This document shows, piece after piece, positions 1 to 53,210 of a stretch of DNA of 53,210 nucleotides. The notes beneath the pieces are model-generated. The model made no database searches and was not told where the DNA came from. It saw nothing but the letters and a program-made list of their open reading frames with translations. Position 1 is the first letter of the stretch; each line of letters opens with the position of its first letter. The position numbers and the translations under genes were made by a program. This DNA is from an uncultured bacterium (lineage in GTDB: Bacteria > Bacillota > Clostridia > Oscillospirales > Oscillospiraceae), in assembly GCA_948469375.1 (NCBI GenBank), contig CAOKLO010000019.1, forward strand, positions 1 through 53,210. Direction: 5' to 3'.

Positions 1-66
1 CTCTTGCATTGCTCTGAACGGTATTTTGTTGTTGTCCTTGTGCGGGGGGACCCTTGAGATTCAAGG

Positions 67-117
67 CTTTTTGGTTGCGGGGGCCGGATTTGAACCGACG
101 ACCTTCGGGTTATGAGC
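67..117. repeat. attL: 51-bp direct repeat of tRNA-fMet 3' part
   Basis: These 51 bp are identical to 15228-15278, which is the 3' end to anticodon loop of the intact tRNA-fMet. Here the tRNA sequence stops after the anticodon loop and runs into unrelated DNA, as expected for one end of an element integrated in the tRNA gene. On the outer side (52-66) a short hairpin CCTTGA/TCAAGG precedes the T run and probably is the displaced original terminator of the tRNA. Confidence 0.85.
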
Positions 118-250
118 TGCGATCAGCGATGCTGGCGGCGGCTTTTTGGCGCTTTCGGGGCATATTCGCTCCAGAAAAGGATGCTTTCCGGCACTGTTCT
201 CTCCATCACTTCCACCCGCTCCTTTCCCATTCTGGGTCAGAATCTAGGTC
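114..250. repeat. Repeat A, left copy
   Basis: A 137-bp segment starting at the inner edge of attL that aligns without gaps to 12500-12636. About four fifths of positions match by eye, and many differences are transitions. On the minus strand both copies can be read as a short peptide, but most differences change the residue, so I do not call it a gene. It marks a duplicated island end. Confidence 0.7.
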
Positions 251-283
251 ATCAACCCAATACGATTAAAGGATTGGCCAAGT

Positions 284-679
284 TTACAAAGAGTTGAGTG
301 GTGCAATTCTATGCCGCAAGATCCACTCCAGGATATCCTCATATTTTGCCCGTCCGCTGGCAGCATCAAGGCCCAATTGAGTCAGTTCTTCCTGAGTATA
401 GCGCAGTGTCACGCCATTTAGCCTCAACAGCATGAGCATGGCCAGCATACCGACCCGCTTGTTGCCATCCACAAAAGCATGGTTGTTCACCAAAGCAAAG
501 GTCAGCCGCGCTGCTTTTTCCTCAACGGTTGGATACTGTTCTGAATCCCCGAAGCCAGCATTGATGCCCAATACGGCAGATTCCAACAGTCCAGGGTCAC
601 GCAGCCCTGGTGTTCCGCCTGTTGCCTGCAGTAGCTTTCCGTGGATCAAAACGATTTCATCCACAGTCAAAACAATCAT
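284..679 (-). CDS. doc: Doc/Fic-family toxin
   Basis: A 131-residue protein of the Fic/Doc fold, which transfers AMP or phosphate to target proteins; phage P1 Doc phosphorylates EF-Tu and stops translation. The family core motif is visible as HAFVDGNKRVG at residues 67-77 (catalytic His67, then the GNKR anion-binding stretch). The length is typical of Doc-type toxins. Its ATG overlaps the stop of the upstream antitoxin gene by four bases (ATGA), so the two are translationally coupled. Being next to attL, it probably stabilises the island. The exact target and chemistry (AMPylation or phosphorylation) cannot be read from the sequence. Confidence 0.88.
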   Translation of the reverse strand: MIVLTVDEIVLIHGKLLQATGGTPGLRDPGLLESAVLGINAGFGDSEQYPTVEEKAARLTFALVNNHAFVDGNKRVGMLAMLMLLRLNGVTLRYTQEELTQLGLDAASGRAKYEDILEWILRHRIAPLNSL

Positions 680-927
680 TTCGCCAGCTCCTGGAATGCA
701 TCCAGATTGTCTGAGATCATCTGATCAGCCATTGCCTCAATTCTATGCTTCCGCGCCGTGCGGGCGGATTGGATCTCTTCGTATTCTTCAAAATTGATAA
801 CAATGTAGCGGGGCCTGTTATTTTTCAAAATGACAGCCAGCCCTGCTTCATCTACTAAACGGGTCACCTTTGAAAAGTTTTGGTTGGCCTCCGTCATGGG
901 AACCAACGCGCTGGTATTCACCATCAT
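676..927 (-). CDS. phd: Phd/YefM-type antitoxin
   Basis: An 83-residue antitoxin of the Phd/YefM family. The N-terminal half (after MMVNTSALVPMTEANQNFSK) is the DNA-binding dimerisation fold that represses its own promoter; the charged C-terminal tail should fold over and block Doc. I chose ATG at 927 because GAGGTGAG lies just upstream; a GTG at 957 would add ten residues with no good ribosome site. It comes first in the pair, overlapping doc by four bases, the usual order. An inverted ATAGG/CCTAT pair at 962-980 could be an operator, but that is a guess. Confidence 0.85.
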   Translation of the reverse strand: MMVNTSALVPMTEANQNFSKVTRLVDEAGLAVILKNNRPRYIVINFEEYEEIQSARTARKHRIEAMADQMISDNLDAFQELAK

Positions 928-1030
928 CGCTCTCACCTCATAAACAGTATACACCAAAGATAGGATAAAATCAACCTATTTAAGTATTTCATCACAGCAG
1001 ATAAGAGGCAGGGGCAAAAGAACGATTTAA

Positions 1031-2210
1031 GGAATCGCTGATTTAATCGACGGAGGAAAAGGGATGTGATACAATAGGGAAAAGGGGGGCAGGAAATGAA
1101 ACAGGAAAGTTTCAGCGATATGGAATACGGCTACCGGAAAAAGAAGACAAAGCGGGAAGAATTTCTGGAGATCATGGACGAGATCAACCCATGGGATGAA
1201 TGGGTATCGCTGATCGTACCCCACTACCCCAGTGGGAAGCGTGGGCGTCCGCCCATTGAGATTGAAACCATACTGCGGATGTATCTGCTGCAATGCTGGT
1301 TCAGCCTGTCCGATGAAGGCGTGGAAGAGGCCATTTACGACAGTTATGCCATGCGCAAATTCATGGGGATTAACTTTTTGGAGCAGGATGTCCCGGATGC
1401 CACAACCCTGCTGCACTTCCGGCACCTGCTGGAGGACAAGGGCATCGGCAAGCTGTTTTTTGACGCCATCAACCGCTGCCTGGAGCGGGCTGGACGGATC
1501 ATGCGTGGCGGCACCATCGTGGACGCCACGCTGATCAGCGCGCCCAGCTCCACAAAGAACGCGGAGAAAAAACGGGACCCGGAGATGCACTCGGTGAAGA
1601 AGGGGAACCAGTGGCATTTCGGTATGAAGTGCCACACCGGGGTGGATGCCGGGAGCGGCTTTATTCACACGGTAGAGGCCACCGCTGCCAATGTCCATGA
1701 TGTCACTGTGGCGGCAAAACTTCTGCGGGAAGATGACGAAGTGGTCTACGGGGACAGCGCCTATCTCGGGATAGAGAAGCGGGACGAGATCAGAAACAGC
1801 CCTCAGCTTTCTGCCATCACATACCGTATCAACCGCAGACCGGGCCGGCTGCCCAAGGTTTCAGACAACGCCATTGACTGGGAGCGGTATATTGAAAACC
1901 AAAAATCGTCTGTGCGCTGTAAAGTAGAGCACCCCTACCGGATTGTGAAGAACATCTTCGGTTTCCGAAATGCCGTTTACAGGGGGTTGAGAAAGAACCT
2001 GAACCGCTTACACGTACTCTTTGCCAGCGTGAATCTGTATATGCTTGCCAGGGCGGGCGGCTCCCTATCCCCCGCTTAGGGTTTTTGCGCCCTTTTGGCG
2101 GGAGGGGTATGGTAAACGAGAATACCTCCCTCAAATATGCTTCTTCATTTAATGTTTGTCTTCACTTTTAATTATTTGCCGCCATTTTGCCTGCTTTAAT
2201 CAGTGCTTCC
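1031..2210 (+). mobile_element. Complete IS5-family insertion sequence
   Basis: A 1180-bp element. The left end GGAATCGCTGATTTAA and the right end, read inward as GGAAGCACTGATTAAA, are imperfect terminal inverted repeats. TTAA stands directly outside both ends (1027-1030 and 2211-2214), a 4-bp target duplication of the kind IS5 members make. One intact transposase fills the element, so it may still be active. It sits between the toxin-antitoxin pair and the catabolic cluster of the island. Confidence 0.88.
1096..2079 (+). CDS. IS5-family DDE transposase
   Basis: A 327-residue transposase resembling that of E. coli IS5 along its length. The N-terminal part carries the family's conserved stretch with LEDKGIGKLFFDAINR. 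The catalytic DDE triad can be placed at Asp143 (GTIVDATL), Asp220 (VYGDSAYLG) and Glu278 (KVEHPYRIVKN, the family's Y-x2-K region). The sequence SSTKN...RDPEMH...KKGNQWHFGMK is characteristic of this group. No frameshift or stop is seen. GGGGGGCAGGAA precedes the ATG. Function is cut-and-paste movement of its own IS. Confidence 0.93.
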   Translation: MKQESFSDMEYGYRKKKTKREEFLEIMDEINPWDEWVSLIVPHYPSGKRGRPPIEIETILRMYLLQCWFSLSDEGVEEAIYDSYAMRKFMGINFLEQDVPDATTLLHFRHLLEDKGIGKLFFDAINRCLERAGRIMRGGTIVDATLISAPSSTKNAEKKRDPEMHSVKKGNQWHFGMKCHTGVDAGSGFIHTVEATAANVHDVTVAAKLLREDDEVVYGDSAYLGIEKRDEIRNSPQLSAITYRINRRPGRLPKVSDNAIDWERYIENQKSSVRCKVEHPYRIVKNIFGFRNAVYRGLRKNLNRLHVLFASVNLYMLARAGGSLSPA

Positions 2211-2241
2211 TTAAGATAGGGGCTCCCCAAAATTTGGGGAA

Positions 2242-2277
2242 GAACTATATCAACAAGACGCATAGCAACAAATAAAA
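2242..2277. repeat. Repeat B, left copy
   Basis: Thirty-six bases repeated at 12705-12740 with one difference. In both places it follows a short GGGG/CCCC-rich hairpin-like stretch. In the right copy it lies only 68 bp after repeat A; here the toxin-antitoxin pair and the IS separate A from B. Confidence 0.75.
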
Positions 2278-2372
2278 AGCATCTCGGCTTCCTCACGTCT
2301 TGTCCCAATCATATGAGGGTGTGTCCCACAATATTCCAGACGGGAAGCGCAAAAAAGGAAAGGATGCCCGGA

Positions 2373-2445
2373 GGAGAGGGCTTCGTAAGGAAGTCCTCTC
2401 CTCAGCTTGTCGAAAAAGTCTGCCGGATGGCAGACTTTTTCGACA
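2373..2445. repeat. Two tandem hairpins between IS and maoC
   Basis: The 430-bp gap between the IS and the maoC gene has no gene but holds two strong hairpins in a row. The first is a 12-bp stem (2373-2384 with 2390-2401, one G-T pair). The second is a perfect 17-bp stem with a GGAT loop (2408-2424 with 2429-2445), beginning TGTCGAAAAAG. The A/T run inside the stem allows a bidirectional terminator; it also looks like a dispersed intergenic palindrome, but only one copy is present here. Confidence 0.7.
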
Positions 2446-2576
2446 GACTGGAAGGGCCGGTATCTCCGGCACTTTTCAGTCAATTAATTTTTCAAGTTTT
2501 TTAAATTATTCTTGACATTTGGGCCTCGGCGAATTGCCCAAAGCAGGCGCGGTATCCGCCCCGCTTTTGAAAACCA

Positions 2577-2622
2577 GACGGCACAGCGGGCCCTCTTTCA
2601 TGAAGGAACCCGCTGTGCCGTC
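2577..2622 (-). terminator. Long hairpin after the maoC operon
   Basis: A perfect 14-bp stem (2577-2590 with 2609-2622) with an 18-nt loop, right after the maoC stop on the minus strand. Only a short T stretch (TGGTTTTC) follows, so termination may be weak or help from elsewhere may be needed. Confidence 0.6.
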
Positions 2623-2639
2623 TGCCCGGAACGGACAGC

Positions 2640-3107
2640 TTATTCCATATGCTCCTTGTCCGCCGCCATCAGGATGGTCCAGACCTGATCAGCAACCAGC
2701 TCTCCGTGCTGGTTGGTGGTTTTGACACCGAATTTGATCACACCCCGGCCCGGCTTGCTGGTCAGCCGCTTTTCCAGCGGGATAAGCACGCAGGTAATGG
2801 TATCCCCAAACCGCACGGGGTGGGGGAACTTGAACTCGCAGCCCAGCAGGCCGATGTAGCTCCCGTCGAACATCCCGGTCTGGCAGACCAGGCCCGTGCT
2901 GATGATATAGGTCAGTGCGCCATAGGCGATGCGGGTGCCGTAGGGACTGTTTTTTGCGTACTCCTCGTTGGTATGCAGTGCGCTGAAATCCCCCGACAGC
3001 CCCGCGAAATTGACCACGTCGGCCTCGGTAATGGTGCGGGCCGGCGTGTAGTACTCCCTGCCCAGCTCAAAGTCGTCATAGAGCTTACCTTGAAATTCGT
3101 ATCCCAT
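2640..3107 (-). CDS. MaoC-like (hot-dog) enoyl-CoA hydratase
   Basis: A 155-residue MaoC-family protein. Members add water to trans-2-enoyl-CoA esters or to similar unsaturated acyl-CoAs. The hydratase catalytic pair is visible as Asp40 and His45 in LSGDFSALHTNEEYA, followed by RIAYGALTY, the usual helix that closes the active site. The C-terminal part has the PVRFGDTI and V/I-strand pattern of the hot-dog fold. AGGAGG precedes the ATG. It is the last gene of a three-gene minus-strand unit with the M20 peptidase and the CoA-transferase, so it likely hydrates the CoA ester of whatever acid the cluster handles. Substrate unknown. Confidence 0.85.
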   Translation of the reverse strand: MGYEFQGKLYDDFELGREYYTPARTITEADVVNFAGLSGDFSALHTNEEYAKNSPYGTRIAYGALTYIISTGLVCQTGMFDGSYIGLLGCEFKFPHPVRFGDTITCVLIPLEKRLTSKPGRGVIKFGVKTTNQHGELVADQVWTILMAADKEHME

Positions 3108-3144
3108 TGTATTCGTCCTCCTTGATGTTTGATGGCGCTTATGA

Positions 3145-4257
3145 TTACAGTTTTGCGTATTCCAGGGCGATGTTGGTAACCAGGCAGCCGGACTGGATCA
3201 GATCCTCCACCACCAGCGTCTCCTTCACTGTGTGGTTGCCCGAGTAGCCGGTGGACAAGCCCACCAGCTCGATGCCAGCCCGGCTGAGCAGGTTGGCGTC
3301 GAAACCGCCGGCTCCGTCCTCCACCGACGCGCGCAGCTTCATCTGCCCCAGGGCCCGCTGGGCCAGGCGCACGCAGTCGCTGCTGTCCCGGGTGAGGAAG
3401 GCGGGATAGTCCAGGATATCCTTGGTTTCAATGCGGCAGCCAGTCTCCTGAGCCACCTGGGCGGCCACTGTGTGGAATTTTTTGATATAGGCGGCCAGCT
3501 TGTCGTTGTCCCGACTCATGGCGAAAGCCTTCGCCTCCACATGGCCCGGAATGGTATTGCAGGGGGTGGGCGAGTTCAGATAGGACCAGTTGATTACCGT
3601 GGCCTCGTCCACCCGACCGTCCTCAATGTGGGAGAGCACCTTGACCGCCGCGTTCAGCGCGCTTTTGCCCCGCTCGGGATAGGCCGCGTGGGCCTCCTCC
3701 CCGTAGACCTCCAGGAACAGCTGGGCCTTGCCCATGGCGGAGCGCAGAATCCGCCCGATGCGCCCGGGGGAGTCCAGCACATAGCCGATTCTGGACTGGA
3801 TCACGCTGGTGTCGAAGTGGTAGCTGCCCCGCAGGCCGATCTCCTCACAGACGCTGAAAAGCACCTCGATTCTGGGGTGCTTCTCCCCGGAGCGGACCAG
3901 CCGGCGCATTCCGTCCAGAACGGCGGCTACGCCGGACAGATCGTCCGCCGCCAGGATGGTGGTGCCGTCGGAGACCAGATTGTCCCCCTCGAAGCGGGGC
4001 TGAATGCCCAGGCCGTTCTGGACCCGGTCCAGATGGGCGCAGAACAGGATGGAGCCGTCCAGCTGCCCCTCCAGCACAGCAAGGACGTTGCCCGTGGTGG
4101 CCCCCTCGATGTGCTTGGCCGCGCCGTCCTCCGTCACGGTGAACCCCATGGCGGCCAGCTCGCCCTTCACATAGTCGGCCAGCTCCCGCTCCTGCCGGGA
4201 CGCGGTGTCGATTTTGGCCATACGGATGAATTCTTCCACGATAGGAGTATTGTTCAT
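3145..4257 (-). CDS. M20-family metallopeptidase (PepT-like)
   Basis: A 370-residue zinc peptidase or amidohydrolase of family M20, closest in pattern to PepT-type tripeptidases. Two-metal ligands can be placed at His75 and Asp77 (CAHLDRV), Asp105 (ILAADDLSG), Glu138/139 (SVCEEIG) and the late His in SGNHTVKE. The dimerisation lid domain follows around residues 185-285. The start has GAAGGAGG upstream. It lies between the CoA-transferase and maoC in one operon. Such enzymes in catabolic clusters often release an acid or amino acid from a peptide or N-acyl conjugate before CoA activation; that role is inference. Confidence 0.85.
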   Translation of the reverse strand: MNNTPIVEEFIRMAKIDTASRQERELADYVKGELAAMGFTVTEDGAAKHIEGATTGNVLAVLEGQLDGSILFCAHLDRVQNGLGIQPRFEGDNLVSDGTTILAADDLSGVAAVLDGMRRLVRSGEKHPRIEVLFSVCEEIGLRGSYHFDTSVIQSRIGYVLDSPGRIGRILRSAMGKAQLFLEVYGEEAHAAYPERGKSALNAAVKVLSHIEDGRVDEATVINWSYLNSPTPCNTIPGHVEAKAFAMSRDNDKLAAYIKKFHTVAAQVAQETGCRIETKDILDYPAFLTRDSSDCVRLAQRALGQMKLRASVEDGAGGFDANLLSRAGIELVGLSTGYSGNHTVKETLVVEDLIQSGCLVTNIALEYAKL

Positions 4258-4302
4258 AGTTACGCCTCCTTCAAAATAGTGTGCAGCACTCCAGGCGCCG
4301 GA

Positions 4303-5490
4303 TCAAATCACGCCGTCCCGCTTCAGCTGGGCCAGCCGCTCCTGAGACAGGCCCAGGCCGCCGTAGATTTCTTCGTTGTGCTCCCCCTGATGGGGGCAGC
4401 CCATGCGGACCTGTCCCGGCGTTTTGGAGAGCTTCACCGGAATGCCCTGCATCTGATAGCGGCCCATCCCCTCGTATTCCATGTCCACCACCATCTCCCG
4501 GTGGCGCAGCTGCTCATCCTCCATCGCCTCTCCCACGGTGAGCACAGAGGCAAAGGCCAGCTTATGAGTCAGAAAGACCTGTTCGATCTCCGCCCGGGTG
4601 TGCGCCAGCGTCCACCTCTCAATGTAGGGAGAGAGCTCGTCGGCGTTTTCCACCCGATGCTCGTTGGTGTCGAACCTGGGATCCTCCGCCAGCTCCGGGC
4701 GCTCAATGGCCTGGGCGAAGGGCCGCCAGTCGTTCACCGTGGACACGCCCAGGATACAGTACCCGTCTTTGGCCTGAAAGATGTCGTAGGGATAGGCGGA
4801 CAGGTCCCGGCAGCCGATGCGCCCCGGGTCCACCCCCATCAGGGACTTCTGGATCACGCCCTGCATAATCAGGTGGAACAGGGAGTCGGTCATGGAGATG
4901 TCGATGTACTGCCCCTCGCCGGTGCGCTCACGGTGGAACAGGGCATAGAGGATGCCCTGGGTCAGGAACATGCCTGCCACGCTGTCGCCGAAGGCCACGC
5001 CGGAGGCCGTGGGCTTCCCGTTCGGATAACCCGTGACGTGCATCAGGCCGCTGGAGGCCTCGGCGATATTGGAATAAGCGGCGTTGGTGGACTTGGGTCC
5101 GGTTTGGCCGAAGCCGGACAGGGAGGCCATGATAATGTCGGGCTTCACCGCGCACAGCGCCTCATAGCCGCAGCCCAGACGCTTTGCTACCCCGGGGCGG
5201 AAGTTTTCAACCACCACGTCCGCGGTTTTGACCAGCTCATAGAGGAGCGCCCGGCCCTCTTCCGCCTTTAAATTCAGCGTGACGCTCTTCTTGTTGCGGT
5301 TCATGTTCAGAAATTGGATGCTCTGGCCATTGTGGAGCGGCGACCAGGTGCGGGAGGGATCGCCAATGGAGGTATTCTCCACCTTGATGACCTCAGCGCC
5401 AAAGTCGGCCAGCTGCATGGTCCCGATGGGGGCCGAGTAGGCTGTGCTCAGGTCAATGACGCGGATACCCTCTAACGGTAAATTAGGCAT
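4303..5490 (-). CDS. CaiB/BaiF family III CoA-transferase
   Basis: A 395-residue family III CoA-transferase, which moves CoA from one acyl-CoA to a free acid through a glutamyl/aspartyl anhydride intermediate. The catalytic aspartate is at exactly residue 169 (GVAFGDSVAG), the same number as in formyl-CoA transferase. The N-terminal LEGIRVIDLS and ADFGAEVIKVE and the ENFRPG stretch are standard. It is first gene of the minus-strand operon and divergent from the LysR gene, the usual arrangement for a LysR-controlled pathway. Its job is presumably to activate the pathway acid; the substrate cannot be predicted. Confidence 0.9.
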   Translation of the reverse strand: MPNLPLEGIRVIDLSTAYSAPIGTMQLADFGAEVIKVENTSIGDPSRTWSPLHNGQSIQFLNMNRNKKSVTLNLKAEEGRALLYELVKTADVVVENFRPGVAKRLGCGYEALCAVKPDIIMASLSGFGQTGPKSTNAAYSNIAEASSGLMHVTGYPNGKPTASGVAFGDSVAGMFLTQGILYALFHRERTGEGQYIDISMTDSLFHLIMQGVIQKSLMGVDPGRIGCRDLSAYPYDIFQAKDGYCILGVSTVNDWRPFAQAIERPELAEDPRFDTNEHRVENADELSPYIERWTLAHTRAEIEQVFLTHKLAFASVLTVGEAMEDEQLRHREMVVDMEYEGMGRYQMQGIPVKLSKTPGQVRMGCPHQGEHNEEIYGGLGLSQERLAQLKRDGVI

Positions 5491-5520
5491 GGGGGATTCT
5501 CCTTTCGAGAAAATTGTGGT

Positions 5521-5549
5521 ATATTACAAGGGAACGGCTCTAAATTCAA
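5521..5549 (-). promoter_or_regulatory. Promoter of the CoA-transferase operon
   Basis: On the minus strand TTGAAT (5544-5549), a 17-bp spacer and TAATAT (5521-5526) form a good sigma-A promoter 31 bp before the CoA-transferase start. The 77-bp gap to the divergent LysR gene must also hold the LysR operator. Confidence 0.7.
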
Positions 5550-5567
5550 TGGAAGGATGTGGGGTAG

Positions 5568-6455
5568 ATGGAACTGGCTCAGCTGCGGTACTTTTGCTCT
5601 GTGGCAAAATGCCAGAATATGTCGAAGGCCTCCAGCGAGCTGTATGTGACCCAGCCCACGCTGAGTCAAAGCGTCAAGCGCCTGGAATCGGAGCTGGGAT
5701 GTTCGCTGTTTGACCGCTACGGAAAGAGCATCGTGCTCAACAGGCAGGGAAAGATCGTGCTGCACTACGCCGATCAAGTCCTGGGCCTGCTCAGTGAGAT
5801 GGAAAAGGAGCTTGCCGACCTGTCCGCAGACAGCGCCACGGCGGTGTCCATCTCCATCAACACCAGCAGCAAGCTGCTGACTCGGATTCTGCCCGCCTTC
5901 CGGCGGATCCATCCAAACATCCGCTTTTATGTGGAACAGAACGACTCCAGTCTGCCTGACAAGGACGACTATGACATCTGCATCAACTGCGCACAGGAGC
6001 CCCCTCTGGTAGACAATACGAAGACCATTCTGCGCGAGCGGGTGCTGCTGGCCATCCCGCAGGGGCACCCGTTGGCCGGTCTGGAGGAGATCCCCATGGC
6101 CGCGCTGGAGCTGGAGAGCTTCATCCAGGTCGCGGGGAAGGACCTGGCCCATCAGCTGCGTCGCTGCTGCGAGACCGCCGGGTTTGAGCCCATCATCGCG
6201 TTCAACTGCGACTATCCCTCTGTGGCGGTGGACTTTGTGGAGATGGGGCTGGGGCTGACATTATTCCCTGAGATCTCCTGGGCCTCCGCGATGGCGCCCA
6301 ATCTGGTTCTGCGCCCCATTCAGGATGTGTTCCCAACCCGGTATATTTCGGTGTCCTGGCGGAAAAACACCTATCTGTCCGCCAACGCCAGACTTTTTTT
6401 GGATTTTTTCATCGACTATATGCAGGCCCACTATCCGCAGTACGCGCTGGACTAG
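5568..6455 (+). CDS. LysR-family transcriptional regulator
   Basis: A 295-residue LysR-type regulator. Residues 1-60 are the winged helix-turn-helix (ELAQLRYFCSVAKCQNMSKA, then TQPTLSQSVKRLE). Residues about 90-290 are the periplasmic-binding-like effector domain. It is transcribed away from the CoA-transferase operon and its end overlaps by four bases the end of the convergent exchanger gene. It most likely controls the CoA-transferase, peptidase and MaoC genes in response to a pathway acid or CoA ester. The effector is unknown. Confidence 0.93.
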   Translation: MELAQLRYFCSVAKCQNMSKASSELYVTQPTLSQSVKRLESELGCSLFDRYGKSIVLNRQGKIVLHYADQVLGLLSEMEKELADLSADSATAVSISINTSSKLLTRILPAFRRIHPNIRFYVEQNDSSLPDKDDYDICINCAQEPPLVDNTKTILRERVLLAIPQGHPLAGLEEIPMAALELESFIQVAGKDLAHQLRRCCETAGFEPIIAFNCDYPSVAVDFVEMGLGLTLFPEISWASAMAPNLVLRPIQDVFPTRYISVSWRKNTYLSANARLFLDFFIDYMQAHYPQYALD

Positions 6456-7546
6456 CCCAGCCCCGCCAGCAGCTGGACCGTCAGGGCCACCGACAGCAGG
6501 GCCACGGGATAGGCCGCGGCGTATCCCGACGCCACGTCGTCGGTGCCCGCTGCCTGGACCAGTGCGCCCAGCGCGGGGGTGCTGGTCATCCCGCCGCACA
6601 CGGTGGACAGGGCGGACAGCACATCCATATGGAACAGCCGCAGCGCGGCCAGCAGGCCCACAGCCATGGGGAGCAGCGTCATGGCCGCCCCCCAGAGGAA
6701 CAGCCCGATCCCATAGCTGTTCAGGATCTCCAGAAAACCGCTGCCCGCTCGGGCGCCCGCGCCGGCCAGAAACAGCGCCAGCCCCAGCTCCCGGACCACG
6801 CTCAGCGTGACTTTGGGGCACTCCAGCCGGAGGGGGCCGACGCGCCGCAGATGGCCCAACGCCAGTCCAACCACCAGCGGGCCCCCGGCAGTTCCCAAGG
6901 AGAGGCCACCCCCGCCGGGCAGCGGCAGAGTGACCTTGCCCAACAGCAAGCCCAGAAGGGCCGCCAGCGCCAGGGCAAAGATCCCATGCCCGTCGATGGC
7001 TATGGTGCCCGCCTCCCGTCTCTGCTCACCCATGGACGGTCTTCTGTCCACGGAACCGATGGGGAGCAGCCTTGGAACGATTTGAACAAACAAGACCACG
7101 CCCACCACCCCGAAGGGATAGGCCACGCCGTACCCGGCGGTGGGCAGGATGTCCCCGGTCAGCTCCGAGGCCATGGCCAGCCCCGGCGTACTGGTCAGCG
7201 CGCCCGTCATCATCCCCACCGCCAGACCCGTGGGGATGCCCGCGGCGATGGATGCCGCGCACACCAGCCCGCCCACGGCCACGATCATCGCGCCGGTAAG
7301 CAGAAAGCCCTGGGCGGAGCTTTTGAGGCGGCCGAGGAACTCCGGGCCGGAGATCATCCCCACAGCTGTGGTGAAGCACACCAGACCAAACTCTTGGAGC
7401 ACGGCGGGCAGCTCCACGCCGAGGTGCCCAAGAACCAGGGCCCCCAGCAGCACGCCGGAGGTGCCGAAGCTGATGCCCCTCACCCGGACCGCGCCCACGG
7501 CGTAGCCCAGGATCAGGGTGAGCAGCAGAAAAAATACCGCTGACAT
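6452..7546 (-). CDS. Aspartate:alanine exchanger-like membrane transporter
   Basis: A 364-residue integral membrane protein with about ten hydrophobic segments arranged as two similar halves. Each half has a Thr-Ser-Thr-Pro motif (GALTSTPGLAMA and GGMTSTPALGAL) and a GYxxAYP motif (GYGVAYPFGVVG, GYAAAYPVAL), the signature of the AAEx duplication. Typical AspT-like exchangers carry two cytoplasmic TrkA-C domains between the halves; here there is only a short polar loop near residue 175, so this is a reduced form. It precedes no other gene but follows the DUF5058 pair on the same strand, suggesting uptake or exchange of the cluster's carboxylate. Confidence 0.65.
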   Translation of the reverse strand: MSAVFFLLLTLILGYAVGAVRVRGISFGTSGVLLGALVLGHLGVELPAVLQEFGLVCFTTAVGMISGPEFLGRLKSSAQGFLLTGAMIVAVGGLVCAASIAAGIPTGLAVGMMTGALTSTPGLAMASELTGDILPTAGYGVAYPFGVVGVVLFVQIVPRLLPIGSVDRRPSMGEQRREAGTIAIDGHGIFALALAALLGLLLGKVTLPLPGGGGLSLGTAGGPLVVGLALGHLRRVGPLRLECPKVTLSVVRELGLALFLAGAGARAGSGFLEILNSYGIGLFLWGAAMTLLPMAVGLLAALRLFHMDVLSALSTVCGGMTSTPALGALVQAAGTDDVASGYAAAYPVALLSVALTVQLLAGLG

Positions 7547-7567
7547 AACCGATGAAGCTGGCCCGGC

Positions 7568-8230
7568 TCAGGCCTCGGGCTTGCTCTTCCTGTTTTGGAG
7601 CGTGAACACGCCGCGGGAGACAAACATGCCGATGATAACCACCAGCAGGGTGATCCACACCGTGGAGAGGCCTGCCGCCTTCAGCACGATATAAACGATG
7701 AAGCCGGAGATGATGAGGGGCAGGTTGCTTTTCAGATTCTTCATGGCGTAGTCCACCACGATAGCGCCGAAGATGGCGGGGGCGATATAGCTGAACGCCG
7801 ACGTGACGCTCTCAGGCAGGATGGAGATGAGCCCGCTGCCGATGACGGTGATAACGCTCAGGAACACCACCGTGACGATGTTGGTGGTGGCCGCAGCCAT
7901 GGTGGACAGCACATTGCCCTCCGGGGTGCCCGCCTCGATGTCGGCAGTCTTCTGCGCGGCGCTGATGGCGGGCATACGCAGGTCGGCCACATTGCCGGTG
8001 GTCCAGCTCAGGCAGGAGGCACCGATGCCCAGTGCAGGATAGAAGGTGATGGGCTGCACCAGCCAGCCCACCGCGAAGGAGGCCGCCATCATACTGAACA
8101 GAGAGGCGATGTCGGCGCCGGTGGGAATCACGCCGTAGGCAAAATAGAGGTACAGAGCGGGCAGGAAGCTCGCGACCACTGCGGCGGCCATGGTGGCCAG
8201 ACCCATACGCAGGCATTTTTTATCAAACAT
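7568..8230 (-). CDS. Integral membrane protein paired with DUF5058
   Basis: A 220-residue membrane protein with about six hydrophobic segments and a short basic C-tail. I do not recognise the family with certainty. A polar stretch between the second and third segments (LSWTTGNVADLRMPAISAAQ) is rich in charged and small residues. It starts 18 bp after the DUF5058 gene with GGGAGG-type signal, and the two proteins are alike in size and lack other domains, so they probably form one two-component transporter. The neighbouring pathway genes suggest an organic acid or amino acid derivative as substrate. That is inference. Confidence 0.6.
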   Translation of the reverse strand: MFDKKCLRMGLATMAAAVVASFLPALYLYFAYGVIPTGADIASLFSMMAASFAVGWLVQPITFYPALGIGASCLSWTTGNVADLRMPAISAAQKTADIEAGTPEGNVLSTMAAATTNIVTVVFLSVITVIGSGLISILPESVTSAFSYIAPAIFGAIVVDYAMKNLKSNLPLIISGFIVYIVLKAAGLSTVWITLLVVIIGMFVSRGVFTLQNRKSKPEA

Positions 8231-8248
8231 AGTAAAACCTCCCTTTCG

Positions 8249-8947
8249 TCAGGCCGCGATTGCCGCCGCCACGGCTCCCACAATGATCGAGATGCCGAGG
8301 GACAACTCCTGCAGCCGTTTGTTGGACCCGAACAGCTTGTTTAGGATCAGCATGGAAACGCCGCCGCCCACCGCCGCGATGATAACCGGAGGGGTCTTGC
8401 CGTAGACCTGGTTGATCAGCAGGTAGGAGAACAGGCTGACCAGGCAGCCGCCCATCAGCATTTTGATCCACTTGGGGTTGAATTTCTCGTTCAGTGTTTT
8501 GGTCACCGCGCTGCCGGCCACGATCATGATCATCGCGCCGATGAGCCACCCGGCCACATCAATGCCCTGGGCCCAGACGGCATAGGATATATTCTGCAGC
8601 TCCCACTCCGGGGTCCCCGCCTCGGCGGTCACCATGTCGCCCACCATGGAGGCGATGGCCAGCTCGGTGCGGCCGGAGCCCACGTCGTTCATCCGCATCC
8701 AGGCGGTGGGGCCGCCCAGCGAGGCCATCAGCGTGATGAGCATGATGGACAGGGCCACGGTGGGGCCGATGGCGGCCACCACGGCGGATCGCCTGGCTTC
8801 CTTTTGCTTCTCCTTGGGGATGCCCAGCTCATCGGCTTCCTTTTTGGCTGTTCTCATAAACAGAACCGCCTGGACTACGATTACCAGAACCATGACGCCG
8901 GACGCGATCCACATGCCGGGGCTGTTTTTGATTTGAGAAATGTCCAT
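8249..8947 (-). CDS. DUF5058 family membrane protein
   Basis: A 232-residue membrane protein that matches my memory of the DUF5058 family: an N-terminal membrane anchor, a charged stretch (AKKEADELGIPKEKQKEARR), then LGGPTAWMRMNDVGSGRTEL, a conserved loop before further membrane segments. Around six hydrophobic segments in total. The function of the family is not established. It leads the minus-strand transport unit 8947-6452. The upstream 250 bp are AT-rich; I see no convincing -35/-10 pair. Confidence 0.7.
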   Translation of the reverse strand: MDISQIKNSPGMWIASGVMVLVIVVQAVLFMRTAKKEADELGIPKEKQKEARRSAVVAAIGPTVALSIMLITLMASLGGPTAWMRMNDVGSGRTELAIASMVGDMVTAEAGTPEWELQNISYAVWAQGIDVAGWLIGAMIMIVAGSAVTKTLNEKFNPKWIKMLMGGCLVSLFSYLLINQVYGKTPPVIIAAVGGGVSMLILNKLFGSNKRLQELSLGISIIVGAVAAAIAA

Positions 8948-9139
8948 GATGTTTCCTCCCTTTTATGTTTGGCTGTTGTTTGTGTATTGCCTTCTCTTTG
9001 GGGCTCGTCCCGTCAATAAACTAACATATTTGGTCATTTTGTTCAATACATTACGAAAAAAACGTTATTGATTATACGAATTAACTAATTAATGGGTGTT
9101 ATATACCGGCCTCGCGCGGTCCGCCGACGGGCAGAGCAA

Positions 9140-9170
9140 AAAACTGGCAGCACATCATGCTGCCAGTTTT
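9140..9170. terminator. Rho-independent terminator after the LuxR gene
   Basis: A perfect 13-bp stem (9140-9152 with 9158-9170) flanked by A4 and T4, located just past the luxR-type stop on the minus strand. It can work in both directions and isolates the regulator from the DUF5058 unit. The rest of 8948-9202 shows no gene. Confidence 0.85.
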
Positions 9171-9202
9171 CCCGGTTTTATGGAATTGTATCGGCGCCCT
9201 TG

Positions 9203-9958
9203 TCAGGGGGCCGCGCCGGGGCCGGTCAGGAGGGTGCGCAGCTGCGCGCGGCTGCTGACGCAGGCCTTAGCAAAGATATTGGCCAGGTGCTTGTTCAGTG
9301 TAGAGGGAGCGATATGGAGCGTCTCGCAAATGGGGCCGGTATCCAGCCCCCCGCAGACGAGGGCGGCCACCTCCGTCTCCCGGGGCGTCAGGCCGAGACG
9401 CGATGCCCGCAGGCGCAGATCCGGGACAGGCGCCGGACCACTTCCCCGGCCCAGCTGGTAGAAACAGTTTTCAAGGGGCTCCCGGAGCACCTCCAGCACA
9501 AGCAGATCCCGCCTGCCGAAATCCGGCTCCCGCCGGCTGCGGAAAAAGCCCATCAGCGCCTGGGGCTCGTCCTGCCGGACGGCGGCGAGGAAGAGTCCCC
9601 AATAGATGTCGCGGGGCGCCCAGATCTCCTGGTAGACCCGGCTTGACTCCCACTGGTCCAGCGGGACCAGCTCCGATTGCTGAAAGATTGAGCTGTTAGG
9701 GGCCATGATAAACTCCGTCCAGCGGGGATAGTTCGCGTTGAGAAACCAGGAGAGGTTCTGTCCCGCCTGACTGCATACGGGGTCGGACAGCGCCGCGCGG
9801 CCGCTCTCCCGACGGGTGCGGAAGCAGATGCCCAAATCAAAGGGTACCAGCGTCCCGACCTGCTGGAAGACCGTGGCGCACAGCGTCTCATAGCTCCCAC
9901 AGCAGTAAAGCCGGGAAACCAGCTGGACCAGGAACTTCCATTCATATTCCCTCAGCAT
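9203..9958 (-). CDS. LuxR-type regulator
   Basis: A 251-residue protein with a LuxR/GerE helix-turn-helix at about residues 188-245 (LGLTPRETEVAALVCGGLDT, then PSTLNKHLANIFAKA). The N-terminal 180 residues lack a recognisable receiver Asp pocket; they may be a GAF-like or other ligand-binding fold. It has its own promoter and terminator, so it forms a single-gene unit in the catabolic cluster. It may act as a second regulator of the transport unit downstream. The signal is unknown. Confidence 0.82.
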   Translation of the reverse strand: MLREYEWKFLVQLVSRLYCCGSYETLCATVFQQVGTLVPFDLGICFRTRRESGRAALSDPVCSQAGQNLSWFLNANYPRWTEFIMAPNSSIFQQSELVPLDQWESSRVYQEIWAPRDIYWGLFLAAVRQDEPQALMGFFRSRREPDFGRRDLLVLEVLREPLENCFYQLGRGSGPAPVPDLRLRASRLGLTPRETEVAALVCGGLDTGPICETLHIAPSTLNKHLANIFAKACVSSRAQLRTLLTGPGAAP

Positions 9959-9984
9959 CCGCCCACACCGTCCTTTGGCATTAC

Positions 9985-10014
9985 ATTATAAAGGCTTCGG
10001 CCGGAAGAAGTCAA
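9985..10014 (-). promoter_or_regulatory. Promoter of the LuxR-type gene
   Basis: TTGACT (10009-10014), an 18-bp spacer and a perfect TATAAT (9985-9990) on the minus strand, 26 bp before the ATG. Confidence 0.8.
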
Positions 10015-10018
10015 GCGA

Positions 10019-10043
10019 TTCCCTGCAGGCTCTCATCAGCGTT
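10019..10043. repeat. Direct repeat flanking the decayed IS, left
   Basis: The 25 bases beginning TTCCCTGCAGGCTCTC are repeated exactly at 11102-11126, immediately outside both IS ends. If the shared A before each copy is counted the repeat is 26 bp. Confidence 0.85.
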
Positions 10044-11101
10044 TGTAGGTGTTACAATGATATATAACAAGAAAGGATAAAAGGGTAGCGAATAGGAAGG
10101 ACCTGTGTTACGGTAAAGTTGCTCAGACCAAACTGAGAGGCAAGTATCACCTATTCGCTATGGATAAGATAACACAAACAGCTCGGTATAGGCAATCCCT
10201 AATTTTGTATGCAGAGAAACACGGCGTGACAAAGGCGGCCATCCGCTACCATACCAACCGGCAGTATATCTACCGCTAGCGCAAACGGTACGATGGGACA
10301 TTAAGCTCCCTGGAGGATCGCTCTCACCGTCCCCGCAGTCATCCAAACCAGCACCAGCCTGAGGAGATCAAGCTCATCCGGGATATGCGTCGCCGGAATC
10401 CCGGTGCCGGTCTGGTCATTTTCTGGGTGAAGCTGCGGTAGCGGGGCTATACACGCTCCATCTCCGGCCTGTATCGGTTCCTGCGCAGGAGCGGCCAGAT
10501 GGCGGCGAAGCTGCCCAACCCCAAGTACATCCCAAAGCCCTACGAGCAGATGAGTTATCCTGGCCAGCGGGTCCAGATCGACGTCAAGTTTGTTCCCAAG
10601 AGCTGTCTTGTGGGCGAGGCCGCCCAGGAGGGGGGCTATTATCAGTACACTTTTCTGGATGAATAAAGCCGGTTTAGCTATTTAGAAGCATTTCAGGAGC
10701 ACAGCACCTATTCTTCCGCCCAATTTATCCGGAACTGTGTCAGGAAATTCCCCTTTGCCATCGAATGTGTCCAGACGGACAACGGTTCCGAATTTACCAA
10801 CAGACTAAACTCTTCCGCCACGAAAAAGCTGACCCTTTTTGAAAAGATTCTGGCACAGCTGGGAATCCGGCATAAGCTGATTCGTCCTTTCACTCCAAGG
10901 CACAACGGTAAAGTGGAGCGCAGCCACCGCAAAGACAATGAGGAGTTTTATGCTTCCCATAAGTTCTTTTCTTTCCATGATTTTCAAAAGCAGCTCGCCC
11001 TAAGACAGCGTCAATATAACGCTTCCCCATGCGTCCCCTCGCCTGGTGTTCTCCTAACCAAGTCCTTTCCGATTTTGTTTCACATCATTGACAAACCTAC
11101 A
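10044..11101 (+). mobile_element. Decayed insertion sequence (integrase-core type)
   Basis: A 1058-bp element. Its left end begins TGTAGGTGTTACAATGAT and its right end, read inward, TGTAGGTTTGTCAATGAT: imperfect terminal inverted repeats. It holds one broken transposase reading frame. The 25-26 bp direct repeats outside the ends are far longer than the few bases usual for IS3-type elements. Confidence 0.75.
10160..11091 (+). pseudogene. Transposase pseudogene, DDE integrase core
   Basis: Reads MDKITQTARYRQ and onward as a helix-turn-helix plus rve integrase core of the IS3/IS481-like type. In-frame stops interrupt it at 10277 (TAG), 10438 (TAG) and 10664 (TAA). The frame shifts near 11025, after which translation resumes as MRPLAWCSPNQVLS to a TGA at 11089-11091. 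Core acidic residues can still be seen (QIDVKFV, ECVQTDNGSEFTN, HNGKVERSHRKDNE). Four disabling changes mean the copy is dead. Confidence 0.88.
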
Positions 11102-11126
11102 TTCCCTGCAGGCTCTCATCAGCGTT
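11102..11126. repeat. Direct repeat flanking the decayed IS, right
   Basis: Exact copy of 10019-10043, directly after the right inverted repeat. Confidence 0.85.
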
Positions 11127-11195
11127 ATGTAGGGATCGCCGCTTTTTTGGGGGGCTCTACATAATTTTAGGTAGAAAAAGCGTTGAAAACAGCCA

Positions 11196-11224
11196 TTCAC
11201 AGCGGGTCTGTCTTTGCCTATAAT
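11196..11224 (+). promoter_or_regulatory. Promoter of the acyl-CoA dehydrogenase gene
   Basis: TTCACA (11196-11201), a 17-bp spacer and a perfect TATAAT (11219-11224), 53 bp before the ATG. The gene thus has its own promoter even though an IS separates it from the rest of the cluster. Confidence 0.8.
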
Positions 11225-11277
11225 TAATACTAGGTATCCTGCTTACAGCTGCAAAACAGAAAGGAGCTTGTTCTACC

Positions 11278-12414
11278 ATGTTTTTTACCGAAGAGCATCA
11301 GGCAATGCGTGAAATGGCCCGTGACTTTGCCCAGCGATCCCTGGTCCCGGTCGCCGCAGAGATTGACCGAACCGGGCAGTTCCCCCAGTCCCTCATCGAC
11401 ACTATGGCGGAGATGGGGCTTTTGGGTATGAAGATTCCCGAGGAGTACGGCGGCGCGGGGATGGACACCAGGGCCTATGCCCTCACCATGGAGGAGATTG
11501 CCCGCAAATGCGCGGTGGCCAGCGTTTACGTCTCCTCCACCAATTCCCTGAGCATCGCCCCGTTGTTGCTGGCCGGAAGCGAGGAGCAGAAGCGGCGGTA
11601 CCTGCCCGGCGTCGTCACCGGGGAACGGTTCATCGCCTTCGCCCTCACCGAGCCCGGTGCGGGCAGCGACGCGGGCGGCATAAAAACCACCGCGGTGAAG
11701 GAGGGGGACGGCTACGTCCTGAACGGACGCAAATGCTTTATCACTGGCGCGCCCATCGCCCAGACCGCCGTGGTGTTCGCCAAGACCTCTCCGGAGAAGG
11801 GAACCCGTGGCATCACTACCTTCCTGGTGGATATGAGCGCTCCAGGGGTTTCCTGCGGCAAGCACGAGGAGAAAATGGGCATCGTGGGCCTGCCCACCAG
11901 TGATCTGGCGTTGGAGGATGTGCGGGTCTCCGAACAGGATATCCTGGGCCAGGTGGATATGGGCTTCGTCACCGCTATGAAAACCCTGTCTTTGGGCCGG
12001 GTGGGTATCGCCGCCCAAGGTGTGGGCATCGCTCAGGGCGCCATGGACGAGGCTGTCAGCTATCTCAAGCAGCGTAGGCAGTTCGGCCAGCCTCTGGCCA
12101 CATTCCAGGGGCTCCAGTTCATGCTGGCGGAAATGGAAACCAAGCTGAACGCCGCCCGTATGCTCACCTACCACGCAGCCTGGAAGCTGGACCAGGGGGA
12201 AAACGCCGACAAGGAGGCCTCCATGGCAAAGTATTTCTCCGCCGAGGCGGCCGTGGATATTGTCAACAAGGCGCTCCAGATGCATGGTGGCTACGGCTAC
12301 TCCAAGGAGTACACCATTGAACGGCTGTACCGAGACGCGCGCATCCTGCCCATCTATGAGGGAACCTCCCAGGTGCAGCAGCTTATCATCGCCAGACAGC
12401 TTTTGAAAACTTGA
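11278..12414 (+). CDS. Acyl-CoA dehydrogenase
   Basis: A 378-residue acyl-CoA dehydrogenase of the short/medium-chain (butyryl-CoA type) class, which introduces a trans-2 double bond in an acyl-CoA and passes electrons to ETF. FAD-site signatures are visible: [13 protein letters not shown] and CFITGAP. The catalytic base is Glu361 in the C-terminal signature [12 protein letters not shown]. Length and start are normal, with AAAGGAGC upstream. With the CoA-transferase and MaoC it would give activation, oxidation and hydration of one acid. The genes sit on opposite strands, and a dead IS now lies between them. The electron partner could be the EtfBA encoded near 52 kb. Confidence 0.93.
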
Positions 12415-12499
12415 CCGCCCGTATTTTGGGAACATTGGATGATATGTGGTCGAGGACAGAATGGTTGTGGATTTCGGTGTGCTCAGCGGCGTAATCTAA

Positions 12500-12636
12500 G
12501 CGCTGCGGACAGTGGTGCTGGCGGCGGCTTTTTGGCGTTTTTGGGGTGTGTTCGCTCCAGAGGGAGATGCTTTCCGGTACTGTTCTCTCCACGGTCTCCA
12601 TCCGCTCCGTTCCCATTCTGGGTCTGAATCTGGGTC
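12500..12636. repeat. Repeat A, right copy
   Basis: Gap-free match to 114-250. The inverse-strand reading runs further than in the left copy but shows no coding signal I trust. Confidence 0.7.
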
Positions 12637-12704
12637 AGAGCGGATGTGCTGGCCTGTGTCTGCCCACCGTCTTGCGGAGAGGGGGCACCCCAGAATCTAC
12701 GGGG

Positions 12705-12740
12705 GAACTATATCAACAAAACGCATAGCAACAAATAAAA
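12705..12740. repeat. Repeat B, right copy
   Basis: Matches 2242-2277 with one difference. Together with repeat A it reproduces the left part of the island in compressed form. Confidence 0.75.
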
Positions 12741-13661
12741 GACGCCACAGGAATACGAAAATTCTTAGAAAGGTTCAATTCGATGGAAAGTGAAACAGGA
12801 AAAATCTACTACGCCGTAATCAGAACGGGATTCTCCATCGAAAGCGATTTTACCTCAAAAGTTTCGGGGAGTCAACGCCAGGGCGCAGATTCTCTGCCAA
12901 TCTTCTCTCCGCCATGTCCTCAACTCCTTGCCCAAAAAACAGACCGAAGCCGTAAACCCCCGTGTTGGCCCCTGTGAGGGCTTGTGTGCCCTTCCTGCAG
13001 GTCGGGTGGCACCCGTGCACCTCCAAGAGAACGAAACACAGTGTTGGGGCCTTTGTGAGCAAATGTGGCAGAGGACGGTTTCTGCCTTGGGGTGTGAAGG
13101 GTAGCGCAGACGGGGATGCCGGGCATCCGGCGAATACCCAGGGCAAGGGCAGCCCAGATGGCGGATTTGAGGGCGAAGGGAAAAAGCAGGATAAAAGCCG
13201 GGCGTCACAAGTGACACCCGGCAGGTCACAGCGGCCCGCAGTGCGGACCGCTTTCAGGGCTTTTACAGGTCGGGGCAAGGATTCCGGAAACTATTTGGAG
13301 AATTTGGCGGGTGTCCGCTTTTGGGGTCATTTCAGAGAGGAAAATCACGAGTTGGCGTCAGCGTTCTTCAAAACCTTACAGCCCCAACGGTTTGAGGCGG
13401 GGTCTAATGCGGTTCCAGGGCAGTTTTTGGCGCAAAAATCAGCATCAAGAAGGGGTTGCCGCCGCATTCAAGATTTGCTGCACTGAAAACAAAGAAAGAC
13501 CACTGTCTTCGAAGGATGCGAATTGCACCAGCGTATACAAAGAGAAAGCTCACCAGCACTGAAGAAAAAATATGTGTCTGAACTGATAATTCTCTCTGAT
13601 TTCAGTAGCTTTCCCCGCCAGGGTGTGGTATGGTGTGTCGCTACCGAAGGAGGCGAGAAAA
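12741..13661. other. Hairpin-rich stretch without convincing genes
   Basis: About 920 bp between repeat B and the integrase operon. Open frames exist on both strands, but none has a ribosome site or a recognisable domain. Several inverted repeats lie within 140 bp: GGATGCC/GGCATCC near 13117-13131, GCCGGGcGTCAC/GTGACaCCCGGC at 13198-13223, and AGCGG..CCGC/GCGG..CCGCT at 13230-13252. Such clustering is seen at transfer origins, structured RNAs or integrase-linked control regions; the sequence alone does not say which. Confidence 0.4.
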
Positions 13662-13964
13662 GTGCGGAAAACACTGAAGGATTTTTACTACGGGAACCTC
13701 ACACCAGGAGAGCAGGAGATGATCCCGGGCTCAGAACTCAAGCGGGCTATAACCAGGGTCACCAGATGTGAACAACAGCTCACTGAACGGCTGAGTGAGC
13801 CCGAACAAGTTCTGCTCAACGAATTAGTCAGCGCCCAGCATATCGCGGACAGCATCACAGCGGAGGAAAATTTCATTCTGGGTTTCCGGTTGGGCATCCG
13901 AATGATGGCTGAGTGCATGGACGACGGCGATGGCAGTATTCGGGAGGTGGCTGATCATGGGTAA
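13662..13964 (+). CDS. Small DUF6809-like protein, integrase partner
   Basis: A 100-residue acidic, helical protein resembling the DUF6809 family of Firmicute mobile elements (VRKTLKDFYYGN at the start, LGFRLGIRMMAECM near the end). I chose the GTG at 13662 because AAGGAGG lies 8 bases before it. The last eight bases overlap the integrase start, so the two are coupled. By position it could be an excisionase-like or accessory factor, but it has no visible DNA-binding motif, so no function is assigned. Confidence 0.65.
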   Translation: MRKTLKDFYYGNLTPGEQEMIPGSELKRAITRVTRCEQQLTERLSEPEQVLLNELVSAQHIADSITAEENFILGFRLGIRMMAECMDDGDGSIREVADHG

Positions 13965-15111
13965 GCGTCGGGCCAACGGAGAAGGGAACATCCGCAAACG
14001 CAGCGACGGCCGCTGGGAGGGCCGCTACACAGCGGGCCGTGACCCGAATACTGGCAAAGCAATCTACAAAAATGTCCTCGCCAAGACCCAGAAAGAGTGC
14101 AAGGAGAAACTGAAGCGGGCCATTGAGGAAAACGCCAAGGTAGACGCCATCCGGGCCGAGCAGTATACCGTGGGCCAGTGGATGGATGTGTGGTTCGAAA
14201 ACTGCGCGAAAATCAAAGTTCGGCCCTCGTCCCACAAGACCTATCGGGGCTATATCGACAACCACATCAAGCCCGGCATCGGCAAAATCCCATTGAGCAA
14301 ATTATCTTCTCTGGATTTACAGAAGCTCTACAAAAAACTGCTGAGCAGTGGCAGAGTGGAGCGGATCGAATTCAAAAGCCAGCCCAAGGGTCTCAGCGCC
14401 AAAACGGTGCGAAACATCAACCAGGTAATCTCCTCCGCCATGGATTTTGCCATTGATCAGAAGCTGATCACGGCCAACCCCACGGACGGCTGTGCTTTGC
14501 CCAAGCTGGAGCACCGGGAGATGAAAACTCTCCCCGCCGAGCAGCTGGCAGCCTTCCTCCACGAAGCCAAAGAGAGCGGCGTGTATGAGATGTACTACAT
14601 TGAACTGGCTACCGGCCTGCGCCGGGGTGAGCTGCTGGGCCTCAAATGGGAGGACATCGACTGGGAGAACGGCACGATTCAGGTGCGCCGCCAGATCGCC
14701 CGGATCGACGGCGAAGTGGTAGAGGCCCCGCTCAAGACGAAAAACTCTTACCGCAGCGTGTCTATCGCACAGGACGCAGTGGAGATTCTCAAAGTGCAGC
14801 AGGGGAAAACCAACAGCGAGTATGTGTTCCCCTCGCCCACAGGCGGCCCTATTTCGCCGGACAGCGTACTCAATATGCTCCACCGGGTGCTGAAACGGGC
14901 GGGCCTTCCGAAAATCCGCTTCCACGATATGAGACATACGTTCGCCACAGTAGCGTTGCAAAATGGCGTGGATATCAAGACCGTTTCCGGGATGCTGGGT
15001 CACTACAGCGCGGGGTTCACGCTGGACACCTATGCCCATGTGACCACCCAGGCACAGCGTCAGGCGGCGGATACCATGGCGAATATCCTCTCCAGTGCTG
15101 TTGAGAACTAA
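13957..15111 (+). CDS. int: Tyrosine recombinase (island integrase)
   Basis: A 384-residue phage-type integrase. The N-terminal 50 residues (GEGNIRKRSDGRWEGRY) form the AP2-like arm-binding domain, residues about 60-170 the SAM-like core-binding domain, and the rest the catalytic domain. Catalytic residues: Arg222 (TGLRRGEL), a Lys near 265 (PLKTKNSYRS), His323 and Arg326 (HDMRH), His349 (LGHYS) and the nucleophile Tyr359 (LDTYAHV). Start ATG 13957 has GGAGGTGG upstream. It points at the tRNA-fMet and ends 116 bp from attR, so it very likely integrates and excises this island there. Confidence 0.95.
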   Translation: MGKRRANGEGNIRKRSDGRWEGRYTAGRDPNTGKAIYKNVLAKTQKECKEKLKRAIEENAKVDAIRAEQYTVGQWMDVWFENCAKIKVRPSSHKTYRGYIDNHIKPGIGKIPLSKLSSLDLQKLYKKLLSSGRVERIEFKSQPKGLSAKTVRNINQVISSAMDFAIDQKLITANPTDGCALPKLEHREMKTLPAEQLAAFLHEAKESGVYEMYYIELATGLRRGELLGLKWEDIDWENGTIQVRRQIARIDGEVVEAPLKTKNSYRSVSIAQDAVEILKVQQGKTNSEYVFPSPTGGPISPDSVLNMLHRVLKRAGLPKIRFHDMRHTFATVALQNGVDIKTVSGMLGHYSAGFTLDTYAHVTTQAQRQAADTMANILSSAVEN

Positions 15112-15128
15112 AGAATCGTTTCCCCGTA

Positions 15129-15166
15129 TGGGTCAGCGCTTGGGTCAAAGCGCTGACCCATTTTTT
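15129..15166 (+). terminator. Terminator after the integrase
   Basis: A perfect 13-bp stem (15129-15141 with 15148-15160) with a 6-nt loop and a T6 run. Confidence 0.92.
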
Positions 15167-15196
15167 GACCCAGATTATTTTCAGAGAAAAGCGAAG

Positions 15197-15233
15197 AAAA
15201 GGCCCTGAAATCTTGCGATTTCAGGGCCTTTTT
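15197..15233 (-). terminator. Bidirectional terminator after tRNA-fMet
   Basis: Stem GGCCCTGAAATC/GATTTCAGGGCC (15201-15212 with 15217-15228) with a TTGC loop, followed by T5 on the plus strand and TTTTCTTC on the minus strand. It ends the tRNA transcript and, being inside attR's outer edge, was brought by the island. Confidence 0.85.
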
Positions 15234-15278
15234 GGTTGCGGGGGCCGGATTTGAACCGACGACCTTCGGGTTATGAGC
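15228..15278. repeat. attR: 51-bp direct repeat in tRNA-fMet
   Basis: Identical to 67-117 at a constant offset of 15161 bp. The island end supplies the 3' part of the tRNA, so the gene is intact after integration. Confidence 0.85.
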
Positions 15279-15309
15279 CCGATGAGCTACCAGACTGCTC
15301 CACCCCGCG
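15233..15309 (-). tRNA. tRNA-fMet (CAT), initiator
   Basis: A 77-nt cloverleaf with encoded CCA. Initiator marks: the C1-A72 mismatch (5' CGCGGGG against CCCCGCA) and the GGG/CCC pairs in the anticodon stem next to CTCATAA. T-loop GTTCAAATC is regular. It is the attachment gene of the island. Confidence 0.97.
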
Positions 15310-15321
15310 ATGTTCAGTTTT

Positions 15322-15403
15322 CGCGGTTCCCAGAATTGAACTGGGGGTCTGGTGGCTCTCTTAGTTATGAGCCCGATGAGCTACCAGACTGCTCCACCCC
15401 GCG
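15322..15403 (-). pseudogene. Chimeric tRNA remnant
   Basis: The 5' half (15365-15403) is identical to that of tRNA-fMet through the anticodon loop; the identity covers 41 bp including flanks. The 3' half differs: it has a good T-arm (CCCAGTTCAATTCTGGG) but the anticodon stem is broken (TCGGG against CTAAG), only five acceptor pairs remain, and no CCA is encoded. The switch point is the same anticodon-loop sequence TTATGAGC at which attL identity ends. Confidence 0.75.
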
Positions 15404-15413
15404 ATATAAAATT

Positions 15414-15500
15414 TGGTGCCGGAGACCGGGGTCGAACCGGCACGGGATCACTCCCACGGGATTTTAAGTCCCGGGCGTCTACCAATTCCGCCACTCCGGC
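15414..15500 (-). tRNA. tRNA-Leu (TAA)
   Basis: An 87-nt tRNA with a long variable arm, anticodon TAA in GACTTAAAATC, perfect GCCGGAG/CTCCGGC acceptor stem and encoded CCA. It is first in the minus-strand tRNA transcript. Confidence 0.97.
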
Positions 15501-15524
15501 GTACCGGATCTTGAAAGCTAGATA

Positions 15525-15553
15525 ATGATAGCACGTTTTTCCTCCTGTGTCAA
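15525..15553 (-). promoter_or_regulatory. Promoter of the tRNA operon
   Basis: A perfect TTGACA (15548-15553), a 17-bp spacer and TATCAT (15525-15530) on the minus strand, 25 bp before tRNA-Leu. A second TTGACA at 15587-15592 has only a poor -10. Confidence 0.85.
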
Positions 15554-15654
15554 CCCCTAATTTCATATTTATATTGTTCTTTTTTTGTCAAACCCTGGTA
15601 CTTGACGGCAGGGCAAAAATGTGCCAAACTGTTATTATCTAGGAGGTGCTGCCC

Positions 15655-16158
15655 ATGCATGACGAGCTGACACAAAAGGACATTGAATTAATGCGCCAGG
15701 AGCTGGATTACCGCCGGACTGTGTTGCGCCCTAAGCTGATTGAGGATGTGCAGACCGCCCGGGCTTTCGGCGACTTAAGTGAAAATTTTGAATACAAAGC
15801 CGCCAAACGGGACAAGAACCGAAATGACAGCCGCTGCCGTTACCTGGAAAACATGATCAAAACCGCAGTGGTCATCTCAGATCAGTCTAAAGAGGGCGTC
15901 GTAGGGCTGTACGATAAAGTGACCTTCTATGTGGAGGAGGACGGCGAAACCGTCACCTGCCAGATCGTCACCACCATGCGCCAGGATGCGCTGAAAAACC
16001 TCATCAGCAAGGAATCCCCTGTGGGCAGGGCGGTGCTGGGCCGCCGGGTGGGGGACCGGGCGACCGTACAGGTCAACGACAGCTACAGCTACGACGTAAT
16101 CATCCAGGCCATTGAGCCTGGGGAGGATACCGGAGAGGCGCCCCTGATCGGTTTTTGA
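15655..16158 (+). CDS. GreA/GreB-family transcription factor
   Basis: A 167-residue protein of the GreA family, which enters the RNA polymerase secondary channel and stimulates cleavage of backtracked transcripts. Residues 1-75 are the coiled coil with the acidic tip (ARAFGDLSENFEYKAAKRDK, where Asp and Glu bind the catalytic Mg). The C-terminal domain has the PVGRAVLGRRVGD stretch. Start ATG 15655 has AGGAGG 8 bases before it. The C-terminus is less typical than housekeeping GreA, so this may be a paralogue. Nothing in its surroundings is linked to it. Confidence 0.85.
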   Translation: MHDELTQKDIELMRQELDYRRTVLRPKLIEDVQTARAFGDLSENFEYKAAKRDKNRNDSRCRYLENMIKTAVVISDQSKEGVVGLYDKVTFYVEEDGETVTCQIVTTMRQDALKNLISKESPVGRAVLGRRVGDRATVQVNDSYSYDVIIQAIEPGEDTGEAPLIGF

Positions 16159-16223
16159 CGCAAGGGCCGGCTGGGCCGGAGGCATGATCCCATATGTTTA
16201 TGAGAAAAAGGAGATGGAGCGAT

Positions 16224-17666
16224 ATGCGCCGCACCACCCCCCGTTATGCGAACCTGCTGCCCGCGTCGGCCCTGTTTGGACTGGCGCTGGTGGTTTTCGG
16301 CCTGTTTCAGTCGCCCTTGGCTGAGATCACGTCCGGCCTGTATACCATTGTCACGGAGGAGGACGTGCTGATTACCGACTATATTGCCGTGGCAGGTATC
16401 GGCGCGGCCTTTGTCAACGCGGGGCTGGTCACGCTGGTGAGCACGGCCGCGCTGTGGATCTGGGACGAGTCCCCCAACGGCGCCACCATGGTCACCATTG
16501 GACTGATGTCCGGCTTCTCCCTGCTGGGGAAAAATATTGTAAACATGTGGCCCTTTTTCTTTGGAACCGTGCTCTATGCCCTGGTGAAGCGGGAAAGCTT
16601 TTCTAAGCATGTGAACTTGGCCTTGCGGGGCACCGCCCTGGGCCCCATCGTCAGCTTTATGGCGGTGGAGGCCAGCCCTTGGCTGGGGCTGGTCGTGGGA
16701 TTGCTGATCGGCTTTCTGCTGCCTCCCGTGGCGGAATACGCCCACCGGGTACAAAACGGCATGAACCTGTACAGCGTGGGCTTTTCCTGCGGCCTGCTGG
16801 CCATGATGATGGTGCCCGCCTTCAAGGCCTTCGGCCTGAGTCCCACCCCCGCCTCCTACTGGTCTACCGGCAATAACCTAAAGCTGGGGGCGGCGCTGAC
16901 GGCGGTCTGCCTGGTTTTCATTATCGCCGGAGTGACCCAGGGACCGAAACGGGTGCTGAAGAAATACTGGGCGCTGCTGCGCACCTCCGGCCGGGGGCCC
17001 AGCGACTATGTGCGTACCTTTACCACCGGTCCGCTGCTGGTGAACATGGGGGTGAACGGCCTGATCGGCACCGGGTATATTCTGCTCACCGGCGGCGACC
17101 TGAACGGCGCCACCATCGGGGCTATTTTCACCATCATCGGCTTCTCTGGATACGGCAAGCACGCCTTCAACATCGTGCCCGTCATGGCGGGGGTGCTGCT
17201 GGGCAGCCTGACCAACCATGTGGACCCCAACAGCAGCTCCCTCCAGCTGGCGGGGCTGTTCGGGACGACGCTGGCCCCCTTTGCGGGCGTGTTCGGCTGG
17301 CCCTTCGGCGTGTTGGCGGGGCTGATCCACTCGTCGGTGGTGCTCCACGCCGGACTGCCGCTGGAGGGGATGAACCTCTACAACAACGGCTTTTCCGGCG
17401 GTCTGGTTGCCATTGTGCTCTATCCCATCCTCTCCTCCCTGGTGAAGAGCCGGCGGCCTGTGCTGCTGGAGGAGGATCTGTATGCCATGTTCGCCTCGGA
17501 CGCTCCCCAGCGTCCGGAGGAGCTGCCCGGCAAGGAGCGGCGGCTCAAGGACAGGCGGTCCGGCCGGGACAGGCGGTCCGGCGAGGGAGTGTGGAACGGC
17601 GAGGAGCGCCGGTCCGGCCACAGCAGACGGGCCGAAGGGGAGCGGCGGTCCGGGAAACAGGAATAG
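16224..17666 (+). CDS. DUF1576 membrane protein with Arg-rich tail
   Basis: A 480-residue polytopic membrane protein of the DUF1576 family, function unknown. Two similar halves are visible, each with a Gly/Asn-rich reentrant-like motif (GFSLLGKNIVNMWPFFFG and GFSGYGKHAFNIVPVMAG), suggesting a transporter by internal duplication. The last 45 residues are soluble and strongly basic with repeated RRSG and DRR units. I chose ATG 16224; an ATG at 16194 preceded by GGAGG would add ten residues. It is followed by a clear terminator. Confidence 0.75.
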   Translation: MRRTTPRYANLLPASALFGLALVVFGLFQSPLAEITSGLYTIVTEEDVLITDYIAVAGIGAAFVNAGLVTLVSTAALWIWDESPNGATMVTIGLMSGFSLLGKNIVNMWPFFFGTVLYALVKRESFSKHVNLALRGTALGPIVSFMAVEASPWLGLVVGLLIGFLLPPVAEYAHRVQNGMNLYSVGFSCGLLAMMMVPAFKAFGLSPTPASYWSTGNNLKLGAALTAVCLVFIIAGVTQGPKRVLKKYWALLRTSGRGPSDYVRTFTTGPLLVNMGVNGLIGTGYILLTGGDLNGATIGAIFTIIGFSGYGKHAFNIVPVMAGVLLGSLTNHVDPNSSSLQLAGLFGTTLAPFAGVFGWPFGVLAGLIHSSVVLHAGLPLEGMNLYNNGFSGGLVAIVLYPILSSLVKSRRPVLLEEDLYAMFASDAPQRPEELPGKERRLKDRRSGRDRRSGEGVWNGEERRSGHSRRAEGERRSGKQE

Positions 17667-17675
17667 GAAGAGCAA

Positions 17676-17703
17676 AGCCCCGGCCAAATGGCCGGGGCTT
17701 TCT
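17676..17703. terminator. Terminator between DUF1576 and chromate-type genes
   Basis: Perfect stem AGCCCCGGCC/GGCCGGGGCT with an AAAT loop, followed by TTCTT. It serves convergent genes on both sides. Confidence 0.85.
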
Positions 17704-17705
17704 TA

Positions 17706-18296
17706 CTACATTTGGAACAGGATGCCCGCCAGCGCGGCAAGCCCAATAAAGCAGATGGGGTGCAGCTTTTTCAGCGGCGAGAACTTTACCAGCACAAAGA
17801 TGACAACAGCCAGTATAATGGCGGGCCAGTAGAACGGCTCATACTTGGGCACCACCAAGCCGGGGGCCATCTCCGGCCCGGCAACCTCATGGAACATCAG
17901 CGCGATTTTTGCCACCTGGAGGAGCGCCGCAGTAATGAGGGCCACCGACGCCGCCCGCAGGCCGTAGAACACCGCGTCCACCGCCTTGGACTGGCGGAAC
18001 TTGTCCAGGAACCCGGCGATGATGAGGATGATCACGATGGAGGAGGACACCAGCCCCAGGGTGGCCGCCACCCCTCCGGGGATCCCGGCGGTGTGGAAGC
18101 CCACATAGGTGGCCATGTTCACCCCCATGGGGCCGGGGGTGGACTCGGAGATGGCGATCATGTCCGCCAGCTGGCCGGAGGTGAACCAGCCGGTGCGCTC
18201 CCCCAGGTCGGTGAGGAAGGGGATGGTGGCAAGGCCCCCGCCCACGGAGAACAGCCCCACCCGGCAGAATTCCAGGAACAGTTGGATCAGTGTCAT
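17706..18296 (-). CDS. Chromate-transporter (CHR) half protein 2
   Basis: A 196-residue short-chain CHR-family protein. The signature FCRVGLFSVGGGLATIPFL and the following ESTPGPMGVNMATYVG, conserved in the family, are near the N-terminus. About five or six membrane segments. Its ATG overlaps the stop of the upstream half by four bases. In Firmicutes such pairs together form one transporter; the substrate is chromate or sulfate in characterised members, but there is no evidence for it here. Confidence 0.88.
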   Translation of the reverse strand: MTLIQLFLEFCRVGLFSVGGGLATIPFLTDLGERTGWFTSGQLADMIAISESTPGPMGVNMATYVGFHTAGIPGGVAATLGLVSSSIVIILIIAGFLDKFRQSKAVDAVFYGLRAASVALITAALLQVAKIALMFHEVAGPEMAPGLVVPKYEPFYWPAIILAVVIFVLVKFSPLKKLHPICFIGLAALAGILFQM

Positions 18297-18886
18297 CCCT
18301 TCAGCCCTCCCTTCGCCCACCGGACGCACAGCCCCGCCGCGCCCGCGGCGACCACCAGGAACACCGGGGACATCACGAAGCCCAGCGCCTGCCCCAGGGC
18401 GCCTTGGGGCAGGGAGAAGAAGGTGCCGTATCCGGCCAGGACCAGCACCACGGCGTAGATGATCCGGGTGGGCCAGTCGATGACGGCGTTTTTGAACAGC
18501 TTGATCACGCTGGACGCGATGAGGGCCACCACACCGGCCCGTACGCCGTTGAAGGCGTGGACCACAACGTCCAGGTGCATGAAGTTTTGCAAAAAGGCGG
18601 CGATCACCATGATGATGACCAGGGAGGGGAACACCAGCCCCAAGGTGGCGACGATCCCCCCGGCGACGCCCCCCTGGCTGCGGCCCACAAAGGTGGAGGT
18701 GTTCACCGCGATGATGCCGGGAGTACACTGGCCCACGGCGTAGTAGTCGGCCAGCTCGGTTTCCGTGGCCCACTTTTTGTTTTCCACCAGCTCCCGCTGA
18801 AGGATGGGAAGCATGGCGTAGCCGCCGCCGAAGGTGCACGCCCCGATACGGGCGAAGGTGAGGAACAGATCAACGAGGATGTTCAT
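18293..18886 (-). CDS. Chromate-transporter (CHR) half protein 1
   Basis: A 197-residue partner with its own copy of the CHR signature (FARIGACTFGGGYAMLPIL, then GQCTPGIIAVNTSTFVG). I placed the start at ATG 18886, one base after the nadE stop, with GGAGGG inside the end of nadE; earlier starts would run inside nadE. Operon order nadE, half 1, half 2. Confidence 0.88.
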   Translation of the reverse strand: MNILVDLFLTFARIGACTFGGGYAMLPILQRELVENKKWATETELADYYAVGQCTPGIIAVNTSTFVGRSQGGVAGGIVATLGLVFPSLVIIMVIAAFLQNFMHLDVVVHAFNGVRAGVVALIASSVIKLFKNAVIDWPTRIIYAVVLVLAGYGTFFSLPQGALGQALGFVMSPVFLVVAAGAAGLCVRWAKGGLKG

Positions 18887-18887
18887 A

Positions 18888-20801
18888 TCACAGACCCTCC
18901 AATTCGTCCAGCCACAGCCTGGCCACGGCATCGGACGGCATCCTCCAGTCCCCTCTGGGGCTCAGCGCCATCGAGCCCACCTTGGGCCCGTCGGGCAGGC
19001 AGGAGCGCTTGAACTGCTGGGAGAAGAACCGGCGGTAGAAGTTCTTCAGCCATTTCAGCAGGGTGTCCCGATCGTAGCGCCCGTCGAAGGCACGGATGGC
19101 AAGGCGAAGGACTTTGCGGGGCGGGAAGCCCCAGCGGACGGCGTAGTACAGATAGAAGTCGTGGAGCTCATAGGGGCCCACCAGGTCCTCGGTCTTTTGG
19201 GCGATCTCCCCGTCCTTGGGGGGGAGCAGCTCGGGGGAGACGGGGGTGTCCAGGATGTCCCGGAGCACGTTCCCGATGCGCCCGCCCAGGCGGTCCGCCT
19301 CATAAGCCACCAAATGGCGCACCAGCGTCTTGGGGATGGAGGCGTTGACGGCGTACATGGACATATGGTCCCCGTTGTAGGTGGCCCAGCCCAGGGCCAG
19401 CTCGGACAGGTCCCCGGTGCCGATGACCAGGCCCCCCCGCTGGTTGGCCAGATCCATGAGCACCTGGGTGCGCTCCCGGGCCTGGGCGTTCTCGAAGGTG
19501 ACGCTGTGGTCCTCCATGGACTGGCCGATGTCGGCGAAGTGCTGCTCCACCGCCTTGCCGATGTTGACCTCCCGGAAGTCCGCGCCCAGCTCGATGGCAA
19601 GGACCTCCGCATTCGAGCGGGTGCGCTTGGTGGTGCCGAAGCAGGGCATGGTGACAGCCAAAATGCCTTTCCGGTCCCGGCCCAGCATATCGAAGGCTTT
19701 GGCGGTGATGAGGATGGCCAGGGTGGAGTCCAGCCCGCCGCTCAGCCCCACCACGGCGCAGGAGGAATTGGTGTGCTCCAGCCGCTTCTTGAGGCCCAGG
19801 GCGGCGATGGTGAGGATCTCCTCGCACCGCTCCGCCCGGTCCCCCGCGTCCGATGGGAGGAAGGGGGTGGGGGAGATGGGGCGGGTGAGGACAGTCTCCT
19901 CCCGGTCAAATTTGCAATAGTCCCAGAAAACATACCCCTCGCTGGGCGGGAAGGTGTAGGTGTTCATCCGCCTGCGTTCATAGGCCAGCCGCTCCACGTC
20001 GATCTCGCTGACGGTCAGCCCGGTGCTGAACCGCTGTTCCGCCAAAATCGCCCCGTTTTCCGCGATGACGTTGTGCCCCGCGAACACCAGGTCGGTGGAG
20101 GACTCCCCCTCCCCCGCGTCGGCGTAGACGTAGGCACAGCACAGCCGCCCGGATTGCCCCGTCACCAACGAGCGGCGGTAGTCCGCCTTGCCCGCCACCT
20201 CATCGGAGGCGGACAGGTTCAAAATAAGGGTAGCCCCCTCCGCCGCAAGCCGGACGGAGGGCGGCACCGGGGCCCACAGATCCTCGCAGATCTCTACGCC
20301 GATGACCAACCCCGGCACCGTCCCGCATTCCACCAGCGGACGGGCGGCCATGCGTACCGGCAGCCCCGCCAGCTGGAACTCACGGCCATCGAACGTCTCC
20401 GTTAAGACGGAAAACCAGCGGGCCTCGTAGAACTCCCCGTAATTGGGGATATTGGTTTTGGGTGTCAGCGCTAAAACCGCGCCCTTCTGTATTACCGCGG
20501 CACAATTATACAATTTGTTTTGGTATTTTACCGGCAGGCCCAGGGCGGTGACGATGTCCAGCTCCATCGTCTCGTCCAAAATGCGGCGCAAGGCCCTCGG
20601 CGCCCCGTCCAACAGGGTGTCCTGCAAAAACAGATCCCCGCAGGTATACCCGGTGATACACAGCTCCGGCAGGGCCAGTACCTTTACACCCCGCTCCGCC
20701 GCCTCTTTTATCAGCGCGATGATCTGCCCCGCGTTGTAGTCGCAGTCGGCTACCCGGATCTTTGGCGTGCCCGCCGCCACCTTCACAAAGCCGTCTTTCA
20801 T
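18888..20801 (-). CDS. nadE: Glutamine-dependent NAD+ synthetase
   Basis: A 637-residue two-domain enzyme converting nicotinate adenine dinucleotide to NAD+ with glutamine. The N-terminal nitrilase-type glutaminase has the triad Glu46 (LPELCITGY), Lys115 (TPKTNIPNYGEFYE) and Cys172 (GVEICEDLW). The C-terminal synthetase has the ATP P-loop LSGGLDSTLA near residue 350 and the conserved GTGDLSELALGW. The length fits the long bacterial form. The upstream 317 bp to pnp hold its promoter, which I could not place with confidence. Confidence 0.96.
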   Translation of the reverse strand: MKDGFVKVAAGTPKIRVADCDYNAGQIIALIKEAAERGVKVLALPELCITGYTCGDLFLQDTLLDGAPRALRRILDETMELDIVTALGLPVKYQNKLYNCAAVIQKGAVLALTPKTNIPNYGEFYEARWFSVLTETFDGREFQLAGLPVRMAARPLVECGTVPGLVIGVEICEDLWAPVPPSVRLAAEGATLILNLSASDEVAGKADYRRSLVTGQSGRLCCAYVYADAGEGESSTDLVFAGHNVIAENGAILAEQRFSTGLTVSEIDVERLAYERRRMNTYTFPPSEGYVFWDYCKFDREETVLTRPISPTPFLPSDAGDRAERCEEILTIAALGLKKRLEHTNSSCAVVGLSGGLDSTLAILITAKAFDMLGRDRKGILAVTMPCFGTTKRTRSNAEVLAIELGADFREVNIGKAVEQHFADIGQSMEDHSVTFENAQARERTQVLMDLANQRGGLVIGTGDLSELALGWATYNGDHMSMYAVNASIPKTLVRHLVAYEADRLGGRIGNVLRDILDTPVSPELLPPKDGEIAQKTEDLVGPYELHDFYLYYAVRWGFPPRKVLRLAIRAFDGRYDRDTLLKWLKNFYRRFFSQQFKRSCLPDGPKVGSMALSPRGDWRMPSDAVARLWLDELEGL

Positions 20802-21118
20802 AAAACCGGCCCCCTCTATGTTTTTGATACAGCAAAATGTTATATTTGCTTCTAAAAAAAGCCTCCGCTTTCGTCGCCGTGCGCACCCGCTGGTGGATCG
20901 CCTGTCTCGAAGCGGTCTAAAAGTTCTTGTTCTGTTCCTTTTTTACAAGAAAAAGGAACAGCGGTATTTTACCCCAATTCTGACAAAAATGCAACGGGGA
21001 GGACCCACAAAACCTGTCGTCTTTTTTCTTAATTTTACCTCCTGTTCATTGATTTCTGTTGGAAAATGGTGTAGACTAAACCAGTTAAACAAAAATTTTA
21101 CCATAGGAGGCTGTTACC
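20802..21118. promoter_or_regulatory. nadE-pnp divergent intergenic region
   Basis: No gene. A 12-bp hairpin CTGTTCCTTTTT/AAAAAGGAACAG lies near 20932-20961. The pnp promoter is TTGATT (21049-21054), 17 bp, TAGACT (21072-21077), 41 bp before the ATG and short of any riboswitch-size leader. AGGAGG precedes pnp. Confidence 0.6.
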
Positions 21119-21943
21119 ATGGCGTATACATTTGCACAGTATCAGGAGAGCGCTGATTACATCGAGGAAAAAATCGGAGGATTTATCCCCAAAGTTGCCA
21201 TGGTGCTGGGCTCCGGCCTGGGCTTCCTGGGCGACGTGGTGGAAAATCCCACCGCCATCCCCTACGGCGAGATTCCCCACTTCAAGGCGTCCACCGCCCC
21301 CGGCCACAAGGGCCGGCTGGTGTTTGGCCAGCTGGCGGGAAAGAACGTGGCCGTTATGCAGGGCCGGATGCACCACTACGAGGGCTACGGCTACGACGAC
21401 GTGTCCTACGCCGTCCGGGTGCTGCGGCTGCTGGGCTGCGACACCCTGATCGTTACCAATGCCGCCGGGTGCGTGCGCACCGACTGGCAGGCGGGGGACC
21501 TGATGCTCATCACCGACCAGATCAAGATGTTCTCCGAGTCCCCCCTGCGGGGGGCCAATCTCCCCGAGTTCGGCGTGCGCTTCCCCGACGCATCCCACCT
21601 GTACACCCCGCGCCTCCAGCAGATCGCCCGGGAGACCGCGGCGGATATGTTCATCACCCTGCGGGAGGGGGTCTACTTCTACTGCTACGGCCCCCAGTAC
21701 GAGACCCCCGCTGAAATCCGGGCCGCCCGCGTTCTGGGCGGCGACGCCGTGGGCATGTCCACCGCCCCCGAGGTCATCGTGGCGGGGCACTGTGGCATGG
21801 AAATTTTGGGCTTCACCCTGCTGAGCAATATGGCCGCGGGCATCCTGGACCAGCCCCTCAGCGAAAAAGAGGTGCTGGACGCCGCCGAGGCCGCCAAGGA
21901 CAAATTCTCCCGGCTGGTGCTGGGCTGCCTGAGAAAACTGTAA
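21119..21943 (+). CDS. Purine nucleoside phosphorylase
   Basis: A 274-residue PNP of the trimeric inosine/guanosine type, splitting purine nucleosides with phosphate to base and ribose-1-phosphate. Seen: VLGSGLGFLGD (phosphate loop), GRMHHYEGYGYDDV, TNAAGCVR, YCYGPQYETPAEIRA with the ribose-binding Tyr/Glu, and GGDAVGMSTAPEVIVA. Length is normal. It is followed 21 bp later by an adenosine-type deaminase, so the two form a purine nucleoside salvage unit. Confidence 0.95.
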   Translation: MAYTFAQYQESADYIEEKIGGFIPKVAMVLGSGLGFLGDVVENPTAIPYGEIPHFKASTAPGHKGRLVFGQLAGKNVAVMQGRMHHYEGYGYDDVSYAVRVLRLLGCDTLIVTNAAGCVRTDWQAGDLMLITDQIKMFSESPLRGANLPEFGVRFPDASHLYTPRLQQIARETAADMFITLREGVYFYCYGPQYETPAEIRAARVLGGDAVGMSTAPEVIVAGHCGMEILGFTLLSNMAAGILDQPLSEKEVLDAAEAAKDKFSRLVLGCLRKL

Positions 21944-21964
21944 TCATTAATAGGAGGGGTTTGC

Positions 21965-23269
21965 ATGAATACCCTGTTTACCAACGTTACCGCCCTGCTG
22001 ATGGATGAGGCATTCACCACCCTGCGTTACGGCTACGTCGCGGTGGAGGGGACCAGCATCTCCTACGTGGGCCCCAACCGCCCCCAGGGGGATTTTGACC
22101 AGACCATCGACTGCACCGGTAAGGTGATGATGCCCGGCTTTGTCAATTGCCACACCCACATCCCCATGACCCTCATGCGGGGCTACGGCGGGGGCTGCGA
22201 CCTCCAGACCTGGCTCAACGACTTCATCTTCCCCGCCGAGGCCAAGTGGGACGACCGGTCCATCGCCGCCGCCACCGGCCTGGGGCTGGCGGAGATGATC
22301 GCCTCCGGCGTCACCTGCATCGCCGACATGTATATGCGCACCGAAGTGATTGCCAAGCAGATCATGGACGCGGGCATTTCCGCCAACTTGTCTGTGGGCG
22401 GGGTGTACTTCGGCGCGCCGGAGGACTTCTCCCCCGAAAAGTGCGGCGACTGCGGCTACCAGAGGGCCGTCACTGAGGAGTGGCATAATGCGGGGGAGGG
22501 ACAAATCCTGGTCGATGCGTCCATCCACGGGGAGTACACTTCTTCCGCCCCCCTGTGGCAGTGGATGGCCGACTACGCTTTGGAGCACGGCCTTGGAATG
22601 CACGTGCACATCTCCGAGACGAAGAAGGAGCACGAGGACTGTAAGCGCCGGCATAACAGCCTGACGCCCATCCAGACCCTGAACCAATACGGCGTGTGGG
22701 ACACCCGGGCCATCGCCGCCCACTGCGTGTGGACCACCCCCGAGGACTGGGCAATTATGAGGGAGAAGGGCATCTCCTGCGTCCACAACCCCTATTCTAA
22801 TCTGAAGCTGGGCTCCGGCGTGGCGCCCATACCCGATATGCTCCAGGCCGGGGTCAACGTGGCCCTGGGCACCGACGGCGTCAGCTCCCACAACAGTATC
22901 GACCTGTTCGCCGACATGAAGCTGGCCGCCATCCTCCACAACGGGGTACGGACGGACCCCATGGCCATGACCGCCAGGAAAGCCTTGGAGACGGCCACCA
23001 TCCGGGGGGCCCAGGCCCTGGGGCGGAACACCGGGCGCATTGAGGCGGGCCGCACAGCCGATTTGATTCTGGTGGATTTTGACGCCCCCAACCTGATCCC
23101 CTGCCACGACCCGGCGGAAAACCTGGTGTTTTCCGCCCAGGGCGCCAATGTGGCCATGAATATGGCCCGGGGCAAAGTCATATACCAGAACGGGGAGTTC
23201 AAGACGCTGGACCTGGACCGGATCAAGGCGGAGGTCAAGCAGTACGCCCTGCCCCTTATCTTCCAGTGA
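21965..23269 (+). CDS. Amidohydrolase, SAH/methylthioadenosine deaminase type
   Basis: A 434-residue metal-dependent amidohydrolase of the ATZ/TRZ-MtaD group. Metal ligands: His63 and His65 (NCHTHIPM), a His in GMHVHISETKKEHE, a His in AAHCVWTT, and an Asp in LGTDGVSSHNS. The C-terminal half ends with the small composite beta domain (GRIEAGRTADLILVDFD). Such enzymes deaminate S-adenosylhomocysteine, methylthioadenosine or adenosine to inosine forms; the next-door PNP would then cleave the product. The exact substrate is not decided by sequence. Confidence 0.85.
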   Translation: MNTLFTNVTALLMDEAFTTLRYGYVAVEGTSISYVGPNRPQGDFDQTIDCTGKVMMPGFVNCHTHIPMTLMRGYGGGCDLQTWLNDFIFPAEAKWDDRSIAAATGLGLAEMIASGVTCIADMYMRTEVIAKQIMDAGISANLSVGGVYFGAPEDFSPEKCGDCGYQRAVTEEWHNAGEGQILVDASIHGEYTSSAPLWQWMADYALEHGLGMHVHISETKKEHEDCKRRHNSLTPIQTLNQYGVWDTRAIAAHCVWTTPEDWAIMREKGISCVHNPYSNLKLGSGVAPIPDMLQAGVNVALGTDGVSSHNSIDLFADMKLAAILHNGVRTDPMAMTARKALETATIRGAQALGRNTGRIEAGRTADLILVDFDAPNLIPCHDPAENLVFSAQGANVAMNMARGKVIYQNGEFKTLDLDRIKAEVKQYALPLIFQ

Positions 23270-23287
23270 TGGGAAAGGTCTGAGGAA

Positions 23288-24958
23288 ATGTCTGCATCCA
23301 CCCCTAAAAGGAACTCGTTTTTCGGCGGCGCCGGTATTTTGACGGCGGGTATCATCATCGTCAAGCTCATCGGGGCGCTGTATAAAATCCCCCTGGGCAA
23401 TATCCTGACGGACGCCGCTTTCTCCGACTTCAACAACGCCTATAATATCTATTCCCTGCTCATTGTCATTTCCACCGGCGGCCTGCCGGTGGCGCTGTCC
23501 AAAATGGTGTCCGAGGCCAATGCCCTGAGCCGGAGAAATCAGGTCCACAAGGTGTTCAACCTGGCCTTGGCCGCGTTTTGCGTGCTGGGCACCATCAGCT
23601 TCTGCGTGATGGCCTTCTTCCCCCAGCAGCTGGCGGACGCCATGCGGGACAGTCAGGCGGCGTACAGCATCTTAGCCCTGGCCCCGGCGGTGTTTTTCAT
23701 CTGCCCCATGTCGGCCATGCGGGGCTACTTCCAGGGCCACGCCCTCATGACTCCCACCGCCGTATCCCAGATCATCGAGGCGCTGTGCAAGCTGGTGGTG
23801 GGCCTGGCGCTGGCTGCGGCCTTCCAAAAGTCGATGAAGGACGATGCCATGGCCGCCGCCGGGGCCATCCTGGGCGTGTCGGTGGGCTGTCTGCTGGGGG
23901 CGGTGTATATGTATTTCTGCTACCGCAGCCACAGGCGCTCCCTGCCCAGAAGCAATGACGAGCCAGAGGACAGCCGGGACATTCTGGCCACTCTGGCCAA
24001 GCTGGCCATTCCCATCACGCTGAGTTCCTCCGTCATTGCCCTGACCAACATCCTGGACACCGGCATCCTGCTGGGGCAGCTCCAGGACGCCCTGGGCATG
24101 ACCGAGGAGCTGGCCCGGGAGACTAAGGGTGTCTACGACAAGGCCATGACCCTATACAATCTGCCCGCCTCCTTCATGGTGCCGCTGACGGCCAGCGTGA
24201 TCCCCCATGTGTCCGCTGCGCTGAAGGTGAAGCGCCGCCGTCAGGGGGCCCAGATCAGCGAGACTGCCCTGCGCACCACCGCCCTGCTGGCCATACCCGC
24301 CGGCGTGGGCCTGTTTGTGCTGGGCGAGCCCATCATTCAGCTGCTCTATCCCACCACCGACGTGGTGGAGGGCGGGTGGATGCTGTCCGTGCTGGGGGTG
24401 GCCTCCATCTCGGTGTGCTTTATGCTGGTGTGCAACTCCATTTTGCAGGCATACCAGATCGTCACCCTGCCTATGGTGACCACCATCATCGGAAGCGCCC
24501 TCAAGCTGGTGGTGGCCTATTTCCTCATCGGCAATCCGGATGTGGGCATCCGGGGCGGAGCCATCAGCACGGTGGTCTGCTTCTGGCTTATCGCCCTGCT
24601 GGACCTGCTTATTATCAAGCGCACTCTGCCCCGGTCGCTGAGCCTGGGGCGGGTGTTTATCAAGCCGGGGATTGCCGCCGCCGCCATGGGAGCGTCCGCC
24701 TGGGCGGTGAACGGGCTGATGACCAAGGCGCTTTTGGCGCTGAAGGTGTTCGTGACGGAGACAGAGGAGCTTCTGCCGGACGGCTCAGCCGTGCTGGACC
24801 TTAGCCGCACGGGGGTGGCGCTGTCGGTGTTCGGAGCCATCGGCGTGGCGGTGATCGTGTATTTTGCCCTGATCGTGGTGACCAAAGCCATCTCCAAGGA
24901 GGACCTGGCTTTGCTGCCCAAGGGCGACAAAATTGCGCGAATTTTACGGGTAGACTGA
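23288..24958 (+). CDS. SpoVB/MurJ-like lipid flippase
   Basis: A 556-residue polytopic protein (about 14 membrane segments) of the MOP flippase superfamily, similar in layout to SpoVB/YtgP. N-terminal KLIGALYKIPLGNILTD and NAYNIYSLLIVISTGGLPVA are family hallmarks. These proteins move lipid-linked saccharide precursors across the membrane in cell wall or spore cortex synthesis. Which precursor is moved is unclear. It starts 18 bp after the deaminase and precedes mazG, a neighbourhood seen often in Clostridia (spoVB, mazG, HU, S4 protein). Confidence 0.88.
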   Translation: MSASTPKRNSFFGGAGILTAGIIIVKLIGALYKIPLGNILTDAAFSDFNNAYNIYSLLIVISTGGLPVALSKMVSEANALSRRNQVHKVFNLALAAFCVLGTISFCVMAFFPQQLADAMRDSQAAYSILALAPAVFFICPMSAMRGYFQGHALMTPTAVSQIIEALCKLVVGLALAAAFQKSMKDDAMAAAGAILGVSVGCLLGAVYMYFCYRSHRRSLPRSNDEPEDSRDILATLAKLAIPITLSSSVIALTNILDTGILLGQLQDALGMTEELARETKGVYDKAMTLYNLPASFMVPLTASVIPHVSAALKVKRRRQGAQISETALRTTALLAIPAGVGLFVLGEPIIQLLYPTTDVVEGGWMLSVLGVASISVCFMLVCNSILQAYQIVTLPMVTTIIGSALKLVVAYFLIGNPDVGIRGGAISTVVCFWLIALLDLLIIKRTLPRSLSLGRVFIKPGIAAAAMGASAWAVNGLMTKALLALKVFVTETEELLPDGSAVLDLSRTGVALSVFGAIGVAVIVYFALIVVTKAISKEDLALLPKGDKIARILRVD

Positions 24959-25027
24959 ACTTTCACGTAAAAATTTTTGTAAAAATTGATATGAGTGCGG
25001 AAAAACCCTTGCAATTCAGGTGATACT

Positions 25028-25825
25028 ATGGTAAATTGGTCCGTGAAAAAAACTTACGACTGCCAGGACCTAATGAAAATTGTTCGCATTCTGCGCCATC
25101 CCGGGGGCTGCCCCTGGGACCAGGAGCAGACTCACCGGTCCCTCCGGCGCAACCTGCTGGAGGAGACCTACGAGGCGGCGGAGGCCATTGACAGGGACGA
25201 CGTGGACGGCCTCAAGGAGGAGCTGGGCGACGTGCTGCTCCAGGTGTTTTTTCACACCTCCATTGAGGAGGACGCGGGGCGGTTCAACCTGGACGACGTG
25301 GCGGACGGCGTGTGCAAAAAGCTGATCTACCGCCACCCCCATGTGTTTGGGGATGTGACCGTCCACTCCACCGGCGAGGTCCTGTCCAACTGGGAGGAGC
25401 TTAAGAAGAAGGAAAAGCACCAGGACACCCAGGCCGACGCGGTGGACGCCGTGGCCCGCACTCTGCCCGCCCTGTGGCGGGCGGAGAAGGTGAAGAAGAA
25501 GGCCGCCAAGACGGGCTTTGACTGGGCGGACGTTTCCGGCGCGCTGGACAAGCTGTCCGAGGAGCTGGAGGAGCTGAAGGCCGCCGCGCTGGACGGGGAG
25601 GGCGACCCGGCGGAGGAGCTGGGCGACCTGCTGCTGGCCGCAGTCAGCGTGGGGCGGTATTTGGGCGCGGACCCGGAGGAGGCTCTCCACGCCGCCTGCG
25701 ACAAGTTCTCCGCCCGCTTCCGGAAAACGGAGGAGCTGGCGGACGCTTCCGGACAAAAAATGGACGAGCTTTCCGAGGAGGAGCTGACCGCCCTGTGGAG
25801 AGAGGCGAAAAAGCAGTTGGACTGA
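25028..25825 (+). CDS. mazG: Nucleoside triphosphate pyrophosphohydrolase MazG
   Basis: A 265-residue MazG, close to the 263 of the E. coli protein, hydrolysing NTPs and damaged dNTPs to monophosphates. Both tandem domains carry the Glu/Asp metal motif: [13 protein letters not shown]...[11 protein letters not shown] and LSEELEELK...[10 protein letters not shown]. The N-terminal [18 protein letters not shown] is typical. I chose ATG 25028 (AGGTGA nearby) over a start 33 bases earlier. It precedes the HU and S4 genes. Confidence 0.95.
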
Positions 25826-25922
25826 CACTTACAGCGCCACGCCGCGCTTTAAGTATAAACGCGGCGACGCCGCAAAGACGGGCGCACCTTGCCTGACCAC
25901 AATTTTAGGAGGAAGAGAAATA

Positions 25923-26198
25923 ATGAACAAAACCGAACTGATTGCCGCTGTGGCGGAGAAAACCGGGCTGTCCAAGAAGGACAGCGACGCCGCCGTGGCC
26001 GCTGTGGTGGATGCGATTACAGAGTCCCTGGTCAACGGGGAGAAGGTGCAGCTGGTGGGCTTCGGCTCCTTCGAGGTGAAGAGCCGTTCCGCCCGTATGG
26101 GCCGCAACCCCCACACCAAGGAGCAGATTGAGATTCCTGCATCCCGGGTGCCCGTGTTCAAGGCAGGCAAGGCCCTGAAGGACACCGTAGCGCAGTAA
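25923..26198 (+). CDS. HU-family DNA-binding protein
   Basis: A 91-residue HU protein: helical dimerisation part ([19 protein letters not shown]) and the DNA-clamping arm with [18 protein letters not shown] and the turn [14 protein letters not shown]. Dimer bends DNA and compacts the nucleoid. AGGAGG upstream. Between mazG and this gene a CGCCGCG/CGCGGCG hairpin (about 25841-25868) lacks a T run. Confidence 0.97.
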
Positions 26199-26256
26199 GA
26201 GAAGGCGGGTGAGGCAGGGCGGCGCGCCCTGCCTCGTTTTACATGGAGGCTATAGT

Positions 26257-26496
26257 ATGCGACTGGATAAATGGCTGAAGGTGTCCCGGCTTATCAAGCG
26301 GCGCACCGTGGCCAACGAGGCCTGCGACGCCGGGCGGGTGTCCGCCAACGGCAGGCCGGTGAAGGCGTCCTACGACGTGAAGCCCGGGGACGTGCTGGAG
26401 CTGAAATTCGGGGAGAAGCTCATCCGGGTGGAGGTGCTGTCCACGGCAGATATTGTGGGCAAGGCGGACGCGGAGGCCATGTACAAGCAGCTGTAA
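26257..26496 (+). CDS. S4-domain RNA-binding protein (RqcP/HslR type)
   Basis: A 79-residue protein that is almost only an S4 domain (MRLDKWLKVSRLIKRRT, VSANGRPVKASYDVKPGD). B. subtilis RqcP, formerly YabO, binds stalled 50S subunits and supports alanine tailing with RqcH; its gene also lies next to mazG and HU. I chose ATG 26257 with GGAGG upstream. Confidence is high for the fold, moderate for the RqcP role. Confidence 0.88.
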   Translation: MRLDKWLKVSRLIKRRTVANEACDAGRVSANGRPVKASYDVKPGDVLELKFGEKLIRVEVLSTADIVGKADAEAMYKQL

Positions 26497-26499
26497 AAG

Positions 26500-26534
26500 G
26501 AGCGGACCCCGTTGGATTGGGGTCCGCTCTTTTT
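26500..26534 (+). terminator. Terminator after the S4 gene
   Basis: Perfect 11-bp stem (26500-26510 with 26519-26529), 8-nt loop, then T5. It closes the mazG-HU-S4 unit against the convergent malic enzyme gene. Confidence 0.93.
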
Positions 26535-26559
26535 GCGCGGGCATGGGTCAATGGGGCCG

Positions 26560-27735
26560 TTACATGCGGGCCGCGCCCGTTTCCCGGGCGGCTTGGGCCA
26601 CCGCCGCCGCCACGGTGGGGCCCACCCGGGGGTCGAAGGCTTTGGGCAGGATAAAGTCGGCGGACAGCTGGTCCTCCCCCACCAGCCCGGCCAGGGCGTG
26701 GGCGGCGGCCAGCTTCATCTCCTCGTTGATCTCCCGGGCTCGCACGTCGAAAGCGCCCCGGAACACTCCGGGGAAAGCCAGCACGTTGTTGATCTGGTTG
26801 GGAAAGTCGCTGCGGCCCGTGCCCACCACGGCGGCTCCCGCCGCTTTGGCCGTGCCGGGCATGATTTCAGGGGTGGGATTGGCCATGGGGAACAGAATGG
26901 GCCCAGGGGCCATGGATTGGACCATTTCGGGGGTGACCAGGTTGGGGGCGGACACGCCCACAAACAGGTCGGCCCCCGCCAGCGCGTCCTTCAATCCGCC
27001 CCGGACGGCTGGTCGGGTCATCTGGGCCAGCTCATCCAGGTAGGGGTCGTCCGCCAGGTCGGGACGGCCGGGATAGACCACGCCCTTGATGTCGCACAGC
27101 ACCGCGCGGCGCAGGCCCAAGGCCCACAGCAGCTTGAAAATGGCCGTCCCCGCCGCGCCGGCGCCGGAGAAAACGGCGTGAATCTCCTCGATCTTCTTTC
27201 CGGTGACCTTCAAGGCGTTGATGAGGGCGGCGGCCACCACGATGGCGGTGCCGTGCTGGTCGTCATGGAAGATGGGGATACTGCACTTTTCCTTCAGCTT
27301 TTGCTCGATCTCGAAGCAGCGGGGGGCGGCGATGTCCTCCAGATTCACGCCGCCAAAGGAGCCGGACAGCAGATACACCGTGTTGACGAACTCGTCCACG
27401 TCGTGGGTCTTAATGCACAGGGGGAAGGCGTCCACGCCGCCGAAGGCCTTGAAGAGAACACACTTGCCCTCCATAACGGGCATACCCGCCTCGGGGCCGA
27501 TGTCCCCCAGGCCCAGCACGGCGGTGCCGTCGGTAATGACGGCGCACAGGTTGTGCCGCCGGGTGAGGGTGTAGCTTTTCTCCGGGTCCTTCAGGATCTC
27601 CAGGCAGGGCTGGGCCACGCCGGGAGTATAGGCCAGAGATAGGTCGTCGGCGTTTTCCGTGGGCGCCCGAACAGCAATTTCGATTTTGCCTGCCCACTCG
27701 CCGTGGAGCCGGAGGCTTTCCTTTGCATAATCCAT
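26560..27735 (-). CDS. Malic enzyme (NAD(P)-dependent)
   Basis: A 391-residue short-form malic enzyme, oxidatively decarboxylating malate to pyruvate. N-terminal catalytic domain: LAYTPGVAQPC with the conserved Tyr, then DGTAVLGLGDIGPEAGMPVMEGK, KTHDVDEFV, and FHDDQHGTAIV with metal-binding acidic residues. The Rossmann domain has FSGAGAAGTAI. I chose ATG 27735; an ATG at 27747 is too close to AAGGA, and longer frames upstream look noncoding. Cofactor preference is not decided. It stands alone with a long leader region upstream. Confidence 0.94.
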   Translation of the reverse strand: MDYAKESLRLHGEWAGKIEIAVRAPTENADDLSLAYTPGVAQPCLEILKDPEKSYTLTRRHNLCAVITDGTAVLGLGDIGPEAGMPVMEGKCVLFKAFGGVDAFPLCIKTHDVDEFVNTVYLLSGSFGGVNLEDIAAPRCFEIEQKLKEKCSIPIFHDDQHGTAIVVAAALINALKVTGKKIEEIHAVFSGAGAAGTAIFKLLWALGLRRAVLCDIKGVVYPGRPDLADDPYLDELAQMTRPAVRGGLKDALAGADLFVGVSAPNLVTPEMVQSMAPGPILFPMANPTPEIMPGTAKAAGAAVVGTGRSDFPNQINNVLAFPGVFRGAFDVRAREINEEMKLAAAHALAGLVGEDQLSADFILPKAFDPRVGPTVAAAVAQAARETGAARM

Positions 27736-28422
27736 AGATATGACCATTCCTTTCCGCTGCGCAGAAAGGCACAAAAGGGGATGAAACAGGTGCCCCCGAC
27801 GCAGCAAGCCAAAATTTGTTAGACTGTGCTTGAGGAAGCAGGCACATTCTACGCACCGTGAAGTCTCCCTTGAGGAGGCCGTCTGCATCATTCAACGGCA
27901 GGGGTATTTAGTGACTGCACCGCTAACCTCCTGATTTTTGCTCACAACTTCATTTCAGCCCGCCTTTAGGGGGCTTGGTTTTGTGCATCCTTTTTCGGGA
28001 TGAGGCTAAACTACAATGTTTCAACCCTGATCCTTCCCTTTCCGGCCAAATTGTCAGCTTGAATGCTACAGGATCTAAGATACTACAAAAGAGGGCCGCT
28101 GTCAAACCGGGATGGGTGGCGAAGGGAAGGGCGGCGGGGCTGCCCGGGGATTTTCCGCGGACGGCATTTTTGGCGAAGGACCGGCGAGGGTGTCTTGGGA
28201 CTTCTGTCAAAAGTCACGGAGTCGGAATAGAACAAAAATCGAACGAAATGCAAATGCGGAAAAGGGGATGAATAAAACAAATTGTGAACATTTTGTAAAT
28301 TATTCGGCTGTTTCTGAAACGCGGAGAACAATAGAGGGCTAAATGTTCGCAATTTAATGCAAAATATGATAAAAGGGCTGGTTTTTGTTGATTATAGACA
28401 CAAAGGAAGTTGAAATTGCCTC
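27736..28422. other. Long intergenic region before the pilus locus
   Basis: About 690 bp with no frame I can support. The part next to malic enzyme must hold its promoter. Around 27957-27976 AGCCC/GGGCT with TTGGTTTT may be a weak terminator-like hairpin. The right 150 bp are notably AT-rich compared with the neighbourhood. No known riboswitch pattern is seen. Confidence 0.35.
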
Positions 28423-28450
28423 TTGCAATTTTGCGGGGCTGTGGTACAAT
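28423..28450 (+). promoter_or_regulatory. Promoter of the pilus/surface locus
   Basis: TTGCAA (28423-28428), a 16-bp spacer and TACAAT (28445-28450). The transcript would carry a leader of about 280 nt before the first gene at 28738, long enough for regulation, though I recognise no RNA family in it. Confidence 0.65.
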
Positions 28451-28737
28451 ATAGAAACAAGAGCAGGGATTTTCCACCTCATACATAGGATTCCAGCCGA
28501 CGGAGCGCTCAATATTTAGAAACGAATCCCTGGCCTTTTTGAAAACGGGCGACGCGAACAATCGAATGGATGTTTGATAACGCGCCGCCCGGGGCGGGCG
28601 GTCCGGCCTGACCGCGTCCGGCCCTGTGCGCCCGTTTCGGCATGGGGCTGGTCGGGCTCACCGGCCGGCGCATATGCTGGAATCAGGGATGCTTTTTGTC
28701 TGCCGCCGGCCCGGCCGTCGGCGGAGGAGGACCGTGC

Positions 28738-29412
28738 ATGACGAATAAGGAGCTACAAAAACTGGGCCGCCGGGAGCTTTTGCAGCTGCTGCTCGATCAG
28801 GCGAAGGAGGCGGAGCGGCTGGGCAAGCTGCTGAAGGAGAACGACGAACACCTCAAGCAGATGGAGGAGAGCTATGAGCGGCTGCGGGAGCGCTTGGATA
28901 AAAAGGACGCCCAGATTCACGAATTGAGGGACGCGCTCCAGGCGGAGCAGGAGAAGCGGGAGGCAGGGCCTGTCCAGCAGCCCGGCGGTGGTTTTGTGCC
29001 CGGCCGGCAGGGAATGCAGGGGGGATACCCCGGGTACGGCGCGGCGCCCGAGCAGGGCGCTCCCCAGCCCAGCGGCTACCAGCCTCAGCCCCCCTATCCG
29101 CCCCAGGCCCCCTACGGCGGCCAGTATCAGGCTCAGGCGCCGGACCCCTTTCCCTATCAGGTCCCGCCCCAGGCGCAGGAGCAGTACCTATACCAGAGTC
29201 CGGCGCCGGACCCCTTTCCCTATCAAGTCCCATACCAGGGCGGCCCGGCTCCGGAGCCCTACGCTCCGGGCATGGAGGCCCAATACCAATACCCGCCCCC
29301 CCGCCCCGAGCGGAAGCGCCAGGGCGGACAGCAGGGCAAAATGCCCTTCCGGCTGAAAAAGGACCAGGAGAACGGCAAGACCACCCTGTTCTTCGGCTGG
29401 CAGCATAACTAG
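28738..29412 (+). CDS. Coiled-coil/proline-rich protein of surface locus
   Basis: A 224-residue protein without a signal peptide. Residues 1-75 are helical and highly charged, with heptad-like Leu spacing (LQKLGRRELLQLLLDQAKEA). Residues 80-190 are low complexity, rich in Pro, Gln, Tyr and Gly, with PDPFPYQVP repeated twice. The end is basic, then polar. I chose ATG 28738 (GGAGGAGG upstream). Similar proteins sit before signal peptidase and LPXTG genes in gut Clostridia from memory, but no function is known to me. The tail could be an intracellular scaffold for the secretion and sorting machinery; that is a guess. Confidence 0.7.
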   Translation: MTNKELQKLGRRELLQLLLDQAKEAERLGKLLKENDEHLKQMEESYERLRERLDKKDAQIHELRDALQAEQEKREAGPVQQPGGGFVPGRQGMQGGYPGYGAAPEQGAPQPSGYQPQPPYPPQAPYGGQYQAQAPDPFPYQVPPQAQEQYLYQSPAPDPFPYQVPYQGGPAPEPYAPGMEAQYQYPPPRPERKRQGGQQGKMPFRLKKDQENGKTTLFFGWQHN

Positions 29413-29427
29413 GAAACGGTGGGCCCA

Positions 29428-30042
29428 ATGAAAAAGGAGAAGAAAGCGAAGCGCGGCGAAAAGACGTCAAAGCCGCTGGAAATGCCCACCATTGCTCAGC
29501 TGGAGGCGGAGCTGGGGCGGGAGAAATACCGCTGGCGGTTCCGCCGGGTGATGCGCAACACCATTTACGCCCTGGTCACGGTGGCGGCGGCGGCCGTGCT
29601 GGTGGCCACGCTGTGGATACCGGTGCTCCAGATCAGCGGAAACTCCATGACACCCACCCTTGCCGGCGGGGAAGTGGTGGTGACCGTTAAGGGAGCCAGC
29701 TTCCAGCCTGGAGACATCGTGGCGTTTTATTATGATAACAAGATCCTGGTCAAGCGGGTGATCGCGGGCCCCGGCGACTGGGTGGACATCGACGAGGCGG
29801 GCACCGTGTACGTCAACGAGCAGGAGCTCTATGAGCCCTACCTGGTGGAGAAGGCCCTGGGCGACTGCAACATTGAGCTGCCCTACCAGGTGCCGGAGTC
29901 GAAAATTTTTGTGATGGGGGACCACCGAAGCGTGTCGGTGGATTCCCGGAACACGGCCTTGGGCTGTGTGGCCTACGACCAGATCGTGGGAAAGCTTATT
30001 TTGCGTGTCTGGCCCTTTGACGCGCTGGGCACAGTGACATAA
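29428..30042 (+). CDS. lepB: Signal peptidase I
   Basis: A 204-residue type I signal peptidase. One membrane anchor near residues 45-65, then the catalytic Ser in SGNSMTPTL and the general-base Lys in KILVKRVIAGPGD, and the box MGDHRSVSVDSRNT. A basic cytoplasmic tail of about 40 residues precedes the anchor. Start ATG 29428; a GTG 9 bases earlier is possible. Being inside the pilus locus, it likely serves the large adhesin and pilins, as SipA-type peptidases do in streptococcal pilus islands. Confidence 0.93.
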   Translation: MKKEKKAKRGEKTSKPLEMPTIAQLEAELGREKYRWRFRRVMRNTIYALVTVAAAAVLVATLWIPVLQISGNSMTPTLAGGEVVVTVKGASFQPGDIVAFYYDNKILVKRVIAGPGDWVDIDEAGTVYVNEQELYEPYLVEKALGDCNIELPYQVPESKIFVMGDHRSVSVDSRNTALGCVAYDQIVGKLILRVWPFDALGTVT

Positions 30043-30093
30043 GAATGGCGATACCCCCTGCATTTTTTTCGAGGAAAGGAGAGTGTGGAAGTC

Positions 30094-33000
30094 ATGGAGA
30101 AGAAGCTGGCGGCGGCAGCTGAACGTTATCTGAATTCACTGCGTCAGAATAAGCGCAGGACGCAAATGCTGCGCTGCGTGGCGGTACTGGTGGTATTGGC
30201 CACGATCTCCGCCCTGGTCATGCCGGCACTCACCATGTCCAACGAGGTGGAATGCGGGCTGACCGAGCACATCCACACAGAGAGCTGCTGGTCTGAGCAG
30301 CTGGCCTTGCCTGAGCCGGAGCTCACCTGTACGGCGGGCGTGTCCGGAGAGGTTGTGGTCCATACCCATGATGAGTATTGCTGGGACAGCCAGGGCAATC
30401 TGATCTGCAATCTTCCGGAGACGGAGGCCCACGTCCACAGCGCGGAGTGCTATCAGGAGCACCGCACGCTGACCTGCGAGCAGACGGCGGAGCCGGGCCA
30501 CCAGCATGACGCCTCCTGCTACGCCTATGTCCGTGCGGAGAGCCCGGCCGCGGAGCATGCGGTCGTCTATACCTGCGGTATGCAGGAGGGCGAGGGCGCG
30601 CACCAGCATATGGAGGAATGTTATCCCCAGGAGCGGGTGGCGGAGCCCCTGTGCGGCCTGGAGGAGACCGGCGACGAGTACGACGGCGAGGGCAATCTGA
30701 TCCAGCAGGGCCACCGGCACACCGATGAGTGCTGGCTGGTGCGGGTCCACGAAAAGCTGGTCTGCGGCCTGGAGGAGACGGAAAACGAGTATGACGAGGA
30801 GGGCAATCTGGTCCGGGAGGGCCACGCTCACTCCGCCAGCTGCTGGCTGACCGGCAACGAGCTGTGTCTCCGGTACGGCTGCGGGCAGCAGGAGCGCGCG
30901 GGCCACGTCCACACCGACGCCTGTACCCAGGGAAGCGTCCAGGTGGACTCTCAGGGCGAGCAGTGGGAGCAGGTCCTGGTCTGCGGGGAGCAGGAGCGTG
31001 AGCCCGGCCATGTCCATACCGACGAGTGCTACGAGATCACCCAAATGCTGACCTGCCGCAGGCAGGAGCTGACGGCCCACACCCATAACGCGGGGTGCTG
31101 CGACGAGGACGGCGCGCTCATTTGCGGCCTGACCGAGGTGCTGGTCCATCAGCACACCGACGCCTGCTTCGCCACCCCGGAGGGCGGGCCGGAGCCCGCC
31201 AGGGTGCTGGTCTGCGGCAAGGAGGAGCACACCCACACCGACCTGTGCTATGTGAAGGTCCTCCCCGAGGAGGAAAGGGAGACCTTTTACTGCGGGCAGG
31301 AGGAGCATGTGCACAGCCTGGAGGAGTGCTATTTCCCGTCGGGCGGGCTGAAATGCACCCTGGGAGAGCATGTCCATGATATGACCTGCATGATCCCGCC
31401 GGCGGAGGAGTCCGACGACCCGCTGGAGTCTGGCGATCCGCTGGAGTCCGACGATCCTCAGCAGTCCCAAGGGCCGGAGGAGCCCGGACAGGGGGATGAC
31501 TCCCAAATCTGGGTGGATGAGTCTTACGTCCATGAGACGGAGGCGTTCCGGATAATCTTCCAGGTCACGGGCTGGGCAAAGCCCGCCGAGGACGGCCAGG
31601 AGGCCGGAGCCGCCGAAAATGAGCTCTGGATCAGCGATTTCGCCCCCGAAGTTGTCAGTACTCCCTCCTATGAGGAGGGGCTGGTGGAGCTGGTGAGCCA
31701 GAGAATTCCGCTGGCGGCCCTGCCGATGGGCTTTTCGGCCTCGCTGGACCCCGACGCCCTGCCGGGAGCCGACCCCTTCGCGGAAAATAATCGATCCGAA
31801 GCCGACACGGGACCGGCCGGTCCCGTTGGGTCTGTTGTTGAGGACAACAGACCAGCCCCGTCTAACGAACCGGTTCAGATCGCGCCGCAGGAGGAAGATG
31901 AGCCCGTTGTGATCCCCACGCCCGAGATAACGCCCAGCTTTACGCCCATTCCGGAGATCAGCCCGGAGCCTGTTCCCACCCCTGAGGCGGCGGAGCGGCT
32001 GGAGCTGGTGGTGGAGCAGCTGGCGGATACAGACCCGGAGTATCAGCGGGCCGCCGTCAACGCCCAGCTTGAGCTGGGCGAGGAGGAATCCACGGTGGTG
32101 GACGTGCTGAGAATCGCGCTGTATGCCGGGAACCAGAAGATGGACCTGTCCGGCTGCGAGGTGACGGCGGTTGTCGAGGCCACCCAGGAGCTGAAGGACG
32201 CCATGGAGGCCCAGGAGGCCATGACCGCCGACGAGGACGGTCCGCTGCCCGGTGAGGACGCGGAGAATCAGGAGGAAGAGGAGCCCACCTTTGCCATGAC
32301 CGACGAGCAGGGCGTCGTAGCCTTTGCCAAGGTCAGCGAGCCCATGGTGGTAACGCTGTCCAACGAGATCATGGCGCTGTCTGCGGTGGCCTCTCAAGCG
32401 AACCCCAGATTCACAGTGCAGTATTACGCCTATTTGGATACGGCGAACCTCAGCGAGACGGGCAAGACCGGAAAACAGCCTGAGGTGCTTGATACGCCGG
32501 GCGGGGTGCTACCGACGAACACGACTGCCGGGACTCATATCAAATATTTGGAGCTCAACAAGGATAAAACGGTCAAAACCTCCAATCACGTACAGCCCAT
32601 TTACCGCACACATATCTTTAATTATCTCAAGGCCCCCGGCATACAGTATTTCAATATTGTGACCAATAACCTGCAAAATGACGAGAACGGGAACCAAATC
32701 CTGTCCAACTATACGCTGGATGAAGTGTGGCTGCCGATAGCCGAGGGGGAAACCGTGGACACCGCCCATGGCTGGAGCGAGGTGCCGCGGGAGGATTTGC
32801 CCGCAGGCGAGACCGGCCGCTGGCAGAAAATCACATGGAATGACCGCCTGCATTTCACCAACCGGCCTAAAACTGCGGCGGATGACCCGGATCACTATAT
32901 CCTGATTGAGGAGGAGGACCTGATCCGGCTGGTTTACAACACAAAAACCGGGCATAAGGACTATCCGAGTAACTTTTACGATTACGATATCACGGATGGA

Positions 33001-34575
33001 AAGCGGTATGACGACAGCGGGAAGGAGGCCACCGGCGGAACCTACTTGAAAACGCAGGGAGAGACGCCGGGACAGGGCATCAACAGCGGTAGTAATTACG
33101 GGACCGGCCAGAAGCTGGCCTTCGGCAACAACAACACTGGAACAGGCTTGGGCGATCAAGCATCGAACGATTATTATATCAACCGGGCAAATAAAAACGT
33201 ATTTAGGTTCTGCTCCTTTGGTCTGGTAAAGGAGATGAATGCTGACGGCGGCTTGATTTACAAGGATGGAATCGCCGCCCCCAACCTGTTCGGCGGAGGA
33301 ACAATGCCGACGGGGAGAAGCGATTATAAAGGCAGCCTCAAGTTTTTGCAGGATGGCGATACGTACACCTTGACCTCCGCCGCTGTGGGGGGAGGCGGCT
33401 CCAGTGATTTGCATATGCTGAAGTATGACCGGGAGAACTGGGACAAAACGCTGCATATGTTCTCCAACGATTTTTGGCCGATGGATGCGGTAGAGAGCGC
33501 CGGCGCCGCAGGGCACGACCCCTTGCTTGGGCAGGGCCAGTATACGATGGCGGACGATCCACTGAAGCAGAAGGACCCTACAAGCGATTACCCCAATGGG
33601 GATGGAGTGGTAAAAAACCTCCACAACCCCTATTTCGGTATGAAATATGCCGTGGAATTTACCCTGACCGAGGACTACGTGGGCCCGCTGGAGTATATCT
33701 TCTTCGGCGACGACGACATGTGGGTGTTCCTGACCAACACGGAGACCGAGGAAAGCAAGCTGATCTGCGATATCGGCGGCGTGCACAACTCCGTGGGCGA
33801 ATATGTCGATCTGTGGGATCATGTGAAAAAAGACGGCTATGAGCGGAATCCTAGGCCGCTGGACACCACCAACCAGCAGGAGGGGGAGACCTACAGCGCC
33901 AGGTCCACAAAGTACCGCCTGACCTTCTTCTACACCGAGCGCGGCGCGTCCGGCTCCACCTGCTGGATGCAGTTCACCCTGCCCACCGCCGTAGGCGTGG
34001 ACCTGGAGGACATCATCGAAACCAAGGTGGACGAGAACCACGGCGCGCTGATTCTGGAGAAAAAAACAAACATCGACACCCTGGAAAAGTTTAAGTTTAC
34101 ACTGAAATTTGAGGGAATTACAGATTATCACGAGGTCGAAATCACCCGGCTGAACAGTAGCGGAGAGTGGGAGATTGTAACGGAGCTGCTGGAGGAGGGC
34201 GAAAGCACCTGGTATTTGGGCAAGGATGAAAAGCTGGTGATTACGAACCTGCCCAAGGGCGTAACATACACCATTACAGAGGCCGAGGCCAAGGGCTACG
34301 AGCCCAGCTATACGGTGGAAAACAAATATCATGGCGAAGAGGATGAGCGCCCGAAGGATTTCCCGGAAAATGTGCCGTCCACACCGGGGAATACCGTAAC
34401 CGGAACAATTCAGGGACTCAGTTCGGTGACGGTGACGTTTACCAACAACTCCTCCTATGAGCTCCCCTCCACCGGCGGAGCCGGTACCTGGTATACGATG
34501 GCGGGCGTGCCGCTGGCGGCGCTGCTTTGTCTGATGTATAAAAAGAAATCCAAGGGAGAGGGGGACGGAGGATAG
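30094..34575 (+). CDS. Giant LPXTG adhesin with HxHx3C array
   Basis: A 1493-residue cell-wall protein. Order: basic N-terminus and signal segment (about 22-47); residues 54-432 with fourteen His-x-His-x3-Cys motifs (one with x4), nearly all alternating with another Cys (LTC, LVCG); an acidic Pro/Ser linker; a 770-1240 part including a fibro-slime-like domain (FFGDDDMWVFLTN, CDIGGVHNS); a Cna-B-like domain (about 1318-1416, with YTITEAEAKGYEPSY); then the sorting signal LPSTG at 1457-1461, a membrane segment and KKKSK tail. The likely role is the tip or main adhesin of the sortase pilus. Start ATG 30094 is preferred to GTG 30085, which is too close to AAAGGAG. Confidence 0.85.
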   Translation: MEKKLAAAAERYLNSLRQNKRRTQMLRCVAVLVVLATISALVMPALTMSNEVECGLTEHIHTESCWSEQLALPEPELTCTAGVSGEVVVHTHDEYCWDSQGNLICNLPETEAHVHSAECYQEHRTLTCEQTAEPGHQHDASCYAYVRAESPAAEHAVVYTCGMQEGEGAHQHMEECYPQERVAEPLCGLEETGDEYDGEGNLIQQGHRHTDECWLVRVHEKLVCGLEETENEYDEEGNLVREGHAHSASCWLTGNELCLRYGCGQQERAGHVHTDACTQGSVQVDSQGEQWEQVLVCGEQEREPGHVHTDECYEITQMLTCRRQELTAHTHNAGCCDEDGALICGLTEVLVHQHTDACFATPEGGPEPARVLVCGKEEHTHTDLCYVKVLPEEERETFYCGQEEHVHSLEECYFPSGGLKCTLGEHVHDMTCMIPPAEESDDPLESGDPLESDDPQQSQGPEEPGQGDDSQIWVDESYVHETEAFRIIFQVTGWAKPAEDGQEAGAAENELWISDFAPEVVSTPSYEEGLVELVSQRIPLAALPMGFSASLDPDALPGADPFAENNRSEADTGPAGPVGSVVEDNRPAPSNEPVQIAPQEEDEPVVIPTPEITPSFTPIPEISPEPVPTPEAAERLELVVEQLADTDPEYQRAAVNAQLELGEEESTVVDVLRIALYAGNQKMDLSGCEVTAVVEATQELKDAMEAQEAMTADEDGPLPGEDAENQEEEEPTFAMTDEQGVVAFAKVSEPMVVTLSNEIMALSAVASQANPRFTVQYYAYLDTANLSETGKTGKQPEVLDTPGGVLPTNTTAGTHIKYLELNKDKTVKTSNHVQPIYRTHIFNYLKAPGIQYFNIVTNNLQNDENGNQILSNYTLDEVWLPIAEGETVDTAHGWSEVPREDLPAGETGRWQKITWNDRLHFTNRPKTAADDPDHYILIEEEDLIRLVYNTKTGHKDYPSNFYDYDITDGKRYDDSGKEATGGTYLKTQGETPGQGINSGSNYGTGQKLAFGNNNTGTGLGDQASNDYYINRANKNVFRFCSFGLVKEMNADGGLIYKDGIAAPNLFGGGTMPTGRSDYKGSLKFLQDGDTYTLTSAAVGGGGSSDLHMLKYDRENWDKTLHMFSNDFWPMDAVESAGAAGHDPLLGQGQYTMADDPLKQKDPTSDYPNGDGVVKNLHNPYFGMKYAVEFTLTEDYVGPLEYIFFGDDDMWVFLTNTETEESKLICDIGGVHNSVGEYVDLWDHVKKDGYERNPRPLDTTNQQEGETYSARSTKYRLTFFYTERGASGSTCWMQFTLPTAVGVDLEDIIETKVDENHGALILEKKTNIDTLEKFKFTLKFEGITDYHEVEITRLNSSGEWEIVTELLEEGESTWYLGKDEKLVITNLPKGVTYTITEAEAKGYEPSYTVENKYHGEEDERPKDFPENVPSTPGNTVTGTIQGLSSVTVTFTNNSSYELPSTGGAGTWYTMAGVPLAALLCLMYKKKSKGEGDGG

Positions 34576-34637
34576 AAGTGTACCCCGATCCCAACGCGAA
34601 AAACAACAAGTTAAGAGATCGAAAGGAGAACAAAAAA

Positions 34638-36128
34638 ATGAAGCATTTGAAGAAGCTGGGCAGCGTTCTGCTTGCCCTGGTCATGGTGATGGCGTTGGCC
34701 ATGCCCGCGTTTGCGGCGAACGATCCGGTCCCGGTAATCAACGGCGCCGATAAAGCGGATGCGAGCATTACGATCGACATCGGCACCCCGGAGGGGGGCA
34801 CGAACAACGCGACTTACACCTATTATCAGATGCTCCGCGCGTCCATCGGCGCGGACGGCAAGACGGTGTCCTATTATCTGCTGTCCGCTGACGCCACGAC
34901 CAAAACTGCTCTGGAAGGCTTAATGGTCGGCGAGAAAGTTCTGTTTGCCTTTACTGAGAGTGCCGATAAAACTCGTTGGAACGTGACCCTCAACGCGGCG
35001 GATGCCACTGGTGAGCAGATCGCGGCTGCGCTCGAGACCGTCAAAGAGAAGGCTATTATCTCCAGCACAATGACGGAAGGTGAGGATGGCAATCCGACGG
35101 CCACCGGCCTTGATAAGGGCTACTATCTGATTACCTCCACCTTGGGAACCAATCTGGTCCTGGACACCCTGGGCCATGAGACCATTAAGACCAAGAACGA
35201 GTATATCACCAACGAAAAGACCGCCAGCACGACCAATATGAATGTTGGCGACACTGTGACGTATACCATTAAGGTCCACATCCCGGCTGCCGCCGTTGTG
35301 GGCGACACGGTGACCGTGCACGATACCCTTGATGTGCATCTTAAGATCGTCGACCTCGACAGCATTGCCGCTAAGGTTGGCGAAACGACTGTTAAGCTGT
35401 CTGATGGCGAAAAAGAGTCGGAGAATGAGACCTTTGCCAAAAGCTTTAAGATCACTGAGGGAATGCTTGGTAAAGACGTTATCTTGACCTACGATGCCGA
35501 GCTGCTCAGCACCGCTGCGGACAATACCGGTTATGTGAATGAGGTCTTCACCAACACCCCGACTTATGAGACGAACACCGATCAGGCTGAGGTTTGGACA
35601 TTCGATTTCGACCTGGATAAGAACTTCTCCGGTGCGGAAGGCGATTCCAGCAAGATCGCGAAGTTCGAGCTTGCTGACAGCAAGGGAAATAAGATCGAGT
35701 TTGTCAAAGACAATACCGGCTATGTGAAGGCTGATTCCGATGATACGGATAAGACTACAACGCTGGAAGTCAATGGTGAGGACACCATCAACATCCGCGG
35801 CCTGGCCGCCGGTGAATACACCCTGACGGAGATCGAGACTGCCGATGGCTACAACCTGCTGAAGGATCCTGTTACCGTGATCATCACGGATACCACAAAT
35901 AAGGACACCACTCCGGTGGTCCCGTCCCACACGGTTTCCTATAAGGTTGGTGATGGTGAGCTTCAGGAGAACGTTGAAAACGTGGAGATTCTGAACAACG
36001 CCGGCACCGAGCTGCCCAGCACCGGCGGCATCGGCACCACCATCTTCTACATTGTCGGCGGCATTCTGGTTCTGGGCGCGGTGGTCCTGCTGATCACCAA
36101 GCGCCGCACCAGCGTTGACGACGAATAA
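34638..36128 (+). CDS. LPXTG backbone pilin (isopeptide type)
   Basis: A 496-residue secreted protein. Signal peptide with cleavage near AFA-A (residue 26). Lys-containing ITNEKTAS may be the polymerisation region, followed by an isopeptide-type beta domain. The E-box YTLTEIETADGYN lies near residue 393-405, typical of SpaA/Cna-B folds. LPSTG at 459-463, a membrane segment and basic tail follow. Between adhesin and class C sortase, as for major pilins. Its codons are richer in GTT, GGT and GCT than its neighbours, as in highly expressed genes. GAAAGGAG precedes the start. Confidence 0.88.
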   Translation: MKHLKKLGSVLLALVMVMALAMPAFAANDPVPVINGADKADASITIDIGTPEGGTNNATYTYYQMLRASIGADGKTVSYYLLSADATTKTALEGLMVGEKVLFAFTESADKTRWNVTLNAADATGEQIAAALETVKEKAIISSTMTEGEDGNPTATGLDKGYYLITSTLGTNLVLDTLGHETIKTKNEYITNEKTASTTNMNVGDTVTYTIKVHIPAAAVVGDTVTVHDTLDVHLKIVDLDSIAAKVGETTVKLSDGEKESENETFAKSFKITEGMLGKDVILTYDAELLSTAADNTGYVNEVFTNTPTYETNTDQAEVWTFDFDLDKNFSGAEGDSSKIAKFELADSKGNKIEFVKDNTGYVKADSDDTDKTTTLEVNGEDTINIRGLAAGEYTLTEIETADGYNLLKDPVTVIITDTTNKDTTPVVPSHTVSYKVGDGELQENVENVEILNNAGTELPSTGGIGTTIFYIVGGILVLGAVVLLITKRRTSVDDE

Positions 36129-36175
36129 GACAGACAGCACACACCAGACATAGCGACTAAGTAAGCAATCCCGTG

Positions 36176-36212
36176 CTTCGCCGCGCCGCGGGAGGACCGC
36201 GGCGCGGCGAAG
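36176..36212 (+). promoter_or_regulatory. GC-rich hairpin between pilin and sortase
   Basis: A perfect 16-bp stem (36176-36191 with 36197-36212) with a 5-nt loop and no T run. Its 3' arm ends in GAAG and continues to GAG, the start of the sortase ribosome site 36209-36215, 11 bases before the ATG. It could protect the pilin mRNA 3' end, stop part of the transcripts, or hinder sortase translation. Confidence 0.85.
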
Positions 36213-36225
36213 GAGTTGAGAACCC

Positions 36226-37116
36226 ATGAAAAAAAACCTGACCAACATCCTGTTGGTGGTTATCCTGCTGGTAGGGGCGGCCATCCTGCTGTACCCCACC
36301 TTCAGCGACTATTGGAATTCATTTCACCAGTCCCGGGCCATCGCCAGCTATTCCGACAGCGTGGCCAACCTGAACGAGGCGGAATACGAGCGCATCTGGC
36401 AGGAGGCCGTGGACTACAACGCCGAAATGTCCGGCAAAAGCATCCCCTACACCCTCTCCGAGGCGGAGTGGGCGGACTATGAGTCCCAGCTGAACTTTTC
36501 CGGCAACGGCATCATGGGGTATATTGATATCCCTAAAATCAACGTGTCTCTGCCCATTTACCACGGCACCAGCGAATCGGTGCTCCAGATCGCCACGGGG
36601 CACATTGAGAGCAGCTCCCTGCCGGTGGGGGGCCCGTCCACCCACTGCATCATTTCCGGCCACCGGGGCCTGCCCAGCGCCAAGCTGTTCACCGACCTGG
36701 ACCAGATGGCGGAGGGCGACCTTTTTCAGCTGAAAATTTTGAACGAAGTAATGACCTATGAGGTGGACCAGATTCGCATTGTTTTGCCCAGCGAGCTGGA
36801 TACCCTGGGCATCATCCAGGGGCAGGACCACTGCACCCTGGTGACCTGTACGCCCTACGGAATCAACAGCCACCGTTTGTTGGTGCGGGGCAAGCGCGTC
36901 GCCAACCCAGAGACGGAGTCCAACGCCCGGGTCACCTCGGACGCCATCCGCATTGACCCGCTTCTGGTGGCCCCTGCGGCGGCGGCGCCCATTCTGGTAG
37001 CCATGGCGGTGTGGCTGATTATAAATCCGGGCGGAAAGAAGAAGAAAAAGGGCAAAGAGAGGGCTCAAAAGCCCAAAAAGGAAAAGAAAACCCATAAAGA
37101 CGAAAATTCCACCTGA
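36226..37116 (+). CDS. srtC: Class C sortase (pilin polymerase)
   Basis: A 296-residue sortase with N-terminal and C-terminal membrane segments (about 8-25 and 248-265), the topology of pilus-building class C enzymes. Catalytic His146 (ISGHRGLP), Cys208 (TLVTCTPYG) and an Arg in HRLLVRGK. GYIDIPKI precedes the core. The usual DPF/DPW lid motif is not seen; a stretch SQLNFSGNGIMGYI stands in its place. The tail is Lys-rich. It should link backbone pilin subunits through LPSTG to a Lys side chain. Confidence 0.92.
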   Translation: MKKNLTNILLVVILLVGAAILLYPTFSDYWNSFHQSRAIASYSDSVANLNEAEYERIWQEAVDYNAEMSGKSIPYTLSEAEWADYESQLNFSGNGIMGYIDIPKINVSLPIYHGTSESVLQIATGHIESSSLPVGGPSTHCIISGHRGLPSAKLFTDLDQMAEGDLFQLKILNEVMTYEVDQIRIVLPSELDTLGIIQGQDHCTLVTCTPYGINSHRLLVRGKRVANPETESNARVTSDAIRIDPLLVAPAAAAPILVAMAVWLIINPGGKKKKKGKERAQKPKKEKKTHKDENST

Positions 37117-37157
37117 CGCGAATCTGCGGACAGGTTTTCAGAAAGGCGGGCGTCCCC

Positions 37158-38441
37158 ATGAGATTGAAAACGATACTCCATCGAGCCACAGCTGGGGCGT
37201 TGTGCTTGATATTGTGCATCGCCGCGCTGTCGCAAACCGCCCTGGCGGTCAGTGTGCCCGGAAGCGCGGGGCCGGTCAATGTGAACCGGAAAAACTGCAC
37301 GCTGACGCTGCACTATCTCCACCCGGATGTGACGGTGCGGCTCTACCGGGTGGCGGACGTGGATGCAAACATGAGCTTTACCATGACGAGCGAGTTTTCC
37401 TATCCCAAGACCACCTTGAATTATGATCCCAGCGCCTGCCAAACGGCAGGACAGTGGCAGGACCTGGCCCAGAGGCTGTGGGGAGAGGTCACGACTCAGA
37501 CCGCCACGGTGCGCAAGACGGCCGACGACGGAAAGGGCGGCTTTGCCGCCAAATTTGGAGGGCTGACGCCGGGACTCTATTTGGTGGTGACGGATAAGTA
37601 CACCTACAGCGAGAAGGACCCGACCTATGGGGTGGAGACCCGGAATATCCAATATACGGTGAACCCCTACCTGGTCAGCGTGCCCACCTGGAGCGACACG
37701 AAAAAAGACTGGATTTACGACATTGAGGGCGACGCCGGGGCGAAGGCCACCTCCAGCGATTCGGAAACAGTGGGGTATATGGCCCTGAAGGTCTGGCGCG
37801 ATGGCAACGGCAACACCATCAGCTGGCCCTTTACCGGCCCGATTACGCTGGTTTTGCAGCGGTGGGAATACGGCCGGTGGGTGGATGTGCCCGGCCAGGA
37901 ACGGGAGGTGTATTCCTGGCATCCCTGGTGCTGCTGGGAGAATTTGGACGGCCATTACAGCTACCGGGTGCGGGAATCCTATGTGCTGAACGGCTATACC
38001 AGCAGCGTGAGCCTTTCCAACGCGAATCCCTATACCTTTGTGGTGACCAATACCAAAAACGGTACGACAACGACGACGAGCCAGCCTCCGGTTTATTCGA
38101 GCCAGCCCCCCACGTGGTCGAGCCAGCCCCCCACATGGTCGAGCCAGCCGCCTACATGGTCGAGCCAGCCCCCCACATGGCCGACCCGGCCGCCCCAAAC
38201 GAGCCGTCCCCCGGACACGGAGCTGGACGACCCGGATGTGCCCTTGGGCAATCGGACGCCCCCGCCGGGGAATACCCCGCCGAACGATGAGATCGAGCTG
38301 GACGATCCCGATGTGCCGCTGGGCGACCTGCCGCAAACGGGCCAGCTGTGGTGGCCGGTGCCTGTGCTGGCGGTGAGCGGAGCGTTCCTGCTGCTGGTAG
38401 GCCTTGTCCGCCGCAGAGGCGGGGAGTATGACGATGAATAA
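37158..38441 (+). CDS. LPXTG ancillary pilin with Pro-rich stalk
   Basis: A 427-residue surface protein. Signal peptide with cleavage near ALA (about 31); pilin-like beta domain with EFSYPKTTLNY and a FGGLTPGLYLVV segment (E-box-like region lacking the usual Glu); second beta domain; a PPTWSSQ-repeat stalk; two ELDDPDVPLG copies; sorting signal LPQTG, membrane segment and RRRGGEYDDE tail. The stalk and position fit a basal pilin that anchors the fibre in the wall. The sorting motif LPQTG differs from LPSTG of the other two, and the second sortase gene follows directly, suggesting a specific pair. Confidence 0.82.
   Translation: MRLKTILHRATAGALCLILCIAALSQTALAVSVPGSAGPVNVNRKNCTLTLHYLHPDVTVRLYRVADVDANMSFTMTSEFSYPKTTLNYDPSACQTAGQWQDLAQRLWGEVTTQTATVRKTADDGKGGFAAKFGGLTPGLYLVVTDKYTYSEKDPTYGVETRNIQYTVNPYLVSVPTWSDTKKDWIYDIEGDAGAKATSSDSETVGYMALKVWRDGNGNTISWPFTGPITLVLQRWEYGRWVDVPGQEREVYSWHPWCCWENLDGHYSYRVRESYVLNGYTSSVSLSNANPYTFVVTNTKNGTTTTTSQPPVYSSQPPTWSSQPPTWSSQPPTWSSQPPTWPTRPPQTSRPPDTELDDPDVPLGNRTPPPGNTPPNDEIELDDPDVPLGDLPQTGQLWWPVPVLAVSGAFLLLVGLVRRRGGEYDDE
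38079..38183 (+). repeat. 21-bp tandem repeat, five units
   Basis: Five in-frame 21-bp units (first degenerate) beginning AGCCAGCC, encoding SQPPTWS-type repeats in the ancillary pilin stalk. In-frame expansion or loss would change stalk length without breaking the gene. Confidence 0.9.
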
Positions 38442-39054
38442 ACGAGGATTGGTGTGCATTGTCGCCGGTGTGGTTCTGCTCCTGTCCGCTCTGGGGCTTT
38501 CAGGATATAATATTATTGATGAGCGCCAGGCCGGAGAAAATGTGGAAAAGGCCTATGAGCAACTGCGGGTCTATGCCCTGGAGCCGGGAGAGCTGGAGCT
38601 GCCGGAGGGACTGATCCCCGCTTACCAGGTGGAGCCGGAGGTAGAGATGTCCATGGTGGAAATCGATGGACATTATTATGTAGGCTACGTCAGCCTTCCC
38701 ACTCTGGATCTGGAGCTGCCGGTGATGAGCGAGTGGAGCTATCCCAACATGAAAATTGCCCCCTGCCGGTATTGGGGCTCCGTTTATTTGAACAATATGG
38801 TTATCTGCGCCCACAACTATGTGAACCATTTCGGCAGGCTGGACGGAATCGCCATAGGCGACCCTGTGACCTTTACTGATGTGGACGGCAACGTGTTTCA
38901 GTATCAGGTGTCTGAGCTGCTTCAGCTCTGGCCCAATCAGACCTTTGAAATGGTAAAGGGGAACGACTGGGACCTGACGCTGTTCACCTGTACGCCCAGC
39001 GGCCGCCAGCGCTTGACCGTGCGTTGCGTTTTGGCGGAGGATACGCCGTCGTAA
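38428..39054 (+). CDS. Second sortase, class uncertain
   Basis: A 208-residue sortase with one N-terminal membrane segment (about 8-25). Catalytic His129 (ICAHNYVNHFG), Cys188 (LFTCTPSG) and Arg in RQRLTVRC. It lacks the C-terminal membrane segment of the class C enzyme, and YVGYVSLPTLDLELPV fits class D/E-like enzymes. Its start lies inside the end of the ancillary pilin gene; ATG 38428 has GGGGAG upstream, ATG 38434 is also possible. It may anchor the pilus base to peptidoglycan. Confidence 0.87.
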   Translation: MTMNKRGLVCIVAGVVLLLSALGLSGYNIIDERQAGENVEKAYEQLRVYALEPGELELPEGLIPAYQVEPEVEMSMVEIDGHYYVGYVSLPTLDLELPVMSEWSYPNMKIAPCRYWGSVYLNNMVICAHNYVNHFGRLDGIAIGDPVTFTDVDGNVFQYQVSELLQLWPNQTFEMVKGNDWDLTLFTCTPSGRQRLTVRCVLAEDTPS

Positions 39055-39057
39055 GAC

Positions 39058-39086
39058 TTGAAATGGGCGCCGAAAGCTGGTATAAT
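39058..39086 (+). promoter_or_regulatory. Near-consensus promoter before the transglutaminase gene
   Basis: TTGAAA (39058-39063), 17 bp, TATAAT (39081-39086), directly after the sortase stop. It separates the sortase locus from the following lipoprotein/pilus-machine operon, where gaps are short. Confidence 0.88.
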
Positions 39087-39153
39087 CAGTAAGCGTCAGA
39101 AAAGCGTCGAAGGCAGGCGGCTTGAATTTGCTGCGGGAAAGAAGGACGGGCAT

Positions 39154-40473
39154 ATGAAAAGGAAGATCATCATCTCGTTGTTGCTGGCGGGCTGTTGTCT
39201 GCTTGCCGGCTGCTCAAAAACAGCTTCAGACGAGGATGTATTTGGCAATCCCGATCCCGCGCCCGTGGACAACGATCCCCTGATCCAGCAGACGGAGGGG
39301 CCCTCCGCCGGAGTGGGTGCCGGCGATGACATAGAGGGCAGCGCCGTCCCCGAGAGCGACCCTGCCGGGACGGACGCTCCCTCTGAGGCAGGCGCGTCTG
39401 AGAGCAGTCCGGCCGGTCCGGAGGATGCGCCGAGCGGCAATCTGTCTCCCAGCGCTCAGACGACTGACGGTCCGGGCGGCGGCACTCCGCCTGCGGGCAA
39501 TACGCAGAGCGGCAACGCGCAGGTCCCGGCCACTGAGAAGCATACCAGTGCGCCGGTCACGCCCGCTCCCGCAGCGAGCACCGGACCCTTCATCGACGAG
39601 GTGGCCATGAGCGAGGACGTGAACCTGGGAGATGAGCTGGTCCCCATGTCCGCTGCTCCCGCCGCCCTGCCCGCCGTGCTCTCGCCGGTGGCCTCCGGTA
39701 CGGCGGTCAAGTCCGGCGGCGGTGCGGAAATTGATTACTCCAACAGCAAGGACGGCTATGTCATGGCCCGCTTTGCGTCCAGCAGCAGCAAGCGCCTGCG
39801 GGTACAGGTGGCCGGGCCCACCACGACCTATACCTATGACTTGTCTACCGGGGGATGGGTGACCTACCCGCTGTCCGACGGCAACGGCAGCTATAAGGTC
39901 ACCGTCCTGCAAAACACCACGGGAAAGAAGTATGCCGTGCTGGCCGCCGCCACCTTCCAGGTGTCGCTGACGGACGAGTTCGCCCCTTTCCTGCGGCCCA
40001 ACCAATATGTGAACTACGAGGGCGCCGCCAACACCATCGCCACGGCGGCGACGCTGACCCGCAATATCACCAAACCGCTGGACAAGGTGGGCGCTGTGTA
40101 CAACTACGTAGTGAGCAACCTGACCTATGACAGCGCCAAGGCGGCGACGGTGGCCAGCGGCTATCTGCCCGATCTGGACAGCGTGCTGGCCAGCAAGACG
40201 GGAATTTGCTTTGACTATGCGGCGCTGATGACTGGAATGCTCCGCAGCCAGGGAATTCCCTGCAAGCTGGTGGTTGGCTACGCAGGCACCACCTATCACG
40301 CCTGGGTCAGTGTGTGGACCCAGGAGATGGGCTGGGTGGACAACGCCATCTATTTTGACGGCACCACCTGGCACCGGATGGACCCCACCTTTGCTTCCTC
40401 CGGAAACAGCAATGAGGAGATCATGCAGTATATTGGGAACGGAAGCAATTATACGGTGAAATATCTCTACTGA
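39154..40473 (+). CDS. Lipoprotein with transglutaminase-like domain
   Basis: A 439-residue lipoprotein: lipobox LLAGC with Cys20, a 150-residue Ser/Pro/Gly-rich spacer, a beta domain, and a transglutaminase-like core at about 300-439. The triad is complete: Cys352 (GICFDYA), His382 (TYHAWVSVW) and Asp410 (RMDPTFA). In bacteria such domains act as peptidases or cross-linkers. Extracellular and first in the operon with PilC and PilT, it may process or cross-link surface fibres. Start ATG 39154 was chosen because the lipobox follows it. Confidence 0.87.
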   Translation: MKRKIIISLLLAGCCLLAGCSKTASDEDVFGNPDPAPVDNDPLIQQTEGPSAGVGAGDDIEGSAVPESDPAGTDAPSEAGASESSPAGPEDAPSGNLSPSAQTTDGPGGGTPPAGNTQSGNAQVPATEKHTSAPVTPAPAASTGPFIDEVAMSEDVNLGDELVPMSAAPAALPAVLSPVASGTAVKSGGGAEIDYSNSKDGYVMARFASSSSKRLRVQVAGPTTTYTYDLSTGGWVTYPLSDGNGSYKVTVLQNTTGKKYAVLAAATFQVSLTDEFAPFLRPNQYVNYEGAANTIATAATLTRNITKPLDKVGAVYNYVVSNLTYDSAKAATVASGYLPDLDSVLASKTGICFDYAALMTGMLRSQGIPCKLVVGYAGTTYHAWVSVWTQEMGWVDNAIYFDGTTWHRMDPTFASSGNSNEEIMQYIGNGSNYTVKYLY

Positions 40474-40486
40474 TAGGGAGCTTTGC

Positions 40487-41515
40487 ATGAAACGATTGAT
40501 TTCCAACGAAGACATCGCAAGCCTGTGCCTGGAACTATCGCTCCTTTTTCACGCCGGTGTGAGCACTGGGGACGCCCTGTCCCTGCTGGCGGAGGAAGGG
40601 GACAGGCGAGGTATGCTCAAAGCAATGGCGGAGCAGGTGGACAGCGGATCAACGCTGTCCGCCGCTTTGCGTGAAAGCGGGGCTTTTCCCATCTACGTCT
40701 CCGGCCTGGTGGAGGTGGGTGAGCGCACCGGGCGCACTGAGGAGGCGCTGGCCGCCCTGTCCCGGTATTATGAGGACCGGGTCCGGCTGAGCCGACGCAT
40801 TCGAAGCGCGCTGCTGTACCCGGCGGTGATGCTGGCGCTGATGCTGGTGGTCATCGGAGTGCTGCTGGTGCGGGTGCTGCCAATTTTTGACGATGTGTAC
40901 GCCTCTCTGGGGGGACGGCTCACCGGAGTGGCGGCGGGCCTGCTGACCCTGGGCCAGTGGCTGGAGGGCGTCATGCCCGTCCTGTACATCGTGATCGCGG
41001 TGCTGGCCCTGCTGGTGCTGCTGTTTTCCGCAGTTGCGCCGCTCCGCCGCGGGGTGGTGTCCCTGTGGCAGAAAACCCGCGGCGACAAGGGCGTGTCCCG
41101 GAAGCTGAATAACGCCCGTCTGGCCCAGGCCCTGGCCATGGGTATGGCCAGCGGCCTTCCGGTGGAGGAGGCGGTGGCCCTGTCCGCCGGACTGATGGAG
41201 AGCGGCGCGAAGAGGCGGTGTGAGAACTGCCAAAAGCGGCTGGAGAGCGGCGAAGGCCTGGGAGAGGCGCTGAAAAAAAGCGGCCTGCTCCCCGCCCGGC
41301 AGAGCCGCCTGCTGGAGCTGGGTCAGCGCAGCGGCGCGGGGGACGCCTCCATGGAGAAGATCGCCCGGGACCTGGGCGAGGAGGGCGAGGCCGCCCTGGA
41401 CGCCCTGGTCAGCCGGGTGGAGCCCGCCCTGGTGCTGGTGTGCTCGGTGCTGGTGGGGCTGATTCTGCTGTCTGTGATGCTGCCGCTGATGCACATCATG
41501 AGCGCCATCGGGTGA
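40487..41515 (+). CDS. PilC/GspF-type platform protein
   Basis: A 342-residue inner-membrane platform protein of type IV pilus/type II secretion machines. Two T2SSF repeats: residues about 10-130 (LFHAGVSTGDALSLLAEEG, GERTGRTEEAL) and 210-335 (MASGLPVEEAVALS, ELGQRSGAGDASM). Three membrane segments near 110-130, 155-185 and 315-335. It couples the ATPase to pilin insertion or removal. It starts 13 bp after the transglutaminase stop. Confidence 0.92.
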   Translation: MKRLISNEDIASLCLELSLLFHAGVSTGDALSLLAEEGDRRGMLKAMAEQVDSGSTLSAALRESGAFPIYVSGLVEVGERTGRTEEALAALSRYYEDRVRLSRRIRSALLYPAVMLALMLVVIGVLLVRVLPIFDDVYASLGGRLTGVAAGLLTLGQWLEGVMPVLYIVIAVLALLVLLFSAVAPLRRGVVSLWQKTRGDKGVSRKLNNARLAQALAMGMASGLPVEEAVALSAGLMESGAKRRCENCQKRLESGEGLGEALKKSGLLPARQSRLLELGQRSGAGDASMEKIARDLGEEGEAALDALVSRVEPALVLVCSVLVGLILLSVMLPLMHIMSAIG

Positions 41516-41519
41516 GCCT

Positions 41520-41843
41520 ATGAAAAGAAAGAAGAGTGGATTGGGCGCGCTTCTGAGGGGGCTGCTGCTGCCGGCTGTGGCAGTGGCGGCGCTGTTGTGC
41601 TTTGCCACCGCCGTGGACAGCCTGGACAGCGGGCGGTCTGAGGAGGACCTGCGCCAGTTGGAGGAAACCCTGCGGCGCAGCTGTGTGGCCTGCTACGCCG
41701 CCGAGGGGGTCTACCCCCCCAACCTGGATTATTTGAAGGAGCGCTATGGCCTCCAGATCGACGAGGAGCGGTATACGGTCAAATATTCCGCGTTTGCGGA
41801 AAATTTGATGCCGGATATCACTGTGCTGGAGAACGGGTCATGA
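41520..41843 (+). CDS. Small single-membrane-segment pilus-operon protein
   Basis: A 107-residue protein: basic N-terminus, one hydrophobic segment (about 12-33), then a soluble part with two Cys (SCVACYAAEGVYPPNLDYL). The stretch VYPPNLDYLKERYG resembles the Y-P-x-L motif seen after the helix of minor pilins. No prepilin Glu5 is obvious. It overlaps the next gene by four bases. Probably a minor-pilin-like component; no family name assigned. Confidence 0.65.
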   Translation: MKRKKSGLGALLRGLLLPAVAVAALLCFATAVDSLDSGRSEEDLRQLEETLRRSCVACYAAEGVYPPNLDYLKERYGLQIDEERYTVKYSAFAENLMPDITVLENGS

Positions 41844-42319
41844 AGAGACAGGGGACAAAGCACCAGGTGGACGGACTGCTGATGATGCTGCTGTTCGGCG
41901 TGTTTGCGGTGTGTGTGCTGGCGGTGCTGCTGACGGGGGCGAAGGCCTACCGTGGCCTGACGGAGCGGGATCAGGCGGCCTATGACCGCCGGACCTGCGT
42001 GCAGTATATCGCCACGCGGGTACGGCAGGGTGATATCGAGGGCGGCGTGACGGTGGAGCCCTTTGGGGACACCACGGCGCTGTGCATGACCCAGGACGGG
42101 TACGTCACCCGGGTGTACTGGCATGACGGATATCTCATGGAGCTGTATACCAGTGAGGATGCAGAGCTGTATCCGGAGGACGGGGAGAAGATCATGCCGC
42201 TGGAGAGCCTGTCCTGGTCCATGGAGGATGGACTTCTGAGGGCGGAGATCGGCGCCGCCGGAGGTGTGGTGGACACCCTCCGACTGTCCCTGCGCAGCGG
42301 AGAGGGGGATTTGCCATGA
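41840..42319 (+). CDS. DUF4860-like membrane protein
   Basis: A 159-residue protein with a short basic N-terminus, HQVDGLLMMLLFGVFAVCV membrane segment and a beta-rich outer domain (YVTRVYWHDGYLMELYTSED). It fits my memory of DUF4860, found in Clostridial pilus-like operons. Gly12 before LLMML is a possible but weak prepilin site. Overlaps both neighbours by four bases, so coupled translation is likely. Confidence 0.68.
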   Translation: MKRQGTKHQVDGLLMMLLFGVFAVCVLAVLLTGAKAYRGLTERDQAAYDRRTCVQYIATRVRQGDIEGGVTVEPFGDTTALCMTQDGYVTRVYWHDGYLMELYTSEDAELYPEDGEKIMPLESLSWSMEDGLLRAEIGAAGGVVDTLRLSLRSGEGDLP

Positions 42320-42786
42320 AGAGCAAGGCCCCCCTGCTTCTGATGGAGCAGATGGTGATGCTGCTGGTGTTCGCGCTGGCAGCGGCGCTGTGCCTCCAGG
42401 CGTTTGTAAGCTCGGACGGGGCGTCAAGCCGCAGTGAGCAGCGGGACCGGGCGGTGACTTTATGCCAGGAGGCGGCAGAGGCCATCCGCCACAGCGGCGG
42501 GGACCCGGAGCACGCCCTGAGCAGGGCCGCAGAGCTGCTGGACACGACCTGCGGCGAATATTCTGAGGTCTATCCCCTCCAGATCAATTACAACGAGGAT
42601 TGGACCCGGTCGGAGGATCGGAATTATGCCTATTGCCTGCGGGCGCACGGTTTGGAGAGCGAAGTGCCTGGGCTGTGTAAAGCGTTGGTGAAGGTGACGG
42701 ACAGCACCGACACCCGGACATTGTTTGAACTCGAGGTAGCCTGGCAAGTGACGGAGGTGGAGATCGACGATGGCACAGCAGAGTAA
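42316..42786 (+). CDS. Pseudopilin-like protein
   Basis: A 156-residue protein. The N-terminus MKSKAPLLLMEQMVMLLVFA resembles a type IV pilin start: short basic leader, then LLLME with Glu at the fifth place and a long hydrophobic helix. The usual Gly before the cut is replaced by Ala-Pro, so cleavage is uncertain. The outer domain has three Cys (DTTCGEY, YAYCLRAHG, GLCKAL). Likely a minor pilin. Overlaps the next gene by 17 bases. Confidence 0.65.
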   Translation: MKSKAPLLLMEQMVMLLVFALAAALCLQAFVSSDGASSRSEQRDRAVTLCQEAAEAIRHSGGDPEHALSRAAELLDTTCGEYSEVYPLQINYNEDWTRSEDRNYAYCLRAHGLESEVPGLCKALVKVTDSTDTRTLFELEVAWQVTEVEIDDGTAE

Positions 42787-43198
42787 GCCCCGGGAGCGGT
42801 TTTCCCCTCCCGCGGTGGGTGGCATCTCCCTGTTGGTGGTGTTTGCGGTGCTGTGCCTGACGGTGTTCGCCCTGCTGGCGCTGACCACCGTCCAGGCGGA
42901 CAACCGGCTGGCGGACGCCTCCGCCAAGGCTGTGACGGACTACTACGCCGCCGACTGCAGGGCCCAGGAGATATTGGCCCGCCTCCGCAATGGTGAGCGG
43001 CCCGAGGGTGTGGAGCACGAGTATTCCGACGGCATGATTTACCGTTATATTGTCCCCATTTCGGACACCCAGGAGCTCCAGGTGAGCGTGGTCATTGAGC
43101 CGGACGGCAGCTATCGGGTGCTGAGCTGGCAGGCGGCCCCCTCGGCCGAGTGGGAGTCGGACGACTCCCTGGACCTGTGGGATGGGATCGATTTTTAA
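42770..43198 (+). CDS. PilX/GspK-like membrane protein
   Basis: A 142-residue protein with VGGISLLVVFAVLCLTVFAL after 16 polar residues; Gly-Gly followed by a hydrophobic run without Glu5 recalls GspK/PilX minor pilins. The outer domain begins with a helical segment (ASAKAVTDYYAADCRAQEI). No clear family. By operon position it completes a set of four pilin-like proteins. Confidence 0.62.
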   Translation: MAQQSKPRERFSPPAVGGISLLVVFAVLCLTVFALLALTTVQADNRLADASAKAVTDYYAADCRAQEILARLRNGERPEGVEHEYSDGMIYRYIVPISDTQELQVSVVIEPDGSYRVLSWQAAPSAEWESDDSLDLWDGIDF

Positions 43199-43209
43199 AG
43201 GAGAAGCTT

Positions 43210-44268
43210 ATGACACGACTGACGGATTATTTGCAGAAGGCTGTGAGCGACCGGGCGTCCGACCTGTTTATTGTGGCGGGCGGGCCGGTGAGCGCCAAGG
43301 TGGAAAACCGGCTGGTGCCGGTCAGCGAGGACCGGGTGTTTCCGGCGGAGACGGAGGAGCTGGTCCGGGAGGTATACACCCTGGCGGACCGGCCCATGGA
43401 CCGCTTCCTCCAGCAGGGAGACGACGACTTCTCCTTTTCCATGACCGGCATGGCCCGGTTCCGGGTGAACGTCTACCGCCAGAGAGGGTCCATGGCGGCG
43501 GTAATCCGGGTGGTGGCCTTTGACATCCCCCATTGGACGGATCTCTCCATCCCGGATCAGGTGATGAACCTGGCGGAGGTGACCCACGGCATGGTGCTGG
43601 TCACCGGCACGGCGGGCAGCGGCAAGTCCACCACCCAAGCCTGCATCATCGACCGCATCAACCGTACTCGGGAGTGCCACATCATCACCCTGGAGGACCC
43701 CATCGAGTACCTCCACCGGGACCGGAAGAGCATTGTCAGCCAGCGTGAGGTGGCCATTGACACCCAGGACTACCCCTCGGCGCTGCGGGCCTGCCTGCGG
43801 CAGGCGCCGGATGTGATCCTGCTGGGCGAAATGCGGGACCAGGAGACCATCCACACCGCCATGACGGCGGCGGAGACGGGCCATCTGCTTATCGCCACCC
43901 TGCACACCAAGGGGGCGGTGAACACCATCGACCGCATTGTGGACACCTTCCCCAGCGGCCAGCAGGACCAGGTGCGGGTTCAGCTGAGCATGGTGCTGCA
44001 CACGGTGGTGTCCCAGCAGCTGGTGCCCGATGTAAAGGGAGGGCTGGTGCCCGCCTTTGAGATCATGCACGTAAACAACGCCATCCGGAGCCTGATCCGG
44101 GACAGCAAAACCCATCAGATTGACAACGCCATCGCCGCCGGAGGGGCGGAGGGAATGGTCACCATGGACCAGTCTCTGCTGACGCTGCACAAGACCCGCC
44201 AGATCACGGCGGAAACGGTGCTGTCCTATGCGGACAACCCCGACCAGCTGCGCCGGAGAATGGGCTGA
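43210..44268 (+). CDS. pilT: PilT-type pilus retraction ATPase
   Basis: A 352-residue secretion/pilus ATPase of PilT size and pattern. N-terminal DYLQKAVSDRASDLFIVAGG; Walker A GTAGSGKST (133-141); Asp box ITLEDPIEYLH; Walker B VILLGEMRDQET; His box HLLIATLHTKGA. It lacks the tetracysteine zinc motif and long N-domain of PilB/GspE. Start ATG 43210 has AAAGGAG. PilT drives pilus disassembly, yet no PilB is found in the window, so either PilB is elsewhere or this ATPase works alone. Confidence 0.95.
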   Translation: MTRLTDYLQKAVSDRASDLFIVAGGPVSAKVENRLVPVSEDRVFPAETEELVREVYTLADRPMDRFLQQGDDDFSFSMTGMARFRVNVYRQRGSMAAVIRVVAFDIPHWTDLSIPDQVMNLAEVTHGMVLVTGTAGSGKSTTQACIIDRINRTRECHIITLEDPIEYLHRDRKSIVSQREVAIDTQDYPSALRACLRQAPDVILLGEMRDQETIHTAMTAAETGHLLIATLHTKGAVNTIDRIVDTFPSGQQDQVRVQLSMVLHTVVSQQLVPDVKGGLVPAFEIMHVNNAIRSLIRDSKTHQIDNAIAAGGAEGMVTMDQSLLTLHKTRQITAETVLSYADNPDQLRRRMG

Positions 44269-44282
44269 GAAAGACAGAGTAA

Positions 44283-44320
44283 ACGGGCCGGGGCTTCTGC
44301 GGAAGCTCCGGCCCGTTTTG
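44283..44320. terminator. Terminator after pilT
   Basis: Stem ACGGGCCGG.GGCTTC / GAAGC.TCCGGCCCGT (44283-44316) with one imperfection, then TTTG. Serves pilT and the convergent membrane-protein gene. Confidence 0.82.
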
Positions 44321-44327
44321 TCTGCGG

Positions 44328-46067
44328 TCATTTACGCGCCAAGTAGTAGCTGAACTCGCTTTCGGTCAGGGCGTAGCCCTGAGCCTGTGCGGACTCCAGA
44401 ATGGCGTCCGGGTCCTCAAAGAGGGAGCTTTTGGACAGGAAAATATAGTCCGGCGTCTTGTCCGGGTTAAGCTGATAGTAGCACTCCAACCGGTCTAATG
44501 CAGCCTGATTTTCGCCGGAAATCCAACCGGAAAAGGTGGCGTACTCCATGGGATCGGCGGAGAGGCAGCACCAGGAGCGCTCGTTCAAAATCAGCAGCTT
44601 GCCCTGGGGGAGGCCCTTATAGACCTGCAGTTCCCCGTTGAGCCGTTCATAGACGCCGGCTCGGTATTCGGTGGTGCGGATGCCCCGTCCGGGGCCGTTT
44701 TGCAGCTGGCAGGTGAGGGCGGGGGGCGGATCATCCATGAAGCAGTGGTTTGCCTTGACGCGAATTTGAAGCAGCAGCAGGACGGCGGCGGTGAGCGCCG
44801 CGGCTCCAGCAGTACACCGGAGAATCAGGCCATTGTCAACTGCCTGATTCTGGCTTGCGCTCATTTCGGCCAGCAAGCGGCCCAAAAACAAAAAGCTGGC
44901 GGCGTTGGTCACGGCGCTGGCCATGGAAACGGCGTAAAAGAAGTTGTTGGAGCCCAGTGTGACGGCCACGGCGTAAACGATTCCGCCCAAAAACAGGGTG
45001 GCAAACAGCTCCCAAGGGGGCTTCTGGCACAGAAGAAAGGCGGTCAGGCCCACAAAAAGCATGGGGAGCATGATGGCATTATAATAGGTGTCCACCGCCT
45101 CGGACCAGAATAGGGCATAGCTGGCCAGCGTCAGCACACAGGAGGCGGTAAGATAGACCGCCCGCCGAGTTTTCCGCCCCCGGTCCAGCAGCAGGGCCAG
45201 CAGGAGGACCAAAAATCCGGTCAGTACGAACTGAAACAGCGGGTGGCAATGGACCAGGCCGTACCAGGCGTTTTGCAGCTTTACCAGGGGAGATATGCCC
45301 TGATGCTCCGGGTCGGAGAGAATGTAGGGCAGGTTATTCAGCACACCCCGGACGCCGCAGGTGCACAGGATATAGAGCAGAAACAGAGCGGCGACGGCGG
45401 CGGTTCCGGCGGTGAGCCACAGCAGGCGGGAGGGGGCCAGAATGCTGACGGCCCCATCGCCGGCGGGCCTTCGATGCCTCCACAGGGCGGAGAGCCCCAC
45501 CCCGGCGGCGTAAAGAAACCAGGCCGCCGCAAAATAGGGACAGCACAGCACGGCGGCGGCAAGGCACGCGCCGGACAACGCCCAGCACCACCGCTTTTCC
45601 GCAGCGGCAAGAAGGACGCCGGACAGCAGGATGAAATCCATGGCCATGGTGTTATAGCTTAGCGCCATGATGTCATAGGGGGCGAAAAGGAACCAGGACA
45701 GGGCGGCGGCGATGGAGGCCAGGCCGTATTTTTTGGTGCGCAGGTAGTAAAACAGCGACACCAGAGCGTGAAACACCACATAAGCATACCGCGCCGCCAG
45801 CAGGATGCCGTCGGTGGAGCCGGTGATGGTCCGATAAAGCCACACCAGCGGCGTGGTGATGAGCCCCGCCATCTGGGACACGTGCCATTCATCGGCAAAC
45901 AGCACATCGCCCATACTCAGCCGGTGGGGAATGGTGAGGTAGAAGGCGTCGTCATAGGACCCGAAGCCAAAAGGACACTTCCACAGAGCAAACACCAGCG
46001 CGGCACCAAAAAGGGCGGAAAAAATGATATCAAGCGGGGGCATTTTCAGCTTTTTCAAGTGTGACAA
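44328..46067 (-). CDS. GT-C-like polytopic membrane protein
   Basis: A 579-residue protein with about eleven to twelve membrane segments and a soluble C-terminal domain of about 130 residues. GSYDDAFYLTIPHRL with Asp39/Asp40 in the first outer loop resembles the catalytic acidic pair of GT-C glycosyltransferases using lipid-linked sugars. Family name uncertain. It follows the MTHFR fusion by 15 bp on the same strand, with no evident link to methionine synthesis. Confidence 0.65.
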   Translation of the reverse strand: MSHLKKLKMPPLDIIFSALFGAALVFALWKCPFGFGSYDDAFYLTIPHRLSMGDVLFADEWHVSQMAGLITTPLVWLYRTITGSTDGILLAARYAYVVFHALVSLFYYLRTKKYGLASIAAALSWFLFAPYDIMALSYNTMAMDFILLSGVLLAAAEKRWCWALSGACLAAAVLCCPYFAAAWFLYAAGVGLSALWRHRRPAGDGAVSILAPSRLLWLTAGTAAVAALFLLYILCTCGVRGVLNNLPYILSDPEHQGISPLVKLQNAWYGLVHCHPLFQFVLTGFLVLLLALLLDRGRKTRRAVYLTASCVLTLASYALFWSEAVDTYYNAIMLPMLFVGLTAFLLCQKPPWELFATLFLGGIVYAVAVTLGSNNFFYAVSMASAVTNAASFLFLGRLLAEMSASQNQAVDNGLILRCTAGAAALTAAVLLLLQIRVKANHCFMDDPPPALTCQLQNGPGRGIRTTEYRAGVYERLNGELQVYKGLPQGKLLILNERSWCCLSADPMEYATFSGWISGENQAALDRLECYYQLNPDKTPDYIFLSKSSLFEDPDAILESAQAQGYALTESEFSYYLARK

Positions 46068-46082
46068 GGGGGCCGTCCCTCC

Positions 46083-47840
46083 TTATTTGATCTCTGCCAT
46101 GATCCGGGCGATGAGGGCCACCCGGCGGAAGGGCGTCATAAGATACCAGCCGTCTGTGTAGGGGACCATGTCCCGGGCGGCCTTCACCGACAGGGATACC
46201 GCCAGCTCCTCAGCTTCCTCCCGGCTTTTGCCCTCGTAGCGCTTAACAATCTCCTCCGGCACGGACACGCCCGCCACCTCGTTGTTGAGAAACAGGGCGT
46301 TGCGGTGGCTGACAATGGGGAACACACCGCCCAAAATCTTTCCCTTCAACGTCTGACGGGCCAGGGCCAGGTTTTCCAGCGCCTGGGGGGAGTGCACCGG
46401 CTGGGTGAGGAACCCCGCCGCGCCGTATGCCTCTTTTTCCTGGGCCAGCTCTAACTGCTTGGAAAAGTTGACGGCGTTCAGGTTCAGCGCCCCGAAAATC
46501 TGGAAGGGGGTGGACAGCCCGTGGTCCACCAGCCCACTGACGTAAGCCATCAGCTTGCGGGAGTTGAAGTTGAACACGCTTTTCACCTCGTCCCGGTCCT
46601 GGGTGGGGATGGGGTCGCCGGTGACCAGCAAAGCGTTGTGCACGCCTTCCATGGACAGCCCCAGCAGCAGCGCCTTGGTGGCGTTCAGGTTGCGGTCCCG
46701 GCAGGTCAGGTGGGGAAGAGGCTCCACGCCGATTTCCCGGTGAATCTTGCAGGCCAGCAGGGAGCTGTCCGCCCGGGGACGGCCCACGGGGCAGTCCGCC
46801 ACGGTGACGGCGTCCGCTCCCGCGTCCCGCAGGACCCGGACGCCCTCCATAAACGCGGTTACATCATCGTCCGCCGGGGGGTCCAGCTCCACGGCAATGA
46901 CCCGCTGGCCAGATTCCAGCTTGTCCCGAAGGCGGTTCTGCCCCAGCCGCAGGCCGGACTTTTCCCGCGGCTGGGCGGGGAGGAGGGCGGAGGCTTTGGA
47001 GCGCTCCTGCAAGGCGCCACAGGCGCGGGCGATATGCTGGGGCTGTGTGCCGCAGCAGCCGCCCACAATGGCCGCGCCCGACTGGGCGATTTTCGCCAGC
47101 TGGGCGGCAAAATAGTCCGCCTGACCCTGGTATACCACCCGGCGCCCCAGTACGGTGGGATAGCCTGCGTTAGGCATAACGGACAGCGCCTTTCCGTTGA
47201 GGACGGACAGGTCCAGTCCCCGGACCAGCTCCAGCAGGTGGTGAGGCCCGGAGACGCAGTTGAAGCCCACGGCGTCCACCGCCTTCAGGGCGGCGGTGCG
47301 CTCGAACAGAGTGCGGGCAGAAAGACCCTCCCGGGTGATGCCGTCCGGGGCCGCAGCGAAGGACACCAGCAGGAAGGCGTCAGGACAGCGCTCCTTCAAA
47401 TGCTGCGCCAGCTGGGGGATGCCCTCGTCAGTGGGCAGAGTTTCCGCAATAAAATGGGTCAGTCCTTGCGCGAGAAAGAGGTCGGCGCGTTTACAGAAAA
47501 CCTCTCCAAGGCGGGCTGCGCCCTCCCCAGATGTGGGACCCAAATCTGCGAATACGTATGCGTCAACATCCCGGGTGGCATCCAGAGCGACGCGGCACCC
47601 GGCTTCAATGATGCGCCGGGCGGTGTCCTCGTCCCCGCTCACATCAAAGGTGTTGGTGCGGATGGCTTGGCAGCCCGCCTCCAAATAGGCGCGGTGAATG
47701 GCGGCGATTTCCTCCGGAGCGTCTAAATTTGCCAGCTCACAGCGGGCCTCGGCCCGATTGGGGCGGGAGGCGTAGAAGGTTCCCATGGCTCCGTCGAAGA
47801 GCAGGGGCCTGCCCTGTGCTAAAAAATCCCGAATATTCAT
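46083..47840 (-). CDS. Homocysteine S-methyltransferase-MTHFR fusion
   Basis: A 585-residue bifunctional protein. Residues 1-290 are a homocysteine methyltransferase barrel with Zn-binding Cys in GFNCVSG and GGCCGTQP. Residues about 300-585 are a 5,10-methylenetetrahydrofolate reductase (AVELDPPADDD, LLVTGDP, LNLNAVNFSKQLELAQEK, FLTQPV). It would make methyl-THF for MetH and may itself or with MetH methylate homocysteine. Its ATG overlaps the metH stop by four bases. Confidence 0.92.
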   Translation of the reverse strand: MNIRDFLAQGRPLLFDGAMGTFYASRPNRAEARCELANLDAPEEIAAIHRAYLEAGCQAIRTNTFDVSGDEDTARRIIEAGCRVALDATRDVDAYVFADLGPTSGEGAARLGEVFCKRADLFLAQGLTHFIAETLPTDEGIPQLAQHLKERCPDAFLLVSFAAAPDGITREGLSARTLFERTAALKAVDAVGFNCVSGPHHLLELVRGLDLSVLNGKALSVMPNAGYPTVLGRRVVYQGQADYFAAQLAKIAQSGAAIVGGCCGTQPQHIARACGALQERSKASALLPAQPREKSGLRLGQNRLRDKLESGQRVIAVELDPPADDDVTAFMEGVRVLRDAGADAVTVADCPVGRPRADSSLLACKIHREIGVEPLPHLTCRDRNLNATKALLLGLSMEGVHNALLVTGDPIPTQDRDEVKSVFNFNSRKLMAYVSGLVDHGLSTPFQIFGALNLNAVNFSKQLELAQEKEAYGAAGFLTQPVHSPQALENLALARQTLKGKILGGVFPIVSHRNALFLNNEVAGVSVPEEIVKRYEGKSREEAEELAVSLSVKAARDMVPYTDGWYLMTPFRRVALIARIMAEIK

Positions 47841-50203
47841 GAGCCAAACACTTTTCGGGCGATATCCACCGACTGACGGGCGTCTTTGGCGTAGTGGTCC
47901 GCCCCCATCTGGGCGGCATATTCCGGCGTCACCACCGCGCCGCCCACCCAGATCATTGGGGGACTTTCCAGGGTGTGCAGGAGTTTGATGGTTTCCTCCA
48001 TGGCAGGCAGAGTAGTGGTCATGAGGGCGGACAGGCCCACCAGAGAGATATTTTGGGCCCGGACAGTGTCCAGAATGACCTCCGGCGGCACATCCCGGCC
48101 CAGGTCCACGGCATCGTAGCCGTAGTTTTCCATCACGGTGCGCACGATGTTCTTGCCGATGTCGTGGATGTCGCCCTTGACGGTGGCGATGACGAATTTG
48201 CCCTTTTTCACCGGGGTCCCGCCCTTTTCGGCGATGGAGGTCTTGATGACCTCAAAGACGGACTGGGCCGCTTGAGCGGCGCTCAAAAGCTGGGGCAGGA
48301 AGGCTTTGCCCGACTCGTAGTCCGTCCCCACCTTGTCCAGGGCAGGGATGAGGCGCTGTTCCACGAGAGAAAGCTCGTCTTGGGTCTTTAGCGCTTCCCG
48401 GGCCAGTTTTCCGGCGTCGCCTTCCAGACCACGGGCAATGGAGTCCTCCAAGGTGAGGGTAGAACTGGAGGCGGCAGAAACGGTCTGCGCAGGGGCTCCG
48501 TCGGCAAAGCGGGCAATGTAGTCCCGACTGCCCGCATCCTCGCCAGACAGCACCTTGAACGCCGCTACGGCGTCCATGATCTCCCGCTGGTTGGGGTTAA
48601 TGATGGGCAGGGTCAGCCCCATCGCCAGGGCCTGAGTCAAAAAGCTGCGAGTGACGGCCACGCGATTGGGAAGCCCGAAGGAGATGTTGGATACCCCCAG
48701 CACCACCTGGAGCCCCAGCTCCTCCCGCACCATGCGCACGGCCTTCAGCGTCTCCGCCGCCTGCTCCTGTTGGGCGGACACGGTGAGGGTCAGGCAGTCG
48801 ATCCACACGTCCTCCGCCGGGATGCCGTAGCTGAAGGCCGCGTCCAAAATCCGCCGGGCGATGGCCACCCGGCCCTCGGCGGTCTGGGGGATGCCATTTT
48901 CGTCCAGGCACAGGCCCACCACGCTGGCCCCGTACTTTTTTACGATGGGCAGGATGCGGTCCAGTACCGCCTGCTCGCCGTTCACTGAGTTCACCGCCGC
49001 CTTGCCATTGTAGACCCGCAGGCCCGCCTCCAGCGCGCCGGCGTTGGTGGAGTCCAGCTGGAGGGGGAGCGCCACGGCGCTCTGGATTTTTTTCACCACC
49101 TGGGGCAGCATTGAGACCTCGTCTACCCCCGGATGGCCCACATTTACGTCCAGAATATCCGCGCCCGCGTCCTCCTGCTGGACGGCCATGTCCAGGATAT
49201 AGTCCAGGTCGTTTTCCAGCAGGGCCTGCTGGAAACGCTTCTTGCCAGTGGGGTTGACGCGCTCGCCGATGACCCGTACGCCGCTGAGTTTGCAGGGCGT
49301 CATAGCGGAGCAGACGAAGCCGGTGGACTCATATATCCTGGGTGCGGGAGTTTTGTCTTTCAGGGCGTTGGAGAGGGCCCGAATATAGTCCGGCGAGGTG
49401 CCGCAGCAGCCGCCGAATATGGTGACGCCTGCGTCCAGGCAGGGGAGCAGAGACCTGACAAATTCCTCCGGGCCCATGCTGTATTTCCCGGTGGCCGGGT
49501 CAGGCAGGCCTGCGTTGGGCTTGGCGATGACGGGCAGACGGGTGTTCTCGCACAGCTCTTTCAGCAGGGGGGCCAACAGGTCCGGCCCCAGGGAGCAGTT
49601 CAAGCCGATGGCATTTGCCCCCAGGCCCTCCAGTGTCCGGGCCATGGAGGGGATGGTGCAGCCGGTAAAGGTGCGGCCGTTCTGCTCAAAGGACATGGTG
49701 ACCAGCACGGGCAGGTTTGTGTTCTCCGTTACCGCCAGCAGAGCGGCTTTGGCCTCGTACAGGTCAGTCATGGTCTCGATGGATACCAGGTCCGCCCCGG
49801 CCTTTTCGCCCGCAATGGCCACCTCTTTGAAATACTCATAGGCCCGCTCAAAGGGTAAAGTGCCCAAAGGCTCCAGCAGTTCCCCCAGGGGGCCCATGTC
49901 CAGCGTCACCTTCACATCCGTCCCGGCGGCAGCATCTTTGGCGATAGCCACGGCGGCAGAAACCACCTCGTCCACTGTGCGGCCCGTCCCGGCCAGCTTG
50001 GGCGCGCTGGCCCCAAAGGTGTTGGCGCAGATGATCCGGCTGCCCGCCTCAATGTACTCCTGATAGATGGAGCGCAACAGGTCCGGGTTGGTAAAGTTCA
50101 GCAGCTCCGGCTTACCCCCCGGGGGCAGGCCGCGCTGCTGCAGGACAGTGCCCATAGCGCCGTCCAAAATGACGACGCCGTCGTATAAAAAATCAAGATC
50201 CAC
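47837..50203 (-). CDS. metH: Cobalamin-dependent methionine synthase, core form
   Basis: A 788-residue MetH holding the homocysteine domain (Zn Cys in LNCSLGP and FGGCCGTSP), the pterin domain (RVIGERVNPTGKKRFQ, LQLDSTNAGALEAGL), and the cobalamin cap and B12 domain with DIHDIGKN, His680 being the cobalt ligand. It ends right there: the AdoMet reactivation domain of the 1227-residue E. coli enzyme is missing, as in many Clostridia. The preceding gene supplies that domain. Overlaps it by 11 bases. Confidence 0.96.
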   Translation of the reverse strand: MDLDFLYDGVVILDGAMGTVLQQRGLPPGGKPELLNFTNPDLLRSIYQEYIEAGSRIICANTFGASAPKLAGTGRTVDEVVSAAVAIAKDAAAGTDVKVTLDMGPLGELLEPLGTLPFERAYEYFKEVAIAGEKAGADLVSIETMTDLYEAKAALLAVTENTNLPVLVTMSFEQNGRTFTGCTIPSMARTLEGLGANAIGLNCSLGPDLLAPLLKELCENTRLPVIAKPNAGLPDPATGKYSMGPEEFVRSLLPCLDAGVTIFGGCCGTSPDYIRALSNALKDKTPAPRIYESTGFVCSAMTPCKLSGVRVIGERVNPTGKKRFQQALLENDLDYILDMAVQQEDAGADILDVNVGHPGVDEVSMLPQVVKKIQSAVALPLQLDSTNAGALEAGLRVYNGKAAVNSVNGEQAVLDRILPIVKKYGASVVGLCLDENGIPQTAEGRVAIARRILDAAFSYGIPAEDVWIDCLTLTVSAQQEQAAETLKAVRMVREELGLQVVLGVSNISFGLPNRVAVTRSFLTQALAMGLTLPIINPNQREIMDAVAAFKVLSGEDAGSRDYIARFADGAPAQTVSAASSSTLTLEDSIARGLEGDAGKLAREALKTQDELSLVEQRLIPALDKVGTDYESGKAFLPQLLSAAQAAQSVFEVIKTSIAEKGGTPVKKGKFVIATVKGDIHDIGKNIVRTVMENYGYDAVDLGRDVPPEVILDTVRAQNISLVGLSALMTTTLPAMEETIKLLHTLESPPMIWVGGAVVTPEYAAQMGADHYAKDARQSVDIARKVFGS

Positions 50204-50852
50204 AGGTTTTTCCTCCCTTGCGGTATTGGCAATGCTCTTTCAGGGCGCAAAACCCACAGCCCCGGATAGGGGCGGGCTGGGGACGGTCCGACAAGCCGAT
50301 GACGGCGGTCACGGATTTGGATGGATTCATGAGAAAGCTGTCCGTCACCTGCACCCCCAGCCGCCGGGGGGCGTCCAGCAGGGCGCAGATATCTTTTTGC
50401 AGCGTCAACGGCAGGTCGCCGTAGCCGGGGCTAAACCGATCGGTGCGGTGCAGCTCCGGGAAACGGGCGGAGATCTCCTCCTCCGCGGCGTCACAGCCCG
50501 ATTCAACCCAGGCCGAGCCGCAGGCGTCCAGCATGGCCGCCCGGGCTATGCTCCGGGCCTGCTCCGCCCGCAAGAGCGCCTCGAAGCCCGCCCCCAGCGT
50601 GCAAACCAAAAGCACAGCCTGGGAGCACTCCCCCAGCATCCGCGCCGCCATCGCGCCGGGCAGAGTGAGGTCAATACCCTCCAGCGTGGGTCCCTCCTCT
50701 CGGAAGGATAGGGGGAACGCCCTCCAGATGTACCGGGGCGTCACCGAGCGGGCGAGCCTGTCCGCCACAGCGGACAATTCCGCATACAGGGCCGGCTCAG
50801 GCTGACCGCGCACGCCCAGATAGCGCAGAGGTTCGGACAATTCCAGCTTCAA
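50193..50852 (-). CDS. MetH activation-domain protein with Cys cluster
   Basis: A 219-residue stand-alone methionine synthase activation domain. The AdoMet-site signature RFSPGYGDLPLTLQ is clear, followed by GVQVTDSFLMNPSKSVTAVIG. At the end GCGFCALKEHC...C gives C-x2-C-x5-C-x8-C, not in E. coli MetH, which may bind an iron-sulfur cluster to deliver the electron for cob(II)alamin reduction. It heads the operon. A TATGAT -10 lies at 50890-50895 on the minus strand with a weak -35; the leader is too short for a SAM riboswitch. Confidence 0.92.
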   Translation of the reverse strand: MKLELSEPLRYLGVRGQPEPALYAELSAVADRLARSVTPRYIWRAFPLSFREEGPTLEGIDLTLPGAMAARMLGECSQAVLLVCTLGAGFEALLRAEQARSIARAAMLDACGSAWVESGCDAAEEEISARFPELHRTDRFSPGYGDLPLTLQKDICALLDAPRRLGVQVTDSFLMNPSKSVTAVIGLSDRPQPAPIRGCGFCALKEHCQYRKGGKTCGS

Positions 50853-50995
50853 GCATGCCGCCTTCTTCCTATTAAAACAGGTTCACTCTATCATACCGCA
50901 AATCAAACAAAAAATCTATGTAAAAATTGCTTGACTGTCCCAAAACTGGGGCGGTGGTCTCTGTACTTTTTGCTTCCAATATGCTATCATGAGTT

Positions 50996-51115
50996 TTAGC
51001 GGAGATAAAAACACAGTCCCCGTCGGGTAGTCGGGGCGCGGGAGTCCGCCCTCCCGCCAGTAACCTGCCTCCTTGGTTGTCCCTTCTCCGTGAGCATAAT
51101 TTAAGGAGGACAACT
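50996..51115 (+). ncRNA. yjdF-type riboswitch leader
   Basis: A structured leader directly before the yjdF gene. Two stable hairpins: CCCCG/CGGGG (about 51017-51036) and GCGGGAG/CTCCCGC (51038-51057). After them CCTCCTT (51066-51072) and GTTGTCC (51075-51081) can each pair with AAGGAGG and GGACAAC at the ribosome site (51103-51115). In Firmicutes yjdF genes are known to follow the yjdF motif RNA, which binds azaaromatic compounds and controls translation. The assignment rests on the gene plus this structure; a TATCAT -10 is at 50985-50990. Confidence 0.75.
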
Positions 51116-51119
51116 GAAT

Positions 51120-51539
51120 ATGAGCGTTTCCAGAGCAAGACTGACCGTGTGCTTCCAGCCGCCCTTCTGGGTGGCGCTGTACCAGCGGGAGGAGGGGGAC
51201 GGCTGCCGGGTGTGCAAAATCACCTTCGGCGGCGAGCCCCGAGACCAGGAGGTGCTGGACTACTTTCAGGCCCATTGGCGGGAGCTGGAGTTCAGCCCCC
51301 CGGTGAAGGGCGGGAGGGTCCCGGACCGGACCGTCAACCCGAAGCGGGCCAGGCGGGAGGCCAGAAGGGCCGTCCAGCCCACCGGGACGGGGACGAGGGC
51401 CCAGCAGGCGCTCCAGCTCCAGCGGGAGCAGCGGATCACGGAGCGCCGGACGGACTCCAAGGAGCGCCGGGAGGCGGAGCGGGAGCGGAAGCTGGCCCTC
51501 CGGCAGGAGAAGCGCAGGGAAAAGCACAAGGGGCACTAG
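51120..51539 (+). CDS. yjdF: YjdF-family protein (DUF2992)
   Basis: A 139-residue protein. The N-terminal 65 residues match the YjdF pattern (RARLTVCFQPPFWVALYQRE, KITFGGEPRDQEVLDYF). The rest is strongly basic and helical with many Arg/Glu pairs (QRITERRTDSKERREAERER), suggesting nucleic-acid or ribosome binding. The function of the family is not known; its riboswitch suggests handling of toxic aromatic compounds. AAGGAGG precedes the ATG. AAGGGGC/GCCCCTT (51528-51545) across the stop may end the transcript. Confidence 0.9.
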   Translation: MSVSRARLTVCFQPPFWVALYQREEGDGCRVCKITFGGEPRDQEVLDYFQAHWRELEFSPPVKGGRVPDRTVNPKRARREARRAVQPTGTGTRAQQALQLQREQRITERRTDSKERREAERERKLALRQEKRREKHKGH

Positions 51540-51633
51540 CCCCTTGCGCGTTTTCATGAGGGAGACGGATGGAGCATGTTTGACAGTTTTCAGGCTGTCA
51601 AAAAATAAATTAATGAGTATTTGCGATATTTGC

Positions 51634-51662
51634 GTGACAAGACGAAAGATATGTGGTAAACT
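51634..51662 (+). promoter_or_regulatory. Promoter of etfBA
   Basis: GTGACA (51634-51639), 17 bp, TAAACT (51657-51662), 38 bp before etfB. A TTTGACAG/CTGTCAAA hairpin (51579-51602) precedes it. Confidence 0.65.
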
Positions 51663-51700
51663 AAAGACTGCCCAAAAACTCAGATAGGAGGAAACCTAAG

Positions 51701-52504
51701 ATGAACATTCTCGTCTGTGTCAAGCAGGTGCCTGACACCACCGAGATCAAAATCGATCCGGTGAAGAACACCCTCATCCGTGACGGCGTCCCCAGCATCG
51801 TCAACCCCTTCGACGGTTACGCCCTGGAGGCGGCCGCCCGCATCAAGGACAAGAACCCCGATACCAAAATTGTGGTGCTGACCATGGGTCCCCCGCAGGC
51901 CACCGCGGCTATCAAGGAGTGCCTGGCCATCGCCGCCGACAAGGGCTACCTGGTATCCGGCCGTACCTTCGGCGGCTCCGACACCCTGGCCACCAGCTAC
52001 ATCCTGTATAACGCCGTGAAGAAGATCGAGGAGCTGGAGGGCAAGTTCGACGCCATCTTCTGCGGCAAGCAGGCCATCGACGGCGACACCGCTCAGGTGG
52101 GCCCGGAGCTGGCTGAGCATCTGGGCTATCCCCAGGTCACCTACGGCCTGGAGGCCGAGCTGGACGGCGATATGCTGAAGGTGAAGAAGGAAGTGGAGGA
52201 GGGCGTCGAGGTCATCGGCGTGAAGTTCCCCTGCCTGGTCACCTACACCAAGCCCGCTTGGGACCCCCGCTATCCCACCATCAAGCGGAAGATGGCTGCC
52301 AACCGTGCCGAGATCCCCGTGCTGGGCGACGACGCCTTCCCGGACATCGACACCACCCGCATCGGCCTGAAGGGCTCCCCCACCAACGTGAAGAAGACCT
52401 TCGTGCCCCAGAAGAAGACCGGCGGCGTGAAGATCAAGGAAGCCGACAACGAGACTTCCGCCAAGAAGCTGTTTGAGCTGCTCAGCGGCGCCAGCATTAT
52501 TTAA
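51701..52504 (+). CDS. etfB: Electron transfer flavoprotein beta subunit
   Basis: A 267-residue EtfB (MNILVCVKQVPDTTEIKID, DGYALEAAARIKD, FCGKQAIDGDTAQVGPELAE). The DGDTAQVGP stretch is the AMP/FAD-binding loop. In Clostridia EtfAB accepts electrons from acyl-CoA dehydrogenases or bifurcates NADH electrons to ferredoxin and crotonyl-CoA. AGGAGG upstream; etfA follows after 15 bp. Codon use is that of a highly expressed gene. No bcd gene is adjacent on the left. Confidence 0.96.
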   Translation: MNILVCVKQVPDTTEIKIDPVKNTLIRDGVPSIVNPFDGYALEAAARIKDKNPDTKIVVLTMGPPQATAAIKECLAIAADKGYLVSGRTFGGSDTLATSYILYNAVKKIEELEGKFDAIFCGKQAIDGDTAQVGPELAEHLGYPQVTYGLEAELDGDMLKVKKEVEEGVEVIGVKFPCLVTYTKPAWDPRYPTIKRKMAANRAEIPVLGDDAFPDIDTTRIGLKGSPTNVKKTFVPQKKTGGVKIKEADNETSAKKLFELLSGASII

Positions 52505-52519
52505 GGGAGGGGAAGCACA

Positions 52520-53210
52520 ATGGAAGCCAAGACCAAGGACCTTTGGGTATTTGTTGAGACCAACGAGGACGGCACTGCCAAGAATGTTGGCATCGAGCTG
52601 CTGACCCCCGGCAAGATGATGGCGGGCAAGCAGGGCGGCGCTCTGGTGGCCGTCGTCATCGGCTCCGGCGTGGACGAGGCGGTGAAGGCCGCCAACGAGC
52701 ACGGCGCGGACAAGATCATCGTGGTGGACGGCCCTGAGTTTAAGCACTACACCACCGACGCCTATGCCATCGCCCTGTGCACCCTGGTGGAGAAGTATGG
52801 CCCCACCAGCATGCTCATCGGCGCTACTAATAACGGCCGCGACCTGGGCCCCCGCGTCAGCTGCCGCCTGCACACCGGCCTGACCGCCGACTGCACCGCG
52901 CTGGACATCGACGAGGAGACCGGCAACGTGGCGTGGACCCGTCCCGCCTTTGGCGGCAACCTGATGGCCACCATCCTGTGCCCCAACCACCGTCCTCAGA
53001 TCGGCACCGTCCGTCCCGGCGTGTTCAAGAAGAGCGACGCGGTGGAGGCCAAGGCCGAGATCGTGAAGGAAGACCTGCATGTGGCCGAGGATCAGATCCG
53101 CACCCAGGTGCTGGAGCTCATCAAGGACATGGACAGCGAGAACGTGGACCTGGAGGGCGCGGAGATCATCGTGTCCGGCGGGCGCGGCGTGGGCGGCCCC
53201 GAGGGCTTCG
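52520..53210 (+). CDS. etfA: Electron transfer flavoprotein alpha subunit (cut by window end)
   Basis: Starts at ATG 52520 with AAGGGAGGGG upstream and reads MEAKTKDLWVFVETNEDG onward for 230 codons until the window stops. Seen: GADKIIVVDGPEF, GATNNGRDLGPRVSCRL, LTADCTALDID, PAFGGNLMATILCP, and at the end SGGRGVGGPEGF, the start of the C-terminal FAD domain. About 100 residues are missing at the right. Partner of etfB. Confidence 0.95.
   Translation, partial: MEAKTKDLWVFVETNEDGTAKNVGIELLTPGKMMAGKQGGALVAVVIGSGVDEAVKAANEHGADKIIVVDGPEFKHYTTDAYAIALCTLVEKYGPTSMLIGATNNGRDLGPRVSCRLHTGLTADCTALDIDEETGNVAWTRPAFGGNLMATILCPNHRPQIGTVRPGVFKKSDAVEAKAEIVKEDLHVAEDQIRTQVLELIKDMDSENVDLEGAEIIVSGGRGVGGPEGF

Follow-up and report, generated by a model that had tools for sequence, protein, structure and literature searches.

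Our analysis has defined an array of 14 tandem units, each containing two Cys and two His, at the N-terminal side of a giant surface protein encoded in the window, a term that denotes the whole analysed stretch of 53,210 nucleotides. The array contains no named repeat or domain family above the cut-offs of Pfam or NCBIfam. On the basis of its sequence, we regard it as somewhat probable that a metal ion, most likely zinc, which is bound within each unit, folds and stiffens the distal end of a pilus adhesin in anaerobic bacteria. The array would then be a tandem domain for metal binding, as yet without a name, in the N-terminal part of an adhesin of sortase-assembled pili. In this domain, a unit of the form C-G-x-E-E-(x3)-H-x-H-x3-C-Y would contribute two Cys and two His to a single ion, presumably Zn2+, and the first and the last unit, with four residues separating the first Cys from the HxH motif (x4), would cap an interior where units with a corresponding spacing of seven residues (x7) are the commonest. 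In a segment of 380 residues, the metal would take over the job of disulfides in anaerobes for which no Dsb/VKOR oxidation machinery was found in the genomes sampled. The chemistry of the array is better supported than its purpose. Two aspects, the rule that governs its end units and its context in a pilus operon, extend the sequence-only reading of the same DNA.

Organization of the array

The array protein is encoded on the forward strand at positions 30085–34575 and comprises 1496 residues if counted from a GTG; the ATG at position 30094, with a better-spaced ribosome site, is the likelier start codon. It contains a hydrophobic signal or transmembrane segment, the array, which starts about five residues past this segment, an acidic linker, a fibro-slime-like region, a DUF7601 domain and an LPSTG anchor. 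On the forward strand, the array extends from the start of the codon of its first Cys (C1 of the first unit) to the end of the codon of its last Cys (C2 of the last unit), at positions 30253–31389, in exact agreement with the bounds that had been assigned before, and its residues 57–435 as numbered from the GTG correspond to the previously given residues 54–432, which were counted from the ATG. The sequence-only reading had listed 13 exact HxHx3C motifs and a single HxHx4C variant, all of which are found in the forward frame, the variant reading HVHSLEEC, and it had described nearly all of them as alternating with a second Cys, a residue that is present in 14 of 14 units. Since each HxH motif has its own preceding Cys, the motif count defines 14 complete units of the form C1-x(4..19)-HxH-x3/4-C2 between C57 and C435, with gaps between C1 and HxH that in order amount to 4, 10, 7, 7, 8, 19, 19, 7, 8, 7, 7, 4, 4 and 4 residues.

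All units are located on the forward strand. The first, which is of the x4 or 'cap' type (C57, H62, H64, C68; 30253–30288), is followed by an x10 unit (C82, H93, H95, C99; 30328–30381), by units 3 and 4 of the x7 type (C108, H116, H118, C122; 30406–30450 and C131, H139, H141, C145; 30475–30519), by the x8 unit 5 (C164, H173, H175, C179; 30574–30621) and by two units with an extended x19 spacing (unit 6: C190, H210, H212, C216; 30652–30732 and unit 7: C227, H247, H249, C253; 30763–30843). Unit 8 is again of the x7 type (C266, H274, H276, C280; 30880–30924) and unit 9 of the x8 type (C300, H309, H311, C315; 30982–31029), and both are succeeded by the x7 units 10 (C324, H332, H334, C338; 31054–31098) and 11 (C347, H355, H357, C361; 31123–31167). 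The array closes with three x4 units, namely unit 12 (C377, H382, H384, C388; 31213–31248), unit 13, which carries the HxHx4C variant (C403, H408, H410, C415; 31291–31329), and the terminal 'cap' unit 14 (C424, H429, H431, C435; 31354–31389).

The 390-residue region encompassing the array contains 31 His and 30 Cys, the latter consisting of 14 C1, 14 C2 and two extra residues (C261 and C339). In 10,000 residue shuffles of this region, exact motifs averaged 0.18 and never exceeded four, which rules out a chance origin, and the remaining five frames of the window contain five isolated HxHx3C motifs. Recent duplication of DNA was also rejected as the cause of the likeness of the units, which keep their Cys and His yet differ elsewhere.

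Distribution among bacterial surface proteins

The proposal that similar repeats exist in gut clostridial surface proteins was borne out by searches of genomes, profiles and contigs. With the window array as query, seven of 60 genomes showed a match including its own, corresponding to six of 59 relatives. Profile searches retrieved six of 398 genomes of the phylum and 15 of 391 genomes of the class, in both cases with the own genome included and with one match disrupted, by an internal stop in the former and by numerous stops in the latter. A search of the phylum of an Erysipelotrichaceae carrier retrieved two of 295 genomes, that carrier included. The occurrence of the array is thus sporadic. 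A peptide-pattern scan of genome contigs matched 61 stretches, 44 of which are relatives, with titles that name Oscillospiraceae, Lachnospiraceae, Ruminococcus (including R. flavefaciens), Blautia, Tyzzerella, Erysipelotrichaceae, Clostridiales Family XIII and others and that, in several cases, refer to gut or rumen sources. Most of the gut and rumen bacteria with this repeat on their surface proteins are uncultured. We have discarded a role as phage or plasmid cargo, as there were no relatives in plasmids, none in viral contigs when searched with patterns derived from one array only, and a single match in phages, to a record (MT835974.1, 'Bacteriophage sp. clone scaffold_1106, UNVERIFIED') that looks like a mislabelled contig of a clostridial chromosome.

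The set used for counting comprises 72 extracted arrays with 482 units, after removal of repeat matches to one array, of L027 (which equals L005), L063 (a near-duplicate of L062) and L021 (whose two units of the x4 type include a single exact motif) and of L022 and L084 with their broken frames. Its longest member (L031), with 31 counted units and visible internal near-repeats, is part of one LPETG protein. In 13 sister proteins scanned with Pfam, the array is accompanied by Cna_B, SpaA, DUF7601, CHAP, CBM_4_9, LRR_5 and FctA domains, in one protein (L069) by a VWA domain together with a GBS104-like tip-pilin Ig domain and, below cut-off, by one pectate-lyase-like and one collagen-binding match, and 12 of 15 sister ORFs contain LPxTG or LPxSG within their last 60 residues. 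The varied passengers and the nature of these C-termini characterize the array as a movable N-terminal module of surface proteins.

Conservation of putative ligands and the choice between metal and disulfides

A lack of conservation of Cys and His among homologous repeats, which the sequence-only reading had named along with an absence of bound metal as refuting its proposal, is not what the homologues show. In an alignment of the window array with three of them (L002, L003 and L033), identity extends to each of the 56 Cys/His columns compared to 68 of 327 other columns, with a Fisher p of about 9e-33 that is only indicative since the sequences are related. In the 72 arrays, the spacing between HxH and C2 is x3 in 472 of 482 units (x4 in seven and x5 in three). 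A C1 is found within 24 residues in 463 units, of which 199 have an x4 and 188 an x7 spacing between C1 and HxH. Common features in other positions include a Glu at C1+4 (78–86% of units), a Tyr right after C2 (65–74%) and a Leu two residues before C1 (51% of x4 and 82% of x7 units). The density of Cys, counted on those of the first 55 arrays that are followed by at least 300 residues, is 7.9 per 100 residues in the arrays compared to 0.51 in the parts after them. While 456 units are complete, 16 lack a C1 within 24 residues, nine of which, when read by eye, have a C1 further off that is separated by a long loop, and there are four outright losses of C2 and about three of H1. In these sequences, His appears as hard to lose as Cys, with both disappearing at similarly low rates. 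Insertions occur in the C1-HxH loop as well as in the linker between units, and their tolerance does therefore not settle the register of the ligands.

Such properties bear on the claim that the array either binds metal or forms disulfides, the first part of which is favoured by our data whereas the second has lost weight. The surface metal-binding rod considered in the sequence-only reading is a hypothetical shape of the array. In 58 of 72 arrays, the sequence begins with C1 and the 35 residues past the last C2 are free of Cys, which suggests that in these cases CHHC units use up all ligands, whereas the other 14 contain a Cys in this range. In light of four ligands per unit, of His being as conserved as Cys and of the closed register, we favour a CHHC metal site. 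The alternative of a disulfide array, with bonds either between C1 and C2 or across a hairpin between C2 and the next C1 and with a different role of HxH, is rather improbable. It would agree with the presence of paired Cys at short spacing in a secreted protein and with the commonest linkers of eight and six residues, the former of which, with Tyr at +1, Gly at +5 (in 41%) and Leu at +7, could form a β-hairpin that places C2 beside the following C1, in which case the register could be inter-unit or the Cys pair a disulfide. However, His is conserved as strongly as Cys, and the carriers belong to Oscillospiraceae, Lachnospiraceae and other groups that are mostly strict anaerobes. Moreover, VKOR, DsbA and DsbB each found no match in 18 carrier genomes, only seven of which have a known completeness of 90% or more with no more than 5% contamination, compared to 3, 8 and 6 of 14 control genomes, respectively. 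This absence weighs against disulfides, although it may be usual in clostridia and thus reflect the group. Disulfides might also form spontaneously in the array.

A rule for the units at both ends

The distribution of unit types within the arrays follows a distinct pattern. Units of the type C-x4-HxH-x3-C occupy 132 of 144 array ends (68 first and 64 last units, out of 72 each) compared to 67 of 338 interior positions, where the x7 unit prevails as commonest type (180 of 338). Since the contig scan had used, among others, the peptide EEHTHTDE, which favours x4 units, the rule was rechecked on sets found otherwise and after clustering. The x4 unit is found at 18 of 24 ends and 12 of 91 interior positions in arrays from genome searches (set A) and at 33 of 34 ends and 5 of 44 interior positions in arrays from the class-wide profile (set C), with respective values of 81 of 86 and 50 of 203 in the x4-biased peptide scan (set B). 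Seven arrays of set C consist of just two counted units, both x4, including L089 with a degenerate unit in between and L091, which begins at a contig edge. Single-linkage clustering at 50% identity left x4 at 114 of 126 ends and 67 of 320 interior positions, a value that was reached in none of 20,000 within-array permutations, and the same holds at 40% (37 of 42 ends and 25 of 74 interior positions). At 35%, x4 is found at 15 of 18 ends and 10 of 37 interior positions in nine clusters, for which the permutation no longer separates (observed 7 of 10, mean 4.9). In L029, L049, L080 and L091, which are located within 150 nucleotides of a DNA end, the real terminal unit may differ from the one counted. 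Exceptions include L014 with x7 at both ends, L019 and L020, where the first C1 is missing, and L004 and L008, which open with an extra divergent HxHx6C lacking C1 that was skipped in the counts and contain an extra Cys at the end, and there are others. In the window array, the last three units rather than the final one alone are of the x4 type.

The described rule suggests a folded domain consisting of two end units and an extendable middle instead of a string of independent sites, and it points to a minimal construct of two units that is directly makeable. It is also possible that the rule originates from common descent of the end units. A surface store or scavenger, where the same sites would serve to accumulate or buffer zinc or a different metal for the cell's own use or to withhold it from competitors, has a low probability. 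The 14 sites of the window protein and the 31 counted units of the longest array, each on one surface protein, would be suited for this purpose, and so would the strong negative charge, which in the window array is reflected in 74 Asp and Glu compared to 17 Lys and Arg in 379 residues. In contrast, 27 of 72 arrays contain just two or three counted units, which are few for storage, the pattern of the end units argues for a folded domain, and the annotated neighbours, which comprise part of the genes in the window, include no metal transporter or metal regulator.

Relationship to known families and metal sites

Searches up to an E-value of 1 with the window array found no match in Pfam, NCBIfam or PHROGs. 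With further arrays, there was no match in NCBIfam (five arrays, E up to 10), a few matches below cut-off in Pfam (best E 0.024, for L006) and a best E of 0.41 in PHROGs, which gives no cut-off. By sequence, no related entry was found in the PDB, and three weak profile matches to ciliary proteins (E 0.12–1.6) were judged to be chance. Two AlphaFold2 models of six units are poor, with mean pLDDT values of 47.9 and 50.0 and pTM values of 0.20 and 0.23, and a Foldseek search with the better one found no match; hence we do not draw any site geometry from these models. In both, most HxxxC segments include a short helical turn, as is typical for the equivalent segment of C2HC fingers, to which we attribute no weight in view of the low confidence. 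In the searched part of the PMC literature, we recognised no paper on the motif, as judged partly from titles and the beginnings of abstracts. We call the array a metal-type repeat on a Gram-positive adhesin, which is a known kind, and an earlier description of the motif is conceivable.

Several known systems share individual features with the array. In common with zinc knuckles (CCHC), which have a spacing of C-x2-C-x4-H-x4-C, and with small C2HC and C2H2 fingers, it is built of tandem units that are very short, contain four Cys/His ligands each and end in HxxxC as found in C2HC. Unlike in zinc knuckles, its ligands are ordered as C-x4/7-H-x-H-x3-C and it sits in the N-terminal part of secreted Gram-positive surface proteins with no Pfam match above cut-off. 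The difference in spacing sets it apart from this class, and no zinc-knuckle model was among the matches listed. The streptococcal histidine-triad (Pht) proteins, which also carry repeated zinc-related His motifs on a Gram-positive surface, contain HxxHxH without Cys, whereas the motif of the array includes Cys and is spaced differently. A cofactor other than zinc, such as Fe2+, an Fe-S centre, Cu+ or haem, is quite unlikely: several of these can be held by Cys2His2 sets, and the gut lumen is reducing, but the unit displays neither the C-x-H/C-x2-H spacing of Rieske proteins nor the C-x2-C-H spacing of cytochrome c.

A different precedent for zinc chemistry in the repeats of cell-wall-anchored adhesins, which the array would share, is provided by staphylococcal proteins. 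The B-repeats (G5-E) of Aap are large domains whose Zn sites lie at dimer contacts, and SasG forms a similar zinc zipper. In contrast, the units of the array encompass about 15–35 residues with two Cys and two His each, and no G5 match was found in the window protein. It is very unlikely that neighbouring pili zip their arrays via shared metal in a comparable zinc-dependent homophilic contact, for which the putative distal position, the repeats, the metal-type ligands and the example of Aap (PMC9802226) could be brought forward. The array does not match known repeats and, as each unit has four ligands of its own, no open coordination site would be required. Adhesion by free thiols, where the 30 Cys stay reduced and bond covalently with mucin or other host thiols, would be in line with the failure to find oxidation machinery in carrier genomes and with several gut or rumen sources among the carriers, but it leaves the equally conserved HxH and the fixed HxH-x3-C spacing unexplained and is extremely unlikely.

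The array protein in a pilus gene cluster

Judged by its encoded domains, the locus at positions 29419–39054 is a sortase pilus gene cluster with the array protein as its large first surface protein. All of its genes reside on the forward strand. Directly upstream of the array gene is a signal peptidase I (29419–30042; TIGR02227, 117.5 bits, above cut-off). In the array protein itself, DUF7601 scores 42.8 bits (cut-off 27), whereas the LPXTG model remains below cut-off at the C-terminal LPSTG (13.8 compared to 15.9 bits). The fibro-slime model TIGR02148 is a close miss (42.7 bits with a cut-off of 45, E 6e-11), which leaves the protein just short of this family, whose literature, among the matches listed, is mainly Fibrobacter and rumen work. 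The array gene is followed by an LPXTG pilin with an isopeptide-forming domain (34578–36128; TIGR04226, 33.9 bits, cut-off 30), which is above cut-off for Gram_pos_anchor and below it for the SpaH/EbpB family (73.7 compared to 95 bits), by a class C (pilin) sortase (36226–37116; NF033745, 272.4 bits, cut-off 160), by a second LPXTG-type, pilin-like protein that is below both family cut-offs (37158–38441) and by a second sortase (38404–39054; PF04203, 47.1 bits, cut-off 26.6). The combination of a class C sortase and an LPXTG pilin in one gene cluster identifies a sortase-assembled pilus operon.

Equivalent features are found in other carriers. A signal-peptidase-type motif is located upstream, usually at a distance of about 400 nucleotides, in 20 of the 35 contig-scan arrays with at least 1.5 kb of upstream sequence. 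In a profile search of 15 directly handled carrier genomes, 11 contain a sortase downstream on the same contig and strand at about 5–18 kb, whereas in G007, G023, G032 and G699 it is not on the contig of the array, and a sortase is present in all 21 genomes examined. A plain motif search, compared to which the profile search is the better test, found a sortase-type motif downstream in four of eight loci with at least 3 kb.

The large first surface protein of a sortase pilus cluster is the usual place of the tip adhesin. Gene order and size of the array protein fit this assignment, and a GBS104-like tip domain was detected in only one of 13 scanned sister proteins, L069. With tip adhesins resembling GBS104 and SpaC, the array protein of the window shares an operon that includes a class C sortase, an LPXTG pilin and a signal peptidase, and this one sister protein shares the VWA and GBS104-like Ig domains; among tip adhesins, a Cys-His array of this kind at the N-terminal side is not known to us. 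Upon cleavage of the signal peptide and C-terminal linkage by sortase, the array would become the outermost end of the pilus. We tentatively consider a more far-reaching scenario, which we regard as doubtful: a self-capped tandem metal array of 2 to 31 units, with an x4 cap at either side of a largely x7 interior, would represent a new type of extracellular domain, zinc would replace disulfides in secreted proteins of anaerobes, and the outermost segment of the pilus would fold only with metal, so that adhesion would track the zinc level in the gut. If the units hold zinc, they would illustrate by what means secreted adhesins are stabilised in anaerobes that lack disulfide machinery, and they would tie adhesion to the supply of zinc, which is controlled by the host.

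Other observations concern the surroundings of the cluster. The pair of sortases is directly followed by a transglutaminase-core protein (39058–40473), and genes of the GspF/PilC-like, DUF4860 and PilT families (40487–44268) form an adjoining type IV pilus-like cluster. Upstream of the signal peptidase, a 256-residue protein (28642–29412) shows only weak matches of the coiled-coil type, and a similar-looking ORF is found at the same place in the record MT835974.1 (L096). When read by eye, this record contains ORFs for a signal peptidase I, an adhesin with array and LPSTG motif and an LPSTG pilin in the same order as in the window. In the assembly of the window (G000), whose listed contamination is 6.24%, nine sortase matches were found alongside a single Cys-His array.
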